Below are positions 1 through 64,000 of a stretch of 64,000 nucleotides of DNA, piece by piece. This DNA is from an uncultured Bacteroidia bacterium. GTDB lineage: Bacteria; Bacteroidota; Bacteroidia; Bacteroidales; UBA932. The translations under genes and the position numbers were made by a program. The first letter of the stretch is position 1; the number at the start of each line of letters is the position of its first letter. Location of the stretch: positions 57,205 through 121,204 of the forward strand of contig CADCJX010000003.1 in the NCBI GenBank assembly GCA_902801885.1. The letters run 5' to 3'. The notes below the pieces were generated by a model. That model had not been told where the DNA came from, ran no database searches, and worked only from the letters and a program-made list of their open reading frames with translations.

Positions 1-42
1 GCTACCCAGATCCCTTACATCAACCTGAACATCCTATTCTGA
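1..42 (+). CDS. C-terminal end of a probable TonB-dependent receptor (partial)
   Basis: Frame 1 is open from the window edge and encodes ATQIPYINLNILF before a TGA at 40-42. The terminal phenylalanine after alternating hydrophobic residues is the usual outer-membrane beta-barrel sorting end. The next gene starts inside this stop (TGATG), so the two are translationally coupled. In Bacteroidota, DUF4249 lipoproteins normally follow a TonB-dependent receptor. That context, rather than these 13 residues, is the main reason for the call. Confidence 0.55.
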   Translation, partial: ATQIPYINLNILF

Positions 43-1196
43 TGAAAAAGATTCTTTTATTGGCAATAGCTGCTTTTGTTGCGTTCGGCTGCGTCTATGA
101 ATTCGAACCTGACATCAGAACAGATGATGCTAAGGGCCTTGTCGTAGAGGGTGACATCCTGATAGGAGATGTAAGCAGTTTTACCTTGAGTTCGATAGAG
201 CCCCTGTCCGGAGACGATGTTGCCCCTGTCCGAGGGTGGGTCTGGATTGAAGACGATGCAGGAGGGGAGTATTATCCCGAATCATCGGACGCGTCAGACT
301 CGTTCTCGATCGACATGACGAAGGCTTCCGCGGACAGGAAGTATCGCCTGAGGATCCGTTTGGCAACCCCGGTAGCAGGCAATTCGACTTTCTATTCTTC
401 AGAGTGGAAGGAAGTCCAGAAGGCACCTGTGATCGATGACTTGTCTTTCACCTGGAGCGATGACATCTACATCGATCCCTATGTCCATCTGTGGCTCAGC
501 CTCTCCTCTGTCGAAGGATCCGGCTGCTTCCGTTGGGATTACGAAGAGATCTGGGAGTTCCATTCAGAGTACCTGGCACAATACTATTACGATCCCGTGA
601 CCCAGAAGGTCCGATCCTACGAAGGCCGGATTCCTCCGCTCTACTATTGCTGGAGTTATGACAATTCGCACCAGGCAGGATTGGCGATAGCTAAGAGTAC
701 CGGTGGCGAGCGCATTGCCGACTACAGCTTCCTCGACATTGACAGAAGGGAACTCAGGATGCAGACCCTCTATTACATTAAGGTCAAGGCAAGGAACATT
801 TCAGAAGAGTGTTACGAATATCTTCATTCAATCGAAGTCAACTCGACTTCTACAGGATCACTTTCACAGCCGGATCCCAGCCAGATAATCGGTAACATTT
901 TCTCGGATGATGATCCCTTGGAGGTCGTCTATGGCTATATAGAGGCATCGCGGGTTACGGAAACAAGCATGTACATCTCCGACCTGTTCATTCCACCTGC
1001 TGAGCCGGGCGGTAATGTTCCTCCTCCTGTCACACTGTCAGGCATGTTGACCCCGCTCTCCCCGGCAGATGCCTATCTGTACGATTTGCGTCCCACGGAT
1101 TCTCCTGATATCTGGGTCAATAAAAAGTGCGTCGAATGTACTGCTATAGGCGGCACGAAAATCAAGCCTCCATTCTGGCCAACCCCTTCAGAATAA
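42..1196 (+). CDS. DUF4249 family outer-membrane lipoprotein
   Basis: A 384-residue protein whose signal peptide ends in a lipobox (VAFGC, Cys17). It is followed by the typical DUF4249 start, a short acidic stretch and then LVVEGDI, and by beta-rich sequence with many aromatic residues. DUF4249 proteins sit beside TonB-dependent receptors and are thought to act as surface or periplasmic partners; their substrates are generally unknown. The start overlaps the upstream stop by one base, and the MG2-like gene follows after 5 nt. Family assignment is by recognition of the N-terminal pattern. No function beyond accessory to the receptor can be inferred. Confidence 0.75.
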   Translation: MKKILLLAIAAFVAFGCVYEFEPDIRTDDAKGLVVEGDILIGDVSSFTLSSIEPLSGDDVAPVRGWVWIEDDAGGEYYPESSDASDSFSIDMTKASADRKYRLRIRLATPVAGNSTFYSSEWKEVQKAPVIDDLSFTWSDDIYIDPYVHLWLSLSSVEGSGCFRWDYEEIWEFHSEYLAQYYYDPVTQKVRSYEGRIPPLYYCWSYDNSHQAGLAIAKSTGGERIADYSFLDIDRRELRMQTLYYIKVKARNISEECYEYLHSIEVNSTSTGSLSQPDPSQIIGNIFSDDDPLEVVYGYIEASRVTETSMYISDLFIPPAEPGGNVPPPVTLSGMLTPLSPADAYLYDLRPTDSPDIWVNKKCVECTAIGGTKIKPPFWPTPSE

Positions 1197-1201
1197 ACGT
1201 T

Positions 1202-2878
1202 ATGAAACAGATAGCCATAATCATATCAGCCGCCCTGCTCGTTTTTCCTACTGTGCTCTTTGCCGAGGTTTCAGAAAGAGTGTGGGTCTCGACGGACAAA
1301 GATGTCTACCTCTCAGGGGAAACTGTCTGGTGCTCAGTTTTCAGTATTGATGCGACGACTGGCAGTCTCTCTCATGAGAACAGCGTCGCATATCTGGAAA
1401 TGTCATCCGTCAGCGGTACCCTTGTGACTTGCAAGATTGCCATGGTAGGCGGCAGGGGATCCGGTGCGTTCCAGATTCCTGTTTCTGCCCACACCGGCAA
1501 CTACACTCTCGTAGGCTACACAGCCTCTTCAAGGGGAAGAAGTGATGTCCATGCCGATGCAAGGCTCCTTTCTGTGTTCAACACATCTTCGGGCTTGAGA
1601 GTCAAGGGAGGAGTCGATATCGTCGATCCTTCCGCCTATGCTGCTTTGGCAGCCAAGGATAATATTGCCTCCGGCCCTCTCAGTATCGGAGTTGAATCTT
1701 CGGTACCAAGGTCTTCAGCGGTTACGCTGAACATCGGCAACAGTCTGCCTTCCGGTGCATCCTTAAGCCTTTCCGTCCATTGCGATGACGGAATCATCGC
1801 TCCTGACGGGAAATCAATAGTGGATTTTGTGGGAACACCTTTTGCTCCATTCCAGGGCAGTGCCGAGGATAAGGAAGGTGAGACCTTGCATGGCCGCCTT
1901 TTCGGTGCCGATGCCTCTACCGTGACGCAGGACCTGGACTTGCTGGCGGTAGTAGCTTTCCCTGGCTATGCCGAGGATGTCTATGCCGGCAAGATTTCGG
2001 CCGACGGCACGGCAAGTTTCCGTACGGGCAACATCTACGGTGACCGTGACATGGTCTGTGAGATAGTGGGGCTGGACGACTCCCGCGAGTGCCGTCTGGT
2101 CATAGAGTCACCTTTCCTCGGTGTCAAGGTGCCTTCTATCCCATCCCTCAAGCTTTCTGAAGCGTCAAAAGACGCCCTGGAGAAGCGGATGAAGTCCCTC
2201 CTTACTCCCGGACGGTACAGCCTTGACACCCTGGCGGAATTCCTTCCAAAGAGGGGAAGTATCTTCCTGGCAGATGATCTGTGCAAGCGTTACCACCTGG
2301 ACGACTATCGTCGTTTCCCTACAATCAGGGAAACCCTGGTGGAGATCACCCCCGACCTTCGCATACGTAAGGACATCAAGGGTAGACCGCAGATACAGAC
2401 TGTCCTGGAAGGTGTAGTGAGGGACAATCTGGAGTTTTCCGGCAACATGCTTGTCCTGATCGACGGTGTACCGGTGAAAGATGTGGAGAAACTCCTCGAG
2501 TTCGATGCCATGCTTGTCGGGGATATCCTGATATATCCTTACAACTATTCCCTTGGTAATGCAATCTTCAACGGCGTAGTTGACTTCGTTACCAAGACGG
2601 GAGACATCTCATCGTTCAAGTTCGACAGGAATGTCGTGATAGTGGACTGGCAGGGAGAAGCCTATCCGGTTGCTTTTACTTGTCCGAACCTGCCGGAAGG
2701 AGGTGAAGACTTCCGCAACACTCTTTACTGGCTTCCCCAGATCGATCTGAAAGCAGGTGAGAATACCAGCGTGCAGGTCAGGACTCCTTCCTATCCCGGC
2801 CGGTTCAAGATAGTCGCCGAAGGCATCTCTGCGGACGGCAGGCCATTCAGAAGCGAGGCTTCCTTCGAGGTACGTTGA
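1202..2878 (+). CDS. MG2-domain / TonB plug-like exported protein
   Basis: The start is placed at ATG 1202 because a clean signal peptide follows (MKQIAIIISAALLVFPTVLFA). The upstream in-frame start at 1127 would add unrelated residues and overlap DUF4249. That gives 558 residues. The N-terminal third resembles a macroglobulin MG2 strand domain (STDKDVYLSGETVW, then GNYTLVGYT). The C-terminal half holds a plug-like segment (LVLIDGVPVKDVEKL, then GVVDFVTKTG) as found in proteins paired with SusC/TonB systems. Relatives are often around 800 residues, so this copy is short. It probably works in the envelope with the receptor and DUF4249 protein upstream. Confidence 0.65.
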   Translation: MKQIAIIISAALLVFPTVLFAEVSERVWVSTDKDVYLSGETVWCSVFSIDATTGSLSHENSVAYLEMSSVSGTLVTCKIAMVGGRGSGAFQIPVSAHTGNYTLVGYTASSRGRSDVHADARLLSVFNTSSGLRVKGGVDIVDPSAYAALAAKDNIASGPLSIGVESSVPRSSAVTLNIGNSLPSGASLSLSVHCDDGIIAPDGKSIVDFVGTPFAPFQGSAEDKEGETLHGRLFGADASTVTQDLDLLAVVAFPGYAEDVYAGKISADGTASFRTGNIYGDRDMVCEIVGLDDSRECRLVIESPFLGVKVPSIPSLKLSEASKDALEKRMKSLLTPGRYSLDTLAEFLPKRGSIFLADDLCKRYHLDDYRRFPTIRETLVEITPDLRIRKDIKGRPQIQTVLEGVVRDNLEFSGNMLVLIDGVPVKDVEKLLEFDAMLVGDILIYPYNYSLGNAIFNGVVDFVTKTGDISSFKFDRNVVIVDWQGEAYPVAFTCPNLPEGGEDFRNTLYWLPQIDLKAGENTSVQVRTPSYPGRFKIVAEGISADGRPFRSEASFEVR

Positions 2879-2895
2879 GGTCTTTTCCTCAGAGA

Positions 2896-4179
2896 CTAGG
2901 ATTTGAAGTTCAAGACACTCAGTACTTTCATCGATTCGTCGGCGGCGGTCAGGTAGGTGATTGAATAATCCTTCCCTCCCTTCGTCACATCAAGCACGAC
3001 GTGGCCTCCGTCGAATGAAGATGTGTTGATCACGTCCAGCCAGGCCTTGCCTGCATCCTCCTCCCTTCTTTCCTTAGGGAATATTCCCGGACATACTATC
3101 CTGTCTCCTGTGTAGATTGACCGGTCTGCAATCCTCTCCATCACCGGAGCCACGTTGTGAAGCTGGTCCCAGACACAGCTGACGTAGACTTGCGCCTGAA
3201 GGGCACCAAGGAGTTTTGCAGGCATTGAGTAGTGGCCGTGATGGTTTATCTTGGCAACGTTTACCTTCGGGCAGACTTCCGCTATCGCTTCCTCTACCTG
3301 GAAAGTGCTGCCGTCAGGAAGCTTCCATGAGTCGGAGAAGTCTCCGGCAGTGTAGAACTTGAATGGACCGTAGGAGATGATCATTCCGATGCTCATGCCG
3401 TTCTCGTTGAAATATTCAGGATTATCTTTCTTCCTTTCTGCATAGAGGTCGATGACCCGTCCGTCCGGTGCGGCTATCCTTCCGTTGCCGCAAATGTTCC
3501 TGATCGAGAATTCCGGGTACTTGCCGGGAGAACGGAGCATACTGACCTGGTCCGTAGCTCCGACCCTGAACTTTTCGACTGTCATTCCGCGATGACGGAT
3601 CATGAAGTCGTAGAAGTTCCTCATGTGTGTGACATTGTTGGCGGAGCGCTCTATGAGGGGGAGAGGATCGTTGTAGTCAGGCCAGCAGCGGTCGAAAGCC
3701 TTCGAGAAATCAAGGTATTCAGCAGCTTGGGAGAACCCGCTCATGATGTAGTCTCCTCCGGCACGGGTGACCTTGTCGGCATAAAAGGAAGCACTGCCAC
3801 CGTGATCCGTGTGGTAATGCGAGAGCATCATGTAATCTACCTTCCTGCCGTTCGGATTGACACGCTTTATGTACCTGGCGATCCATTCTCCGGCATGTTT
3901 GTCAGGGGAGGGCAGTACCGGCACAGCCAATTTGCCACGACCGACAGCGTTGTGGTCGCCGCAGTCAAGCAGCATCGTCGTTCCGTCCGGGAATATCATG
4001 AATATCGATTCGGAAACTCCGGTGTAGATGAAATGGGCCTGGAAATGCCCTGGCTTCCAGCCTTTCCATACTTTGCCCACCGCGGGAGCGTTTGCTCCGG
4101 CAGCAAATGCCTTTTCCCAGTCAAACATCAGGGCTGCCGTTGCCATGGCCGAACCCTTCAGGAAGTCTCTTCTGTCCAT
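2896..4179 (-). CDS. Tat-exported metallo-beta-lactamase fold hydrolase
   Basis: A 427-residue protein with a twin-arginine signal (DRRDFLKGSAM) and a zinc-binding HxHxDH motif (SHYHTDHGG). Further conserved metal-site segments appear as LLDCGDH upstream and KINHHGHYSMP downstream. It is therefore a periplasmic MBL-fold hydrolase similar to the ComEC/Rec2-type or YcbJ-like MBL group; the substrate is not evident. It is the last gene of a four-gene minus-strand operon, 8 nt after the esterase. It converges with the MG2-like gene, with only 17 nt between the two stops. Confidence 0.8.
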   Translation of the reverse strand: MDRRDFLKGSAMATAALMFDWEKAFAAGANAPAVGKVWKGWKPGHFQAHFIYTGVSESIFMIFPDGTTMLLDCGDHNAVGRGKLAVPVLPSPDKHAGEWIARYIKRVNPNGRKVDYMMLSHYHTDHGGSASFYADKVTRAGGDYIMSGFSQAAEYLDFSKAFDRCWPDYNDPLPLIERSANNVTHMRNFYDFMIRHRGMTVEKFRVGATDQVSMLRSPGKYPEFSIRNICGNGRIAAPDGRVIDLYAERKKDNPEYFNENGMSIGMIISYGPFKFYTAGDFSDSWKLPDGSTFQVEEAIAEVCPKVNVAKINHHGHYSMPAKLLGALQAQVYVSCVWDQLHNVAPVMERIADRSIYTGDRIVCPGIFPKERREEDAGKAWLDVINTSSFDGGHVVLDVTKGGKDYSITYLTAADESMKVLSVLNFKS

Positions 4180-4187
4180 ATAGATCG

Positions 4188-5327
<1,140 letters not shown>

Positions 5328-6365
5328 TTATAATGCCGGGAGGATGTGATCCCAGATAAGGTTGATCTCTTCCTGCATGTCTCCGATCTGGGCTGTGGTC
5401 ACTACCACTGCATCCTTCTCGGGAATAACTATGATGTACTGGCCGTAGGCACCGTCGGCTCGGAAGGCGTTGTGGCGGCAGCGCCACATCTGGTAGCCGT
5501 AACCCTGGAGCCAGTCGCTGGTGGCAGGATCGACATTTCTTTCACGCATCTGAACTTCATTCGTACCTGCAGGGCAGCACGGGACTTGCTTCGCGCTCAT
5601 TTCCTTGACCCAGTCGGCAGGAATGACCTGTTTGCCTGCGAACTTGCCTCCGTTCAGGATGCAGAGACCCATCTTGGCAAGGTCCTCGGTGTGGAGATAG
5701 AGGCCCCATCCGCCTGTGTTGATTCCGGCCGGACTCTCCAGCCACTTAGGTTTTTCAATACCGAGAGGCTGCCAGAGGCGGCTTTCGAGGTAGTCGACCA
5801 CTTTCTGGCCGGTGACCTTCTGGACAGCAGCCGAGAGAACGTAGGTTCCGAGGCTGTTGTAGCAGTAGCAGGTGCCGGGCTCATATTCAATGGGCCATTC
5901 CATGAAACCCCTGACCCAGTCGCCGTCATTGCTGCGCACCGAGCCTGTCGGATCCTTTCCGTGGCCGGAGTTCATGGTCAGGAGGTGCCTGATGGTAATC
6001 CTTGATAGTGTGTCCGACGCATTTTCAGGCACGCTTTCGGGGAAAAGGTCCACTATCTTGTCATCCAGGTGAAGCAGACCTTCGGAGATCGCGAATCCCA
6101 CGGCTGTCGAGGTGAAAGTCTTGCTCACGGAGTGAAGGACATGGGCGGTGTCCGGCACGAAGAAATGTTCAGCCAGGACTTTCCCGTGCTGGACTACCAT
6201 GATGCTGTGAAGATCCTCCGCGCAGTCCTTGACAGCTTGGAGATATTCAGACATGGCTTTGTCCATTTGGGCAGAAGCCTTGCCTCTGGGAAGGTTCCCG
6301 TTCTTGGGAGAACAAGCGGCCAGTGAAATAAGGACCGCAAGGACAAGGAAACGTTTCATATTCAT
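5328..6365 (-). CDS. Serine hydrolase of the class C beta-lactamase / DD-peptidase family, lipoprotein
   Basis: 345 residues. A short signal ends in a lipobox (LAACS), so it is membrane anchored. The SxxK catalytic motif is SVSK in LHSVSKTFTS, and the YxN-type motif is YNS in CYCYNSLGTYVLS. The third motif is not clear. Most members of this family (PF00144) are esterases or peptidases rather than true beta-lactamases. It lies 9 nt upstream of the esterase and 14 nt downstream of the metallophosphoesterase, so all four hydrolases are probably made together. Confidence 0.85.
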   Translation of the reverse strand: MNMKRFLVLAVLISLAACSPKNGNLPRGKASAQMDKAMSEYLQAVKDCAEDLHSIMVVQHGKVLAEHFFVPDTAHVLHSVSKTFTSTAVGFAISEGLLHLDDKIVDLFPESVPENASDTLSRITIRHLLTMNSGHGKDPTGSVRSNDGDWVRGFMEWPIEYEPGTCYCYNSLGTYVLSAAVQKVTGQKVVDYLESRLWQPLGIEKPKWLESPAGINTGGWGLYLHTEDLAKMGLCILNGGKFAGKQVIPADWVKEMSAKQVPCCPAGTNEVQMRERNVDPATSDWLQGYGYQMWRCRHNAFRADGAYGQYIIVIPEKDAVVVTTAQIGDMQEEINLIWDHILPAL

Positions 6366-6379
6366 TGTGTTTGATTATG

Positions 6380-7351
6380 TCAGATAAACAGGACTTCCTG
6401 ACCGTGGAAGAGGAAGTTGCCGCCTACTACATATTCCCTGCAGGTAGGGGAGAAACGGTCTTCCACAGTGATGTGCTCATGTCCGGCCAGGATGCATTTC
6501 AATAGAGGTTCTCTCTTAAGGTAGGCGATGAAGTCCCTTGTCACGGGATCTTCGAGTTGTGCCTTGTAGTCTCCTGTCGCCTCGGGCAGGGCACTGTAAT
6601 TCATGGGGCCTTTGTCACTCCAGAAGCGGACGTGGGCTCTCCAGATCACATCCGTGAAGAAAGGAACGTGCATGCAGAGTACGATCGGCAGCCCTTTCCT
6701 GGCTTCCTGCCTGAACTTGGCGAATTGCTCTCCGGTCACGTAGCCGTACACATCGTCCAGGGTTATGAAGTTGACTCCGTTCACCACCTGTGACTGGAAA
6801 CTGACGTCGAAGGGATAGACGCTCTGGAGTTTCTCTCTTGTGTTGTCTTTGTAGGCTTCGTTCCTTTCCTCCTTCGGCTCACTGAGCCACATGTCAGTGC
6901 TGAACTCATGATTGCCAAGGGCCCCGATGAGCGAGGTCCCGAAATATTTCTTCACCAGGTCGAAATTGGCCTCGCTCTGCCAGTCTATGATGTCTCCGGT
7001 GTGGACTATGTAGTCGACATGCTGTTTCGCCCAAGCCAGTGCATCCCTGAGTGCCTCTTCCTGCCTGCCTCCGAAGGTGACCGTGCGTTTTGCATTCAGT
7101 TCCTGCTTCTTGGCGTTCTCATGGGGATAAGCGGCAGTGAGATGAGAGTCGGAAATATGAAGGACTGAGAAGGGTTTCTCCAGTCCTATCTCGACCACAG
7201 CGTAGCTCAGGGAAAGACGTTCGTATCTTCCTCTCTGAGAGAAAACTTCCGGCTTGTCTTCAGCAAGGACCGGAAGTTGTGAAGTGGCGATGAGGGCACC
7301 GGCTCCAGCGAGCCTTTTCATGAATACTCTCCTGTCAATGTTATTGCTCAT
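6380..7351 (-). CDS. Tat-exported calcineurin-like metallophosphoesterase
   Basis: 323 residues with a twin-arginine signal (DRRVFMKRLAGAG). All five metal-binding blocks are present in order: HISDSHL, HTGDIIDW, LGNHEF, CMHVPF and AGHEH. It should hydrolyse phosphomonoesters or diesters in the periplasm; the specific substrate is unknown. It is the first gene of the 7351-2896 operon, divergent from the Gfo/Idh gene, with a 121 nt shared upstream region. Confidence 0.88.
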   Translation of the reverse strand: MSNNIDRRVFMKRLAGAGALIATSQLPVLAEDKPEVFSQRGRYERLSLSYAVVEIGLEKPFSVLHISDSHLTAAYPHENAKKQELNAKRTVTFGGRQEEALRDALAWAKQHVDYIVHTGDIIDWQSEANFDLVKKYFGTSLIGALGNHEFSTDMWLSEPKEERNEAYKDNTREKLQSVYPFDVSFQSQVVNGVNFITLDDVYGYVTGEQFAKFRQEARKGLPIVLCMHVPFFTDVIWRAHVRFWSDKGPMNYSALPEATGDYKAQLEDPVTRDFIAYLKREPLLKCILAGHEHITVEDRFSPTCREYVVGGNFLFHGQEVLFI

Positions 7352-7472
7352 GATTGTGTCTGTGGTTGTAAAAACAATCGGTTATTGATGAACGTAAATT
7401 TAGCCATTTTTTATTATATTTGAAATTGTGGACTATTTCTAGTTTCAAGCTATCTACATAATTAAACACAAT
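7352..7472. promoter_or_regulatory. Divergent intergenic region with a Bacteroides-type -7 element
   Basis: This 121 nt AT-rich spacer separates the divergent metallophosphoesterase and Gfo/Idh operons. TATATTTG at 7415-7422 matches the Bacteroides -7 consensus TAnnTTTG on the plus strand, about 50 nt before the Gfo/Idh start. I find no TTTG at the expected 19-21 bp spacing. The palindrome TAAATTTA at 7395-7402 is one base off the -7 consensus in both directions and could serve the minus operon. Confidence 0.35.
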
Positions 7473-8999
7473 ATGAAGGAATTATCCAGAAGAGACTTCA
7501 TCAAGACCGGAATTACGGCAGCGGCCGGAGCGGCTGCTTTTACAATCGTACCTAGCCACGTCCTCGGCAGGACCCTCGGGCATGTAGCTCCGAGTGACAA
7601 GCTCAACATCGCCGGAGTCGGCATCGGAGGAGTAGGCCGCAGGAATCTTAAGAATATGGCTACTGAAAACATTGTCGCCCTATGCGACGTGGACTGGACG
7701 TACGCCATGAAGACCTTCAATGACTATCCTTCTGCCAAGCGTTTCAAGGACTGGAGAGTCATGTTCGACCAGATGGGCAAGGACATCGATGCGGTGCTCG
7801 TTGCCACTCCGGACCACACACATGCCGTCGTGGCTGCTCATGCCATGACCCTTGGCAAGCATGTCTATGTCCAGAAGCCTCTGACACATTCTGTCTATGA
7901 GGCCAGGCTCCTTACCAAACTTGCCAAGAAATACAGGGTTGCGACCCAGATGGGCAACCAGGGCAATTCTTTCGATGACTGCCGTCAGCTCTCCGAATGG
8001 ATCTGGTCCGGAGTCATAGGCGATGTCTATGAAGTCCATTGCTGGACTGACCGTCCGATATGGCCTCAGGGACTCATGCAGCCTGCCGGGGGAGTCAAGG
8101 TTCCGAAAACACTTGACTGGGACCTGTTCATAGGCCCTGCGGAGATGCGGCCTTATGATCCAGCCTACACCCCCTGGAACTGGCGTGGTTTCTATGATTT
8201 CGGTACCGGAGCCCTCGGCGACATGGCCTGCCACATCATGGACCCTGTCGTGATGGCTCTCGGAATCAAGTATCCTACAAGCGTCATGGCCAGTTCGACC
8301 TTGAGCAACCTCTATTCACCGCCCCATGCCGAGAAGATTACCTACACCTTCCCTGCAAGGGCTCCGAAAGGCAATGTCCGCATGCCGGAGGTGAAGGTAC
8401 ACTGGTACGACGGCGGCCTTCTTCCCGACCGCCCCGAAGAGCTTCCTGACGGAGTCATGATGGGTGATGAGAACGGAGGGCTTATCTTCGTCGGTACCAA
8501 GGGTAAGATCATGGCCGGATGCTACGGTCTCAAGCCCACCCTGCTTCCTGCTTCTTCCATGGAGTATTTCAAGGAACCTGCTCCCGTCATCAGAAGGGTT
8601 CCGGGAGGCAACGGCGACATCTGGAGCACCGATGCACATGAGCAGGATTGGATCCGCGCCTGCAAGGAGAATCCTGAAAACCGCGTGGAGACCTCTTCCA
8701 ACTTCCAGATTTCCGGTCCTTTCACTGAGATGGTGGACATGGGTGTCCTCGCCGTCCGTCTTTCAGGTCCCACCGGACTCCATCGCGAGCTCAAGTGGGA
8801 TGGCGAGAACATGCGCTTCACCAATATTTCCGACTCGGACAAGATCAAGATCGTCAATTACGACGACTTCAAGGTCATCGACGGAGATCCCCGCTTCGAC
8901 CGTCGCTACGCCGAGTTCAATGCCAAGATGATGGCCGAGGAATGGATCAGGCACACCTATCGCAACGGTTATTCCTTACCAGACATGCCCAATGACTAG
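7473..8999 (+). CDS. Tat-exported Gfo/Idh/MocA family oxidoreductase
   Basis: 508 residues. The twin-arginine signal (SRRDFIKTGITAAAG) is followed by a Rossmann fold (GVGIGGVGRRNL, then ALCDVD) and the family motif in the form QKPL instead of EKPL. The large C-terminal alpha/beta domain is longer than in cytoplasmic members. Such Tat-exported versions are common in Bacteroidota and carry a tightly held NAD(P); they act on sugars or glycosides. The next gene, a sugar isomerase-like lipoprotein, overlaps it by 8 nt. The pair probably acts on one exported sugar substrate. Confidence 0.85.
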   Translation: MKELSRRDFIKTGITAAAGAAAFTIVPSHVLGRTLGHVAPSDKLNIAGVGIGGVGRRNLKNMATENIVALCDVDWTYAMKTFNDYPSAKRFKDWRVMFDQMGKDIDAVLVATPDHTHAVVAAHAMTLGKHVYVQKPLTHSVYEARLLTKLAKKYRVATQMGNQGNSFDDCRQLSEWIWSGVIGDVYEVHCWTDRPIWPQGLMQPAGGVKVPKTLDWDLFIGPAEMRPYDPAYTPWNWRGFYDFGTGALGDMACHIMDPVVMALGIKYPTSVMASSTLSNLYSPPHAEKITYTFPARAPKGNVRMPEVKVHWYDGGLLPDRPEELPDGVMMGDENGGLIFVGTKGKIMAGCYGLKPTLLPASSMEYFKEPAPVIRRVPGGNGDIWSTDAHEQDWIRACKENPENRVETSSNFQISGPFTEMVDMGVLAVRLSGPTGLHRELKWDGENMRFTNISDSDKIKIVNYDDFKVIDGDPRFDRRYAEFNAKMMAEEWIRHTYRNGYSLPDMPND

Positions 9000-9834
9000 G
9001 AAATCAATACTTTTCGCAGCGGCCGCCGTAATCCTGGCGGCCGTTGCCGCTTGCTCTCCGAAAAAGAGCATTGCCGAGCGCAATGACTGGAAACTTGCCA
9101 TCCAGTCCTACACCTTCCACAAGTTCTCCTTCGAGGAGGCCCTGGACAAGACTGCCGAGCTTGGCCTGGGTTACATTGAGGCCTATCCCGGCCACCGTCT
9201 CGGAGGCAAGTGGGGTGACCAGGCCTTCGGTTATTCGATGGACGAGGACACGCGGAAGGAGATTCTCGACCTGGCTGCCTCGAAGGGCGTGAAGATAGTC
9301 GGCTCCGGGGTGTTCGTTCCTTCGGACCCTTCCGAGTGGGAGAAGGAGTTCGAGTTCGCCAAGGCGATGGGACTGGAATATATTTCCGCGGAACCTCCGA
9401 TGGCGGACTGGGACCTTGTCGAGAAATTATCGGATGAATATGGGATAGCAGTTTCTGTCCATAACCACCCGAAGCCCTCTACCTACTGGACTCCTGACAG
9501 CCTGCTTGCTGCAGTGTCAGGAAGGTCTGCGCGTCTTGGATCCTGCGCCGATGTAGGCCATTGGAAGAGGTGCGGTCTGGATCACCTGGACTGTCTGAGG
9601 AAACTTGACGGAAGAATCATCTCCCTGCATTTCAAGGATATAGCTTCTGAAAATGCGGAGGGAGGACCTCATGATGTAATCTGGGGGACAGGTGTGCTGG
9701 ATGTTCCTGCCATGCTCGGAATCCTCGAGGAACAGGGCTTCAAGGGCTATTTCGCCATCGAGTATGAGTACAACTGGGACAATTCAGTTCCCGACATCCG
9801 GAAGTGCATCGACTATTTCCGCAACATCCCTTGA
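8992..9834 (+). CDS. Sugar phosphate isomerase/epimerase-like TIM-barrel lipoprotein
   Basis: 280 residues with a lipoprotein signal (AVAACS). An AP-endonuclease-2-type TIM barrel (PF01261) follows: LAIQSYTFHKFSFEEAL, then a central VSVHNHPKPSTYW, CADVGHWKR and SLHFKDI blocks that carry the metal-ligand His, Asp and Glu residues. Tethered to the membrane, it would isomerise or cleave a free sugar or keto-glycoside made by the upstream dehydrogenase. The ATG lies within the end of that gene, giving strong coupling. Substrate unknown. Confidence 0.82.
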   Translation: MTRKSILFAAAAVILAAVAACSPKKSIAERNDWKLAIQSYTFHKFSFEEALDKTAELGLGYIEAYPGHRLGGKWGDQAFGYSMDEDTRKEILDLAASKGVKIVGSGVFVPSDPSEWEKEFEFAKAMGLEYISAEPPMADWDLVEKLSDEYGIAVSVHNHPKPSTYWTPDSLLAAVSGRSARLGSCADVGHWKRCGLDHLDCLRKLDGRIISLHFKDIASENAEGGPHDVIWGTGVLDVPAMLGILEEQGFKGYFAIEYEYNWDNSVPDIRKCIDYFRNIP

Positions 9835-9851
9835 GAGGGAACCATATTGTA

Positions 9852-9900
9852 ATAAAAAAAGAAAGCGGACAAACCGTCGTTTCCGATGATTTGTCCGCTT
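9852..9900 (-). terminator. Intrinsic terminator of tRNA-Asn
   Basis: Read on the minus strand, an 11 bp stem (AAGCGGACAAA at 9863-9873 pairing with 9890-9900) continues past one mismatch into a further 5 bp and a 4 nt loop. A T-rich run at 9852-9862 follows. The stem starts directly at the base after the tRNA CCA. On the plus strand the hairpin has no good T-tract, so it serves mainly the tRNA. Confidence 0.85.
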
Positions 9901-9977
9901 TGGCTCCTCAAGCAGGACTTGAACCTGCGACCCCCTGATTAACAGTCAGGTGCTCTAACCAACTGAGCTATTGAGGA
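9901..9977 (-). tRNA. tRNA-Asn (GTT)
   Basis: The minus strand folds as a complete cloverleaf. The 7 bp acceptor stem is TCCTCAA/TTGAGGA, the D arm GCTC...GAGC, the anticodon stem CCTGA/TCAGG with loop CTGTTAA (anticodon GTT), and the T arm contains GGTTCAAGTCC. Discriminator G and CCA are encoded at 9901-9904. It has its own promoter and a terminator abutting the CCA. Confidence 0.96.
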
Positions 9978-10017
9978 ATTTTAATCTGCTCTTGGGAGCA
10001 TTTCCCTTTCGGGATTG

Positions 10018-10048
10018 CAAAGGTACAACAAAAACCTGTTTCTCCAAA
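10018..10048 (-). promoter_or_regulatory. Bacteroides-type promoter of tRNA-Asn
   Basis: On the minus strand a -33 TTTG (10045-10048) is separated by exactly 19 bp from the -7 element TACCTTTG (10018-10025). The transcript would start near 10010 with CAATCCCG and contain small hairpins (CCC-GAAA-GGG, then GCTC-CCAA-GAGC) before the mature tRNA. The 16 nt from the -7 box onward are identical to those at 63835-63850. Confidence 0.85.
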
Positions 10049-10070
10049 TTTTTTTGTACTTTTTTTTGTG

Positions 10071-10078
10071 TACCTTTG
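10071..10078 (+). promoter_or_regulatory. -7 element upstream of the peptidoglycan recycling operon
   Basis: TACCTTTG matches TAnnTTTG perfectly, 21 nt before the HU-like start codon. The only TTTG runs upstream (10053-10056, 10065-10068) are not at the usual 19-21 bp spacing, so the -33 element is weak or absent. It lies back to back with the tRNA-Asn promoter. Confidence 0.5.
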
Positions 10079-10099
10079 TGACAACTTTCGGCGAAGGAG

Positions 10100-10825
10100 A
10101 TGGATATTGACCTTTTCTCGGACATAGTCAAGAATTTGATAACCCAGAATGATGAAGTTGCGCTTCCAGGCCTCGGGACCTTCGTCTCAGAGTTGATGCC
10201 TTCAACTTTCTCCGATAAGGGTTACACGATCAATCCACCTTACAGGCGGCTCTCTTTCCGACAGCGCTGGAACGAAGATGACACCCTCCTCATAGATTTC
10301 TATTCACAGGCCAACGGAACTGACATGGAGGCTTCCAGGAAGATTCTGGAAGGCTTCATCGATGGCCTCCGGGAAACCCTCCAGACCAAGAAAGCAGTTC
10401 AGCTTCCTGGCCTTGGAAGGTTGAGGGCTACGAAAGAGAATACTTTCTTTTTCATTGCCGATGAGGATCTGGACATTTATCCTTACGGGTTCGGACTTGA
10501 ACCTGTCTCCTTGAAGACTCATGAAGAGACTCCCGAGGAAGTCTCTACGGCGGTCCAGGAACTCCATCAGATAGTCTCAGAACCCGTCCCTGCTGAACCG
10601 GCTGTACCTGCAGAACCAGCTGCTCTGCCTGCATCGGCAGAACCGTCAATCACAGAGATCCGAAGAAGGCGGCTTGGCTGGCCTGGTATATTCCTGATCG
10701 TCATCGGGACCGTCCTGCTTGCATTGATAGTTTTCACGGTAGTTGCCCGTCTTAATCCTGGAGTATTCGATTCCATCCTCTACTCGCCTGAAGAACTTCA
10801 AATAATAAATTATCCGTTGAAATGA
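10100..10825 (+). CDS. HU-like (CCDC81-type) domain protein with C-terminal membrane helix
   Basis: 241 residues. The N-terminal 140 or so contain two HU-related modules, each with the loop signature: LPGLGTFV near residue 30 and LPGLGRL near 100. This matches the bacterial CCDC81 HU family. A Pro/Ala/Glu-rich linker follows, then a hydrophobic helix (IFLIVIGTVLLALIVFTVV) near residues 200-220. Related Bacteroidota proteins often end in a SPOR peptidoglycan-binding domain; here there are only about 20 residues after the helix. The topology predicts a cytoplasmic HU domain tethered to the inner membrane. It is the first gene of the long operon and overlaps the next by 4 nt. Confidence 0.75.
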   Translation: MDIDLFSDIVKNLITQNDEVALPGLGTFVSELMPSTFSDKGYTINPPYRRLSFRQRWNEDDTLLIDFYSQANGTDMEASRKILEGFIDGLRETLQTKKAVQLPGLGRLRATKENTFFFIADEDLDIYPYGFGLEPVSLKTHEETPEEVSTAVQELHQIVSEPVPAEPAVPAEPAALPASAEPSITEIRRRRLGWPGIFLIVIGTVLLALIVFTVVARLNPGVFDSILYSPEELQIINYPLK

Positions 10826-12507
10826 GAGATTTGATCATGGGCCCAGGCATCGCCCATTCCATTCTTGTTTTTGCTGTAGTCATCGCAACCGGCCTCTGGC
10901 TCGGACGCTTCAAGATAAAAGGAGTCTCCATAGGATCGACATGGATCCTGTTCGTAGCAATCATATTGAGCCATTTCGGAGTCAGGGTCGACACGACTGT
11001 CATGAATTTCATGAAAGACTTCGGTCTGATCCTGTTCGTCTTCTCCATCGGTCTCCAGGTAGGCCCGGGCTTTTTCCATTCTTTCAAGAAAGGAGGCTTC
11101 ATGATGAATCTCCTTGCTGTCTGCATGGTCCTGCTTGCTGTGGGAGTCACTGTGGCCATACATTTCATCACCGGTGAGGACCTTCGCACCATGACTGGCG
11201 TCATGTCGGGAGCAGTCACCAACACTCCGGGACTCGGTGCCGCCCAGCAGACGATGGGAGACATCATGCGTTCCGAAGGCGTCCTTGCCTCGGAAGTTAC
11301 GAGTGCCACCTCCGGACTTGCATCAGCTTATGCTGTCGCTTATCCTCTGGGTGTTCTTCTTGTAATTGCCTTGATAATCGTCTTCAAGTCGTTGTTCAAA
11401 GTAGATCTGGGGAACGAAAAGGCAGAACTTGACAAGGAAGAAGATACCGGCAGCCAGGCTCGCAGGATGCATTGCGAAGTCGAGAATCCTGCGATATTCG
11501 GAGAAAAGCTTTCAGTTGTCATCAAGGACGTAGGAGAGGATCTGGTGGTCTCCAGGATGCTCCGCGGAGACGAGATTTCGGTTCCCGGTCCGGATACCGT
11601 CCTACACCAGGGAGACAAACTGCTGATCGTAACATCCCAGGAAGATGTAGACCACATCCGGATACTGTTCGGAAAAGAAGTCCCCATGCACATCGCTGAC
11701 TGGCAGAAGATGGACACCAAGACCGTCTCCAGGAGGGTGATCGTCACCAAGCCTTCGCTCACCGGCGTCAAACTGAAGGATCTCAACATCAGGGCACATT
11801 ACGGAGTGAATGTCACCAGGATCACGAGGACCGGCATCGACCTGGTCGCAAGGCCCAACCTTTTTATCCAGATGGGTGACAACCTCCAGATTGTCGGCCC
11901 TGAGTCAGGAGTCAATGCGGTTTCCGATCTTGTAGGAAACACCATGACCGGTCTGGACAAGCCCAATCTTATTCCTATATTCTTCGGAATAGCCCTTGGT
12001 GTGATCTTCGGATCGCTGCCCCTTAAGTTCCCCGGCATTCCGCAGCCGATCAAGCTCGGGCTTGCAGGAGGTCCGCTCATCATTGCAATCCTCCTGGGCT
12101 ATTTCGGACCAAAGTGGAAGATTACCATCTACACTACCAAGAGTGCCAACATGATGCTCCGGGAGATAGGAATAGCCTTCTTCATGGCGGCAGTCGGTCT
12201 CGGCGCAGGTCAGAACTTCGTGAGTTCAATCCTAGGCGGAGGCTACTGGTGGATCCTTTACGGAGCGCTCATTACCTTCATCCCGGTCCTTACGATCGGC
12301 CTGATCGCAAGATATGCCTGCAAGCTCAACTTCTACCAGATCTGCGGTCTCATTTCTGGCGGAACTACCGATCCTGCGGTGCTGGCCTTTACCCAGGGCG
12401 CTTACGGAACTGATTATCCTTCTGTCAACTACGCCACCGTCTATCCTCTGTCGATGTTCATGAGGGTCCTTGTTGCCCAGTTGCTGGTACTATTGGCCAT
12501 GGCCTGA
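10822..12507 (+). CDS. AspT/YidE/YbjL-type transporter with central RCK_C domains
   Basis: 561 residues. Two membrane blocks of about five helices each (residues 1-190 and 375-561) flank two TrkA-C (RCK_C) domains, recognisable by HCEVENPAIFGEKL and VRIT-like ligand-binding strands. The duplicated pore signature reads GAVTNTPGLGAAQ in the first half and GLISGGTTDPAVLAF in the second. Members of the aspartate-alanine exchanger family are known or presumed anion/amino-acid antiporters, and RCK_C domains usually bind small ligands. Its position ahead of peptidoglycan recycling genes suggests a peptidoglycan-derived amino acid or anion as substrate, which is inference only. Confidence 0.85.
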   Translation: MRDLIMGPGIAHSILVFAVVIATGLWLGRFKIKGVSIGSTWILFVAIILSHFGVRVDTTVMNFMKDFGLILFVFSIGLQVGPGFFHSFKKGGFMMNLLAVCMVLLAVGVTVAIHFITGEDLRTMTGVMSGAVTNTPGLGAAQQTMGDIMRSEGVLASEVTSATSGLASAYAVAYPLGVLLVIALIIVFKSLFKVDLGNEKAELDKEEDTGSQARRMHCEVENPAIFGEKLSVVIKDVGEDLVVSRMLRGDEISVPGPDTVLHQGDKLLIVTSQEDVDHIRILFGKEVPMHIADWQKMDTKTVSRRVIVTKPSLTGVKLKDLNIRAHYGVNVTRITRTGIDLVARPNLFIQMGDNLQIVGPESGVNAVSDLVGNTMTGLDKPNLIPIFFGIALGVIFGSLPLKFPGIPQPIKLGLAGGPLIIAILLGYFGPKWKITIYTTKSANMMLREIGIAFFMAAVGLGAGQNFVSSILGGGYWWILYGALITFIPVLTIGLIARYACKLNFYQICGLISGGTTDPAVLAFTQGAYGTDYPSVNYATVYPLSMFMRVLVAQLLVLLAMA

Positions 12508-12520
12508 TCTCCTGAAGCTT

Positions 12521-13111
12521 ATGTTTGAACTGATCTACCCCTACGACCCTGCTCCGGTCCTCCCGCTTCCGACTGCCGACAATCCTGGCAGCCATGCCCG
12601 TCCGGGCTGTGAAATGGTGCCTGTCGTCGAAGAAAACGGGCTGGTGATCGGCCAGGCTGCGAGAATAGATGTCCATGGGGGAACGATGCTCCTGCATCCG
12701 GTCATCCATCTTCACATCATAAACCGTAACGGGGAACTATTCATCCAGAGGCGTTCTTTCCGCAAACGTTCCTTCCCCGGGATGTGGGACACTGCTGTCG
12801 GAGGACATATCGACTACGGAGAGCTGTTGGAGACGGCTCTGTTCAGGGAAGCTTCAGAGGAACTTGGTTTCCGCGGCTTCAACCCCGTCTACCTGAAGAC
12901 CTATCTTTGGGAATCTCCCAGGGAAAGGGAACTAATCAATGTCTTTGCTGCGGTGGGTAATTTCCACCTGGATCCTCACAATGAAGAAGTCCTTGAGGGC
13001 CGCTATTGGAGCATGGAGGAGATAGAAGCGTCCATCGGCAAGGGCCTGTTCACCCCTAATTTCGAACAGGAATTTGCCTCCATAAAGGACACTTTGCTCG
13101 CCCTCCTATGA
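12521..13111 (+). CDS. Nudix hydrolase (YfcD/IDI-like)
   Basis: Starting at ATG 12521, 14 nt after the transporter stop, gives 196 residues; the longer frame from 12470 would begin inside the transporter. The full Nudix box is present between about residues 90 and 112 (GHIDYGE, seven residues, then REASEELGF). The N-terminal part (EMVPVVEENGLVIGQA) resembles the YfcD and isopentenyl-diphosphate isomerase-like branch. It should hydrolyse a nucleoside diphosphate-linked compound. Its stop overlaps the start of the DUF4922-SpoIID gene (ATGA), so a UDP-sugar or related pyrophosphate is an attractive but unproven substrate. Confidence 0.88.
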   Translation: MFELIYPYDPAPVLPLPTADNPGSHARPGCEMVPVVEENGLVIGQAARIDVHGGTMLLHPVIHLHIINRNGELFIQRRSFRKRSFPGMWDTAVGGHIDYGELLETALFREASEELGFRGFNPVYLKTYLWESPRERELINVFAAVGNFHLDPHNEEVLEGRYWSMEEIEASIGKGLFTPNFEQEFASIKDTLLALL

Positions 13112-15318
13112 CAGACCAGGATCTCGAAAAATTCATCGGCGACCAGCTATCCGTCTGGCCTCTGGCTTCAGAGAACTATCGTGACCTGAAGAAGGCCAGG
13201 GTGAAACACCTCAATCTGGGCGGAGTGAAGGTGAAGGTCCAATTGAACCCTTCCCGGAAGATTTCGTCCGATGCCGCCCTCGATCCTGCATCCATCGCCG
13301 CCAGGCCTTGTTTCCTCTGCCTTGAGAACAGGCCGGCAGAGCAGTATCACATTGATTTTGAAGGCAGGAAGGGCCGGAAGTACCGTGTCACCCTCAATCC
13401 GTTCCCGATATTCCCGCATCATCTGGTCATCTCCAGCACCAAGCACACTCCTCAGTCCATCTGGCACCGTTTCCAGGACATGCTGGACTTCACACGCTCC
13501 TGCCGGAGTTTCCTGTGCTTTTACAACGGTCCCAGGAGCGGGGCATCCGCTCCCGACCACATGCATTTCCAGGCATGCCCCATGGATCTCATGCCACTCG
13601 CTGTCCATGTAGAAGGTCTTTTGGGAAAGGATCATTCTGCAGACCTTGAGTATCTTTCAAGTGTCAAGGAAGCCAGGCTTTTCCATCTGAAGAGGTATGC
13701 CAAGGGAGTTTTCGTCTTGCATGCGTCCACTCCGAAGTCGATGGCAAAGCTGTTTTACCGCCTGCTGGACTGTGCCCCTGTCAAGGAAGGTGATCCCGAG
13801 CCTCGGATCAACATCCTGAGCTGGTTCTCGGAAGGGGAGTACAGGGCTGTGGTTATCTTCCGTGAAAAGCATCGCCCTCACAATTATTTTTCACAGGGGC
13901 CTGACCATCTTGCCATGAGCCCCGGTTGTGCTGACATGGGTGGTGTATTCATTACCACGAGTGAAGAGGATTTCAACAAGCTCGGTCCAGGCCTTCTGGA
14001 AGGAGTCGTGGACGAAGTCTGCATCTCCGGAGAAGAAGAGGGCGAGATAATCTGGCGCCTTACCAGGGACCAGGAAAAGCTGGAAGTCGGCATCATGTCG
14101 GGCCAGGACATTGATTTTGAGATAATTTCAGATGGCGCAGGCAGGCAGAGGGTCTCCTACAAGGATGGAAGGATTTCCTACAACGGTGTTCTCTACGATG
14201 AGCTTTATTTCGAAGCCGTTACCGAATCCACGATGTTTGCAGAACCTTCCTTCGTTCTATATGGCGTTACTATAGGAGTCGGTTTCCATTGGGAGCGGAA
14301 GGTCGACCAGAAATTCGCAGGAACCCTCAAGTTCATAGCTGCAGAGGGGAAGGTCTGGGCAGTGAATATCATCGGCGTCGAGGATTACCTTCTGAGCGTG
14401 ATTTCCTCCGAGATGAAGGCATCTGCAGGATTGGAGTTCCTCAAGGCCCATGCAGTCATTTCAAGGTCATGGGTGATGTCCAGGATAGCCCAGCGTGGAA
14501 GGCATCAGGAAACTCATGAAGAGGTTTCTCCCATTGAGGGTGAGGAATATATCAAATGGTTCGACCAGCAGGACCATGCCTTCTTCGACGTCTGCGCCGA
14601 TGACCATTGCCAACGCTATCAGGGGCTTACCATGGCAGTTGGGGACACCGTCCGCAAGGCGGTGGACCAGACCTGGGGCCTTGTCCTTAAATATGGTGAC
14701 GAGCTTTGCGACGCCCGTTTTTCCAAATGCTGCGGCGGAAGGATGGAGCTCTTCAGCACATGCTGGGAAGAAAAGGATCCGCCGTACCTCAAATCGCTCC
14801 CGGACACTCCTTCCTGGGAGGAAGGGGAGACCCCGTTCTGCGACACTTCAGATGAGACAGTCCTTTCCCAGGTCCTCAATGACTATGACCTCGAGACCAA
14901 GGATTTCTACAGGTGGAAGGTTGAATATTCAAGGAAAGACTTGTCGGAACTTGTCCGACGCCGTTCAGGAATCGATTTCGGCACGATTGATGATCTTGTC
15001 CCTGTGGAAAAGGGACCTTCCGGCCGTGTGAAGAGGCTCCTGATCAGAGGTGAAAGGAAGAATCTTGTGATAGGTAAGGAGCTGATAATCAGGAAGTGGC
15101 TGTCGGAGTCACATCTGAAGAGCTCCGCCTTCGAGGTCAAGTGGGAAGGGGACAGGCTCGTCCTGGAGGGCTCAGGATGGGGACATGGAGTCGGCCTCTG
15201 CCAGATAGGGGCTGCCGTGATGGGCTCGAAAGGCTACACCTTCGATGCAATACTTTCGCACTACTATCCCGGCTCCGAACTCGGGCCGCTGAATAAACCG
15301 AATACTGATGAAAGATAA
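13108..15318 (+). CDS. DUF4922 (HIT-like phosphorylase) - SpoIID/LytB fusion without signal peptide
   Basis: 736 residues with two parts. The N-terminal DUF4922 domain (about 1-300) belongs to the HIT / GDP-galactose-phosphorylase-like group and shows the catalytic HxHxQ at His151, His153, Gln155. Conserved cysteines (PCFLC) and NPFPIFPHH precede it. The C-terminal SpoIID/LytB domain (about 370-730) has the catalytic glutamate at Glu435 (VISSEM), the Gly-rich KCCGGRME metal-site region and the GWGHGVGLCQIGA signature. SpoIID domains cleave glycan strands lacking peptides as lytic transglycosylases and normally work outside the cytoplasm. No signal peptide or helix is visible here, so the protein appears cytosolic. 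Coupled by overlap to Nudix upstream and AmpG downstream. Confidence 0.85.
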   Translation: MTDQDLEKFIGDQLSVWPLASENYRDLKKARVKHLNLGGVKVKVQLNPSRKISSDAALDPASIAARPCFLCLENRPAEQYHIDFEGRKGRKYRVTLNPFPIFPHHLVISSTKHTPQSIWHRFQDMLDFTRSCRSFLCFYNGPRSGASAPDHMHFQACPMDLMPLAVHVEGLLGKDHSADLEYLSSVKEARLFHLKRYAKGVFVLHASTPKSMAKLFYRLLDCAPVKEGDPEPRINILSWFSEGEYRAVVIFREKHRPHNYFSQGPDHLAMSPGCADMGGVFITTSEEDFNKLGPGLLEGVVDEVCISGEEEGEIIWRLTRDQEKLEVGIMSGQDIDFEIISDGAGRQRVSYKDGRISYNGVLYDELYFEAVTESTMFAEPSFVLYGVTIGVGFHWERKVDQKFAGTLKFIAAEGKVWAVNIIGVEDYLLSVISSEMKASAGLEFLKAHAVISRSWVMSRIAQRGRHQETHEEVSPIEGEEYIKWFDQQDHAFFDVCADDHCQRYQGLTMAVGDTVRKAVDQTWGLVLKYGDELCDARFSKCCGGRMELFSTCWEEKDPPYLKSLPDTPSWEEGETPFCDTSDETVLSQVLNDYDLETKDFYRWKVEYSRKDLSELVRRRSGIDFGTIDDLVPVEKGPSGRVKRLLIRGERKNLVIGKELIIRKWLSESHLKSSAFEVKWEGDRLVLEGSGWGHGVGLCQIGAAVMGSKGYTFDAILSHYYPGSELGPLNKPNTDER

Positions 15319-16609
15319 GAAGTCACCCTGGTACTGGATTCCTACGGTCTATGCGGCCGAAGGTCTCCCCAACATCATCGTAACCGGTGTCTCGGTCGTC
15401 ATCCTGCTCCAGATGGGGATGACCAACACCCAGATCGCCCTCTACACCAGCTGGCTCCAGCTTCCATGGATCATAAAACCCCTCTGGAGCCCGTTCGTGG
15501 ACATATTCAAGACAAAACGTTGGTGGGTCATCGCGATGCAGATGCTCCTGGGCGCCGCTTTCGCGGGAGTCGCTTTCACGATCGGCTCTTCATGGTGGTT
15601 CCAATGCATCATGTTTTTCCTGTTCCTTATGGGTTTCTCGAGCGCGACTCACGACATCGCTGCGGACGGGTACTACATGATTGAACTTGACGATCACGAC
15701 CAATCTTTCTTCGTAGGAATAAGGAATACTGTCTACCGCCTTGCGGTGATCTTCGGCAACGGAGTCCTCGTCCCGGTGGCCGGACTGATCCAGAAGGCTT
15801 CCGGAGGCAGGGTGGCTTTTTCCTGGAGCCTGGTGTTCTTCGGACTTGCCGGCCTTTTCCTGGCCATAGCCCTCTATCACAGGTTCTACCTTCCTGAAAG
15901 CGCCAACGACAAACCGCGTAAGCTCTCAGCCAGTGAAACCTGGAGGACCCTCGGGCGTTCTTTCTCGACTTATTTTACCAAGTTCCCCTTTAAGGAAACC
16001 GTAGTAGCCTTGCTCTTCCTCCTGCTCTTCCGTTTCCCGGAGGCCCTGCTTACCAAGATGAGCCCTACCTTCCTGCTGCGTCCTGCTTCTGAAGGAGGAC
16101 TTGGACTCAGCGCCGAACAGTACGGAATCGCTTATGGGACTATCGGAGTCATCGGACTGATGCTCGGAGGCATCCTGGGTGGCATCCTTGCCAGCCGTGA
16201 CGGTGTCAAGAAATGGCTCTGGCCCATGGTCCTTGCCCTGACACTCCCTGACTTGGTCTACGTCTACCTAAGTGCAGGACATCAGGTCGGGATAGGTCTC
16301 GTGACCGCCTGCATATTCGTAGAACAGTTCGGCTACGGTTTCGGCTTCACGGCGCTTACCCTTTACATGTTGTATTTCAGCCAGGGAGAGTTCAAGACCT
16401 CGCATTACTCCATCTGTACCGGCATCACCTATCTCGGGCTCATGCTTCCTGGGATGGTCTCCGGCTATCTTGCCGACAGGCTTGGCTACCATCAGTTTTT
16501 CGTGGTTGTGATGGCTTTCTGCCTGGTCACTTTCCTGGTCACCGCCTTGATTAAGATCGATCCTTCCTTCGGTAAGGCTTCCAACTCAAAAGAAAAGAAA
16601 GATGAATAA
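15308..16609 (+). CDS. ampG: AmpG-like muropeptide permease (MFS)
   Basis: 433 residues with about 12 membrane helices. The AmpG-type start (YAAEGLPNIIVTGVSVVILLQ) and the helix-4 motif SSATHDIAADGYYM parallel the TQDIAxDAY motif of AmpG. AmpG carries GlcNAc-anhydroMurNAc peptides across the inner membrane with protons. The start overlaps the SpoIID gene by 11 nt, and NamZ starts 8 nt before its stop. That order fits import of cell-wall fragments for cytosolic recycling. Whether it imports anhydro-muropeptides or free MurNAc cannot be told from sequence. Confidence 0.85.
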   Translation: MKDKKSPWYWIPTVYAAEGLPNIIVTGVSVVILLQMGMTNTQIALYTSWLQLPWIIKPLWSPFVDIFKTKRWWVIAMQMLLGAAFAGVAFTIGSSWWFQCIMFFLFLMGFSSATHDIAADGYYMIELDDHDQSFFVGIRNTVYRLAVIFGNGVLVPVAGLIQKASGGRVAFSWSLVFFGLAGLFLAIALYHRFYLPESANDKPRKLSASETWRTLGRSFSTYFTKFPFKETVVALLFLLLFRFPEALLTKMSPTFLLRPASEGGLGLSAEQYGIAYGTIGVIGLMLGGILGGILASRDGVKKWLWPMVLALTLPDLVYVYLSAGHQVGIGLVTACIFVEQFGYGFGFTALTLYMLYFSQGEFKTSHYSICTGITYLGLMLPGMVSGYLADRLGYHQFFVVVMAFCLVTFLVTALIKIDPSFGKASNSKEKKDE

Positions 16610-17855
16610 GAAGTCTTTTTGGATGGCTGCATTGACCATGTTCGCAGCCCTCACCCTAAATGCCCAGGTCAAGCCAGGCATCGAAGTCCTTGAAGAAAGT
16701 GGTTTCCGTGGTTTGGAAGGCAAGAGGGTTGGCCTTGTCACCAATCCGAGCGGAGTCGACAGCAGGCTTCGTTCAACCATCGATATCCTCAATGCCGCAC
16801 CAGAGGTCAACCTTAAGAAACTGTTTGCCCCAGAGCATGGCGTCAGGGGAGACATCTACGCTGGAGGCCGTGTAGAGGATGGTAAGGACCCGGTGACCGG
16901 ATTGCCGGTTTTCTCGGTCTATGGGGCTCACCGCAAACCGACTCCGGAGATGCTTTCTGGATTGGATGTAGTCATATACGACATACAGGATGTCGGTAGC
17001 CGTTCCTACACCTTTATCAGCACGCTCGGTCTTGTGATGCGTGCCTGTGCGGAGCAGGATATAGAAGTCATGGTCCTTGACAGGCCTAATCCCCTCGGGG
17101 GAAACAAAGTGGAAGGCTGCCTGGTCGAAGACGGCTTCCATTCCTTTGTCAGCGAGTTCAAGATTCCCTACATCTATGGCCTTACCGTCGGCGAACTTGC
17201 AGTGCTGATCAATGAAGAAGGGCTTAACTGTGGCGAAAAGGGGAATGAGGCTCCCCTCAAGTGCAAGCTTGAAGTGGTCCCGATGGAGGGGTGGAACAGG
17301 AATATGCTTTATGCAGACACCGGTCTGCCATGGGTTCTCCCATCCCCGAATATTCCATATCCCCAGACCGCGATAGACTATCCTTCCGCCGGCATCGCCG
17401 GAGAGTTCCAGGGCTACCTGAATATAGGGATAGGCTACACCCTTCCTTTCGAAGTCTTTGCCGCAGAATGGATCGATGCAGAAAAGCTCAAGGCTCGCCT
17501 GGAAAGTTACGATATCCCCGGGGTGGCGTTCAGGACAATCCATTTCAAGCCGTTTTCCGGGAGCTCCCAGGGCAAGATGCTCCATGGAGTGCAGTACCAT
17601 TATACAGATTTCGAGGCTGCATGTTGTACCCTCACCCAGTTTTACGTGATGCAGGCCGTAAACGAACTTTATCCATCGAAAAACCCCTTCAAGCTATCCC
17701 AGGGGCGTCTTGCCATGTTCGATAAAGTTTGTGGTACGGATTATGTAAGAAGGACTTTTGAGAAGCGACTGAAAGTCGAAGACATCAAAGACTTCTGGTC
17801 CAAGGATGTCGAAGATTTCAAGGAACTCTCCAGCAAGTACCTGATGTACGATTGA
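16602..17855 (+). CDS. namZ: NamZ-type exo-beta-N-acetylmuramidase (DUF1343)
   Basis: 417 residues with a cleavable signal peptide (MKK-type start to LTLNAQ). Family blocks appear in order: KRVGLVTNPSG, LFAPEHGVRGD carrying the conserved Glu-His, SVYGAHRKPTPEML, DVVIYDIQDVGSRSYT, VLDRPNPLGG and PNIPYPQTA. DUF1343 enzymes characterised in Bacillus and Tannerella remove MurNAc from the non-reducing end of peptidoglycan fragments. It should act in the periplasm. Neighbours AmpG, AmgK and MurU supply transport and cytosolic conversion of the released sugar. Confidence 0.9.
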   Translation: MNKKSFWMAALTMFAALTLNAQVKPGIEVLEESGFRGLEGKRVGLVTNPSGVDSRLRSTIDILNAAPEVNLKKLFAPEHGVRGDIYAGGRVEDGKDPVTGLPVFSVYGAHRKPTPEMLSGLDVVIYDIQDVGSRSYTFISTLGLVMRACAEQDIEVMVLDRPNPLGGNKVEGCLVEDGFHSFVSEFKIPYIYGLTVGELAVLINEEGLNCGEKGNEAPLKCKLEVVPMEGWNRNMLYADTGLPWVLPSPNIPYPQTAIDYPSAGIAGEFQGYLNIGIGYTLPFEVFAAEWIDAEKLKARLESYDIPGVAFRTIHFKPFSGSSQGKMLHGVQYHYTDFEAACCTLTQFYVMQAVNELYPSKNPFKLSQGRLAMFDKVCGTDYVRRTFEKRLKVEDIKDFWSKDVEDFKELSSKYLMYD

Positions 17856-17875
17856 TAAGCTAAAACTAAGGTGAT

Positions 17876-19450
17876 ATGAAAAACATCTACAACATTGCAA
17901 TCGCATCAATAGTGGCTATGGCCATGGTTGCATTCCCTGCGGATTCATATTCCCAGGCAAGACGTTCTTCCGGCTCCTCCAGGAGCACCACCTCTTCACA
18001 GAATAGTTCTTCGATGAGGGGTTCCTCATCATCAAGTTCCAGAAGCAGTGCTTCTGTCTCCAGAAGTTCATCTTCAGCGCCCAGAAGCTCTTCCTCTGTT
18101 TCCAGAAGTTCTTCTTCCAGGGGTTACTCTTCCGGCAGCAGTTCCAGGAGTTCTGCGACGGTTTCCCGTCCTCAGGTGAACACCGGTTCTTCTTCCAGAA
18201 GTTCCGCCACCACTTCCAGGAGCTCGGCTTCTTCCGCCAGAAGTTCGTCTTCCGGCAGCAGTTCCAGGAGTTCCGCGACGGTTTCCCGTCCTCAGGTGAA
18301 TCCCGGTTCTTCTTCCAGAAGTTCCGCAACCACCTCCAGAAGCTCGGCCTCTTCCGCCAGAAGCTCGTCTTCCGGCAGCAGTTCCAGGAGCTCCGCGACG
18401 GCTTCCCGTCCCCAGGTGAATCCCGGTTCTTCTTCCAGAAGCTCCGCCACCACCTCCAGAAGCTCTGCTACCTCTTCCAGGAGTTCTTCCCAGAGGATAG
18501 CCCAGCCGATAGGATCTTCTTCCAGGAGCAGTTCCGCCCGCGGCACTGCTGACAATTCCAGAAGGGAGCAATCCCAGAGGGTCGGCAATGCCACCAGGAA
18601 CGGACTCACCACCTACGACAAGAACATGTCTCGCGCCGGAAACGACGTGATGCGTGAAACCAGGAATGACTTCATGAGGATCGGCGAGGACAGGAATGTC
18701 CACAGGATCCCTCCGAGGGAGCGCGACTTCCTTGCCTATGACCGTCCGGGACACTTCTGGGGTCACCATACTCACTACTACGGTTACAGGGTCAATTACC
18801 TGCCTCCTCGTTACAGGAGACTCCACTATTGGGGAATTGACTACTGCTTCTACAACGGCATCTATTATAGGCCTTACAATGGCTTCTGGGTGATCTGCAG
18901 ACCTCCTTTCGGAGTGTGCATCGACCTGGCAATCTCAGACCTCGTGTTCTCGACAGTCCGCTTCGCGTACTATCACAACACCTACAGGCTCTACAATGCC
19001 ATCGACGCCAACAACAGGATCATCGACGAGCAGAACCGCATCATTGCGCAGAATAACGCAACCATTGCGGCACAGAACAGCTCCTTCGCCCTGAACACTA
19101 CCAGGGCCAACGATGCCTACAGCCTGGCTAACAGGCTCGGACTGGCGCAGAGCTACGCCTACGCCAACCAGCCTTACTACTACCAGGACGGCGTGTTCTA
19201 CATCGTAAATTCCAACGGTCAGTATGAGGTCATCGTCCCTCCGGCTGGAGCCCTCGTAGAGGAACTGCCTGACGACTATGACATCATCACTCTCGACGGA
19301 GTGGATTACTACAAGGTCGACGACACTGTCTACCGCACTACCCTCGTGGAAGGCAAGCCTTACCTCGAAGTCCTCGGACAGATGTACGGCAAGCTGGCCC
19401 AGAAATACAATTACGACTCCAACGGAGTCAAATACAGCAATCTCTATTAA
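17876..19450 (+). CDS. Ser/Arg-rich exported protein of the DUF6515 type
   Basis: 524 residues. Signal peptide to about residue 27 (PADSYSQA), then about 190 residues made almost wholly of Ser and Arg with short SSSRSSAT blocks and a 40-residue tandem repeat carrying RPQVNPG. After that comes a Tyr-rich globular part (YYRPYNGFWVICRPPFG), a coiled stretch (RIIDEQNRIIAQNNATIAAQN) and a C-terminal domain with paired YYxDGVFY and VDYYKVDD segments. This matches DUF6515 proteins, whose function is unknown. The basic low-complexity arm could bind anionic wall or DNA. It is embedded between namZ (20 nt) and the AmgK fusion (6 nt), which ties it to wall recycling. Confidence 0.75.
   Translation: MKNIYNIAIASIVAMAMVAFPADSYSQARRSSGSSRSTTSSQNSSSMRGSSSSSSRSSASVSRSSSSAPRSSSSVSRSSSSRGYSSGSSSRSSATVSRPQVNTGSSSRSSATTSRSSASSARSSSSGSSSRSSATVSRPQVNPGSSSRSSATTSRSSASSARSSSSGSSSRSSATASRPQVNPGSSSRSSATTSRSSATSSRSSSQRIAQPIGSSSRSSSARGTADNSRREQSQRVGNATRNGLTTYDKNMSRAGNDVMRETRNDFMRIGEDRNVHRIPPRERDFLAYDRPGHFWGHHTHYYGYRVNYLPPRYRRLHYWGIDYCFYNGIYYRPYNGFWVICRPPFGVCIDLAISDLVFSTVRFAYYHNTYRLYNAIDANNRIIDEQNRIIAQNNATIAAQNSSFALNTTRANDAYSLANRLGLAQSYAYANQPYYYQDGVFYIVNSNGQYEVIVPPAGALVEELPDDYDIITLDGVDYYKVDDTVYRTTLVEGKPYLEVLGQMYGKLAQKYNYDSNGVKYSNLY
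18131..18480 (+). repeat. 120 bp in-frame tandem repeat, about 2.9 copies
   Basis: Copies begin at 18131, 18251 and 18371, each starting TCCGGCAGCAGTTCCAGGAG, giving an exact 120 bp period (40 codons). Differences between copies are mostly synonymous changes (TTC/CTC, TCT/TCC). This points to recent duplication with length flexibility under protein-level selection. Confidence 0.9.
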
Positions 19451-19456
19451 TTCTGA

Positions 19457-20872
19457 ATGGACAAGCTCAACGATTTATTCGAAAGCTACACAGGAAAGAA
19501 ACCTACAGAAACGGAAGAGTTGAATTCTTCCGGCAGTAACAGGAGATATTTCCGCCTCAAGGGCGGAAATATCTCCATTATAGGTGTAGTCGGTACCTCC
19601 CTTGAGGAGAACAAAGCCTTCATCAGTCTCAGCCGTCATTTCCGTGCGAGAGGCATCAACGTCCCCGAGGTTTTTGCGGTTTCAGACGATGGAATGCGTT
19701 ACATCCAGGAAGACCTAGGAGACGACCAGCTCTACAAGCTGGTCTCCCATGGAAGGGATAGCGGGGAATACAGCCCGGAGGAGAGCCGTCTTCTGTGCCG
19801 GGCCATGGCCATGCTTCCTAAGATCCAGTTCGAAGGAGCCAAGGAACTGGACTGGAATGTCTGCTATCCTGAACCTGCCTTCAATGAGAGGATGATCATG
19901 TTCGACCTCAACTATTTCAAGTACTGCTTCCTTAAGGCGACGGGACTTGAATTCAACGAGGTCAGGCTTCAGGAGGATTTCGAGCGCCTTCGTGACGATC
20001 TGATGCAGGACATGGGCGAAACCTTCATGTACAGGGATTTCCAGGCCAGGAATGTGATGGTCCGTGATGGTGAACCGTATCTCATAGATTTCCAGGGTGG
20101 GAGAAGAGGCCCCATCTACTACGACGTGGCATCCTTTGTCTGGCAGGCCAGGTCTCGCTACCCGGAGCAGCTGAGGAAGGAGATGGTCCGTACTTACCTT
20201 GAGTCTCTGAAAGAATACGTTCCGGTCGAAGAGGAGCATTTTCATGACCGTCTCAGGCTTTTCGTCCTCTTCAGGACACTCCAGGTGCTGGGGGCCTATG
20301 GTTTCAGGGGATATTTCGAAAAGAAACCACATTTCCTGGCAAGCGTTCCCTATGCGCTAAGCAACCTTAGACGCCTGCTCCAGAAGCCTTTCGATTCCTA
20401 TCCCTATCTCAACGGCATTCTCACCAAGCTCACCACGATGTCGCAGTTCAACAACATCGTCGAGGACAAACGGTTGGAGGTCAGCATATTCAGTTTCGCC
20501 TACAAGAAAGGGATCCCTGTCGACCGTTCTGGCAACGGAGGTGGTTTCGTCTTTGACTGCCGAGCCATCAATAACCCGGGGAAGTTCGAGTACTACCGTC
20601 AGTTTACCGGCTTGGACCAGGAAGTGATCAAGTTCCTCGAGGATGACGGGGGAATCACAAAGTTCCTCGACAATGTCTACGCTATGGTTGAGAACCATGT
20701 CAAGTGCTTCATGGAGAGGAAGTTTACCCATATGCAGGTCTGCTTCGGCTGCACAGGTGGCCAGCATAGGTCCGTCTACTGTGCAGAGCACCTGGCTGCC
20801 CGCCTGGCGGAAAAGTATGACATAAAGATCACGGTGACCCACAGGGAACTGGACATTGAAAAAATCCTCTAG
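19457..20872 (+). CDS. amgK: AmgK-like amino-sugar kinase fused to RapZ C-terminal domain
   Basis: 471 residues. The first 320 or so form an aminoglycoside-phosphotransferase-fold kinase. Its catalytic loop is YRDFQARN (Asp194, Asn199, with Tyr192 at the usual His) and its Mg-binding segment is LIDFQGG. AmgK phosphorylates MurNAc or GlcNAc at the anomeric carbon. Residues about 330-471 match the C-terminal domain of RapZ: FVFDCRAINNPG, FTGLDQEV, and GCTGGQHRSVY with Cys432. In E. coli that domain binds glucosamine-6-phosphate. MurU starts on the base after its TAG stop. Kinase identity rests partly on this neighbour. Confidence 0.85.
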   Translation: MDKLNDLFESYTGKKPTETEELNSSGSNRRYFRLKGGNISIIGVVGTSLEENKAFISLSRHFRARGINVPEVFAVSDDGMRYIQEDLGDDQLYKLVSHGRDSGEYSPEESRLLCRAMAMLPKIQFEGAKELDWNVCYPEPAFNERMIMFDLNYFKYCFLKATGLEFNEVRLQEDFERLRDDLMQDMGETFMYRDFQARNVMVRDGEPYLIDFQGGRRGPIYYDVASFVWQARSRYPEQLRKEMVRTYLESLKEYVPVEEEHFHDRLRLFVLFRTLQVLGAYGFRGYFEKKPHFLASVPYALSNLRRLLQKPFDSYPYLNGILTKLTTMSQFNNIVEDKRLEVSIFSFAYKKGIPVDRSGNGGGFVFDCRAINNPGKFEYYRQFTGLDQEVIKFLEDDGGITKFLDNVYAMVENHVKCFMERKFTHMQVCFGCTGGQHRSVYCAEHLAARLAEKYDIKITVTHRELDIEKIL

Positions 20873-21610
20873 ATGAAGGCGATGATCTTTGCTGCCGGCC
20901 TCGGAACAAGGCTCAGGCCATTGACGGACACTATGCCCAAGGCTCTTGTACCGGTCGGAGGGGAACCGCTTCTCTACCATGTCGCGACGAAGCTGAAGGG
21001 TGCCGGGTTCGACGATCTTGTGATCAATATCCACCATTTCCCTGACATGATCAGGGAATATGTCCATCTCCAGGGAGATTTCGGAATCAGAGTCTCTTTC
21101 TCGGACGAAAGTGATTTGCTGCGTGAGACCGGGGGAGGAATACGTCATGCAAGGCCTTTCCTCGAAGGCGGGAACTTCCTGGTGCACAATGTGGACATAC
21201 TCTCTGATCTCGACTTGAGGTGGTTTATCTCACAGTCGAAGCCAGGCGCTCTGGCCAGCATCCTGGTCTCGGAGAGAAAGACCCAGAGATACCTCCTGTT
21301 CGACCGGGAAATGCGGCTTGTCGGATGGACAAATGTGGCCACCGGAGAGGTCAAGACTCCGTACGATGGTTTGGAACTGTCTGAATGTCGCAAATTTGCT
21401 TTTGACGGAGTACATTTGATTTCTGACAGAATATTCACTATATTTGATGATGATGGCTGGGGAGAGAGGTTTTCCATCATTGATTTTTACATCAATGAAT
21501 GCGCCAAACATCCTGTCTACGGGATCGTCGCAGACGGCCTGAGGATGATGGATGTCGGCAAGGCCGGGACACTTAATGAAGCGGAAGCATTTTTATCATC
21601 ACTCAAATAA
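20873..21610 (+). CDS. murU: MurU-like MurNAc-1-phosphate uridylyltransferase
   Basis: 245 residues with a nucleotidyltransferase signature ([20 protein letters not shown]), a substrate-binding [11 protein letters not shown] block and the metal site NVDILSD, where Asn replaces the more usual Asp two residues before Asp. Length and motif spacing agree with Pseudomonas MurU, which makes UDP-MurNAc from MurNAc-1-phosphate and UTP and so bypasses de novo synthesis. The gene directly abuts the kinase. A general sugar-1-phosphate nucleotidyltransferase is the alternative, but the context favours MurU. Confidence 0.85.
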
Positions 21611-21618
21611 CACACATT

Positions 21619-22065
21619 ATGGCAAAATCATCATTCTGGTCCGAATTCAAGGACTTCGCTATGAAAGGCAATGTCATTGACATGGCTGTCGGTGTGGTCA
21701 TCGGCGGTGCCTTCGGCAAAATCGTCACTTCCCTCGTGAGTGACATCATCATGCCTCTGGTAGGCGCTCTTTGCGGCGGACTCAACTTTACAGACTGGAA
21801 GTGGGTCATCAGCAAGGCTGTCGAGGAAGGCGGAGAAGTAATCAAGCCTGAGGTCGCCCTCACATGGGGTAATTTCCTCCAGGTCATCTTCGACTTCATT
21901 ATCATCGCTCTCTGCATCTTCATGGTGATCAAGGCCATCAATAAGGCAAAGTCACTCTCCGAGAAGAAAGAGGAAGCTCCTGCAGAGCCCGAGGCTCCCG
22001 CACCCAAGCCGGATGACGTAGTACTTCTCGAAGAGATCCGCGACCTTCTCAAGAAGCAGAACTAA
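21619..22065 (+). CDS. mscL: Large-conductance mechanosensitive channel MscL
   Basis: 148 residues with the MscL pattern: amphipathic N-terminal helix ([24 protein letters not shown]), pore helix TM1 with small residues ([18 protein letters not shown]), periplasmic loop, TM2 ([21 protein letters not shown]) and a charged C-terminal bundle helix ([12 protein letters not shown]). It releases solutes under membrane tension. It lies 8 nt after murU and ends the operon. A protective role when the wall is being turned over is plausible. Confidence 0.95.
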
Positions 22066-22073
22066 ATTGCTGA

Positions 22074-23522
22074 TCAGCGTTTTACAGCCCTGACGACTTT
22101 ATAGCCTGTCAGGGCTATTATTATGCTCATCAACGGACTGATAAGGTTGAAAAAACAGTAGGGGAGATAGGTGATCGTGGAAACTCCCAGGATCGTGGAC
22201 TGCGTCATTCCGCAGCTGCTCCAGGGGAACAAGGGGGAAGTAACGGTCGCCGAGTCCTCCACGGCACGGCTGAGAAGCCTTGCTTCGTATCCTTCCTTCT
22301 CATAGACGTCCTTGAATATGCTCGAAGTCAGGATGATTGAAAGGTACTGGTCGGAAACGATGCCGTTGAGGGACGTACCGGTGACAACCGTAGAGGTCAC
22401 AAGGCCTACGCATGACCTGCTGAAGGAACGGATGAAAGAAGCTATGATCTTCAGCATGCCGCTTGCTTTCATGGAAGCACCGAAGCACATGGCGCAGATG
22501 ATCAGGTACACGGTGTTGAGCATTCCTGTCATGCCTCTGGATGTAACCAGCTGGTTGACTTCAGGATTGCCTGTTTCCAGAGAAACGGTGTCATAGACCG
22601 TCTTGACGATTCCTGTGAACATCACCTTCCACCGGGTGCCTTCCACTGCCGCAGACGAACCGATCCCTTCTATCACCGAAGGCTGGAATACCACGGCTGC
22701 AATGGCTGCAAGAACTGTAGAAAGTGCAAGGACCACGATGGCGGGCATCTTCCTGGCGATCATTATTCCTGTGAGCAAGGGGACTATCAGAAGCCAGGGA
22801 GTAATCGTGAAATTTTCTGACAGGACCGTGGTGAATGCCGTGATGTTGTTGGAATCCGTACCGTCATGTGACAGTCCCAGGACAAGGAAGATAACGAGGG
22901 TGATGCAGATCGAGGGGACCGTCGTGAAGAACATGTAATGGATGTGCTTGAACAGGGGAACCTTGTTCATCGACGAGGCTAGGACGGTGGTGTCCGACAT
23001 GGGAGATATCTTGTCTCCGAAATATGCTCCCGAGATGATGGCGCCGGCGATAAGTCCGTCGCTGAAGCCTTCGGCCTTGCCGATGCCAAGGAGTGCAACA
23101 CCTATGGTGGCGATGGTGGTCCATGAACTGCCTATCATCAGCGAAACCAGGGCACAGATGACACAGGCCGTAAGAAGGAAGACCTTTGGGCTTATGATCT
23201 TGACTCCGTAGTAGATGAAGGTGGGGACTATCCCGCTCATTGTCCATGTCCCGGAGATGGCTCCGATGAGGAAGAGTATGACAAGGGCTACCGTGACATC
23301 TCCGATGTTGCTCTTAAGGGCTTCTTCGAATTCGTGCCATGGAACCTTGAACAGCCACATGGCCAGCCAGATACAGATTCCGGATGAGAAGAGCAGTGCG
23401 ACTTGGCTTGCGCCCATGATGGCATCACTTCCGAATATGCTGATGTCCAAAGCCAGCAGGATGACAAGCACAATGATGGGGATGAGGGAGATGGCCAGTC
23501 TGGACAGTTTTCTTTTCTTCAT
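22074..23522 (-). CDS. nhaC: NhaC-family Na+/H+ antiporter
   Basis: 482 residues and about 12 membrane helices. Typical NhaC-family stretches are present: ISGTWTMSGIVPTFIYYG, SLMIGSSWTTIATIGVALLGI, GDKISPMSDTTVLASS and SATVTSPLFPWSSCGM. Members exchange sodium (or malate/lactate with sodium and protons in some subgroups) across the inner membrane. It stands alone, converging on mscL with 8 nt between the stops and diverging from the NigD-like gene. Confidence 0.88.
   Translation of the reverse strand: MKKRKLSRLAISLIPIIVLVILLALDISIFGSDAIMGASQVALLFSSGICIWLAMWLFKVPWHEFEEALKSNIGDVTVALVILFLIGAISGTWTMSGIVPTFIYYGVKIISPKVFLLTACVICALVSLMIGSSWTTIATIGVALLGIGKAEGFSDGLIAGAIISGAYFGDKISPMSDTTVLASSMNKVPLFKHIHYMFFTTVPSICITLVIFLVLGLSHDGTDSNNITAFTTVLSENFTITPWLLIVPLLTGIMIARKMPAIVVLALSTVLAAIAAVVFQPSVIEGIGSSAAVEGTRWKVMFTGIVKTVYDTVSLETGNPEVNQLVTSRGMTGMLNTVYLIICAMCFGASMKASGMLKIIASFIRSFSRSCVGLVTSTVVTGTSLNGIVSDQYLSIILTSSIFKDVYEKEGYEARLLSRAVEDSATVTSPLFPWSSCGMTQSTILGVSTITYLPYCFFNLISPLMSIIIALTGYKVVRAVKR
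22086..22116 (+). terminator. Possible operon-end hairpin within the 3' end of nhaC
   Basis: A perfect 9 bp stem (AGCCCTGAC / GTCAGGGCT) with a 13 nt loop lies just beyond mscL and is followed by ATTATTAT on the plus strand. The T-tract is poor and the element lies inside nhaC codons, so termination of the recycling operon here is tentative. Confidence 0.4.
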
Positions 23523-23618
23523 TTCGAGGGGTTCGTCCTATATTATGCCGCAAGTTAGAAATTTTTTTATCATTTTTATGCAAGATTTCGCGAATGAGGG
23601 ATTTAGTGGATAGAAACC

Positions 23619-24431
23619 ATGAGAAAAACTGCTGAATTAAAGAAAGGATTCTGTCTCCTGTTGATGTCATTGCTCTTTCTGGCTTGCTCTGGAGAGATCG
23701 AAGACTACAATGGTGACCCATGGCATGGTGGATCAGCCTCCAATCTGCCTGAAAGTATCAGTTGGGCTAATTCGATTGTTACCGTAAAGTCTTCGCAAGC
23801 AGGACGTTACTATTTCCAGTTGGATGACAACACGACTCTTGAGCCGTACAACTGGCCGAATCCTTTCCATAAGGAAGTCAGAGCTCTCCTGGCTTATTCC
23901 GACACCCGGAAGTCGAGTGACCTGTGTACCAAGCTGGTCTCGGTGAGCCGGATCGATTCCCTCCTGACCAAGGATGCGAACTATATCGACATTGAGGACG
24001 GAATCGATTCCAACCCATCTGACGCACAGGTATTCATCGTCGACACCGGTTACAAGACGACTGCTGAATTGCTCAACAACAGTGATCCTGTAGAGATTGT
24101 GAGCAGCAGCGGTACTCCTGACTGGCTGACTTATTCCGAAGACGGTTACCTGACAATACATTTTGCGACATACTGGGGAGGCGTTGCCACTCATTCGGTC
24201 AACCTTTATGCTTCGAAGGCGCATCCTGACCACCTGTATTTCGTGCATAAGAATAACGGGGACCTGCAGACCAATTGGAACGAGGGCCTCGTGGCATTCA
24301 AGATGTTCCACATGTACATCGGCAGGAAGGATGAATTCTCGGATCCAAGGGAGATAACTCTTCATTGGATGTCATTCGACGGAGAGAAGGAAGCTGTCTT
24401 CAAGTACGGAAGAAGGGTTGAAAACAAGTAA
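23619..24431 (+). CDS. NigD-like lipoprotein
   Basis: 270 residues with a lipobox (LFLACS). The two-domain beta pattern of NigD-like proteins is visible: an OB-like N-terminal part (IVTVKSSQAGRYYFQLDD) and a C-terminal half with GYLTIHFATYWG and HLYFVHKNNGD blocks. NigD-like proteins were named after a Bacteroides bacteriocin locus and have no known activity. It overlaps or abuts the ECF sigma gene, so it may be a sensor or target of that system. Family call by pattern only. Confidence 0.65.
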   Translation: MRKTAELKKGFCLLLMSLLFLACSGEIEDYNGDPWHGGSASNLPESISWANSIVTVKSSQAGRYYFQLDDNTTLEPYNWPNPFHKEVRALLAYSDTRKSSDLCTKLVSVSRIDSLLTKDANYIDIEDGIDSNPSDAQVFIVDTGYKTTAELLNNSDPVEIVSSSGTPDWLTYSEDGYLTIHFATYWGGVATHSVNLYASKAHPDHLYFVHKNNGDLQTNWNEGLVAFKMFHMYIGRKDEFSDPREITLHWMSFDGEKEAVFKYGRRVENK

Positions 24432-25008
24432 AGTGTTGGCTGAAGATATAGAGAGAACGGTCATTGAAAGGGCCAGGAACGGTGACGCGAGTGCGGCAAG
24501 ACAGATTTACGACCGCTACTCACGCTATCTTGCCGCGACATGTGCTAGGTTCCTGCCGGATCCTTCCGATCAGAACGACGTGCTCCAGGAGAGTTTCGTG
24601 AAGATATTCACGTCACTGGACAAGTTCGAATTCAGGGGAGACGGATCCTTCAAGGCCTGGATGAGGCAGATCTCAGTCAATGAGGCTTTGAAGTTGCTTA
24701 GGAAGAGGCGCCAGTCGGTCTTTGTGAAGTTGGATTATGACTTGCCGGAAGATGTCCCGGATGAAGTTGATGGGGAGATGGATGTCGGAAATGTGCCGGG
24801 GCAGGTTCTCAACGAGATGATAGGTGGGCTGCCGGAAGGTTACAGGACAGTGCTCAACCTGTTTGCTTTTGAACAGATGAGCCATAAGGAAATAGGGCGG
24901 CAGCTCGGTATTACTGAAAGTACATCGGCGTCGCAGTTGCACAGGGCAAGGGTGCTCCTGATGCAGAAGATCAAGGATTATAAGAAAAAGTATAAAAATG
25001 AACGATAA
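24418..25008 (+). CDS. ECF-type RNA polymerase sigma factor
   Basis: Up to 196 residues with sigma region 2 (NDVLQESFVKIFTSLDKFEF, then GSFKAWMRQISVNEALKLLR) and region 4 helix-turn-helix (QMSHKEIGRQLGITESTSAS). No ATG opens the frame. The candidate starts are TTG 24418, which overlaps the lipoprotein by 14 nt, and GTG 24433 or TTG 24436 just after the lipoprotein stop; I cannot choose between them. It overlaps the next gene, an anti-sigma-like protein, by 11 nt. That pairing is the standard arrangement for envelope-signal control. Confidence 0.9.
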   Translation: MKTSKVLAEDIERTVIERARNGDASAARQIYDRYSRYLAATCARFLPDPSDQNDVLQESFVKIFTSLDKFEFRGDGSFKAWMRQISVNEALKLLRKRRQSVFVKLDYDLPEDVPDEVDGEMDVGNVPGQVLNEMIGGLPEGYRTVLNLFAFEQMSHKEIGRQLGITESTSASQLHRARVLLMQKIKDYKKKYKNER

Positions 25009-26320
25009 CAGGGATTGGATTGATGTTTTGAGGGAGAGACTTCTCGACCACGAAGAGCCCGTTCCGGAAGGGCTTTTCGAAAGGATCATGTCTACCCTCG
25101 ACGCCAGGAAGAAAGCCCGCAGGAGGAGGCTTGTCCTGCTGTGGAGCACTGCAGCAGCTGCAGCTGTGGCCGTGGGCATCTTTGCCGGCGTCAATCTCGT
25201 CGACAACTCTGTCGACAATAGCGAATTCATCGCTCAGGATTCCCAGGAGCACCGGGCCTCCGAACCACAAACACCTTCTTCTTCAGTTGACATCGTGGAG
25301 GTGCCGGTGTCTTCCGGGAAACTTATTGCTTTCAATGTGACCCCTACTCCTTCGAAAACGGCTGCAGCAACGACAGGAGAGGATCTTCCAGCTTCAGAAC
25401 CAGTGCTTTCAGAGCCTGAGCCAATTCAGAAGGACGAGCCGGAAACTGTGCCCGAAGACAAACCTGAACTTATTGTCGGGCCGGAGAATGACAAACCGTC
25501 CTTCGAGACTACACATGATGGTGAGGACTGGTCGAAGTACAGCTCTGCCACAGATGACGGGCCGTCCGGAAACTGGCGCAAGATCGTTACCGGCCTGTCT
25601 GTCTCGAGTGCCGCTGCTAACAGTCAAGACATCAACACCGTTGAGTCCAGCATCTTCTACGCAGGACTCGCGCCTGTGGCTTCCGCAGGAGACGGTACAT
25701 CCTTCCTTCCTTCCGGTAATGGATTCATGACCAAAGGATCGAGGATTTCGGCACTGGACTATGCCGCTCCAATGACAAGGGCAGACTCCGAACCTGTGAC
25801 AAAGGATGAGAACCACAGGCGGCCGCTGAGGGCTTCGCTTCGGGTGGCATATCCGTTGACTGATGCCTTGTGGCTTGAGTCCGGATTGTCTTATTCAATG
25901 CTCTTCAGTACGTTCACCACTTCTTCCGGTGTGACTGTCACCGAAGATGCACAGACCCTGAGGTATCTCGGCATTCCTCTGAACCTGAGGGCTGACCTGC
26001 TGGACAGGAGGACGCTTGACTTCTATGTCCTAGGAGGCGGTATGGCTGAAAAGTGCATAAGCGGTGTGGTCAAGTCGACCACCACTGTGTCCGGAACGCC
26101 TCGTGGAGAGACGACGAGCAGGAATCTGGATGTCAAGTCGATCCAGTGGTCTTTGAATGCCGGTGCCGGAGTGCAGTTGAATCTCATGGAGACCTTGGGT
26201 GTCTATGCGGAACCAGGCGTGAGCTACCATTTTGCAAGCAACGCCAATGTCCGCTCGATTTACACCCAGAATCCCCTCGACTTCGTCATGACTTTCGGAG
26301 CAAGGTTCTCTTTCAGATAA
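24998..26320 (+). CDS. Anti-sigma-like membrane protein with C-terminal outer-membrane beta-barrel-type domain
   Basis: 440 residues. The cytosolic N-terminus (about 1-43) has the short helical layout of Bacteroidota anti-sigma-like proteins (WIDVLRERLLDHEEPVPEG). A membrane helix follows (VLLWSTAAAAAVAVGIFAGV), then a long Pro/Glu/Ser linker (about 80-165) and a C-terminal beta-strand-rich domain (about 255-440). That domain resembles the PF13568 outer-membrane barrel (LWLESGLSYSMLFSTF through FVMTFGARFSFR, ending in aromatic-x-Arg). One polypeptide thus seems to reach from cytosol toward the outer membrane. Its stop overlaps that of hutI by 8 nt in convergent orientation. Confidence 0.7.
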   Translation: MNDNRDWIDVLRERLLDHEEPVPEGLFERIMSTLDARKKARRRRLVLLWSTAAAAAVAVGIFAGVNLVDNSVDNSEFIAQDSQEHRASEPQTPSSSVDIVEVPVSSGKLIAFNVTPTPSKTAAATTGEDLPASEPVLSEPEPIQKDEPETVPEDKPELIVGPENDKPSFETTHDGEDWSKYSSATDDGPSGNWRKIVTGLSVSSAAANSQDINTVESSIFYAGLAPVASAGDGTSFLPSGNGFMTKGSRISALDYAAPMTRADSEPVTKDENHRRPLRASLRVAYPLTDALWLESGLSYSMLFSTFTTSSGVTVTEDAQTLRYLGIPLNLRADLLDRRTLDFYVLGGGMAEKCISGVVKSTTTVSGTPRGETTSRNLDVKSIQWSLNAGAGVQLNLMETLGVYAEPGVSYHFASNANVRSIYTQNPLDFVMTFGARFSFR

Positions 26321-27533
26321 TGATTTCCCTGATGAAAGGGGTCTGGTGACAATACGGAATGAAAGCAAGTGACGGGACCGGCCTGGTGATTATCAGGCTG
26401 GCCCTTTTGCCTTTAGTGATGGAACCCATGGTGTCCGATACTCCCATGGCGTAGGCTGAGTTTAGAGTGCATGCGTTGAATGCCTGTTCAGGTGTGAGAC
26501 GCATCTTGATGCATCCAAGGGCCATTACGAAGCGCATGTCTCCTGAAGGAGATGAACCAGGGTTGTAGTCCGATGCCAGGGCGACTCCAAGACCTGCGGA
26601 GATATAGTCCCTTGCCCTGCCGTATGGCATCCCGAGGAAGAAGGAGGAACCGGGCAGCATGGTAGGCATGGTTCTCTTCCCTTTTAGGACTTCGATCTCA
26701 GCGTCAGTGGTCCTTTCGAGGTGATCCACAGACAGGGCGTTTAATGAGGCCCCTACCTGGACACCTCCTGAGCATGCCAGTTCATTGGCATGGATTTTCG
26801 GCTCCAAACCATGTTCCAGTCCGGATTCGAGAATCCTGGCTGTTTCCTCCGTGGTAAAGAATCCTTCATCGCAGAATACGTCCACATATTCAGCCAGGCC
26901 CTCCTCGGCGACTGCAGGGATCATCTCCTTGCAGACGAGGTTGACATATTCCTTCTGCCTTCCGGAAAAAGCCCGGCCCACGGCGTGGGCACCGAGGAAG
27001 GTCGCTTTGATTAGGGCAGGGGAACTGCCTTTGATCCGGCGTATGACCCTAAGCATCTTGAGCTCATCCTCTGTGGTGAGGCCGTAGCCGCTTTTTATTT
27101 CGATGGCACCCGTACCCTTGGAAACCATCTCGTCCACTCGTTCCATGGTCTGCCGATACAGATCCTCCTCGGATGTACGGTGCAGAAGGTCTGCAGAGTT
27201 GAGGATACCTCCTCCGCGGGCTGCAATCTCCTCGTAGCTGAGCCCGTTTATCTTGTCGATAAACTCCTGGTCTCGTGATCCGGCATAGCAGATATGGGTG
27301 TGGGAGTCGCAGAATGCCGGCATGACCATTCCTCCTCCTGCATCGATGACTTCATCTCCGTCTGCAGGGGCCGGGCATTCTGACTTAGGACCGAAGTCCT
27401 TGATAAGGCCGTCCTCGATGGAGAGGAAGGCGTCTTTAATGGAGATGACCTCATCCATTTCAGCACCCTGCTTGCGCAGGACTCCTACAGGGACTATCCC
27501 AACCAGTTCTCCTATGCCACGGATCAGTTTCAT
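26313..27533 (-). CDS. hutI: Imidazolonepropionase
   Basis: 406 residues of the amidohydrolase superfamily: metal motif DSHTHICYAGSR, then KSGYGLTTEDELKML, HANELACSGG and ASDYNPGSSP, all characteristic of HutI. It opens the imidazolone ring to N-formimino-glutamate, the third step of histidine breakdown. It is the last gene of the hut run and overlaps hutH by 4 nt. Confidence 0.97.
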   Translation of the reverse strand: MKLIRGIGELVGIVPVGVLRKQGAEMDEVISIKDAFLSIEDGLIKDFGPKSECPAPADGDEVIDAGGGMVMPAFCDSHTHICYAGSRDQEFIDKINGLSYEEIAARGGGILNSADLLHRTSEEDLYRQTMERVDEMVSKGTGAIEIKSGYGLTTEDELKMLRVIRRIKGSSPALIKATFLGAHAVGRAFSGRQKEYVNLVCKEMIPAVAEEGLAEYVDVFCDEGFFTTEETARILESGLEHGLEPKIHANELACSGGVQVGASLNALSVDHLERTTDAEIEVLKGKRTMPTMLPGSSFFLGMPYGRARDYISAGLGVALASDYNPGSSPSGDMRFVMALGCIKMRLTPEQAFNACTLNSAYAMGVSDTMGSITKGKRASLIITRPVPSLAFIPYCHQTPFIREIII

Positions 27534-29011
27534 CTTATGAATTCAATTGACTTCTCGATGAGAGGATGCATGTAAGTGTCGTTGTCAATGAAGGGGACAA
27601 CCTCGCGGAAATCGCTGAATATCTTTTCAATTGCTTCGGATGACCTTTCGCCGGATTCCTTGTGCCGGAACTCCAGGGCCTGGGCAGCGTTGAAGAGCTC
27701 GATTGCTAGTACTTCTTCGCAATTGACAACGACCCTGACGAGTTTCGTGGCTGCATTGGAACCCATGCTCACATGGTCTTCCTGGCCCTGCGAGGAAGGT
27801 ATGGAATCGACGGATGCAGGCCAGCAGAGGCCCTTGTTCTGGCTGACTATGGATGCTGCCGTGTACTGCGGAATCATGAAACCGCTGTTGAGGCCGGGAT
27901 TGGCTACCAGGAACTTTGGCAGGCCTCTCTGGCCGGAGATAAGGCGGAAAATCCTTCTTTCGGAAATGTTGGCAAGTTCTGACATTGCTATCGCCAGGGT
28001 GTCCATCGGTATTGCTATGGGCTCACCATGGAAGTTGCCGGCCGAGATGATCATGTCTTCGTCCGGGAAGACATTCGGATTGTCGGTCGCAGAATTGATC
28101 TCGTTCTCAATCACTGATTCGACATAGCGGATATTGTCCTTGACGGCACCGTGTACCTGTGGGATGCATCTGAATGAATATGGATCCTGGACATGCTCCT
28201 TCGGTCTCACGATCAGTTCACTGCCTTCCAGAAGCCTGATGAACCTTTCTGCCGTGTCGATTTGCCCCCTGTGCGGTCGTAGCTGATGGGTGAGCGGGAG
28301 GAAGGGCTCTATCCTTCCGTCGTAAGCCTCGAGGGACATTGCGGCGATCTTGTCCGCCCATTCGGAGAGCCTGTGACACTGGATAAGGGACCAGATAGCA
28401 TGGGCGCTCATGAACTGGGTACCGTTCAGAAGGGCAAGGCCTTCCTTGGATTGGAGAGTGATGGGTTCCCATCCCATCTCGTTCCAGACTTCCTTGCTGG
28501 GACGGACCTTCCCCTTGTAAAGGACTTCTCCCAAACCAATCAGCGGAAGGCTGAGGTGGGCGAGGGGGGCCAGGTCGCCTGAGGCACCGAGCGATCCCTG
28601 CTGGTAGACCACAGGAAGGATGTCATTGTTGAACATGTCCAGAAGCCTCTGGACGGTGATAAGCTGGGCTCCGGAATGTCCGTAGGAGAGTGACTGGGCC
28701 TTCAGCAGCAGCATAAGCCTGACTATCTCAGGCCTTACGGTTTCTCCTGCGCCGCAGGCATGGCTGACAACCAGGTTGTACTGGAGCTGTGAGAGCTGGT
28801 CTGTCGGTATGGTGACATTATAGAGTGATCCGAACCCGGTCGTAATGCCGTAGACAGGTTTGGAAATGTCTTCCATCTTGCTGTCCAGATAGGTCCGGCA
28901 TTTGACTATGGCAGCCTTGGCCTCTTCTCCGAGTACCAGGGATTCGTGTCCAGAGAGTATTTCCTTGAGCCTTTCAAGGCTGAGATGGTTTTTCGAGATG
29001 ATGTGTGTCAT
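27530..29011 (-). CDS. hutH: Histidine ammonia-lyase
   Basis: 493 residues. The self-cyclising MIO triad is Ala143-Ser144-Gly145 in GSLGASGDLAPLAH, at the same position as in characterised enzymes. Substrate-site blocks YGITTGFGSL, NGTQFMSAHA and GNFHGEPIA are intact. It removes ammonia from histidine to give urocanate in the cytosol. The gene abuts hutU with no spacer. Confidence 0.97.
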   Translation of the reverse strand: MTHIISKNHLSLERLKEILSGHESLVLGEEAKAAIVKCRTYLDSKMEDISKPVYGITTGFGSLYNVTIPTDQLSQLQYNLVVSHACGAGETVRPEIVRLMLLLKAQSLSYGHSGAQLITVQRLLDMFNNDILPVVYQQGSLGASGDLAPLAHLSLPLIGLGEVLYKGKVRPSKEVWNEMGWEPITLQSKEGLALLNGTQFMSAHAIWSLIQCHRLSEWADKIAAMSLEAYDGRIEPFLPLTHQLRPHRGQIDTAERFIRLLEGSELIVRPKEHVQDPYSFRCIPQVHGAVKDNIRYVESVIENEINSATDNPNVFPDEDMIISAGNFHGEPIAIPMDTLAIAMSELANISERRIFRLISGQRGLPKFLVANPGLNSGFMIPQYTAASIVSQNKGLCWPASVDSIPSSQGQEDHVSMGSNAATKLVRVVVNCEEVLAIELFNAAQALEFRHKESGERSSEAIEKIFSDFREVVPFIDNDTYMHPLIEKSIEFIR

Positions 29012-31039
29012 TTATCCTTCAATTGCTTTTCTCACTAACATGTCATCTGTCAAGTTCGGAATAGTAACCTTCAGGCCCGGGGTTCGGCCCATTTCGCGCA
29101 TTATTGCATGCCTGGCCCCTTCGTTGCGGGCCCATGAACGGCGCGCTATACCGTTGTTCACATCCCAGAAGAGCATCTGCCGGATGTGCCTGTCGGAATC
29201 CTCGGAACCGTCGATGACCATTCCGAAGCCTCCGTTGATCACTTCGCCCCAACCTACACCTCCTCCATTGTGGATCGAGACCCATGTAGCTCCGCGGAAA
29301 GCGTCGCCAATGACATTCTGGATCGCCATGTCGGCTGTGAACTGGGAGCCGTCATAGATGTTGGAGGTCTCGCGGAACGGGGAGTCGGTGCCGGACACGT
29401 CGTGGTGGTCGCGCCCAAGGACGATCGGGGCAGTGATTTCGCCTTTCCGGATGGCCTCGTTGAAGGCAAGGGCGATCTTAGTCCTGCCTTCGCAGTCTGC
29501 ATAGAGGATCCTGGCCTGCGATCCGACGACAAGCTTGTTGCGTCCGGCTTCTTCAATCCAATGGATATTGTCCTGCAACTGGCCGCGGATCTCTTCCGGC
29601 GCTGAGAGCGCTTCCTCAGATAGTACCTTCACTGCCAGGGCGTCCGACTTGGCGAGGTCTTCAGGCTTTTCGCTCATGCAAACCCAGCGGAAGGGCCCGA
29701 AGCCGTAATCGAAATACAGGGGCCCCATGATGTCCTGGACATAAGAAGGATAACGGAAACTACCGTCCGGCTTCAGTACGTCGGCACCGGCACGTGAGGA
29801 CTCAAGAAGGAAAGCATTGCCATAGTCGAAGAAATACATTCCTTCGGCCGTGAGACGGTTGATTGCTGCCACTTGCCTTCGCAGCGAGGCCTGTACGGCT
29901 TCCTTGAACCTTGCAGGTTCCCCGGCCATCATCTTCTTGGACTCTTCCAGGCTCAGTCCTACTGGATAGTAACCTCCTGCCCAAGGGTTGTGCAATGATG
30001 TCTGGTCTGATCCGAGATCCACCTTTATGCCTTCATCAGCCAGCCTTTCCCACAGGTCCACTATGTTGCCTACATAGGCGAGTGATACCGTCTCTTTTCC
30101 ATCCACTGCCTTCCTTATCCTTGGGATCATTTCGTCGAGATCCTCATGGAGTTCGTCCACCCATCCCTGTTCGAAGCGCTTACGGGCTGCAAGCGGATTG
30201 ATTTCGGCGGTCACGCTCACGACTCCGGCAATGTTGCCGGCCTTTGGCTGTGCTCCTGACATCCCACCAAGGCCTGCAGTCACGAAGAGCATGCCCTTCA
30301 TATTATCCCTGGTTCCAGGGATATTCCTTGCCTTGAGCTGCTTGCGGGCAGCATTCATGACAGTGATGGTGGTGCCGTGTACGATTCCCTGGGGACCGAT
30401 GTACATGTAGGAACCCGCGGTCATCTGTCCGTACTGGGAGACACCCATGGCGTTGAACCTCTCCCAGTCATCCTGCTTGGAATAGTTGGGAATGACCATT
30501 CCGTTGGTCACTACGACCCTGGGAGCATCTTTGTGGCTGGGGAAGAGCCCCATCGGGTGACCCGAGTACATGGCCAGGGTCTGCTCGTCCGTCATCGTAG
30601 CAAGGTACTGCATCACCAGCCTGTACTGCGCCCAGTTCTGGAATATCGCTCCGTTGCCACCGTAGATGATGAGTTCATGCGGGTGCTGGGCGACACGTGG
30701 GTCAAGATTGTTCTGGATCATAGCCATGATAGCCGCAGCCTGACGCGACTTGGCTGGATATTCATCTATCTGCCTTGCGTACATCTCGTATGATGGACGG
30801 AACCGGTACATATAGATGCGTCCGTAGTCCTTCAGCTCGCGGGCGAACTCCGGTGCCAGCTCGGCGTGGAACTTCTCGGGGAAATACCGCAGAGCGTTTT
30901 TCAAGGCCAGTACCTTCTGCTCTTCAGTCAGGATGTCCTTGCGTTTCGGAGCATGGTTGATTGCCTTGTCGTATGGCTTTGGCTCAGGCAGCCTGTCCTG
31001 GGGGATGCCGGCCAGTATCTCTTCCTGAAATTTATCCAT
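29012..31039 (-). CDS. hutU: Urocanate hydratase (long form)
   Basis: 675 residues, against about 550 in most bacterial urocanases; this is the length of the form found in Bacteroidota and animals. The NAD-binding motif reads GLGGMSGAQPKAGN, with a second conserved block DQTSLHNPWAGGYYPVG near residue 345. The C-terminal part keeps the NGGGVGWGEVINGGFG segment. It hydrates urocanate to imidazolonepropionate. It overlaps the ftcD stop by 8 nt. Confidence 0.97.
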   Translation of the reverse strand: MDKFQEEILAGIPQDRLPEPKPYDKAINHAPKRKDILTEEQKVLALKNALRYFPEKFHAELAPEFARELKDYGRIYMYRFRPSYEMYARQIDEYPAKSRQAAAIMAMIQNNLDPRVAQHPHELIIYGGNGAIFQNWAQYRLVMQYLATMTDEQTLAMYSGHPMGLFPSHKDAPRVVVTNGMVIPNYSKQDDWERFNAMGVSQYGQMTAGSYMYIGPQGIVHGTTITVMNAARKQLKARNIPGTRDNMKGMLFVTAGLGGMSGAQPKAGNIAGVVSVTAEINPLAARKRFEQGWVDELHEDLDEMIPRIRKAVDGKETVSLAYVGNIVDLWERLADEGIKVDLGSDQTSLHNPWAGGYYPVGLSLEESKKMMAGEPARFKEAVQASLRRQVAAINRLTAEGMYFFDYGNAFLLESSRAGADVLKPDGSFRYPSYVQDIMGPLYFDYGFGPFRWVCMSEKPEDLAKSDALAVKVLSEEALSAPEEIRGQLQDNIHWIEEAGRNKLVVGSQARILYADCEGRTKIALAFNEAIRKGEITAPIVLGRDHHDVSGTDSPFRETSNIYDGSQFTADMAIQNVIGDAFRGATWVSIHNGGGVGWGEVINGGFGMVIDGSEDSDRHIRQMLFWDVNNGIARRSWARNEGARHAIMREMGRTPGLKVTIPNLTDDMLVRKAIEG

Positions 31040-32741
31040 TGATCTTGCTGTTTACGATGTCCAGGATCTCTTTCTCTTCTTCGACAGCCTTGGCAGCGAT
31101 CCCTTCAGCTTCAGCGATCAGGGTAGCGGCCTTCTCCTTGTCCTTCAGCCCTACGGCGTTGATTTTCACGTTGAGGCAGGCGCCGAGGACGGCGCTTCTC
31201 GCAGCGAGTGCACCCACTCCGGCGTCGGAGACTGAGTTCGGATTGCCTTCGGTGGCCATCGCCCTGGCGACTTCAAAGACCTTGAAGGAGGCCTTCATAG
31301 TCCTTAGGGGAACCTGGGATGCGTAGAGAGTGGCTTCTTCAATAGCCTCTGCCCTTGCTGCCTTTTCCTCGTCAGTGCCCTTCGGGAGCCCGAAAGCTGC
31401 CATGATCCTGTCGAAGGCAGCAGTGTCTTCATCCACAAGGCCGACGAGTTCCTTCATGATGCCCTGTCCCTTCTCTGCCCATTCGGAAAACTCCTTCCAA
31501 CGGTCGTCCCAGCCCCTTTTGTGGGCAGAAAGGTTGGCGACCATCGTGCCGAGAGCGGCACCGAGGGCACCCATGTAGGCGGAAATCGACCCGCCACCTG
31601 GAGCAGGGGATTCAGAGGCCGTTTCGTCGGCGAAGCCCTTGAGGGTCATGCGGACAAGCCTTTCCTTCAATGCCTGCTGCCGGGGGTCTTCCATAAGGTA
31701 CTCGATTACTTTCTCATGAGGGTTGAATGGACGAAGGTCGTCCAGGCTCATTGATTTGACGGCTATCTTCATGATCTCGTCGTCGGAGATTCCGAGGGAC
31801 CTCTGCTGTTTTTCCAGGTAGAATTTTCCGGCATCCATCAGGACCTTCTTGGGGACGAGGCCTACTATCTCGGCTCCGGTGACCCTGAGGCCGCGGGCTG
31901 CCGCTGCACGTGAGACCTCTTCATAAGCTACGTGGAGAGGAGTGGCGTTTATGTCGGTTATGTTCATCGAGACCTGCGCGATCCCATATTCATCGATGTA
32001 CCAGCCGATGGCCTTGCAGCCCTTGAGGGTTCCGGGCTGCCAGATGTCATTCCCGTCAGCGTCCTTAAGGACCTTCCCGGTGAGGCTTCCGCCCTCACGC
32101 ATCTTGCGCCCTTTCTCCCGTACGTCGAATGCGATTGCCATGGCGCGGCGGGTCGAGGTGGTGTTGAGGTTGTAATTGACTGCAACGAGGAAGTTCCTTG
32201 CACCGACGTTGATTGCTCCGCAGCGGGCTACGGTGTCATTGTATTTTTCAGGACTGAAATCCGGCCTGCGTGCCGGATCTGCGATTTTTTCTGGCAATGC
32301 CTCATATTCACCGGCCCTGCAGACAGCAAGGTTCTTCCTTTCCGGCTTGAAGGCAGCAGCCTCATAACAGTAGCAGGGGACCCCGAGTTCGTCGTAGATC
32401 CTTTTCGCAAGACCTCGTGCGAGTTCGGCACATTCTTCAAGTGTGATTCCAGCCACCGGGACAAGTGGGAGAACGTCGCAGGCACCTGAGCGGGGATGTG
32501 CTCCGTGGTGCTTCCTCATGTCAATCACCTCGCCGGAACATTTCACGCCCTGGAAAGCAGCCTCAAGGACAGCTTCGGGGCTTCCTACGAAGGTGACGAC
32601 CGTCCTGTTGGTCGCCTCTCCCGGATCGACGTCCAGTACCTTTATCCCTTCAACCGCTGCAATCGATTTTACGATCTGGTCGATTACACTTTTGTCTCTA
32701 CCCTCGCTGAAATTGGGTACGCATTCGATTATTTGTTTCAT
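31032..32741 (-). CDS. ftcD: Bifunctional glutamate formimidoyltransferase / formimidoyl-THF cyclodeaminase
   Basis: 569 residues with two domains in the animal FTCD order. The formiminotransferase part (about 1-330) opens with IIECVPNFSEGRD and contains HHGAHPRSGACDVLPLVP. The cyclodeaminase part (about 365-569) carries ESPAPGGGSISAYMGALGAALGTM. It moves the formimino group to tetrahydrofolate, releasing glutamate, and then makes methenyl-THF and ammonia. With hutU, hutH and hutI this completes histidine to glutamate. The 59 nt before it contain TATATTTA on the minus strand, one base from a -7 box. Confidence 0.97.
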   Translation of the reverse strand: MKQIIECVPNFSEGRDKSVIDQIVKSIAAVEGIKVLDVDPGEATNRTVVTFVGSPEAVLEAAFQGVKCSGEVIDMRKHHGAHPRSGACDVLPLVPVAGITLEECAELARGLAKRIYDELGVPCYCYEAAAFKPERKNLAVCRAGEYEALPEKIADPARRPDFSPEKYNDTVARCGAINVGARNFLVAVNYNLNTTSTRRAMAIAFDVREKGRKMREGGSLTGKVLKDADGNDIWQPGTLKGCKAIGWYIDEYGIAQVSMNITDINATPLHVAYEEVSRAAAARGLRVTGAEIVGLVPKKVLMDAGKFYLEKQQRSLGISDDEIMKIAVKSMSLDDLRPFNPHEKVIEYLMEDPRQQALKERLVRMTLKGFADETASESPAPGGGSISAYMGALGAALGTMVANLSAHKRGWDDRWKEFSEWAEKGQGIMKELVGLVDEDTAAFDRIMAAFGLPKGTDEEKAARAEAIEEATLYASQVPLRTMKASFKVFEVARAMATEGNPNSVSDAGVGALAARSAVLGACLNVKINAVGLKDKEKAATLIAEAEGIAAKAVEEEKEILDIVNSKING

Positions 32742-32800
32742 TTCAGAAGTATTATTCTTACGTGGGCTATAAATATAGCAATATTATTCCATATTTTATA

Positions 32801-33949
32801 TCAAATCGTAATTGAAATCAGCAGTATTGCCAGATGGGCGGTTATTGCTGCAACCAGGCCTCCGATCGTGTGTGAAAGGATGGCCTTTCCGGTCAGTTCG
32901 CGGTACCCCAGGGAGTCCAGCATGGCGGTGTGTGTGCTCAGGAATCCGCTCCAGCACATTCCGATGGCTGTGAACACCGCTATGGCGTTCCCATCCAGCC
33001 AGCCCTGCGCCGCGAAATTTGGGATCAGGCTCAAGGCAGCTCCTACGGCACCCAGCGCAGTGATAGGGAATGCTATCTGATGGGGGTCGTTGAATCCGAA
33101 CAGTCCCTTGAACAGCCAGTCGACCTTGTTCGCAAGCCATGGGAGAAGCTCGGTGCCCTGGTAGGCAGCCCCGGTGTAGGCTCCGGTGGCATCAGGCCCG
33201 AAGGTGAGGACCATGACCAGGGTCGAGATGATCAAGACGCCCGGAATGATGGCCAACCCGACCTCGACTCCGTTCTTGCCGCCGTCCAAAAGGGCGTTGA
33301 GTGTGCGCAGGAAAGCTCCTTTTTCCTCGACATGTTCAGGCTCCGAATTCAGTGCTTCCAGCTCATCATCGCTCACAACTTCCTCATCCTTGTAGGAGGG
33401 ATAAGCCTTGATGACGAAATGCTGCATCAGCCTGGTGGTCACTATGCAGCCGACGAAGGCTCCGAAGAGTCCTATCAAAGGTTCCAGGAAATAGCCTTGG
33501 CTGATCATGAATATGATTACGATCAGACCCATTCCGAAAGCAGTCCCGAAATTGGTGAGGGAGATGTACTGGTATTTCTTGAAATAACTTGCAAAGCGCT
33601 TGTCCTTTGACAATGTGATGATCGCAGGATTATCCGACAGGAAGGTCATCACAGCTCCCAGGGATGCAACTCCGGGGAGGTTGAAAAGGGGCTTCATCAT
33701 CGGCCTCAGCACCTTTTCAATGAGGTCTACGACCCCAAATTCGACGAAAAGTTTTCCGAGTGCTCCGGTTATCACGCATATTCCCATGAGATAGAAAACC
33801 GTGTTGAGCAGAAGGTCGTGTGCAGTGTGCATGATGGTGTTGAGCATGTTGGCTGCACCCATTTTGATGCCCATGTATGTGAATAACCCTATGACTATCG
33901 CAAGGCATGTCCATGCCGAAGCGTAGCCGGTTTTTTTCTTAGGTTTCAT
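32801..33949 (-). CDS. Nucleoside-recognition (Gate) domain permease
   Basis: The start is set at ATG 33949, whose ATGA overlaps the upstream stop; the longer frame from 34015 would run into the transglutaminase-like gene. That gives 382 residues. About ten membrane helices with two Gate-domain repeats are seen: VFYLMGICVITGALGKLF with MTFLSDNPAIITLSKDKR, and VGLAIIPGVLIISTLVMVL. The Gate family is poorly defined; some members move nucleosides or ions. Position directly ahead of the hut genes and after peptide-related genes suggests an amino acid, dipeptide or counter-ion as substrate, which is inference. Confidence 0.8.
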   Translation of the reverse strand: MKPKKKTGYASAWTCLAIVIGLFTYMGIKMGAANMLNTIMHTAHDLLLNTVFYLMGICVITGALGKLFVEFGVVDLIEKVLRPMMKPLFNLPGVASLGAVMTFLSDNPAIITLSKDKRFASYFKKYQYISLTNFGTAFGMGLIVIIFMISQGYFLEPLIGLFGAFVGCIVTTRLMQHFVIKAYPSYKDEEVVSDDELEALNSEPEHVEEKGAFLRTLNALLDGGKNGVEVGLAIIPGVLIISTLVMVLTFGPDATGAYTGAAYQGTELLPWLANKVDWLFKGLFGFNDPHQIAFPITALGAVGAALSLIPNFAAQGWLDGNAIAVFTAIGMCWSGFLSTHTAMLDSLGYRELTGKAILSHTIGGLVAAITAHLAILLISITI

Positions 33950-34971
33950 TGCTCCAGGTATTCGATTTGGATTTCGCTGTTCCATTGGTTGAAGTATAGG
34001 TTGCCACCGTCCCATTCGACCTCTCCACGCAGGAAGTCGACATTGTCGCTCCGTGGATATTTCTTAGCGGGATACAGTTCTCCGCTGAAGTCATTGTTTA
34101 TCAAAATGACAGACCCGAAGTCCGGGGTGCCATCGCCTGACAGGGAGGCAGGGTGCCATTCTTCTCCATCGGAAGAGACCTCGGCCCATTCCCGGAGGAA
34201 GACTTTCCCCCTGGCAGGCTCCAGTCCGCTCCGCCATCTTACGGGGATTCCTTTGTCCTTGCACATCTTGATGAACAGCAAGGCTTTGCCTCCGTCGTCG
34301 CCGCGTTTCTCGGATTTGACCTTTCCGGGTATGTCCTCGATCGTTGAGTACTCTTTCATGGGTGCCTGGGTTATGCTGTCCCGGATCCAGCGGGCGAGGA
34401 CATCAGATTCTTCGCTGCGCCCAGGATGAAAGAGGGGCTTATATTGATATTCATACACTTCGTGGAAGGTGATGTCCTTGTAACGGCTCGACCTGGTTTC
34501 CATGTATAGACTTCCGTGAGGACTTGAAGTCCCGGACAATATGATCTTGTCTTCCGGGAACGGGACGCCGTTGACCCCGGCCTCGATGAGCTTGGCTCCT
34601 TGCGGGAAGGGGAGCCAGCAGCGCATGTTCTCCCGCAGCCGAAATGTTCCCTTCGGTACCGTGATCTGGTACTGCACCCTGATTTGCCGCGCTTCAGACG
34701 GCAACGCCACTCCATCTGGGCCGTACTCAGCCGCAGCGAAGCGAGGATGGACTCGGCCCGAGGGAGGTGGCGTGCCGGCATTCTCATAGCTGTCGGTCGT
34801 ATGGACTGTCACCAAGGTGTCGGGTCGAACGAGGTCGGCGGCGATTCGCTGGCTGAGGTCACGTTCCCAGGAATATTTCAGCCTCAGATGCCTGGGCAGC
34901 CAGATATTGGCCGCCAGTGCAACAGCCACCATCAGCCATAGGACCTTTTCGCTTCTTTTCATCTTTGCCAT
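33946..34971 (-). CDS. Transglutaminase-like protein lacking the catalytic triad
   Basis: 341 residues with one N-terminal membrane anchor (VLWLMVAVALAANIWLP). A beta-sandwich region precedes a transglutaminase-core-like domain (about 200-300) containing ALLFIKMCKDKGIPVRWRSG. In active relatives the surrounding motifs are GDCG, LHDW and PVD. Here they read GDDG (Asp226 for Cys), LREW (Arg260 for His) and PAS (Ser276 for Asp). All three catalytic positions are changed while the scaffold is kept, so it is probably a binding protein rather than a peptidase. It lies 11 nt after the dipeptide epimerase gene. Confidence 0.8.
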   Translation of the reverse strand: MAKMKRSEKVLWLMVAVALAANIWLPRHLRLKYSWERDLSQRIAADLVRPDTLVTVHTTDSYENAGTPPPSGRVHPRFAAAEYGPDGVALPSEARQIRVQYQITVPKGTFRLRENMRCWLPFPQGAKLIEAGVNGVPFPEDKIILSGTSSPHGSLYMETRSSRYKDITFHEVYEYQYKPLFHPGRSEESDVLARWIRDSITQAPMKEYSTIEDIPGKVKSEKRGDDGGKALLFIKMCKDKGIPVRWRSGLEPARGKVFLREWAEVSSDGEEWHPASLSGDGTPDFGSVILINNDFSGELYPAKKYPRSDNVDFLRGEVEWDGGNLYFNQWNSEIQIEYLEQ

Positions 34972-34982
34972 TGCGCAGGGAT

Positions 34983-36173
34983 TCAGATTTCAAGTTTTCC
35001 AAGTGGTTTCAGACCGATTCCGGGCCTGTCAGGTAATGTGATTCTACCGTTCACGACAGTCATTCCTTCGAAGAGGTCGTTGCTTATCAGGAGATTCCCG
35101 TCAAGGTCGGCGAAGTCCACCACAGGGGAGAGCTGGGCAGCCGCCGATACGCCGCAGGAAGTCTCGGTCATGCAGCCGATCATAACCTTCATCCCTTCAG
35201 TCCGGGCATAGGATACCATTTTCCACGCTTCACGCATTCCTGTGCACTTCATCAGCTTGATGTTGATCCCTGAATATGCACCCTTGATAGAAGGAATGTC
35301 CCTGAGCCTCTGGATGGCTTCGTCAGCGAAAACCGGCAGGGGACTGTTTTCTGTGATCCAGGCATTCTCGTCCAGCATCTCCTTCGGCATAGGCTGCTCG
35401 ACCATCACTACTCCGTGCTCGGCGAGCCAGTGGATCATCTCAAGCGCCTTGTCCTTGTCTTTCCATCCCTGGTTTGCATCCACGGCTATCGGCAGGTTTG
35501 TAATCTCCCTGATGGTCTCGATCATCTCCTTGTCGTTGTCCAGGCCTACCTTGACTTTAAGGATGTTGAATCTGTCTGCACATTCCCTGGTCTTTTCCCT
35601 GACCACGTCCGGTGTGTCTATACCTATAGTGAAAGTAGTGTCGGGAGCCTTGCCGGGATCCAGACCCCAGATCCTATACCATGGCTGTCCCATTAGCTTG
35701 CCCACAAGGTCGTGCAGGGCAATGTCTACGGCGGCCTTTGCTGCTGAATCACCTTCGCTGAGACCGTCCACATAGGTGAGGATGTCATCGATGCGGAAAG
35801 GGTCCCGGAACTGTTCGAGATCCACCTTCCGCAGGAAAGCAGTGACGCTTTCAACCGACTGTCCTAGATAAGGGGGCATGGAAGCCTCCCCATAGCCGGT
35901 GAAACCGTCGTATTCGATCCTGACCTGGACGTCAGGAGTCGTAGTCCTTGAATATGAGGCGACAGTGAAGGTGTGTCTGAGCTGGAGTTCGTATGGCTCG
36001 AAGCTGAGCTTCATCCTTGCCGGACCGTTGGTGTTGACGTGATAGCCCTCGAAGGTGCTCCCGACAGTCCTCTTTTTAGCCTCCGCTATTCCGAAAGATA
36101 CGGCTGATCCCACCGCGGCTCCGGCTATCGCCGAGCCTGCGGTCTTCAGGAATTCCCTGCGTTTGATAGCCAT
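34983..36173 (-). CDS. Tat-exported dipeptide epimerase (L-Ala-D/L-Glu type)
   Basis: 396 residues. The N-terminus is a twin-arginine signal (KRREFLKTAGSAIAG). The enolase-superfamily muconate-lactonizing-type barrel follows: catalytic KVK in ILKVKVGLD, metal ligands in VDANQGW, VEQPMP and FADEAI, and the second catalytic lysine in INIKLMKCTG. This pattern is that of Ala-Glu dipeptide epimerases, which convert L-Ala-D-Glu from peptidoglycan into L-Ala-L-Glu. Other dipeptide specificities exist in the family. Export is unusual compared with the cytosolic E. coli enzyme. Confidence 0.85.
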   Translation of the reverse strand: MAIKRREFLKTAGSAIAGAAVGSAVSFGIAEAKKRTVGSTFEGYHVNTNGPARMKLSFEPYELQLRHTFTVASYSRTTTPDVQVRIEYDGFTGYGEASMPPYLGQSVESVTAFLRKVDLEQFRDPFRIDDILTYVDGLSEGDSAAKAAVDIALHDLVGKLMGQPWYRIWGLDPGKAPDTTFTIGIDTPDVVREKTRECADRFNILKVKVGLDNDKEMIETIREITNLPIAVDANQGWKDKDKALEMIHWLAEHGVVMVEQPMPKEMLDENAWITENSPLPVFADEAIQRLRDIPSIKGAYSGINIKLMKCTGMREAWKMVSYARTEGMKVMIGCMTETSCGVSAAAQLSPVVDFADLDGNLLISNDLFEGMTVVNGRITLPDRPGIGLKPLGKLEI

Positions 36174-36182
36174 AGGATTATT

Positions 36183-37280
36183 CTATAGGGAGTCGAGCCA
36201 GGCCTTCATCTGGGGGACCTTCGCCATGGCCGAACGGAAGAGTGCCATCTGGTTGCGGGTACGGACAAGGTTATGCTCGGGATATTTGGTCTTGTAGTAA
36301 GTGTCTCCATTGATGTAGTCTGCAAAGAAGCGTACTGCCTGCATGAATGGGAAGAGGCAGGCTGCATATGGCAGGTTCTCTTTCTCAATGGGAGTCAGGA
36401 ATGATTTTGTGCCCCTGATGTAGCCTCTGGAGAATGCCTTGAAAATCTCCATGTCGAAGTCAACTTTCTCCACTTCAGGAGAATCTTCCGCGACCGGGTT
36501 GGCTGCCGTGCGCAGGAAATCTCCGAAGTCCGAGAATACGTAACTCGGCATAAGGGTGTCAAGGTCAATGACACACAGGACATTGCCCTTGTCATCGAAC
36601 ATCATGTTGTTGACCTTGGTGTCGCAGTGGCAGACCCTCTTGGGTAGCTTACCTTCACGGTGAAGCTGTTCAGCCTTGCACATCTCGATGCCGTGAGCAT
36701 CTATTTCTTCAAGTATCCGGTGCAGTTCGCCATCCTTGGGGTCTGCTGCCAGCCTTCCCGACTTGTCGTCATGGACAGCCTGTACGAGTTGGCGTAGCCT
36801 CAGTTCCATGTTGTGGAAGTCAGGTATAGTCTCCCCGAGGGTGTCCGGTATGTCGGCAAGCATGGCCTCGAAATGGCCGAAAGCCTCTCCGGCGTACTCG
36901 GAGTACTCTGGATTGACCATCTCGTAGGTCTTGGCTCCGTCGATGAAGACGGAGACCCTCCAGAACTTTCCGTCACACTCGATGTAGGTCTTGGGACTGT
37001 CCTTAAGGGGAACGAATCGGAGCACCTTGCGGTCGATGTCGCTCTCGCCGGCCTCTTCAAGCTTGCGGCGGATGTGTCTTGTCGCTGCCTCGATGTTGTG
37101 CTGGAGCAGTTCTACATCGGTGAATATAGCATTGTTTATCCGTTGAAGCACATAGTCATCGGCTTCGCCTTCAGTGGTGACTTTGTAGGTGTCATTGATG
37201 AGTCCGTTGCCGAGGGGGGCTATTTCCTTGACCTCACCTTCGATTGCGAAGCGTTGCACTATCTTTTTCAGATCTTCCAT
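36183..37280 (-). CDS. Aminoglycoside-phosphotransferase-fold kinase (NahK-like)
   Basis: 365 residues. Catalytic loop HCDTKVNNMMF and metal segment VIDLDTLMPSYVFSDFGDFLR, with an N-terminal nucleotide-binding GNGLINDTYKV. The closest recognisable group is N-acetylhexosamine 1-kinase NahK and its Bacteroidota relatives, so an amino-sugar or sugar substrate is likely. It heads the minus-strand run, 9 nt before the dipeptide epimerase. Together they suggest salvage of cell-wall or glycoprotein fragments. Homoserine or choline-type kinases are less likely alternatives. Confidence 0.78.
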   Translation of the reverse strand: MEDLKKIVQRFAIEGEVKEIAPLGNGLINDTYKVTTEGEADDYVLQRINNAIFTDVELLQHNIEAATRHIRRKLEEAGESDIDRKVLRFVPLKDSPKTYIECDGKFWRVSVFIDGAKTYEMVNPEYSEYAGEAFGHFEAMLADIPDTLGETIPDFHNMELRLRQLVQAVHDDKSGRLAADPKDGELHRILEEIDAHGIEMCKAEQLHREGKLPKRVCHCDTKVNNMMFDDKGNVLCVIDLDTLMPSYVFSDFGDFLRTAANPVAEDSPEVEKVDFDMEIFKAFSRGYIRGTKSFLTPIEKENLPYAACLFPFMQAVRFFADYINGDTYYKTKYPEHNLVRTRNQMALFRSAMAKVPQMKAWLDSL

Positions 37281-37350
37281 CGTTGTTTTGTTTTAGTGTT
37301 TGGTTGTTAACATCTTTCAAAAATAACAATAATTCCCGAAATTAGCAGTC

Positions 37351-38514
37351 GTGATACAAAAGAAAAGATACATCGTACTGGATGCCCTCCGCGGCTTCGC
37401 CATCCTAGGAATTTGCCTGGCCAATTTCCCCGAGTTTTCCTTATGGACCTTTTCCGATCCTTCTGGTTGGACAATCTCCGACAAGGTGACTCGGGCAATA
37501 CAGACTTTCCTCATAGATGGGTAGTTCTATACCCTTTTCTCCCTGCTTTTCGGTATGGGGTTCAGCATACAGATTGACAATGCCGAGGGGGAGACCAGGA
37601 CCTTCTACCGCAGGATGATCGTCCTTTTCCTGATAGGCCTGTGTCATCTGCTCTTTCTATGGAGCGGAGACATTCTTATGCTCTATGCCGCGATGGGGAT
37701 GATCCTCCCGCTGTTCAAGCGTCTTCCGACCCGTAAGATTCTTTTTGCCGGCGGAATATTCCTGGTGCTTCCGGTGGTCTGCGAAGCGATTCTAGGCACT
37801 AGGCTGTCAGATCCGCTCCTTGCCGAGCAATGGAGGATTTGTGCCCTTTACGGCATTACAGAGGCCAATTTCGGAACATGGCTGGCTGATATCACCAACT
37901 ATAAAGGCATGCTTCAGTTCCTGCACCAGGGAGTTGTCGAGAGGATGTGGGAGTTCGTCACAAGCTACCGTTTCTTCAAGGTTCTTGGCTTGTTCATGAT
38001 AGGTTATGCAGCTGGTAGGACAAGGATGTTCGCCGATCTTGAAAAGTACAGGAAACTGTTGAAAAACATATTGTTGTACGGTTTGTTGCTGGGTATCCCT
38101 GTCAGTTTCCTCTACACCTGGAGTTCCATGGCAGGAGAACCTCTCGGACCGGTAGGGAACAGTGTTTTCTATCTTCTAAGCGTCTATCCCATGGGTTTCG
38201 CCTATGCTGCCGGTTTCAGCCTTCTGTTTATGCGGTGTCCGGATGGCAAGGGTTGGCTGCTCTTCGCCAGGCCCGGTAAAGTGGCCTGTACCAATTACCT
38301 GATGCAGTCAGTTCTCGGAGTAATCATCTTCTACGGGATCGGATTCGGTCTTGGAGGCAAGGTAGGCCTGCTTGGAACGGAGTTTATCGCGCTCGGAGTA
38401 TATGCTCTTGAAATCATTGTCAGCTCTTTATGGGTCAAGTATTTCCGCTACGGTCCTGTGGAATGGGTCTGGAGGATGCATACCTATGGACAGAGACTCC
38501 CTATCCGCAATTGA
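37351..38514 (+). pseudogene. DUF418 membrane protein interrupted by an in-frame TAG
   Basis: From GTG 37351 the frame encodes a normal DUF418 N-terminus (YIVLDALRGFAILGICLANF). It runs to codon 58, a TAG at 37522-37524, and then continues in the same frame with FYTLFSLLFGMGF and the rest of the family to 38514 (387 codons in all). Relatives have a lysine at this place (DGKFYTLFS), so one AAG-to-TAG change explains the break. TAG is an ordinary stop elsewhere in the window. Downstream translation could restart at ATG 37555, but that would lack the first membrane helices. A sequencing error or readthrough cannot be excluded. Confidence 0.8.
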
Positions 38515-38532
38515 TTCGGACGATAACAAGGC

Positions 38533-39711
38533 ATGGAGAGGATTATCTTCCACATAGATGTCAATTCAGCCTTCCTAAGCTGGATAGCCGTCAAGATGGT
38601 GCGTGAAGGAAAGCCGGACTTACGGCTGGTACCCTCCGTCGTCTCCGGTGATCCGGAAGACCGCCGCAGCATCATCACTGCAGCATCCATACCGGCTAAA
38701 AAACTCGGTATCAAGACTGCCCAGCCAGTTTCCATGGCCCTTCGCACCTGCCCTTCGCTTGTCATAGTAGGAGGCGACTGGGGCTGGTACAAAGAGTGCT
38801 CCGAGGGGTTCATATCGATTTGCCGGAAATATTCCCCTGTCCTGCAGCAGTTCTCGATTGACGAATGTTTCATCGACATGAGTTTCCGTTGCTATGGACA
38901 GGACCCGGTGGAGGTCGCGACCCGTCTGAAGGACGAGATAAGGACTACCCTTGGGTTTACCGTGAATGTCGGTGTCGGTTCTAACAAGCTCCTTGCAAAG
39001 ATGGCTTCGGACTTCGAAAAACCTGACAAGGTCCACACCCTGTGGGAGAGCGAGGTTCAGGAGAAGATGTGGCCTCTTGGGGTCCGGGATCTTCTTTGGG
39101 TGGGCAAGAAGACGGAGGCGAGGCTGACTTCCTACGGGATTCGTACGATAGGGGACCTTGCTACCATCGACATTACCATGCTTACCCGGCTCGTAGGCCG
39201 TAACGCTGCCATCCAGCTGCATGAATATGCTAACGGCAGGGATGATTCCCCGGTGGAGACAGAAGTCGCCGAGGCGAAAAGCTACAGTGCAGAACGGACA
39301 TTCTCCAAGGATCTTACCGACCCGGTGGACATCGACAGGGCACTGTTCAATGTCGCATGCATCGTGGCGCACAGGATCCGCCGTGACCATTTCAGGGCGT
39401 CAACTGTCTCCATGTTCATAAAGTACACGGACTTCAGTGTGGCGCAGAAGCAGTGTCAGGTCCCGCAGCCTACAGATGTTACCGCCATGATCCTCAATGA
39501 GGCCAGACGGATGCTGCACGAAGTCTGGGACGGGGTGTCTCCTCTGCGGCAGGTCGGACTTGGTGTGTCGAAACTGACACATGAAAACTACGAACAGATG
39601 TCCCTGTTCGAGGACCCCAGGATGGAATACTACCGCGAGTGGGACAGGCAGTACGACGAAAAGCGCGCATTGGCGGAGGATGCCCGTATGCTTGCCTATG
39701 AGCGCAAGTGA
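38533..39711 (+). CDS. dinB: Y-family DNA polymerase IV
   Basis: 392 residues. Palm and finger motifs are present: HIDVNSAFLSW with the first metal Asp, AASIPAKKLGIKTAQP, and the catalytic SIDECFIDMS. The thumb (GVGSNKLLAKMASDFEKPDK and helix-hairpin-helix LWVGKKTEARL) and a little-finger domain complete it. It copies damaged templates with low fidelity. The C-terminus lacks a recognisable QxxLF clamp-binding end, though SLFED sits near residue 360. It stands 18 nt after the broken DUF418 gene. Confidence 0.93.
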   Translation: MERIIFHIDVNSAFLSWIAVKMVREGKPDLRLVPSVVSGDPEDRRSIITAASIPAKKLGIKTAQPVSMALRTCPSLVIVGGDWGWYKECSEGFISICRKYSPVLQQFSIDECFIDMSFRCYGQDPVEVATRLKDEIRTTLGFTVNVGVGSNKLLAKMASDFEKPDKVHTLWESEVQEKMWPLGVRDLLWVGKKTEARLTSYGIRTIGDLATIDITMLTRLVGRNAAIQLHEYANGRDDSPVETEVAEAKSYSAERTFSKDLTDPVDIDRALFNVACIVAHRIRRDHFRASTVSMFIKYTDFSVAQKQCQVPQPTDVTAMILNEARRMLHEVWDGVSPLRQVGLGVSKLTHENYEQMSLFEDPRMEYYREWDRQYDEKRALAEDARMLAYERK

Positions 39712-39721
39712 AGCAACAGCT

Positions 39722-40540
39722 TTATCTTTGAGGAAGTTCGCCCTTGCAGATGCCCTTGATGTACCGTTTGACGACATTGTGGGCAGGGTAGGGCATTCCG
39801 CCATGGTCATATCCGTCGAATTCATAGAGGAAGACGTTCTCGTTTCCTACTAGTTTCATCATCCTCCAAAAATAGGCCTGCTCCTCGTAACGGCCGTAGA
39901 GTTCCATCTCCCGGTCGCCTGAAAGGACTACCATAGGCATAGGCAGTTTCCTCACGTGGTATAGCGGAGCTGTGTCGTCAACCAGTGCCTGCAAAGGCCC
40001 CATCCCCATTTTCTCACGGACATTGAAATGGGTGATCTTCTGGGCGCTGTAGGGAAAGGCTCCGGCAATCTTGTCTGCATCAATTCCGTAGGCGGCCAGC
40101 CAATGCTTGTCAAGGACTATCATGTCAATCAGGTAGCCTCCGGCAGAATGCCCTGCTACGAATATCCTTTCAGGACTCCCTCCGCGACTGCCGACTTCCT
40201 TGAAAGCCCATGCCACGGCTGCAGCGGCATCGTCGATTATTTCCTTGACTTCGACCTTGGGCAGAAGCCGGTAGTTTACAGCGATGATTCCGATACCGGA
40301 TTCCTTCAAGGCTGCGGGGATGTCCTTATGTCCCCCCGTAAGTCCTCCGCCGTGGAACCAGACCAATGTGGGAAAGTCCTTGATATCAGTAGGGTAGTAG
40401 AAATCCAGGACACATCGTTCGGCCGCGTATTCCCCGGCATTTGAATGGTAGTGGATCCCTTCTTCGATCTTGTAATGACCTTGGGCCAAGACAACCTGGG
40501 CCAATGCCAGGAGCATTATTGCCAATAAACTCTTTTTCAT
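39722..40540 (-). CDS. Exported alpha/beta hydrolase (HSL/BD-FAE-like esterase)
   Basis: 272 residues with a signal peptide (MKKS to VVLAQ). The oxyanion motif HGGG (WFHGGGLTGGHKD) and nucleophile elbow GHSAGG place it in the hormone-sensitive-lipase/BD-FAE-like carboxylesterase group. The catalytic His is probably in GYDHGGMPYP. It is the last gene of the glycerophosphodiester operon, 6 nt after the PNPOx-like gene. It may release an acyl group from a glycerolipid-derived compound, but this is speculation from position. Confidence 0.85.
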   Translation of the reverse strand: MKKSLLAIMLLALAQVVLAQGHYKIEEGIHYHSNAGEYAAERCVLDFYYPTDIKDFPTLVWFHGGGLTGGHKDIPAALKESGIGIIAVNYRLLPKVEVKEIIDDAAAAVAWAFKEVGSRGGSPERIFVAGHSAGGYLIDMIVLDKHWLAAYGIDADKIAGAFPYSAQKITHFNVREKMGMGPLQALVDDTAPLYHVRKLPMPMVVLSGDREMELYGRYEEQAYFWRMMKLVGNENVFLYEFDGYDHGGMPYPAHNVVKRYIKGICKGELPQR

Positions 40541-40546
40541 GACACT

Positions 40547-41035
40547 TTATTTTTCTTTGACCCTTTTGCCGGTCATGTGCTCTATCCTGAATTCCAGCAC
40601 GACGGCTCTCGGGGCGTTTCGCCTCATGTCGTCTTCCATGTCGTAACCTTCCGGGAAATACTTCAGTCCCAGTTTCCTGAGCAAAGCGTCATGGCGCACT
40701 TCGTCAGAAACCTCGCAGATGCGTCCGAAACAGATGACACTCCTTACGTGGTACCACCAGTCTCCGGGTTCCTTCGACGGCTCGTCGATTACTGTGAAGC
40801 ATGCCTTGTCACATGACCTTACAGCATACAGTTTGTGACCTTCGCGGGCGCAGTGGAAATAGATCCTTCCATCCTCCTGGAAGAAGTTGATAGGCACTGA
40901 ATAAGGATAGCCACCATCTCCGATTACGGAAAGGAATCCGCGCGGAGCCTTGGTCAGGATCTCCATGCATTCTTCTTCAGGCAGTTCTTGTTTTACCCGG
41001 CGCATCGGCCGGAAAGGGGGTACTTGGTTAACCAT
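40547..41035 (-). CDS. Pyridoxamine 5'-phosphate oxidase-like flavoprotein (NimA family)
   Basis: 162 residues with the split-barrel pattern of the NimA/PNPOx-like family: RGFLSVIGDGGYPYSVPINF, IYFHCAREGHKLYAV and WWYHVRSVICFGRICEV. Members bind FMN (some bind haem), and some reduce nitroimidazoles. True nim resistance genes are a subset, so drug resistance should not be assumed. The start overlaps the stop of the phosphodiesterase gene by 1 nt (TAATG). Confidence 0.88.
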   Translation of the reverse strand: MVNQVPPFRPMRRVKQELPEEECMEILTKAPRGFLSVIGDGGYPYSVPINFFQEDGRIYFHCAREGHKLYAVRSCDKACFTVIDEPSKEPGDWWYHVRSVICFGRICEVSDEVRHDALLRKLGLKYFPEGYDMEDDMRRNAPRAVVLEFRIEHMTGKRVKEK

Positions 41036-41829
41036 TATTTGCGGTAATCCTTTACAGCCTTGATGTACGGAACAAGCTTCTCGGGGTGGTCGGTCGAGAT
41101 GCAGTCGATGTCGTGCAGGATCGCCCAGTCGGCGACCTCATAGTCGTTGACCAGCCACAGGGTGGTTTCGATCCCGAGTTCCTTGGCTTGTTTGGCGATG
41201 TGGGGGTTGTTGAGGAATCCATCCAGGTTGTAGGAGATGCCGTCGTAACCTTTTTCCTTTGCATAGGCGGCGTCAGGCACGAACACTCCGCTGGAGATGA
41301 AGATCACCTTTGCCTTCGGGTCGACCCTGTGGATTTCCTTGCACATCCACTCGCTGAAAGTGGTGTACTCGACCTGGGACTCCATGCCGGAAGACTTGAC
41401 CATGGACATGGCTTTCTCGACCAGAAGGGTCTCCCTTTCCTTGCTAAGCTGAGCCTTGAGCTCCATTATGATCTTGATCTGCGGGGCTTTGCGGGCCTGA
41501 GCAAACCATTCTTCGAGAGAGGGCATCCGGTGTCCTCCGGGTAGGACGACCTTCCTTGCCTCTGCAAAAGTCATCTTCCTTACATCTTTGCCATCAGTGC
41601 CTGGCACTGATGGGCCGTGGAAGACGATGACCTTGTCGTCAGAAGTGAGGTGGACATCGTATTCCACTGCATCGACTCCGGCTTCCTGGGCGAAGCTGAA
41701 GGAGGCAATGGTGTTTTCGTAGGGACCTTCGAAACGGCAGCCGCGATGTCCGACAACTTTAGGCTGCGCTGATGCCGCAATAACCATGAGGCTGAGGGCG
41801 GCTATTAATGCTGTCTTTTTCATATTCAT
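41035..41829 (-). CDS. glpQ: Exported glycerophosphodiester phosphodiesterase
   Basis: 264 residues with a signal peptide (ending AASAQ). The GDPD signature is clear: VVGHRGCRFEGPYENTIASF region with the catalytic His pair (HRG and later VIVFHG), metal Glu/Asp in AVEYDVHLT, and TDHPEKLVPY near the end. It hydrolyses glycerophosphodiesters to glycerol-3-phosphate and an alcohol in the periplasm. Together with the GlpT-like carrier and GpsA it forms a complete uptake route. The gene overlaps gpsA by 4 nt. Confidence 0.92.
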   Translation of the reverse strand: MNMKKTALIAALSLMVIAASAQPKVVGHRGCRFEGPYENTIASFSFAQEAGVDAVEYDVHLTSDDKVIVFHGPSVPGTDGKDVRKMTFAEARKVVLPGGHRMPSLEEWFAQARKAPQIKIIMELKAQLSKERETLLVEKAMSMVKSSGMESQVEYTTFSEWMCKEIHRVDPKAKVIFISSGVFVPDAAYAKEKGYDGISYNLDGFLNNPHIAKQAKELGIETTLWLVNDYEVADWAILHDIDCISTDHPEKLVPYIKAVKDYRK

Positions 41830-42878
41830 CTAGTCTGGTCAAAAGTGAAACTGTCCCAGGGAAGCTGGGCGTCCTTCCCTTCGTCGAGGACGGCTGCAGC
41901 ATGGCAGAGCATCGGGAAAAGGCTCAGATCAGCCTTCCCAAGTTCAGCCTTCCGTACCATCGCGGCGTAAACCCTCCTTGAAACCACGAGGCTCTCCAGG
42001 GTGACTCCTGCAAGTATGTCCAGGGCTTCCTGATAGGTTTTGCCTTCACCAAGGAGGATCCCTATCTTGCGGGTGCGGCCTCCGTAGACGGTTACGTAGA
42101 GGTCTCCGATTCCGATGTTCTCGCAGTCGCGGCTGGCACCCTGCATTTCGAGGAGAAGGCGCATCTCCTTGACGGCCTGATAGAAAGCTCCAGCTTGTGA
42201 GTTGTAGTGAAGCCCTGCTTCAGGACCGTGTTCGCGATTGACGAGACCGATAGTCATGGCGATGGCTAGGGCGTAGCCGTTCTTGAGTGCGACAGCACTC
42301 TCGAGACCTTCGACGTCGTTAGTGACCGACACGTGGTAGTAGGAAGTCTGCATGGCCTCTTTCATCATCTTGATCGTGGCGCTGTCCTTGCCGCAGAATG
42401 CGACTTCGCTGTGGTCGTGGTACACAAGTTCGTAGGAGGTGCAGGGACCGCCGATGGCGCAGATCTCGCGTTCGATCCCCTTTGCAGCAAGGGACCTCTT
42501 CCAGTACTCGGGATAAGAGATCAAGGTCCCGTCTTCCAGATTGATAAGTCCCTTGGTTACTGAAAGGACAGGGATCGAAGGGTCAAGTTCCGAAAGGATG
42601 TTCTCCAGGAACCAGTCCACGCCGAAAGAAGAGACACCCCCGATTACGAAATCGGCCCCTTTGACAGCTTCCTTCCAATCTTCGTAGAAATAGTATTTCA
42701 CTCCTTCGGGGAAGGGATAGTCGAACTTAGGATGCTGGCCTGTCTTCTTGCAGGCTTCTATGATCTCCCGGTCAAGGTGGGTGCCGACCAGACGGACCTC
42801 GTGACCATTCTCCCTTGCCGGAAATGCGAGGGCAGATCCCATCATGCCGGAACCGATGATTGTAATTGTCTTTGCCAT
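41826..42878 (-). CDS. gpsA: NAD(P)-dependent glycerol-3-phosphate dehydrogenase
   Basis: 350 residues: Rossmann motif IIGSGMMGSALAFPA, VIGGVSSFGVDWFL, VTKGLINLEDG, catalytic Lys in AVALKNGYALAIA, and GIGDLYVTVYGGRTRKIG. GpsA interconverts dihydroxyacetone phosphate and glycerol-3-phosphate. Most GpsA genes serve lipid synthesis. Here, sandwiched between a GlpT-like carrier and GlpQ, it could run in the oxidative direction. Confidence 0.9.
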   Translation of the reverse strand: MAKTITIIGSGMMGSALAFPARENGHEVRLVGTHLDREIIEACKKTGQHPKFDYPFPEGVKYYFYEDWKEAVKGADFVIGGVSSFGVDWFLENILSELDPSIPVLSVTKGLINLEDGTLISYPEYWKRSLAAKGIEREICAIGGPCTSYELVYHDHSEVAFCGKDSATIKMMKEAMQTSYYHVSVTNDVEGLESAVALKNGYALAIAMTIGLVNREHGPEAGLHYNSQAGAFYQAVKEMRLLLEMQGASRDCENIGIGDLYVTVYGGRTRKIGILLGEGKTYQEALDILAGVTLESLVVSRRVYAAMVRKAELGKADLSLFPMLCHAAAVLDEGKDAQLPWDSFTFDQTR

Positions 42879-42901
42879 AGTCTATTATTTATTAATTTCC
42901 A

Positions 42902-44296
42902 TTAATTGCGAGTGTTTATCTCAGCCAGTACTTTTTCAGCTTTGTCGTAACCGTCGGCAGGAGCTTTCCAGAGCGAGGCCAGGATGAGGGTGCCAAGTAT
43001 TCCGAATATGATGGCGACCACGAAGACGGCGTTCCAGCCGAGACCCGGCCTGTCCGCAAGGAAGCCGAAGCCGATTCCGCTGATCAAGGTCGCTCCATAA
43101 CAGAATACCCCGCAGAAACCGTTGGCACTTCCGCTGGCTCTCTTGGTGGCGTACTGAGAACAACTTACTCCCAGCAGGGCCTGAGGGCCGTAGATGAAGA
43201 AGGCGGAGAGGATGATGAAAACCGCACTCCAGATCCAGTGGGCTTCATGCGGGAGCCTCCAGAAGATCGCGAAGCAAAGAGTCGCCGCCAGGGTACAGAT
43301 GGCACAGGTCCTGAGTGTCCTGTTCTTCAGGAACTTGTCCGTGACCCAACCTGCAGCCAAAGTCCCCAGTACTCCTCCTATCAGTTCGGAGCAGGCTACT
43401 ATGTTGGCGCTCAAGGCGATGTCCAGACCTTTGTACTGTGTCAGGAAGGAGGTTCCCCACTCGAGGATCGTAAACCGGATTACATACACGCAGAAATCCG
43501 CGATGCACACGATCCAGATGACCGGATTGCGGAATACCATCTTGTTGACGAACTTCTTGAATGACTCTCCTGTGAGTTGCTCCTGGGCGGCAGGGGCATT
43601 GTCTTTATTCTCTTCCCTGTCCAACTCTTCAATTTCCGGCAGGCCCACTGACGATGGAGTGTCCCGAAGAGCAACATATAGGGCTATGGCGCCTACGAAT
43701 GAAAGAGCTGCTGGAACAATGAAGCAGAGGTTCCATGCACTGTAACCGAAACGCTTGAGGAGAAAGCCGCAGAGCGCGATCACAAGACCTGCCCCGATTG
43801 AGTGGGAGGCATTCCAGATGCTCTGCTTGGTGGCAAGTTCACTTGGCTTGAACCAGTGGGCCATCAGGGCGGCACATGGGGGATACCCCATACCATGCAC
43901 GTAGCCGTTCAGGACCCAGAGCGAACCTATCAGGTAGACCAGGCCGATCGTGGCCTTCCCCTCCGAATCCAGGAGGTGGAGGAAACCGTTCATCTTCGGG
44001 GAGAAGCAGATGGCAAGGTTGATGACGCATGAAAGCAGGAGGCCGAGCGTCATGAGTTTCCTCTTGGAATATCTGTCAGCGAGCACTCCGTTGATCATCC
44101 TGGAGACTCCGTAGACTATCCCGTTCAAGGTTAGGAAGGTGCCGAGTTGGACTTTGCTCAGCCCGAGTGATGCCTCCATGGCAGGAATCGCAGCACTGAA
44201 ATTCTTCCTTAAGAAATAATAGAAGATATAACCGACCATCAAGGCAATGAGGGTTCTCCACTGCCAGTACCTGTACTTTTTGATAGTATGGTCCAT
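42902..44296 (-). CDS. glpT: Organophosphate:phosphate antiporter (GlpT-like MFS)
   Basis: 464 residues, 12 membrane helices, with the OPA family start GYIFYYFLRKNFSAAIPAM, containing the Arg that binds phosphate. GMGYPPCAALMAHWFKP and LFIYGPQALLGVSCSQYATKRASGSANG follow. The OPA family exchanges organic phosphates for phosphate; hexose phosphates are also possible. The following gpsA (23 nt) and glpQ indicate glycerol-3-phosphate. Confidence 0.87.
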   Translation of the reverse strand: MDHTIKKYRYWQWRTLIALMVGYIFYYFLRKNFSAAIPAMEASLGLSKVQLGTFLTLNGIVYGVSRMINGVLADRYSKRKLMTLGLLLSCVINLAICFSPKMNGFLHLLDSEGKATIGLVYLIGSLWVLNGYVHGMGYPPCAALMAHWFKPSELATKQSIWNASHSIGAGLVIALCGFLLKRFGYSAWNLCFIVPAALSFVGAIALYVALRDTPSSVGLPEIEELDREENKDNAPAAQEQLTGESFKKFVNKMVFRNPVIWIVCIADFCVYVIRFTILEWGTSFLTQYKGLDIALSANIVACSELIGGVLGTLAAGWVTDKFLKNRTLRTCAICTLAATLCFAIFWRLPHEAHWIWSAVFIILSAFFIYGPQALLGVSCSQYATKRASGSANGFCGVFCYGATLISGIGFGFLADRPGLGWNAVFVVAIIFGILGTLILASLWKAPADGYDKAEKVLAEINTRN

Positions 44297-44316
44297 GTTA
44301 TGGGATTAAGCGTACA

Positions 44317-44348
44317 CAAATGTACGAAAAGCCAGACGAATAATCAAT
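44317..44348 (-). promoter_or_regulatory. Bacteroides-type promoter of the glpT-gpsA-glpQ operon
   Basis: On the minus strand TACATTTG (44317-44324) matches TAnnTTTG. Twenty bp upstream lies ATTG (44345-44348), one base from the -33 TTTG. The implied transcript would start close to the ATG at 44296. The -33 box overlaps the stop codon region of the phosphatase gene. Confidence 0.55.
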
Positions 44349-44802
44349 AGCGGAATAATCCGTCAAGCATGGCCTCGCACCCTTCAAGAATGTCTTGGAA
44401 AGAGGTTTCGAAATCACCTGTGTACCAAGGATCGGCTACATCCCTGCCAACCCCGGTGTAGGACATGAGCAGGTGGATCTTGCATTCCGGGTCGGAGGGG
44501 ATCACACGCCTGAGCAACCTGAGGTTGGAGGAGTCCATGCAGATGAGCCGGTCAAAACGGTCATAGTCCGCCCAGGTGACCTGTCGGGCTCTTTTGGCGT
44601 TGTCGAAAGGCACTCCATGTTGTGAGAGACATCTTTTTGCCGGTGGATAGATCGGGTTGCCGGTCTCTTCTGAAGACACTGCCGCGGACTCGATGAAATA
44701 GTCATTCTCAAGACCGCGTGAACGAACCAGGGCTTTCATGATGAATTCAGCCATCGGGGACCTGCAGATATTCCCGTGGCATATGTAGAGTATTCTTGTC
44801 AT
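44344..44802 (-). CDS. Low-molecular-weight protein tyrosine phosphatase
   Basis: 152 residues beginning with the P-loop CHGNICRS (nucleophile Cys8, Arg14). The general acid Asp lies in DPWYTGDFE, as in the family. It dephosphorylates tyrosine (or arginine) in cytosolic proteins. No BY-kinase or capsule gene lies nearby, so its target is not indicated. It is divergent from etfB. Confidence 0.93.
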   Translation of the reverse strand: MTRILYICHGNICRSPMAEFIMKALVRSRGLENDYFIESAAVSSEETGNPIYPPAKRCLSQHGVPFDNAKRARQVTWADYDRFDRLICMDSSNLRLLRRVIPSDPECKIHLLMSYTGVGRDVADPWYTGDFETSFQDILEGCEAMLDGLFRY

Positions 44803-44821
44803 ATTTCGATATTTGCTGACA

Positions 44822-44852
44822 CAAAAATAACGTTTTTTGTCGGTTGGGGAAA
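44822..44852 (-). promoter_or_regulatory. Candidate promoter of the LMW phosphatase gene
   Basis: Minus-strand TATTTTTG (44822-44829) fits TAnnTTTG. Nineteen bp upstream TTTC (44849-44852) is one base off TTTG. It overlaps the divergent etfB promoter, so the two would compete for polymerase. Confidence 0.45.
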
Positions 44853-44866
44853 ATTGTGTAAATTTG
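44836..44866 (+). promoter_or_regulatory. Consensus Bacteroides-type promoter of etfB-etfA-acd
   Basis: TTTG (44836-44839), exactly 19 bp, then TAAATTTG (44859-44866), a perfect match to the Bacteroides -33/-7 consensus. The predicted start is about 45 nt upstream of the etfB ATG at 44920. Confidence 0.85.
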
Positions 44867-44919
44867 TCCGTTTAGCCGGATTTTTCCGGGATACTTGAAA
44901 TTAATTTATTCTTAAGGAT

Positions 44920-45786
44920 ATGAAATTGAAAATCGTTGTGCTGGCAAAGCAGGTGCCCGACACCAGGAATGTCGGGAAGGACGCCATGACGGCTGAAGGT
45001 ACCGTCAACCGCGCCGCCCTGCCCGCCATTTTCAATCCGGATGACCTTCTCGCTCTCGAGCAGGCTCTCCGTCTCAAGGAACAGAATCCAGGTTCAACCG
45101 TAGGAATCCTCACGATGGGTCCGCCCCGTGCCGGTGAGATCATCCGCCAGGGCCTTTACAGAGGCGCTGACACGGGTTGGCTGCTGACCGACAGGCTTTT
45201 CGCCGGTGCCGATACGCTTGCCACTTCCTATGCCCTTGCTACAGCCATCAAGAAGATTGGTGGAGTCGACCTGGTGATCGGTGGCCGTCAGGCCATCGAT
45301 GGCGACACCGCCCAGGTGGGACCGCAGGTCGCCCAGAAACTTGGTTTGAACCAGGTTACATATGCTGAGGAAATCAAGGTCGAAGACGGAGTAGCTACTG
45401 TCCGCCGCCATATCGACGGAGGTGCAGAGACCGTCAGGGTCCCGCTTCCCGCCCTTATAACTGTCAACGGAAGCGCAGCCCCCTGCCGTCCTCAGAACGC
45501 CAAACTTGTCATGAAGTACAAGAGGGCCAATTGCCCCATGGAGCGCCCTGCTGAAGTGCCTTATGCCTCCCTTTATGAGGAGCGTCCTTACCTGACCCTG
45601 AACCAGTGGAGCGTCGCCGACGTGGACGGGGATCCCGGCCAGTGCGGACTCGCAGGATCGCCTACCAAGGTCAAGAGCGTCCAGAACATCGTTTTCCAGG
45701 CCAAGGAATGCAAGCACCTCACTGCGGCTGACGCCGACATCGAGGGTATGATCAAGGAATTGTTGGACGAAAAGATAATCGGATAG
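44920..45786 (+). CDS. etfB: Electron transfer flavoprotein, beta subunit
   Basis: 288 residues: LKIVVLAKQVPDT start, NPDDLLALEQALRLKE, and the AMP/nucleotide-binding region DLVIGGRQAIDGDTAQVGPQ. EtfB and EtfA form a flavin heterodimer that accepts electrons from acyl-CoA dehydrogenases. etfA follows after 4 nt and the dehydrogenase after that, so the substrate enzyme is encoded with its acceptor. Whether this Etf bifurcates electrons is not decided here. Confidence 0.95.
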   Translation: MKLKIVVLAKQVPDTRNVGKDAMTAEGTVNRAALPAIFNPDDLLALEQALRLKEQNPGSTVGILTMGPPRAGEIIRQGLYRGADTGWLLTDRLFAGADTLATSYALATAIKKIGGVDLVIGGRQAIDGDTAQVGPQVAQKLGLNQVTYAEEIKVEDGVATVRRHIDGGAETVRVPLPALITVNGSAAPCRPQNAKLVMKYKRANCPMERPAEVPYASLYEERPYLTLNQWSVADVDGDPGQCGLAGSPTKVKSVQNIVFQAKECKHLTAADADIEGMIKELLDEKIIG

Positions 45787-45790
45787 AGCC

Positions 45791-46813
45791 ATGAACAACG
45801 TTTTTGTATATTGCGAGATTGAGGGGACGACCGTTGCCGAGGTCTCCCAGGAACTTCTCACCAAGGGTCGCAAGCTTGCCGATGAACTCGGCGTCCAGCT
45901 CCATGCAATCGTAGCCGGTACCGGCATCAAGGGCAAGGTCGAAGACCAGATACTTCCTTACGGAGTCGACAAACTTTTCGTCTTCGACGGAGAGGGACTT
46001 TTCCCTTACACTTCAGCTCCCCACACCGACATCCTTGTCGGCCTGTTCAAGCAGGAGCAGCCCCAGATCTGCCTGATGGGTGCGACCGTCATCGGTCGTG
46101 ACCTCGGCCCAAGGGTCTCATCATCGCTGACCAGCGGCCTCACCGCCGACTGTACCCAGCTTGAGATCGGCCCTTACACAGACAACAAGAGCGGCAAGAC
46201 CTACGAGAACCTTCTCTATCAGATCCGTCCAGCTTTCGGAGGCAATATCGTCGCTACGATCGTCAATCCCGACCACCGTCCGCAGATGGCTACCGTCCGC
46301 TCGGGCGTCATGAAGAAAGCTCTCTACGAGGGCAAGGCTGCCGGTGAGGTTGTCTATCCCGATGTCAATGAATATGTTTCCCCCGAGGCCTATGTTGTCA
46401 AGGTCCTTGACCATCATGTCGAGGCTGCCAAGCACAACCTCAAGGGCGCTTCGATCGTTGTTTCCGGAGGTTACGGAATGGGCAGCAAGGAAGGTTTCGA
46501 CATGCTCTTCGAACTTGCGAAGGTCCTCCATGCCGAGGTCGGCGCCAGCCGTGCGGCTGTGGATGCCGGATTCTGTGACCATGACCGCCAGATCGGCCAG
46601 ACAGGCGTGACCGTCCATCCGAAGGTCTACATCGCCTGCGGCATCAGCGGCCAGATCCAGCACATCGCAGGAATGCAGGACAGCGGCATCATCATCAGCA
46701 TCAACACTGATCCTGATGCTCCGATCAACAAGATCGCTGACTATGTGATCACAGGCCCGGTTGAGGAAGTGGTGCCCAAACTCATCAAGTACTACAAGCA
46801 GAACAGCAAATAA
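45791..46813 (+). CDS. etfA: Electron transfer flavoprotein, alpha subunit
   Basis: 340 residues with an N-terminal EtfAB domain and the C-terminal FAD-binding domain: SGGYGMGSKEGFDMLFELA, GASRAAVDAG, QIGQTGVTVHPKVYIACGISGQIQH, and INTDPDAPINKIADY. These are the diagnostic EtfA segments. It lies 12 nt ahead of the acyl-CoA dehydrogenase gene. Confidence 0.96.
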   Translation: MNNVFVYCEIEGTTVAEVSQELLTKGRKLADELGVQLHAIVAGTGIKGKVEDQILPYGVDKLFVFDGEGLFPYTSAPHTDILVGLFKQEQPQICLMGATVIGRDLGPRVSSSLTSGLTADCTQLEIGPYTDNKSGKTYENLLYQIRPAFGGNIVATIVNPDHRPQMATVRSGVMKKALYEGKAAGEVVYPDVNEYVSPEAYVVKVLDHHVEAAKHNLKGASIVVSGGYGMGSKEGFDMLFELAKVLHAEVGASRAAVDAGFCDHDRQIGQTGVTVHPKVYIACGISGQIQHIAGMQDSGIIISINTDPDAPINKIADYVITGPVEEVVPKLIKYYKQNSK

Positions 46814-46825
46814 GGAAGTAAAGCA

Positions 46826-48547
46826 ATGGCAAACTATTATACTGACCATCCGGAAATCGGATTCCATCTGAATCATCCCCTCATGCGCCGCGTCGCCGAG
46901 CTCAAGGAGCGCGGATATTCCGAAAAGGAGAAATACGAGGAGGCTCCGGTCGACTACGAGGACTGCATCGAGAACTACCGTCGCATGCTCGAGATCGCCG
47001 GAGATATCGCTGCCAACACGATAGCCCCCAACTCCGAGGATGTGGACCTTGAAGGACCCCATCTCGAGAACGGCCGCATGAAATATGCATCCAAGACGGT
47101 TGAGAACATGGAGACCGTCCGCCTCGCCGGCCTCTGGGGTGTCACTATGCCTCGCCGCTACGGCGGACTTAATGCACCCGAGACCGTATTCAGCATGTGC
47201 AGCGAGGTCATCTCTGCAGCAGATTCCAGCTTCCAGAATATCTGGAGCCTCCAGAGCTGTGCCGAGACCCTCTACGAGTTCGGAAGTGAGGAGCAGAGGC
47301 AGAAGTTCATCCCCCGTATCTGCGCAGGGGAGACCATGTCTATGGACCTTACCGAGCCAGATGCCGGTTCCGACCTCCAGAGCGTCATGCTTAAGGCCAC
47401 TTGGAGCGAGGAGCAGGGGTGCTGGCTCCTTAACGGTGTCAAGAGGTTCATCACCAACGGAGACTCCGACATCCATCTCGTCCTTGCCCGTTCCGAGGAA
47501 GGTACACGTGACGGACGTGGTCTTTCGATGTTCATCTACGACAAGCGCCAGGGTGGGGTCAACGTCCGCCATATCGAGCATAAGCTCGGTATCCATGGTT
47601 CTCCGACCTGCGAGCTTACCTACAAGAATGCCCGTGCAGAACTCTGCGGCGAGAGAAGGCTCGGCCTTATCAAATATGTCATGGCCCTCATGAACGGTGC
47701 CCGTCTGGGAATCGGAGCTCAGAGCGTCGGTCTCAGCCAGGAGGCTTACAATGAGGCTGTGGCCTATGCTGCCGAGCGTGCACAGTTCGGTCAGAAGATC
47801 AACCGTTTCCCGGGAGTCTACGACATGCTCAGCCGTATGAAGGCTAAGCTCGATGCGAGCCGTTCGCTGCTCTACCAGACTTCCAGGTACGTCGACATCT
47901 ACAAGGCCCTTGAGGACATCCAGAGGGAGCGCAAGCTCGATGCAGAAGAAAGGGCTGAGATGAAGACCTACAGCCGCCTGGCTGACGCCTTCACCCCTCT
48001 TTGCAAGGGTATGGCTTCCGAATATGCAAACCAGAATGCCTACGATGCCATCTCGGTCCACGGAGGTTCGGGCTTTATCATGGAATACAAGAGCCAGAGA
48101 CTTTACCGTGACGCACGCATATTCTCGATCTACGAGGGTACAACCCAGCTTCAGGTCGTTGCCGCCATCCGTTACATCACCAACGGCACCTACGTCAATA
48201 TCATCAACGAGATGCTTGGTGAAGAGGTCCTTCCTGAACTGCTCCCTCTCAAGGAGAAGATTGCAGGCTGCGCCGGAATCCTTTCCGAGTGCATCACCAA
48301 GGTCCGTGAAGCTGGTGACAGCGAGATGCAGGACTTCCTCGCCCGTCGTCTCTACGACATGACCGGTGAGATTGTGATGTCGCTTCTCCTCATGCGTGAC
48401 GCCACCGTGGCTCCCGACATGTTCCTGAAGTCCGCAAAGGTCTATGCCGCCATGGCATGCGAGACCGTTGCCGGCAAGAGCTCCTATATCCTCAACTTCG
48501 ACAAGGAGAGTCTTCCCGCTTTCCGTGCTGTCGAAGAGGCTGAGTAA
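46826..48547 (+). CDS. Acyl-CoA dehydrogenase (long form)
   Basis: 573 residues. The dehydrogenase core has the flavin/substrate blocks SMDLTEPDAGSD and KRFITNGDSD, and a C-terminal helical region with QVHGGSGF-like SVHGGSGFIMEY and YEGTTQLQ. A further 100-residue helical extension follows the core, making it longer than the 380-residue short-chain enzymes and like several Bacteroidota paralogues. It passes electrons to the EtfBA encoded just upstream. Chain-length specificity cannot be judged. Its TAA overlaps the next ATG (TAATG). Confidence 0.93.
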   Translation: MANYYTDHPEIGFHLNHPLMRRVAELKERGYSEKEKYEEAPVDYEDCIENYRRMLEIAGDIAANTIAPNSEDVDLEGPHLENGRMKYASKTVENMETVRLAGLWGVTMPRRYGGLNAPETVFSMCSEVISAADSSFQNIWSLQSCAETLYEFGSEEQRQKFIPRICAGETMSMDLTEPDAGSDLQSVMLKATWSEEQGCWLLNGVKRFITNGDSDIHLVLARSEEGTRDGRGLSMFIYDKRQGGVNVRHIEHKLGIHGSPTCELTYKNARAELCGERRLGLIKYVMALMNGARLGIGAQSVGLSQEAYNEAVAYAAERAQFGQKINRFPGVYDMLSRMKAKLDASRSLLYQTSRYVDIYKALEDIQRERKLDAEERAEMKTYSRLADAFTPLCKGMASEYANQNAYDAISVHGGSGFIMEYKSQRLYRDARIFSIYEGTTQLQVVAAIRYITNGTYVNIINEMLGEEVLPELLPLKEKIAGCAGILSECITKVREAGDSEMQDFLARRLYDMTGEIVMSLLLMRDATVAPDMFLKSAKVYAAMACETVAGKSSYILNFDKESLPAFRAVEEAE

Positions 48548-49539
48548 TGGAACTTTATGAATATGCCAGGCCGGGCCTGATGGCCGGCAGGACAATTCTT
48601 TACGTACATGGATTCGCGTCGAGCGGACAGACCGGGAGCGTGGCTACGCTCCGGCTGCTCCTGCCCGGCGCGACCGTTATTGCTCCTGACCTTCCAGTAG
48701 AGCCGGAGGAGGCAGTGGAGTTGCTCCGGGGCCTTGTCTCCGCTGAGAAACCTGATTTGATCATCGGTACCTCGATGGGCGGGATGTATTCCGAGATGCT
48801 TTACGGAATCGACCGTATTATCGTCAATCCTGCCTTTCAGCTGGCTGACACCCTGTTGAAAAACAATGGGTTGGGTCGCAGGGAGTTCCACAACAAGCGC
48901 TCGGACGGGGAGACATCATTCCTTGTGACGAAGACCCTGCTGGAGCATTTCAGGGAGGTTTCGTCGCATTGTTTTGAGAAATCATCGGAGGATCGTGACC
49001 GAGTGTTCGGCTTGTTCGGGATCCATGACAACCTTGTGGACACTTTCGGCCTTTTCAGGGAGCATTATCCCAAGGCGATTCGTTTCGACGGGGAGCATCA
49101 TTTGAATGATTCAGTCATTGTCCACTCATTGCTTCCGGTCATCCAATGGATTGATGATCGGCAGAAAGGAGTCTCCAAGCCGGTTTTGTTCATATCCCTG
49201 GACGACAGGTTGATGAACCATTCCAGCGGAATGCCCAAAGCTGTGGCTATCCTAGCTCAAAGCTATGATCTTCACATCGTTTCCTCTGTCGACTATAATG
49301 TACCAGGGGAATGCAAGGATGTCTTCGAATGGTGCGAGGCTAACCTTGGAGTCCCGGTGTGGAACCGCGTAACAGTCAGCAACCACAAGAACCTGCTTTT
49401 GGGAGACTACCTGATCGATGCCGATCCGGATTCTTTCGGGGGACGCGATTTCATGGGCACCCTCATCCAGTTCGGTTCGGACGCTTTCAAAACCTGGGAA
49501 GATGTCCTCACCTTCTTCTCCCGTCTCGGCGGTCAGTAA
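48547..49539 (+). CDS. YqiA/YcfP-type alpha/beta hydrolase fused to a degenerate 5'-nucleotidase (HAD) domain
   Basis: 330 residues with two domains. Residues about 15-205 form a YqiA-like hydrolase with HGFASSGQTG, nucleophile GTSMGG, Asp in GIHDNLVD and His in GEHHLND. Residues about 210-330 resemble NT5C-type deoxyribonucleotidases: LFISLDDRL at the start and LLLGDYLIDADPDSFG later. The HAD nucleophile Asp of the usual DMDD is Ser217, while Asp219 and Asp220 remain, so phosphatase activity is doubtful. The hydrolase half looks active. The gene is coupled to the acyl-CoA dehydrogenase, hinting at a thioester or acyl substrate. Confidence 0.8.
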   Translation: MELYEYARPGLMAGRTILYVHGFASSGQTGSVATLRLLLPGATVIAPDLPVEPEEAVELLRGLVSAEKPDLIIGTSMGGMYSEMLYGIDRIIVNPAFQLADTLLKNNGLGRREFHNKRSDGETSFLVTKTLLEHFREVSSHCFEKSSEDRDRVFGLFGIHDNLVDTFGLFREHYPKAIRFDGEHHLNDSVIVHSLLPVIQWIDDRQKGVSKPVLFISLDDRLMNHSSGMPKAVAILAQSYDLHIVSSVDYNVPGECKDVFEWCEANLGVPVWNRVTVSNHKNLLLGDYLIDADPDSFGGRDFMGTLIQFGSDAFKTWEDVLTFFSRLGGQ

Positions 49540-49545
49540 GAGATT

Positions 49546-49572
49546 GTCATCCTGAGCGCAGCGAAGAATCTA
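49546..49572. repeat. REP-like short interspersed repeat (GTCATCCTGAGCG...GCGAAGAATCT type)
   Basis: The segment GTCATCCTGAGCGCAGCG (49546-49563), followed by AAGAATCT, is a widely scattered short intergenic repeat in Bacteroidota and other genomes; its plus-strand translation gives the familiar CHPERSEES peptide. It sits between two convergent genes and its last bases form the stop codon (TAG) of the minus-strand dehydrogenase. I did not find a second copy in this window. Confidence 0.6.
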
Positions 49573-50625
49573 GTCGGAGGGGAAGGTGACTCCTGCCTGG
49601 CGGCGGATTTCGTCAAGGATCCCGGCTACTGCAAGGGAGTTGTCCAGACTGTTGTTGCAGGATTCGAGGCGGCCGCTTTCCAGGACGTCAATGAATTCAC
49701 GGAATTCGCAAAGATATTCGTCCGGGTCGCAGGGAACGGTTATGCCCTCTATCGAGGGACCGGAGGCCCGCCCTGAAGTAGGGGCTCCGTGCGGGATGAA
49801 CTCTACCTGCCGGGTTATGTGGATCTGGTCGAGGGATAGGATGCCGTTCTCACAGGAAATCTCGGTGCGGAGCTTTGAGTCTGCGACCTTTGAGTAAACC
49901 GCGCTTGCGGTCATGCCCCCATATTCAAAAACGACAGCGCCCTGAATGTCAACCGGTCTCATTCCCCTTGAAGTGGGAACATTGACGGTCAAGACGTTAG
50001 CCTTGATTCCGGAAGGCCTTCCAAAAAGGGTGACCATCGGATAGATGGGATAGATCCCGATGTCCATCAATGCACCTCCTGAACAGTCCGGATTGAAGGA
50101 ACTTGGGACGGGGGAGGGGTCTTCTCCCGCCAAGATCTTTTTGAGTTTGTCGTACTTGGTGGAATACTGGCAGAACGTCCCGGAGTAGTTCCTGACCGTA
50201 CCAAGGCTTTCGAGGCGTTCCTGGACCATCCTGAAATTGGGACTGAGCGTGGAGATCATCGCTTCCATAAGCACGACACCGTTGGCTTTGGCGCAGGCGG
50301 CCATTTCCCTGACTTCCCTGGAGTTGGAAGCCAGCGGCTTCTCGCAGAGGACATGTTTCCCATGATTCATGCATTTGATCGCGAGATCATGGTGCGTGTG
50401 ATTCGGGGTGCCGATATAGATTGCATCAATGGAAGGGTCCGAGGCCATCATATCGATGTCGGTAAAAATCTTTTCGATCCCGTGCCTGGATGCGAAATCG
50501 ACTGCATTGTCCTCAGACCGTGAACAGACGGCGGCAGCTTCGAACCTTGGTTCCAGTACTGCTCCTTTGAGCACCCAGTCGCTTATCCGTCCGGTGCCGA
50601 CTATCCCGAAACAAGTCTTTTTCAT
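49570..50625 (-). CDS. Gfo/Idh/MocA family oxidoreductase (cytosolic)
   Basis: 351 residues without a signal peptide. Rossmann fold FGIVGTGRISDWVL, then IYIGTPNHTHHDLA and the family EKPLA motif. The C-terminal substrate domain includes GGALMDIGIYPIYPMVTLFG. It belongs to the branch of trans-dihydrodiol/glucose-fructose oxidoreductase-like enzymes that oxidise or reduce sugars with NAD(P). Its start overlaps the stop of the upstream hydrolase-like gene by 4 nt. Its end coincides with a REP-like repeat. Confidence 0.87.
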   Translation of the reverse strand: MKKTCFGIVGTGRISDWVLKGAVLEPRFEAAAVCSRSEDNAVDFASRHGIEKIFTDIDMMASDPSIDAIYIGTPNHTHHDLAIKCMNHGKHVLCEKPLASNSREVREMAACAKANGVVLMEAMISTLSPNFRMVQERLESLGTVRNYSGTFCQYSTKYDKLKKILAGEDPSPVPSSFNPDCSGGALMDIGIYPIYPMVTLFGRPSGIKANVLTVNVPTSRGMRPVDIQGAVVFEYGGMTASAVYSKVADSKLRTEISCENGILSLDQIHITRQVEFIPHGAPTSGRASGPSIEGITVPCDPDEYLCEFREFIDVLESGRLESCNNSLDNSLAVAGILDEIRRQAGVTFPSD

Positions 50626-51239
50626 TTGAGCGCTCCTCTTTCTTCAAGGTAATTCTCAATCAGCGGGATGGCATTCCCTTTCTGGGCAGGATCGATTGTC
50701 AGGAACTCCCTGCTGTAGATCTGGTAGATCTCACGTGCCTTACCTGTGGGATTCGGGTCGATTAGGACCAGGCCCTGGATACGGTGCCCGAGTTTCGATG
50801 CTGCCAGAAGGATGTTGTCCGCGCAGTAGGAGTCACTTACGACGAATATCATGTCTTTTTCGACAAACTCTTCCTTGGAAAGCCGTTTAACTATCGAGAC
50901 GGCATCGCTGTCCTTTCCCCTGAAGCCGGTTGCATAACCAGAGAGCCCGTCGGTCACGAGTGCCTTCAGCACAGACTCCGGGAAATCGGTCTTGAGTGGT
51001 TCATGGAAATATACGACGAGGGGACGACTGAGAGAGGCATCACCGTCATCCGGCTTGTAAATCTTGCCGAAAACCTTGCCGCCGCGGATGTAATAGCTGA
51101 GTTCTTCCGTGACCACCTTTGTACCATCAGGAGCTTTTACCTTCTCCCGTGGACCATGCCCGCTGTAAATATTCAGCCCCAGAATCGCCAGCAAGGCGAT
51201 CAGGATGGCTGCACCTATTGACAAAACTAACTTCTTCAT
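50622..51239 (-). CDS. Membrane-anchored alpha/beta-hydrolase-like protein of unknown function
   Basis: 205 residues. One N-terminal membrane helix (VLSIGAAILIALLAILGLNIY), then a domain with the strand-turn order of an alpha/beta hydrolase: RPLVVYFHEP, MIFVVSDSYCADNILLAA (a candidate nucleophile elbow, Ser in SDSYCA instead of GxSxG) and GLVLIDPNPTG. It is shorter than active hydrolases and the His is not obvious, so activity is uncertain. It is transcribed ahead of the Gfo/Idh gene. Confidence 0.55.
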   Translation of the reverse strand: MKKLVLSIGAAILIALLAILGLNIYSGHGPREKVKAPDGTKVVTEELSYYIRGGKVFGKIYKPDDGDASLSRPLVVYFHEPLKTDFPESVLKALVTDGLSGYATGFRGKDSDAVSIVKRLSKEEFVEKDMIFVVSDSYCADNILLAASKLGHRIQGLVLIDPNPTGKAREIYQIYSREFLTIDPAQKGNAIPLIENYLEERGALK

Positions 51240-51328
51240 AACCCAAAAATAATCCTTTTTATTGAATAATTGCTAAATTCGCACTCCGAAAACATCAACC
51301 AACCGTTTGAAGCATAATCCAATCTACC

Positions 51329-52075
51329 ATGATCAAAAGATTCATCACTATTCTTGCAGCCACTGCTGTGCTCGCCGGGAGTTCTTTCGCCCAGGAATCT
51401 AAGGACCGTATCAAGTTCAATGAGGACGCGGACTTTTCCATCAGGAAGGGAGCCTTCTCTGCCGAGTTACTGAGCTATCTGGCTTTTGGCGATCACTATG
51501 TCATGAATGCAGCTTCTGGTTTTAACAACGCTGAGAGGAATTCAACTGAAACTGTCATCAATCTGATAGAGCTGCGTCTGCACCCCTACGAGACAGGTAT
51601 GTTCGCAATCGGAGTTGATTTCGACTGGGATTATTACCGACTCGACAAGTCTTCATTCTGGATGCCTGACTCTGAGAAGATGCGTGTTTCCGTGGCTTCC
51701 AGGGACGAGAACGGTTTCAAGAAGATAAAGAAGTCCAACCTTGTTGTCAGGACGCTCTCTGTCCCTGTCAGTTTAGAGCAGAGTTTCGGAAAGTGCTCTT
51801 TACGTTTGGGGGCAGCTGTCGAGTACAACTTCCCTGGAATCACCAAGTTCAAGGCTATTGACAACAACGGGGCCAAGATCAAGGAAACCCGTGACGGTGC
51901 CCGCTATGCCGACGAGATCAAGACCAATCAGATCACGTTCAATGCCTTCGCTGCCCTCTCTTATGGTGGATTAGGCTTCTATGTAAAGTACAACCCGAAG
52001 GAACAGTTTGTCGAAGGCTACGGCCCTCGGTTTACGTCCATAACTGCAGGTGTCATCTGCGGTTTGGGAATGTAA
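51329..52075 (+). CDS. Exported outer-membrane beta-barrel protein
   Basis: 248 residues with a signal peptide (LAGSSFAQ). Alternating hydrophobic/polar strands fill the rest: AIGVDFDWDYYRL, CSLRLGAAVEYNF and GLGFYVKYNPKEQF. The C-terminus SITAGVICGLGM fits a PorT/OmpA-like barrel, though the last residue is Met rather than Phe. Such proteins are common outer-membrane proteins of Bacteroidota without known ligand. It precedes the ClC gene on the same strand by 27 nt. Confidence 0.65.
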   Translation: MIKRFITILAATAVLAGSSFAQESKDRIKFNEDADFSIRKGAFSAELLSYLAFGDHYVMNAASGFNNAERNSTETVINLIELRLHPYETGMFAIGVDFDWDYYRLDKSSFWMPDSEKMRVSVASRDENGFKKIKKSNLVVRTLSVPVSLEQSFGKCSLRLGAAVEYNFPGITKFKAIDNNGAKIKETRDGARYADEIKTNQITFNAFAALSYGGLGFYVKYNPKEQFVEGYGPRFTSITAGVICGLGM

Positions 52076-52102
52076 TTCCGCAAATTATTGGTATATTCGC
52101 GA

Positions 52103-53875
52103 ATGAGTATGTCCAGCTGGAATCTCATATCGCGTCTTTCAGAAAGGAACCGGCTTCTGGTCCTGAGTGTTGCCGTAGGCCTTGTAGTAGGCCTCGCAGC
52201 CGTTGTTCTAAAGTCGCTCATCAGCCTGATACAGCATGGATTGGGCTCCGTTTTCGGGGATATCTGGAACGGTGCCCTCTATTTTATAGTGCTGCCTGGA
52301 GTAGGAATGCTGCTGGCAATGCTGTTCTGCCGGTACATCCTGAAGGACAATATAGGGCATGGTGTCACCAAGGCCCTCCAGGCTGTCTCCAGGCATGATT
52401 CGCGCATCAAGCCCCACAACATGTGGTCTTCTGTGCTGGCAAGTTCAGTGACGATCGGATTCGGCGGATCCGTAGGTGCCGAGGCTCCGATTGTCTACAC
52501 GGGTGCGGCTATAGGTTCTAATTTCGCAAGGAAGGCCGGGATGTCGTACCGGAGCATGACTATCCTGCTGGGATGCGGTGCTGCAGCAGCAGTAGCCGGA
52601 ATATTCAAAGCCCCTCTGGCGGGCATCCTCTTCGTCCTTGAGATCCTGCTCTTCAACATCTCGATGAACTCGATGATGCCTCTGCTGCTTTCGACCGTGT
52701 CAGCGACAGTCGTGTCATACATCTTCCTCGGCAGAGCTACACCATTCGAGTGTACGCTTACTCCTTTCGACCTTAAGAATATTCCTTTCTACATCATTCT
52801 GGGAATCTTCTGCGGAGGCTGTTCCATCTATTTCACAAGGACTACCCTTTGGCTGGAAGACCGCATAGGCAAGATGACCAATCCCTATCTTAAATGGATC
52901 CTTTGTGCCATAGGCTTGGGTCTTCTTATTTTTCTCTTCCCTCCGCTTCACGGTGAAGGCTACGAATCCCTTGGAGTCCTCCTGAACGGTCATGAGCTGT
53001 CATTGGAAGGCCAGACTCCTCTTGCTTTCCTCTCACGCAGCCCCTGGTCTGTCCCGATATTCTTCATGCTCATCCTCCTGCTGAAGGTCTTTTCAATGAC
53101 CCTTACCAACGCCGGAGGCGGGGTGGGCGGGACCTTCGGACCGACCTTGTTCGTGGGAGCTATAGCCGGTTTCGTCGTAGCGAGGACGATGAATCTTCTT
53201 TTGTCGGGTACTCCTCTTTCAGTACCGGAGCAGAATTTCGTCCTTGTAGGCATGGCCGGCCTGATGGCAGGAGTCATGCAGGCCCCTATGACAGCTATCT
53301 TCCTTATCGCAGAAATATCCGGAGGTTACGATCTTTTCCTTCCACTTATCCTTACGGCGACAATAGCCTTTGGGACGACGAGGATAGTGGAAAAATACTC
53401 TATCTACACAAAGCGTATCGCCCAGAGAGGGGAACTGCTGACACATGACAGCGACCAGGCTGTGCTGACCCTGCTCAAGGTTTCGGACGTCATCGAAAGT
53501 GACTTTTCACCCGTCCGGATCGACGACACCCTTGGTCAGCTGGTGGAAGTGGTGTCCGAATCGACCAGGAATATCTTCCCTGTCATTGACTCAAAGGGAC
53601 GGTTCCAGGGTTATGTCTCACTGGAAGACATCCGTAAGGACATGTTCAGGGCGGGGGAATACCAGAAGCTTCATGTGTTCAATTTCATGAGGAGTGCAGA
53701 GGCTTATGTCTATGATGATGAGAGCATGGACTCCGTGATGAAGAAGTTCGAGACGACTTCGGCGTGGAACCTGCCTGTGGTCAGGCGTTCTGACAGATCA
53801 TACGTCGGTTTCGTGTCAAAGTCCAAGATTTTTTCAGCCTACAGGGATGAATTGAAGATAGTCTCACAGGATTAA
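52103..53875 (+). CDS. ClC-type chloride channel/transporter with CBS pair
   Basis: The start is ATG 52103; the frame opens earlier only with TTG. 590 residues. Membrane part to about 440 contains the gating glutamate Glu127 in GGSVGAEAP and the selectivity loop GGGVGGTFGPTL. The usual GSGIP loop is altered (NIGHGVTKA), so the chloride site may differ from E. coli ClC. Two CBS domains (about 455-585) could bind adenine nucleotides. Whether it is a channel or an H+/Cl- exchanger is not settled. Tex follows after 3 nt. Confidence 0.88.
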   Translation: MSMSSWNLISRLSERNRLLVLSVAVGLVVGLAAVVLKSLISLIQHGLGSVFGDIWNGALYFIVLPGVGMLLAMLFCRYILKDNIGHGVTKALQAVSRHDSRIKPHNMWSSVLASSVTIGFGGSVGAEAPIVYTGAAIGSNFARKAGMSYRSMTILLGCGAAAAVAGIFKAPLAGILFVLEILLFNISMNSMMPLLLSTVSATVVSYIFLGRATPFECTLTPFDLKNIPFYIILGIFCGGCSIYFTRTTLWLEDRIGKMTNPYLKWILCAIGLGLLIFLFPPLHGEGYESLGVLLNGHELSLEGQTPLAFLSRSPWSVPIFFMLILLLKVFSMTLTNAGGGVGGTFGPTLFVGAIAGFVVARTMNLLLSGTPLSVPEQNFVLVGMAGLMAGVMQAPMTAIFLIAEISGGYDLFLPLILTATIAFGTTRIVEKYSIYTKRIAQRGELLTHDSDQAVLTLLKVSDVIESDFSPVRIDDTLGQLVEVVSESTRNIFPVIDSKGRFQGYVSLEDIRKDMFRAGEYQKLHVFNFMRSAEAYVYDDESMDSVMKKFETTSAWNLPVVRRSDRSYVGFVSKSKIFSAYRDELKIVSQD

Positions 53876-53878
53876 GCC

Positions 53879-56002
53879 ATGAAGACGATATACATTGATT
53901 GCATTGCCAGGAAACTGGGCGTAAAGGACTGGCAGGTTGAAAATTGCATAAGACTGTTCGAGGAGGGGAGTACCATTCCTTTCATCAGCCGTTACCGCAA
54001 GGAAAAGACAGGAGGTCTCGACGATGCTGCGGTGGCTGAAGTCAAGCATTGGAACGACGTTTTTTCAGAAATGGAAAAGCGTAAGGAGTCCATCCTTTCG
54101 ACGATCGATGAGCAGGGAAAGCTAACCCCGGATCTCCGTTCAAGGATAGAGAACTGTCTGGTCTCCAGCGAACTGGAGGATATTTATCTGCCTTTCCGCC
54201 CCAAGCGCCGTACAAGGGCTACAGTGGCTAAGGAAAAAGGACTGGAACCTCTGGCCGACAAGATGTGGAACGTTGCCGTGGCTGATCCCGTGGCTGAGGC
54301 CAGGAAGTACTTGAATGACCAGGTGGAAACGGTGGAAGACGCCCTCGCCGGAGCTCGTGACATCCTTGCCGAGAGATTCTCCGAATCAGCAGTGACCAGG
54401 GATGCTCTCAGGCAGATTTTCAGGACTCGCCGGATTCAGTCAAAGGCTACGAAAGCCGCTTCTGACAATCCTGAGTCTTCCAAATACAGGTCTTATTTCA
54501 ATTTCTCGATGCCTGTCCAGAAAATCCCCTCTCACAATCTTCTGGCTATGCTCCGGGCTGAGAAAGAGGGCTTCCTTTCTGTCGGACTGGATGCAGACCC
54601 GGAAAAATGCGGTAACAAGATCTACTATGATTTCTGCCAGGAGCACCGTTATCCTTCAGGAAAACTGGCTGAGCAGGTGAGGATGGCTGTGGACGACTCC
54701 TTCAAGCGTTTGCTTGAACCTTCCATAAGCAACGAAATTATCAAGGAAGCCAAGGAGAAGGCTGACATAGAGTCGATAGCAGTCTTCGGGGACAATCTCA
54801 CACAGCTTCTTCTTTCTCCTCCGGTGGGTCCGAAACGGACCATGGCTATTGATCCGGGTTTCAGGAACGGTTGCAAGATCGCCTGCCTTGACGAGCATGG
54901 GAACCTTCTTCATCACGAAATCATATTCCCACATCCTCCCCAGAGCGAAAAAATCAAATCCATCATGGCGGTCTCAGGCATGATTGAGGAATATGGTATC
55001 GAGGTGATCGCAATCGGCAACGGTACCGCATCAAGGGAGACCGAGGACTTCGTAAAGAGGGTGGGGATACCGGAGAATGTCAAGGTCTACACCGTCAGCG
55101 AAGACGGGGCCTCTATTTATTCTGCGTCAGAAGTGGCCAGAAAGGAGTTCCCTGACGAGGATGTGACAGTAAGGGGAGCCGTTTCGATAGGCCGCAGGCT
55201 TATGGATCCGCTGGCAGAACTCGTAAAGATAGATCCTAAGTCTCTTGGCGTCGGCCAGTACCAGCACGACGTTGACCAGAATCTCTTGCATGAGAAACTT
55301 GACAACACCGTCGCTTTCTGCGTCAACAGCGTGGGAGTCAACCTTAACACGGCGAGTCCCTATCTCCTGAGCTATGTTTCCGGGATCGGGCCTGCGTTGG
55401 CATCGAACATTGTCGCCTTCCGCGGGGCCAATGGCGGTTTTACTTCCAGGGAGCAGCTCCATAAGGTTCCGAAGCTTGGTCCGAAGGCTTTTGAGCAGTG
55501 TGCCGGCTTTCTGAGGATTCATGATTCAGCCAATCCTCTGGACAATTCAGCCGTTCATCCCGAGTGCTATCATATTGTAGATAAGATGGCTGCAGACCTG
55601 GGAGTCTCTGCCAAGCAGTTGGTGGGCAATGAGGAACTTATCAGGAAAATAAATCCAGCCCGTTATGTTGAAGGAGATTTCGGCCTGCCTACGATCAACG
55701 ACATCCTCAAGGAATTGGCCAAGCCTGGACTTGACCCACGTCAGCAAGCCCAGGATTTCAGCTTTGCAGATGACATCCGGGAGATTGATGATCTCAAGGA
55801 AGGAATGGAATTGCCGGGCATCGTTACCAATGTGACTGCATTCGGGGCCTTTGTCGACATAGGTATCCATGAAAACGGATTGATCCATGTCTCCAAGATG
55901 AGAGGGGAGAAACCCAAACTCCACCAAAAAGTGATGGTTTCAGTAATCGGAGTCGATCTCGAGAGGAAACGTATTTCGTTGCGATTGATTAGTAAAAGGT
56001 AA
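53879..56002 (+). CDS. tex: Tex-family S1 RNA-binding protein
   Basis: 707 residues with the complete Tex order: N-terminal helical part (WQVENCIRLFEEGSTIPFISRYRKEKTGG), YqgF/RNase H-like domain (AIDPGFRNGCKIACLDEHG), helix-hairpin-helix (LNTASPYLLSYVSGIGPALA) and the C-terminal S1 domain (GIVTNVTAFGAFVDIG). Tex binds RNA and associates with transcription, with links to toxin expression and stress in other bacteria. It is probably cotranscribed with the ClC gene. Confidence 0.95.
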   Translation: MKTIYIDCIARKLGVKDWQVENCIRLFEEGSTIPFISRYRKEKTGGLDDAAVAEVKHWNDVFSEMEKRKESILSTIDEQGKLTPDLRSRIENCLVSSELEDIYLPFRPKRRTRATVAKEKGLEPLADKMWNVAVADPVAEARKYLNDQVETVEDALAGARDILAERFSESAVTRDALRQIFRTRRIQSKATKAASDNPESSKYRSYFNFSMPVQKIPSHNLLAMLRAEKEGFLSVGLDADPEKCGNKIYYDFCQEHRYPSGKLAEQVRMAVDDSFKRLLEPSISNEIIKEAKEKADIESIAVFGDNLTQLLLSPPVGPKRTMAIDPGFRNGCKIACLDEHGNLLHHEIIFPHPPQSEKIKSIMAVSGMIEEYGIEVIAIGNGTASRETEDFVKRVGIPENVKVYTVSEDGASIYSASEVARKEFPDEDVTVRGAVSIGRRLMDPLAELVKIDPKSLGVGQYQHDVDQNLLHEKLDNTVAFCVNSVGVNLNTASPYLLSYVSGIGPALASNIVAFRGANGGFTSREQLHKVPKLGPKAFEQCAGFLRIHDSANPLDNSAVHPECYHIVDKMAADLGVSAKQLVGNEELIRKINPARYVEGDFGLPTINDILKELAKPGLDPRQQAQDFSFADDIREIDDLKEGMELPGIVTNVTAFGAFVDIGIHENGLIHVSKMRGEKPKLHQKVMVSVIGVDLERKRISLRLISKR

Positions 56003-56065
56003 TTTTTATTAATTATTTATCATTTATTTTGTCAGTTTAATTCGGTTTTGTTTTGAATATTTGAC

Positions 56066-56073
56066 TATATTTG
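56066..56073 (+). promoter_or_regulatory. -7 element upstream of the EamA gene
   Basis: TATATTTG matches TAnnTTTG 20 nt before the start codon. The nearest TTTG (56047-56050) has a 15 bp spacer, shorter than the usual 19-21, so the promoter may be weak or need an activator. Confidence 0.4.
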
Positions 56074-56092
56074 CAAAACTGAAAGTTGACTG

Positions 56093-57037
56093 ATGACCAA
56101 TTTTACAAGCCCCGGAAGCATTTGTGACAACAAGGCGGTGATTTATATATTCTCCGCCCTGGCCATTGTGCTCTGGGGAATGTCCTACATCTGGAGCGAC
56201 CAGCTCATAGCTTTGGAAATCCCGGTTTTCTTCTTCGTTCCAATAAGGATTCTGCTTGCCGGCCTTGTGCTTCTGGTGTTCAACATGATGACATGCCAGT
56301 TCAAGCTGATCAGGAAGCAGGACTTATGGAAGTTCGCTCTACTGGCCGTTTTTGAGCCATTGGTTTATTTCCTTTGTGAGACTTACGGCATCAAGGAGAC
56401 GGGCTCCCCAACGATCAGTGCAATGATCATTGCTTCCGTCCCTATATTTTCTGTGTTCGCTGCCTTCATCTTTTTCAAAGAGAAAATCTCTGTCATCAAC
56501 GGATTCGGTATAGCGGTGACTCTCTCTGGTATCTGTCTTGTGTTTCGTTCGCAGATGGAATGCGGTACCCCCGGAAACTTCAATCTTGGAGTCATCCTGC
56601 TTGTCATAGCTGTTTTCTCTGAGGTAGGGCATGCACTTATCACTAAACTGCTTTCGAGTGACTACCGGCCACAGGTGATCGTGATGTATCAATTCCTGAT
56701 AGGTGCCGTCTATTTCCTTCCGTTCTTCTTGACGAAGGGAATCCAGGATTTTGAACCGCGTTTCCTTTCCTGGGAGGTGCTGAGGCCTGTTTTATGCCTT
56801 GCTCTCCTATGTTCCAGTCTCGCATTCTCTCTCTGGGCGATGACCATTAAGCGTCTCGGTGTCGCCAAGTCCAGCGTCTTCCTTGCAATGATGTGTGTGG
56901 CTACCGCCCTCGTCGCTGAGGTTATCGGAAGGGAGCATCTTACTGCTCTGCAGTGGGGAGGAATCTTAGTTGCCGTGGTCGGGATTGTGATGTCGCAATA
57001 TTCAAAATGCTGTTGTTCACGACAGGACAACCGTTGA
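56093..57037 (+). CDS. EamA/DMT-superfamily transporter
   Basis: 314 residues, ten membrane helices in two EamA repeats: YIFSALAIVLWGMSYIWSDQL at the start, ETGSPTISAMIIASVPIFSVF and LGVAKSSVFLAMMCVATALVAEVIGREHL in the second. Drug/metabolite transporters of this type export amino acids or small metabolites. The last 98 nt run antiparallel over the 3' end of pyrC. Confidence 0.87.
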   Translation: MTNFTSPGSICDNKAVIYIFSALAIVLWGMSYIWSDQLIALEIPVFFFVPIRILLAGLVLLVFNMMTCQFKLIRKQDLWKFALLAVFEPLVYFLCETYGIKETGSPTISAMIIASVPIFSVFAAFIFFKEKISVINGFGIAVTLSGICLVFRSQMECGTPGNFNLGVILLVIAVFSEVGHALITKLLSSDYRPQVIVMYQFLIGAVYFLPFFLTKGIQDFEPRFLSWEVLRPVLCLALLCSSLAFSLWAMTIKRLGVAKSSVFLAMMCVATALVAEVIGREHLTALQWGGILVAVVGIVMSQYSKCCCSRQDNR

Positions 57038-58304
57038 GCCACACCATTTCGACCTTCCCTTTCAATGCCGTGTCCTCATAGGGACTCCATCCGCATTTGT
57101 AGCTATCGCCCCTGACAGTGGATCCTTTTTCTGGATCTATCACTACCAGGTCGGCGAAGCATCCCTGCTCAAGCCGCCCCCTGTCTTCGATTCCAAAGAC
57201 TGCTGCGACCTTTTCCGAACATGCTGATGCAATCCGCTCAAAAGGAATTCCAAAATCCTTGGCGACTGTGAAAAGGACAGGGAGCTGTTCCCTTACAGAA
57301 GGCAGTCCGGATGGGCATTGGATATATGGCCGGTCCTTTTCGTCCTTAAGGTGGGGTGCGTGATCCGAACCTATGGTGTCGATGGTGCCGTCGGCAAAGG
57401 CCTTCCTCAATGCATCCCTGTCCGCTGCACTTTTCACGGCGGGATTACATTTGACTTTCCCTTTCAGTCTCGGATAATCTTCATCGCAGAACCACAGGTA
57501 GTTGGCAGAGGTCTCGGCAGTGATATTGGGGTTGCTCAGCTTGGCCTTGCGGATCATCTCGACTTCCTCAGCTGTACTGACATGCAGGATATGCAAGGAT
57601 GTTCCCAGCCTGACGGCTTTTTCCAACGCTCTTTCCGTTGACCTGATACATGCTTCGCGACTTCTTATCGATGGGTGGCAGGAGAAGGGAATGTTGTCGC
57701 CATAGGTTTGCCTGGCCGAGTTGAGCCCTGCCTTGATCATGCCTTCATCTTCGCTGTGTACAAGGATTGGTTTACCCTTGATGCTGAAAACGTCTTCTAA
57801 GCTTTCATTCCTGTCCACCAGCATGTTTCCGGTAGAAGAACCCATGAACACTTTGATTCCTCCGAATCTTTCGCCAAGCCCTTCGTCCAGATATTCCTTG
57901 ATCCTGGAGATGTTGTCGTTAGTCGCTCCGAGGTGGAAACCGAAATTGGCTTTGGATGTCATGGATGCAATCCCCAGCTTGTCCGCAAGAGCTTCAGCCG
58001 TGACTGTAGGCGGGGCCGTATTGGGCATGTCGATGAACGAGGTTACTCCTCCTTCCAGTGCAGCAGCGGATTCACTGGCTATGTCAGCCTTCCAAGTCAT
58101 TCCAGGTTCCCTGAAGTGGACATGTGAATCTATCATTCCGGCCATAAGGATCCTGCCGCCGAGGTCAATGACTTCGGCATCTGGGAATTCCGCACCTTCT
58201 CCGGGCCAGATTCCTGCGATACGTTCGCCCTCTATGGCCAGGCTCCCCATGAAACTCGAGGAACCCTTCACTATGAGAGCATTTGTCAGGAGGTAGCGCG
58301 GCAT
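56940..58304 (-). CDS. pyrC: Dihydroorotase
   Basis: 454 residues. Binuclear metal motif DSHVHFREPG, substrate segment DMPNTAPP, HILHVSTAEEVEM and GSDHAPHLKDEK match class I dihydroorotases. The enzyme closes carbamoyl aspartate to dihydroorotate in pyrimidine synthesis. The C-terminal end (YKCGWSPYEDTALKGKV, then WLNGCPVV, ending near RQLRF) is of normal family length, so the overlap with the EamA gene is real coding on both strands. It lies 2 nt after the glycosyltransferase stop in the same operon. Confidence 0.93.
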   Translation of the reverse strand: MPRYLLTNALIVKGSSSFMGSLAIEGERIAGIWPGEGAEFPDAEVIDLGGRILMAGMIDSHVHFREPGMTWKADIASESAAALEGGVTSFIDMPNTAPPTVTAEALADKLGIASMTSKANFGFHLGATNDNISRIKEYLDEGLGERFGGIKVFMGSSTGNMLVDRNESLEDVFSIKGKPILVHSEDEGMIKAGLNSARQTYGDNIPFSCHPSIRSREACIRSTERALEKAVRLGTSLHILHVSTAEEVEMIRKAKLSNPNITAETSANYLWFCDEDYPRLKGKVKCNPAVKSAADRDALRKAFADGTIDTIGSDHAPHLKDEKDRPYIQCPSGLPSVREQLPVLFTVAKDFGIPFERIASACSEKVAAVFGIEDRGRLEQGCFADLVVIDPEKGSTVRGDSYKCGWSPYEDTALKGKVEMVWLNGCPVVNNSILNIATSQSRPRQLRFLPTAEQ

Positions 58305-58306
58305 AC

Positions 58307-59029
58307 TCAGCCTTTCCGGTGGAATTTCCTGAACCTGAGCTTGATGACGCCCCAGAAAGCTTCGCCGAAGATGCCGCTGCTCATCTTTGATGTTCCGAGC
58401 TTGCGGTTCACGAATATGATGGGAACCTCAACCAGTTTGAAGCCGAGCTTCCAGGCTGTGTATTTCATTTCAATCTGGAAGCCGTAACCTTTCATGCGCA
58501 CATCGTCGAAATCTATGGCGGAGAGGGCTTCGCGGCTGTAGCACTTGAATCCGGCAGTACAGTCATGGATTTTCATCCCCAGGACTCTGCGGACGTACAT
58601 GGAGGCATAGTAGGACATAAGGATCCTGCCGAGGGGCCAGTTGACAACGCTGATGCCGTCGCAGTAACGTGAACCTATTGCCACACCTCCGCAATTACGG
58701 CAGGCCTCATGAAGTCTGGGCAAATCGTCCGGATTGTGAGAGAAGTCGGCATCCATCTCAAACGTGTAATCATAGTCATGGTCGAGGGACCACTTGAATC
58801 CAGTGAGATAGGCCGTTCCAAGCCCTTGCTTGCCGCTCCTTTCGATGAGGAACAACCGTCCGGGGAACTCTTCACGGAGTTTCTTGACGATGGCCGCCGT
58901 TCCGTCAGGCGAACCGTCGTCGATGACCAGGATGTGGTATTCTCCTTCGAGGGAGAATACTTTGCGGATGATAGCCTCGATGTTTTCCTTCTCGTTATAG
59001 GTTGGAATGATAACGACTTTGCTGTCCAT
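58307..59029 (-). CDS. Polyprenol-phosphate mannosyltransferase-like family 2 glycosyltransferase (Dpm1 type)
   Basis: 240 residues: VIIPTYNEKENIEAII, the nucleotide-binding VIDDGSPDGTA, QGLGTAYLTGFKWSL and the metal site EMDADFSHNP, with CYSREAL near residue 170. This matches dolichol/polyprenol monophosphate mannose synthases, which charge the lipid carrier with mannose (or glucose) from a nucleotide sugar on the cytosolic side. There is no C-terminal membrane domain, as in the soluble Dpm1 type. Confidence 0.88.
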   Translation of the reverse strand: MDSKVVIIPTYNEKENIEAIIRKVFSLEGEYHILVIDDGSPDGTAAIVKKLREEFPGRLFLIERSGKQGLGTAYLTGFKWSLDHDYDYTFEMDADFSHNPDDLPRLHEACRNCGGVAIGSRYCDGISVVNWPLGRILMSYYASMYVRRVLGMKIHDCTAGFKCYSREALSAIDFDDVRMKGYGFQIEMKYTAWKLGFKLVEVPIIFVNRKLGTSKMSSGIFGEAFWGVIKLRFRKFHRKG

Positions 59030-59039
59030 ATTCTTAATA

Positions 59040-62000
59040 TTATTTCATCATTTCCTTTACTGCAGTTTCAAGCTGCTTGTCTTCACCTCGCAGAAGGGAT
59101 GCCGGATCGTTTTCGACCTTGATGTCGGGCTCGATCTGCATGTTCTCAAGGTATCTTCCGTCCTTGACGCCCCAACTTCCGACCTGGGGAATTCCAAAGA
59201 CCATTCCGTTCAGCATGGTTTCCCACCAGACGGCGGTCATCGTGCCGGGCACAGGCATTCCGATCAGTTTCCCTATTCCCAACGACCTGTAGGTGTAGGG
59301 GAATCCGCAGGCATCGGAATAGTTGTCTTCGCACATGAGGACGCAGGAAGGTTTGTTCCACTTGCTGTAGGGCTCGCTTCCTATGTATTGGCCGCGAGGC
59401 GTGAAGCGGATGTATTCCTTGCCGCCAAGCAGGGTTGCCAGGTCATCATGCAGCCATCCGCCGCCATTGTGCCTGGTGTCTACTACAGCAGATTCGGCGC
59501 TTCTGTACTTTCCGAGGAGTTTTGAATATACTTCCCTGAAACTGGGGGAGTCCATGCCCTGGACATGGGTGTAACCTACCTTGCCTCCGGAAAGCTTGTC
59601 GGTCATCTGCTCCCTCTGGCGTACCCACCTGCGGTACATGAGGGTGCTCTCGCTGCCGGAAGGCACTACGTAGAGTTCCTCTTCCTTGCCTCCCTTCTTC
59701 ACTACGACAGCTGTCTTCTTGCCGACCTTGTTCTGGAGGAGCTTGAACCAACTCTTCCCGGCCTCGATCTTTTCACCGTCAATCGACACGATGGTGTCAC
59801 CGGCCTTGATCTCGGAATCAGCAATGTTGAGGACACCACCGGGAAGAACTTCTGCGATCCTGAGACCGTCGCCTTCGTAGTCGAAATCATAGAGGACCCC
59901 GAGGCAGCCCATGTTGATCCTGCTGCCGGGACTGTACCTTGCACCGGTGTGCGAGCCATTGAGTTCTCCAAGCATTTCAGACAGAAGGTCCTGGAAATCG
60001 AAGTTGTTGTCGATGTAGGGCATGAACTGGCGGTAGTTATCCCTGTAGCCAGCCCAGTTGATGCCATGTATGGCAGGGTCATAGAACTTTTCATCGACCT
60101 GCTTCCAGACATGTTCGAAGAGGTAGTTCCTTTCTGCCTTCGGCTTGAATTCATAGTCACCGGAGAAGGAAATGGGGGTAATAGCGTTACTTGCTACGTT
60201 GATCTTGGAGATCGTACCTCCGGAGAACATGTAAAGGGTCTTGTCGTCAGGCGAAGGGACGATCGAACCGTAAACACCCTTCTTGATGACCCTGACATCT
60301 CCCTTCTTGACGTCCAGCATGCAGAGGTCGTTGCCTCTCTCAAGCGGGGTGACGTAGTAGAGCTTTGTCCCGTCCTGGGTGAGATAGAAGTCTCCGAGCC
60401 TGCTGGAACTGCGGGTCAGTCGTGAAACCCTGAATTCCCTGCCATCGAGGTCGAGCTTCAATTTCTCGGGTTTCTCGGCCTGCTTGACAGAATCCTTCTT
60501 TTCTTTCTTCTCCTCCTTCGCGAGCTGTTTCTCAGTCTTTTCCTTGCCGCCTTCCTCTATGAGTTTTGCGATTTCCTCACCTTCCTTGTCGCGCATGAAC
60601 TTCATCATCTCCTTCCCGTCGAAGAACATGATGTAGATGTCCGATTCGGCGCCCCAGCTTCCATGGCTTCTGTAGCCGTTCTTGTCCGACTCCCATGTCA
60701 TGGCGTAGCCCTTGAGGGACCATTTGAAATTGCCGTCGGAGTATCCGCTCTGGGTCAGGTTGGTGATCTCTCCCGTTTCGATGTCGATGAGGGCGACGTC
60801 GGAATTGTTCCATCCTCCGTCTGCCTGATAGAGGGTGAGCAGATATTTGCTGTCAGGGCTCCATTCGAAGCTCTGGTCTCCGTCCTGGTAGGAATAGTTG
60901 ACGTCCTTGAGCAGGGATTTCTCCTTCCCGTCCTTGGTGGACTTTATGACAAGTTCGGTCCTGTCCCTGAGGAATGCTATCCACTTGCCGTCAGGGGAGA
61001 CGTCCGGCTGGAAGCAGGTCTCCTTTTCTGAGGTTACCAGTTCCTCCTCGAATTTTGTCGCATAGGTGAAATACTTCTCGTTCTTGTCTGCGAGTGAAGT
61101 CTTCCAGATTCCCCAGTGTCCGTTCCTTTCTGAAGAATAATACAGGGTGCGTCCGTCTTTGGAGAAACTGACGTTACGCTCCTGCTCGGGAGTGTTGGTG
61201 ACACGTTTGGTCGTCCTGTATTCAGTAGAAGTGACGAATACGTCACCGCGGATGACCACGGCGATCTCTTTCCCGTCTGGAGAAACGTCCATTGAAGAGG
61301 CTCCGTTGGTGTATGTGATGAATTCAGTGTCATTCTCATTCTCGTCCTTGCTTACTGAGATGGCGATCTTGCGGGGCTCTCCTCCTTCCTTCATGGTGTA
61401 AAGGTCTCCGTTCCAGGAGAAGCAAAGGGTTCCTTCCCTTGAAACAGAGAGGAATCTGACTGGATTGTCCTTGAACTTGGTGACCTGGGTCCCGGTCCCG
61501 GCTGAAACGGTCGAAGCTTTGTAGACATTCAGGGTCCCGTCCTGCTCGGAAAGGAAATAATATGTCTTCCCGTCTGCCGCGAAGACAGGATTACGGTCTT
61601 CACCACGGAAGGTGCTGAGTTTTGTGAAGGTTCCATCATCCTTCAGGCGGAATCTTTGTCCTTGGGCCGCTGCAGGTTTGTAAAGCCAGATGTCCCTGGT
61701 CACTGACGATGTGTGGTGCTTCCTCAGTGGATCTTCATAACCTTTGTAATCCTCGTAGATGGCTTCTCCAGCAGAATTGACGCTCACGTTCATCAATGGC
61801 AGGGAAGTGACCAGCTGGGGCCTTCCTGCCGAAGTGTCTACCTGCCAGACCTGGGGGGTGTTAGGGAAGCCGCCGTATTTCGAATCCGGTTGGAAGCTTG
61901 ACGTGTAAAGCACTCTGCCGCCATCCAGGACGCAGAGAGGAGTCTCGTCTCCGTGGTAGTCGGTCAGCCTCTTCGGCGTCCCTCCCTGCGAGGAAGTTAT

Positions 62001-62282
62001 GAATATGTCCTTGGAACCCTTCCTGTAGGAAGAGAAGACAATCATCTTACCGTCGGGGGTCCACATTGGATCCGAATCATAAGCATTATTTGTCGTAATC
62101 TGCAATGCCCTGCCACCGGCGGTGCTTACAGTGAAGATGTCTCCCTTGTAAGAGAATGCTACCTGTGTGCCGTCAGGGGAAATGGCGCTTTTGCGAAGCC
62201 ATCTGGGCGTTTCCTGTGCTGAGATTGCCGCGGCTGTGAAGACCAGGACCGCAGATGTGAGTAAAGTCCTTTTAAGATTCAT
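59040..62282 (-). CDS. Tricorn-like S41 family protease, exported
   Basis: 1080 residues with a signal peptide (ISAQE). Residues about 25-600 hold WD40-like/beta-propeller repeats of the TolB type (SPDGTQVAFSYKGDIF, DPMWTPDGKMIVFSS, SPDGKWIAFLRDR). Then a linker rich in Lys/Glu (about 570-600), a tail-specific-protease core with PDZ (about 760-860) and the S41 catalytic region (VVDTRHNGGGW, then CEDNYSDACGFP with the nucleophile Ser). This is the tricorn protease layout, which degrades peptides from larger proteases. Here the enzyme should act in the periplasm. Confidence 0.9.
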   Translation of the reverse strand: MNLKRTLLTSAVLVFTAAAISAQETPRWLRKSAISPDGTQVAFSYKGDIFTVSTAGGRALQITTNNAYDSDPMWTPDGKMIVFSSYRKGSKDIFITSSQGGTPKRLTDYHGDETPLCVLDGGRVLYTSSFQPDSKYGGFPNTPQVWQVDTSAGRPQLVTSLPLMNVSVNSAGEAIYEDYKGYEDPLRKHHTSSVTRDIWLYKPAAAQGQRFRLKDDGTFTKLSTFRGEDRNPVFAADGKTYYFLSEQDGTLNVYKASTVSAGTGTQVTKFKDNPVRFLSVSREGTLCFSWNGDLYTMKEGGEPRKIAISVSKDENENDTEFITYTNGASSMDVSPDGKEIAVVIRGDVFVTSTEYRTTKRVTNTPEQERNVSFSKDGRTLYYSSERNGHWGIWKTSLADKNEKYFTYATKFEEELVTSEKETCFQPDVSPDGKWIAFLRDRTELVIKSTKDGKEKSLLKDVNYSYQDGDQSFEWSPDSKYLLTLYQADGGWNNSDVALIDIETGEITNLTQSGYSDGNFKWSLKGYAMTWESDKNGYRSHGSWGAESDIYIMFFDGKEMMKFMRDKEGEEIAKLIEEGGKEKTEKQLAKEEKKEKKDSVKQAEKPEKLKLDLDGREFRVSRLTRSSSRLGDFYLTQDGTKLYYVTPLERGNDLCMLDVKKGDVRVIKKGVYGSIVPSPDDKTLYMFSGGTISKINVASNAITPISFSGDYEFKPKAERNYLFEHVWKQVDEKFYDPAIHGINWAGYRDNYRQFMPYIDNNFDFQDLLSEMLGELNGSHTGARYSPGSRINMGCLGVLYDFDYEGDGLRIAEVLPGGVLNIADSEIKAGDTIVSIDGEKIEAGKSWFKLLQNKVGKKTAVVVKKGGKEEELYVVPSGSESTLMYRRWVRQREQMTDKLSGGKVGYTHVQGMDSPSFREVYSKLLGKYRSAESAVVDTRHNGGGWLHDDLATLLGGKEYIRFTPRGQYIGSEPYSKWNKPSCVLMCEDNYSDACGFPYTYRSLGIGKLIGMPVPGTMTAVWWETMLNGMVFGIPQVGSWGVKDGRYLENMQIEPDIKVENDPASLLRGEDKQLETAVKEMMK

Positions 62283-62315
62283 ATTGTGGAACAGGTGTTA
62301 CTTGTGTCTATCCTA

Positions 62316-62323
62316 CAAATATA
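62316..62323 (-). promoter_or_regulatory. -7 element upstream of the S41 protease gene
   Basis: Minus-strand TATATTTG matches TAnnTTTG 33 nt upstream of the ATG at 62282. No TTTG is found at the usual 19-21 bp distance. A second -7-like box for the opposite strand (TAATTTTG, 62338-62345) lies close by, so the 84 nt divergent spacer probably carries both start sites. Confidence 0.4.
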
Positions 62324-62366
62324 TTAATATAATTTCGTAATTTTGTTTCTGCCAAAGATAATAAAC

Positions 62367-63794
62367 ATGAAAAGAATCGACTGTTTCATTCCTTTCGCGG
62401 ACGACACCCAGGTTGCTCCGATCATCGCTGCTATGAAAACACAGGATGAGGTTTCACGGATCGAAGTGCTGGATGTAAGGACTTTCAAGAGCACTGCATC
62501 GGTCAAGAAGATTGCTTCCATGGCGTCCGCTCCGTTTACGCTGATCTATACAAAGACTACGGAACTCAGTTTCGGGGAATATGCCCTGGAGCGTTTCCTT
62601 TCAGTGGCAGAGGATACTTCTGCTGCGATGGTCTATGCAGATCATTTCAAGGAGATGGATGGCATCAGAGCCTTTGCGCCGGTGATCGACTGCCAGCAGG
62701 GTGCTTTGAGGGATGATTTCGATTTCGGTTCGGTGCTGGTCTTCCGGACTTCTGCCTTGAAGGAAGCCGTCTCAAGGATGGATGTGGATTATGAATATGC
62801 CGGCTTGTATGACCTGCGCCTCAAGGTTTCGCAGAAGGGAAGCCTTGTCCACATCAATGAATACCTTTATTATGAAATCGAGACGGACACCCGAAAGTCC
62901 GGAGAAAAGCTATTCGATTATGTCGATCCAAAGAACAGGGCCGTACAGATCGAGATGGAGAAGGCATGCACCCGTCACCTCAAGGATGTCGGAGGTTATC
63001 TCGAGCCAGAATTCAAGGAAGTGGATTTCTCGGAAGGGGATTTTGAATATGAAGCCACTGTCGTCATCCCTTGCAAGAACAGGGTACGTACGATAGGGGA
63101 TGCCCTTTCTTCAGCCCTTTCGCAGAAGACCTCTTTCAAGTATAATGTAATTGTCGTCGATGACAATTCTACTGACGGAACTGTCGAGGTCATCAAGAGT
63201 TTCCTGGATGATCCGAAGTTGGTGTACATCGCCCAGGACAAGACCTATCATGCCATCGGAGGCAATTGGAATGCCGCTTTGCATCATCCGAAGTGCGGCC
63301 GCTTTGCTATCCAGCTGGATTCGGACGATGTTTATTACGATGAGAACACGGTACAGAAGTTTGTAGAAGCCTTCCATGTTCAGAAATGCGCAATGGTGAT
63401 CGGAACCTACCGGATGACCGATTTCAATCTGGAGACACTGCCTCCGGGAATCATCGATCACCGCGAATGGACTCCTGAGAACGGAAGGAACAATGCCTTG
63501 CGCATAAACGGCCTCGGTGCCCCGAGGGCTTTTTATGTGCCGATGCTGCGCAGGATCAACTTCCCGGTGACGAAATACGGAGAGGATTATGCGGTCGGCC
63601 TGAGGGTGTCCAGGGAGTACCAGATCGGGAGGATTTATGATGTCGTCTACAATTGTCGCAGATGGGATGACAACTCGGATGCATCCCTCGACATTGATAA
63701 GGTTAATGCTAACAATCTGTATAAGGATAAGTTACGTACCTGGGAGCTTCAAGCAAGGATTTTGATGAACCAAGCGAAACAGAAAAAATCTTAA
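62367..63794 (+). CDS. Family 2 glycosyltransferase with an N-terminal GT-A-like domain
   Basis: ATG 62367 is preferred over the upstream TTG, giving 475 residues. The active GT2 domain is the second one (about 230-460): [31 protein letters not shown] and the metal site LDSDDVYYD. The first 220 residues also look GT-A-like ([39 protein letters not shown]), but no complete DxD site is evident. So the enzyme may contain a non-catalytic partner domain. It sits alone and its sugar substrate is unknown. Confidence 0.82.
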
Positions 63795-63811
63795 AAATTT
63801 TCTTTAAAAAG

Positions 63812-63842
63812 TTTGCTGTTTTAAAAAATCTGCTTACCTTTG
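63812..63842 (+). promoter_or_regulatory. Strong Bacteroides-type promoter of a probable rRNA operon
   Basis: TTTG (63812-63815), exactly 19 bp, then TACCTTTG (63835-63842), a perfect consensus. The bases after the -7 box repeat the first 16 nt of the tRNA-Asn promoter region (TACCTTTGCAATCCCG), as expected for stable-RNA promoters. No protein-coding start follows within the window. Confidence 0.85.
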
Positions 63843-64000
63843 CAATCCCGTTCGCGAGCCGAATGGGATTTTTTGACAAGTTCATTGACAAGACTGAAGT
63901 AAGTACAAGCAAGTACCGAGAAATTGTAACGAGAATTCGAGAGCGTTGATTTCTTTTTTTAGGAAACCTGTCGGGATTGGACTTAGAGTAATAAAGTGTA
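63843..64000 (+). other. Untranslated leader, probable start of a 16S rRNA precursor
   Basis: The 158 nt after the promoter have no plausible coding frame. AGTTCATTGACAA (63879-63891) resembles a boxA antitermination element (compare GYTCTTTRACA), as found in the leader of rRNA operons. The rest (AAGTAAGTACAAGCAAGTA, then GAATTCGAGAGCG) is like Bacteroidota 16S leaders. The 16S sequence itself is not reached, so this is an inference. Confidence 0.5.
63844..63874 (+). promoter_or_regulatory. Leader hairpin with T-run just after the transcription start
   Basis: An 11 bp stem (AATCCCGTTCG, 63844-63854, with 63860-63870, one G-U) and a 5 nt loop are followed by six T at 63869-63874. This has the form of an intrinsic terminator but lies at the very 5' end of the transcript. 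It may act as an attenuator, a 5' stability cap or a processing signal. Confidence 0.55.

Follow-up and report, generated by a model that had tools for sequence, protein, structure and literature searches.

A cytosolic-type SpoIID protein as a candidate anhydro-ring-opening enzyme in a Bacteroidales peptidoglycan salvage operon

A ten-gene operon in the window (the whole 64,000-nucleotide stretch of DNA analysed) encodes a DUF4922-SpoIID fusion protein. With a probability of about one half, the SpoIID part acts in the cytosol to open the anhydro ring of anhydroMurNAc, the MurNAc formed being fed to AmgK/MurU or MurK/MurQ. It is proposed as the ring opener because of the gene content, the absence of an evident signal peptide, the intact active-site residues, the co-occurrence with AmpG and the anticorrelation with AnmK. 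The DUF4922-SpoIID-AmpG-NamZ core is known from the Tannerella ampG operon; the surprise is the apparently cytosolic SpoIID, a good candidate for ring opening. We know of no SpoIID-family protein that acts on anhydroMurNAc, and no anhydroMurNAc hydrolase was found among the open-access papers listed, as judged by titles and abstract openings.

In the proposed mechanism the operon would be a peptidoglycan-sugar salvage unit ending in an anabolic AmgK/MurU branch. NamZ would act on wall glycan outside the inner membrane and AmpG would bring in GlcNAc-anhydroMurNAc units, roles that follow from the protein families and from work on T. forsythia. The reaction we infer for the SpoIID half, which would stay in the cytosol, is hydrolytic opening of the 1,6-anhydro bond in anhydroMurNAc that has been imported, whether as the free sugar or within the disaccharide; the product would be reducing MurNAc, made with no phosphorylation step. 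AmgK would then form MurNAc-1-phosphate and MurU would convert this to UDP-MurNAc. Elsewhere, MurK/MurQ would route SpoIID-made MurNAc into the catabolic branch. The cytosolic SpoIID would replace AnmK and, ahead of AmgK, the need for MupP.

T. forsythia is an oral bacterium and a MurNAc auxotroph that uses GlcNAc-anhydroMurNAc without AnmK, by a strategy that, in the available part of the paper, "remains to be explored" (PMC7670621); lacking AnmK, it handles the imported anhydro sugar in a way that counts as unexplored. The search made here also gave 0 AnmK matches in T. forsythia. A candidate ring-opening enzyme encoded beside ampG makes the question testable. If the proposal is true, wall recycling gains a new reaction, a lytic transglycosylase fold has been put to a second use in the cell interior, and the finding would help to tell gut bacteria that keep anhydro-muropeptides from those that release them.

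Gene content and order of the operon

Ten same-strand open reading frames, each with an ATG start and lacking internal stops, span positions 10100-22065 (Table 1). Their successive intergenic gaps are -4, +13, -4, -11, -8, +20, +6, 0 and +8 nt, confirming the ten genes on one strand, with overlaps or gaps of at most 20 nt, of the first-pass annotation. This spacing suggests a single transcript. A tRNA-Asn gene (9901-9977) lies upstream on the opposite strand, a -7-like TAnnTTTG box is found upstream at 10071, and a converging ORF starts at 22074, after the operon end; the cluster is therefore a stand-alone unit. No canonical Bacteroidales -33 box was seen upstream of the operon at the distance usual for such promoters.

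Table 1. Features of the operon and the evidence for their assignment
Feature	Position	Strand	Evidence
HU-CCDC81 double-domain protein, C-terminal hydrophobic stretch	10100..10825	+	Pfam PF18175, PF18174; stretch seen in translation
YidE/AspT-type transporter	10822..12507	+	NF003007 631 bits (cut-off 449); Pfam Asp-Al_Ex/TrkA_C
Nudix hydrolase	12521..13111	+	Pfam NUDIX; NCBIfam best IPP isomerase, then YfcD, both below cut-off
DUF4922 half of fusion, Ap4A-phosphorylase/GalT-like, HxHxQ at residues 151-155	13108..14058	+	
SpoIID/LytB half of fusion, from about residue 318, cytosolic-type clade	14059..15318	+	
AmpG-type muropeptide permease	15308..16609	+	TIGR00901 160 bits; Pfam MFS/BT1
NamZ exo-beta-N-acetylmuramidase, hydrophobic N-terminus	16602..17855	+	PF07075 282 bits, PF20732 131 bits, both above cut-off
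DUF6515 protein, Ser/Arg-rich, hydrophobic N-terminus	17876..19450	+	PF20125
AmgK-type anomeric kinase with RapZ C-terminal domain	19457..20872	+	PF01636, PF22740; RapZ structure 5o5s 4.8e-14
MurU-type uridylyltransferase	20873..21610	+	Pfam NTP_transferase; NF045761 best-ranked
MscL mechanosensitive channel	21619..22065	+	TIGR00220 147 bits (cut-off 71)

The Pfam domains of all ten proteins agree with the names first given to the genes, and the gene content supports the earlier description of a peptidoglycan-sugar salvage operon with an under-described member, the DUF4922-SpoIID fusion. This fusion had been listed as one of five odd neighbours; it is present, but comparison singles it out as the conserved, informative one. 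The NamZ_N and NamZ_C domains both exceed their cut-offs. AmpG scores below the TIGR00901 cut-off (160.3 versus 350 bits), with TIGR00901 still the best-ranked NCBIfam model, and is a relative of the functional T. forsythia AmpG in a matching gene context. The putative AmgK has an APH-type kinase domain (PDB match 3csv) and reaches 64 of the 550 bits required by the AmgK equivalog NF045759; its name follows from profile rank and adjacency to MurU. No literature joining RapZ with AmgK was found in open-access papers. MurU attains 124 of the 250 bits of its equivalog model, and its PDB matches are 4y7t followed by 8hhd, an entry named MurU.

Neither murQ nor anmK had been seen in the operon. The absence of anmK extends to the whole genome (0 matches), whereas murQ is missing from the operon only and sits together with a gene for a MurK-like kinase on another contig, so that its genome-wide absence is rejected. 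Pfam PF01869 is not specific for MurK and was left out of the counts.

The conserved gene order claimed at first holds widely for the DUF4922-SpoIID-AmpG-NamZ core, but only the species of the window and three congeners have the AmgK-RapZ/MurU/MscL tail as a contiguous block. The surveys of congeners and named loci thus reject the whole ten-gene order as a conserved salvage route, as far as the tail is concerned. Around the gene in 32 congener loci, counted by eye and several of them cut by contig ends, Nudix was found in 29, HU in 25, NamZ in 24, DUF6515 in 20, AspT in 10 and AmgK-MurU-MscL in only 3. Among named Bacteroidota loci (the best 80 of 594 listed, with a Bacteroides query coming first), SpoIID occurs with AmpG in 69 and with DUF4922 in 67; AmgK, MurU, Nudix, HU, AspT, DUF6515 and MscL gave no match at E 1e-5 in the fetched flanks of these 80. 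It is improbable that the operon is an ordinary one, whose envelope genes are linked by shared transcription alone. HU, MscL, AspT and DUF6515 are indeed without a clear link, and outside the genus the loci examined do not preserve the order; however, the SpoIID-AmpG association in the named loci runs across Bacteroidales, and the two are lost together in the genus.

Active site and cellular placement of the SpoIID half

The SpoIID half belongs to the SpoIID/LytB domain family TIGR02669 (173.2 bits, cut-off 83.3) and falls short of the sporulation SpoIID equivalog TIGR02870 (135.7 versus 234.75 bits). Its catalytic residue is Glu435 and the presumed zinc ligands are His490, Cys496, His500 and Cys501. 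The active site matches that of the C. difficile enzyme (E101, H134/C140/H145/C146) by alignment, spacing and count; E101, C140 and H145 are required for activity in vitro, according to the part of the report available (PMC6221140). The fold, the catalytic Glu and the C. difficile-type zinc site are shared with the lytic transglycosylases of B. anthracis (4rwr) and C. difficile (5i1t), from which the window protein differs in the lack of an evident signal peptide, the fusion to DUF4922 and the tie to AmpG. The half appears to be an enzyme of the lytic transglycosylase type that is located in the cytosol. Its connection to a nucleotide-handling fold and the tie to AmpG would also suit a non-catalytic sensor or scaffold that binds anhydro-muropeptides and regulates DUF4922 or uptake. 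This is very improbable: the Glu and the four Cys/His residues do not vary in the alignment of 28 fused sequences or in that of 14 mostly stand-alone ones.

The DUF4922 half has the fold and the HxHxQ motif of the Ap4A phosphorylase/GalT superfamily, a likeness that points to a nucleotidyl-transfer or phosphorylase domain. It differs from yeast Ap4A phosphorylase Apa2, ADP-glucose phosphorylase and GalT in being fused to SpoIID. DUF4922 is unmentioned among the matches listed in the open-access literature on SpoIID or DUF4922.

SpoIID-type wall-cutting enzymes normally work outside the cell. Of 29 homologues from across the phylum, 25 have an ATG no more than 7 residues ahead of the conserved N-terminal motif, too close for a signal peptide to fit in between. 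A hydrophobic N-terminus (score of at least 1.8) was found in 13/20 paralogues versus 3/80 named cytosolic-type proteins, export being judged by simple hydrophobicity scoring rather than a dedicated signal-peptide predictor. The SpoIID half itself carries no evident signal peptide and is probably cytosolic. In a quick tree, one branch (SH-aLRT 99) separates 27 chosen cytosolic-type rows from all 20 paralogues. The operon protein is a member of a single Bacteroidota clade that lacks evident signal peptides. A wider version of the ring-opening proposal is held tentatively, at odds a little short of even: that this Bacteroidota-wide clade moved to the cytosol once and became a hydrolytic, non-kinase anhydro-muramidase that replaced AnmK, supplies the AmgK/MurU as well as the MurK/MurQ branch and, in several lineages, forms one chain with an Ap4A-phosphorylase-like domain (plus GT2 in Prevotella-type bacteria).

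Association with AmpG, glycosyltransferases and AnmK

At the order level, with one genome per family, strong AmpG matches occur in 8/8 SpoIID-positive and 0/16 SpoIID-negative families (Fisher 1.4e-6, kinship ignored). Weak matches (24-26%) were found in 2 of the 16, and the query was the window's own AmpG, which could miss a distant type. Within the genus, the SpoIID domain is whole in all 29 AmpG-positive genomes (judged by motifs in 27 and by match range in 2) and eroded in all five AmpG-negative genomes that retain the gene. The erosion represents two independent losses, too few for a tree-aware test. In groups f17 and f35, SpoIID is mostly not beside AmpG. A search of the open-access literature for work linking SpoIID, AmpG and Bacteroid taxa found, in the portions seen of the papers, only work on Chlamydia.

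A GT2 gene shows the same tight linkage to SpoIID as DUF4922 (67 each of the same 80 best named loci of 594), and in Segatella buccae Glycos_transf_2, DUF4922 and SpoIID form one chain of 1251 residues. In addition, a group 1/family 4 glycosyltransferase (one member checked by Pfam) is found near SpoIID in 15/34 phylum loci. Such linkage would fit a role of GT2, DUF4922 and SpoIID as a synthetic or remodelling unit for a cytosolic glycoconjugate made from muropeptide sugar, with recycling as a by-product. However, GT2 is absent at the window locus and present at 9/32 congener loci, and the parts separate: loss of AmpG is accompanied by loss of the catalytic part of SpoIID, but 6/6 eroded loci keep the HxHxQ motif of DUF4922. 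This alternative is unlikely. As a separate observation, the tight GT2 linkage and the single chain of S. buccae are unexplained by a simple anhydro-hydrolase.

SpoIID and AnmK are anticorrelated. In 247 genomes minus group f18, AnmK is present in 156/157 SpoIID-negative versus 15/36 SpoIID-positive genomes, and among AmgK-positive genomes in 16/16 versus 2/12 (Fisher 5e-6, kinship ignored), both subsets having been chosen, and group f18 set aside, after the data were seen. Outside group f18, 192/193 genomes carry AnmK, SpoIID or both. Both AnmK and cytosolic SpoIID are missing from the 54 genomes of group f18; their MurQ matches are weak, and the weak kinase matches of 40-80 bits in 53 of them are kept out of the AmgK-positive count by a 100-bit limit chosen by the analyst. 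At the order level, AnmK occurs in 1/8 SpoIID-positive versus 12/16 SpoIID-negative families. Only 2/37 congeners have AnmK, both with an eroded SpoIID; the remaining three congeners with an eroded SpoIID, of five in all, also lack AnmK (completeness 91, 80 and 88%). Named SpoIID-positive genomes, for which completeness is not given, have AnmK in 7/40 and show none in 33/40, so that a gap like that of T. forsythia exists in many Bacteroidales. Coexistence is nevertheless common and replacement is not strict. Mutual exclusion in the strict sense is rejected by the 15 phylum genomes with both, which include Bacteroides ihuae and one weak AnmK match.

Relation to known recycling pathways

The anabolic route of Pseudomonas consists of AnmK-MupP-AmgK-MurU, as given in the accessible part of PMC5371407. 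It shares with the window AmpG import and the use of AmgK and MurU to reach UDP-MurNAc. The difference lies in AnmK, which the window genome lacks; cytosolic SpoIID is proposed instead, with MurNAc made directly. In the same source, E. coli K-12 without anmK is reported to secrete anhydroMurNAc. The paper on MurK (PMC10465942) mentions, in the part available, neither AnmK nor AmgK.

A Waddlia SpoIID homologue cleaves denuded glycan chiefly into non-anhydro products (PMC6635528, in excerpt), which favours the ring-opening proposal. SpoIID-family enzymes in the papers examined cut glycan strands (PMC6635528, PMC6221140, both in excerpt). Activity on strands and the strict tie to AmpG would fit a cytosolic SpoIID that cuts longer or peptide-free AmpG-imported glycan at MurNAc-GlcNAc bonds, another enzyme handling anhydroMurNAc. 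Such a role is rather unlikely: in the available text of PMC7670621, T. forsythia AmpG imports disaccharides, which hold no MurNAc-GlcNAc bond, and the AnmK pattern would be left unexplained. Growth of T. forsythia on free anhydroMurNAc is described in the same text as poor, which counts against the ring-opening proposal, though import may be limiting.

The Tannerella lytB-ampG-ybbC-murTKQ genes have been shown to be co-transcribed (PMC5388701, in the part seen). The T. forsythia ampG-murTKQ operon (Tanf_08345-08385) reads GT2-DUF4922-SpoIID(lytB)-AmpG-NamZ(ybbC), the order from DUF4922 on being common to both operons; the second gene called "gtf" is, from its position, probably the DUF4922 gene. 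DUF4922 and SpoIID are separate genes in T. forsythia, whereas they are fused in the window. The T. forsythia operon ends in MurT-MurK-MurQ, a tail that is not found at the window locus, where AmgK-RapZ, MurU and MscL take its place. The SpoIID-AmpG-NamZ core of the Tannerella operon is present in the window operon, and the T. forsythia SpoIID gene directly precedes ampG.

Organization of the operon and a second wall-sugar locus

The ten open reading frames are separated by gaps of -11 to +20 nt and are bounded by a tRNA-Asn gene and a converging open reading frame. The ten-gene operon is real, and the gene names proposed in the first-pass annotation agree with the Pfam names. AmgK, MurU and AmpG are named by rank and context, all three being under the curated NCBIfam cut-offs. 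The SpoIID half of the DUF4922-SpoIID protein belongs to the SpoIID/LytB domain family, and the tests run here place it outside the exported and sporulation enzymes.

The window's genome, which is 99% complete and spans 2.46 Mb in 31 contigs, has four NamZ_N matches and a single full-length MurQ; a genome-wide search found no AnmK. MurQ is situated in a locus unlinked to the operon (L229), in the order GH3 glycosidase, TonB-dependent receptor, SusD, Exo_endo_phos protein, NamZ, DUF6259, sodium:solute symporter, MurK-like kinase and MurQ. The kinase is 35% identical to Bacteroides MurK and has no Pfam match at 1e-5; MurQ shows 62% identity.

Coordinates of the features (L, fetched loci)
Feature	Location	Strand	Remark
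Ten-gene operon	window 10100-22065	+
tRNA-Asn	window 9901-9977	-
Converging open reading frame	window 22074
HU-CCDC81 double domain	window 10100-10825		hydrophobic C-terminal stretch
RapZ C-terminal domain	window 20450-20869		fused to AmgK-type kinase
Second wall-sugar locus (L229)	G000:C5:90001-109503		window's genome, contig C5
DUF4922 + SpoIID chain, Prevotella-type	L206:7562-11314		motifs; Glycos_transf_2 besides, by Pfam
DUF4922 + SpoIID chain, Prevotella-type	L200:6761-10654		motifs
DUF4922 + SpoIID chain, Prevotella-type	L220:7436-11326		motifs
GH3/beta-lactamase-family fusion	L048:4767-7811	-	member for groups f15/f31

The DUF4922-SpoIID gene and its neighbors

Strong SpoIID matches (>300 bits) occur in 36 of 247 Bacteroidota genomes, in which DUF4922 and SpoIID are mostly separate genes. 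In the window's genus the two form one gene. Of the 32 genus loci fetched, all but L146 have the DUF4922 HxHxQ motif inside the open frame that gave the best match, and six of these 31 have an eroded SpoIID. One congener (G274, listed contamination 6%) carries two eroded copies, L136 and L137, on different contigs. Among the best 80 of 594 named loci listed, nine SpoIID chains have 751-794 residues and nine have 1251-1333; HxHxQ and the SpoIID motifs are present in all nine of the former and all three of the latter that were re-read. One chain of the 1251-1333-residue class, from Segatella buccae, comprises Glycos_transf_2, DUF4922 and SpoIID by Pfam. In Prevotella-type bacteria, single chains of ~1250-1300 residues carry the motifs of both DUF4922 and SpoIID.

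In the best 80 of 594 listed named loci, the partners of SpoIID are AmpG (69), GT2 (67), DUF4922 (67), NamZ (39), MurK (33), MurT (29) and MurQ (28), and none has AmgK or MurU beside SpoIID. The GT2, MurT, MurK and MurQ probes were Bacteroides ihuae proteins of determined Pfam family. Nine genes are present at the T. forsythia locus, and they are arranged as in the published operon. AmgK-MurU-MscL lies downstream in three of 32 congener loci (L107, L121, L141), and AmgK-RapZ-MurU is found 5.7 kb from the core in a genome of another family (L129); 54 of 61 relatives have an AmgK match. The neighborhood counts thus describe the window as a widespread core joined to an anabolic tail, whereas in Tannerella and Bacteroides the same core is joined to a catabolic one. 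Since MurNAc is the starting point of both tails alike, this suggests that MurNAc is the product that the core delivers.

Other arrangements were also seen. In groups f17/f35 (L045, L055 and similar loci) the genes after SpoIID often encode a glycosyltransferase, a BatA/VWA protein and an HflX-type GTPase in AmpG's place. In several genomes of groups f15/f31, SpoIID-AmpG precedes a fusion protein that combines a GH3 N-acetylglucosaminidase-type domain with a beta-lactamase-family domain (cluster c16).

Association of SpoIID with AmpG and AnmK

The operon core is already known; what is new is a predicted cytosolic SpoIID clade, tied to AmpG and anticorrelated with AnmK. In 24 genomes, each representing a different one of 24 other families of the order, strong AmpG matches were found in 8/8 genomes with strong SpoIID and 0/16 without (p = 1.4e-6, kinship ignored); two of the 16 have weak AmpG matches (24-26%). 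Within the genus, 29 of 37 genomes have AmpG, and the SpoIID domain is whole in all 29 (27 by motifs, G248 and G261 by match range). In five of the eight lacking AmpG (G251, G252, G264, G265, G274; six loci) the gene persists in a form whose SpoIID half is shortened and has lost the Glu and GWGHG motifs; G256 and G277 have no match to the gene, and G271 has only fragments beside a contig end. The tree of the DUF4922 half (31 genus rows, omitting L144 and L146) requires two losses. HxHxQ is kept in all six eroded loci, showing that SpoIID is the target of erosion.

AnmK is present in 15/36 SpoIID-bearing vs 156/211 other genomes of the 247 (p = 3e-4), although kinship is not taken into account in this or the following AnmK tests, and the data had been seen before several of the subsets were chosen. 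Neither protein occurs in 55 of the 247, 54 belonging to family f18 and the other being G004. Without f18 the figures are 15/36 and 156/157 (p = 2e-17), and 192 of 193 genomes have AnmK and/or SpoIID. The order set gives 1/8 vs 12/16 (p = 0.008). Among 28 genomes with AmgK (match >100 bits) AnmK occurs in 2/12 with SpoIID (G132 and, as a weak match, G216) and 16/16 without (p = 5e-6); in the 15 of them without strong MurQ, all seven with SpoIID lack AnmK and all eight without it have AnmK (p = 1.6e-4). The two congeners that carry AnmK both belong to the five in which SpoIID is eroded. G223, which has NamZ, AmpG, the GT2 cluster and DUF4922 but no SpoIID, has AnmK. AnmK was found in seven of 40 SpoIID-bearing named genomes tested, drawn from the best 80 of 594 loci.

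All 54 f18 genomes lack AnmK and cytosolic SpoIID, and their MurQ matches are no more than weak; AmgK-like kinase matches, also weak, occur in 53 of them.

A predicted route from wall to UDP-MurNAc

According to PMC7670621, T. forsythia imports GlcNAc-anhMurNAc and GlcNAc-MurNAc via AmpG, and its growth on the former is slightly impaired; AnmK is not predicted there and the strategy "remains to be explored". Our search likewise found no AnmK in the T. forsythia genome. In PMC6635528, Waddlia SpoIID yields anhydro products from sacculi and mainly non-anhydro products from denuded glycan, so that an active site of this kind is able to use water. The Pseudomonas route, according to PMC5371407, requires AnmK and MupP ahead of AmgK. 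PMC13041923 uses an E. coli strain in which T. forsythia AmgK and MurU are expressed.

In the proposed route, the wall would be cut outside the cell by NamZ and other hydrolases, the anhydro-disaccharide would be imported by AmpG, its anhydro ring would be opened by SpoIID, and UDP-MurNAc would be made by AmgK and MurU. It assigns no step to HU-CCDC81, AspT/YidE, Nudix, DUF6515 or MscL. We give about even odds to the cytosolic SpoIID being the missing anhydro-sugar enzyme, a proposal that can be tested.

The AmgK-type kinase and the RapZ domain, fused in the window, are separate genes in two genomes (G180, G210). E. coli RapZ binds glucosamine-6-phosphate. By analogy, the RapZ domain on the kinase may be a sensor of amino-sugar phosphate, and the fusion suggests feedback by such a compound. 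No paper naming RapZ and AmgK together was found in the open-access literature searched. Of 32 congener loci, 25 encode the HU-CCDC81 double domain close to the core, and a link between wall salvage and the chromosome or division is possible.
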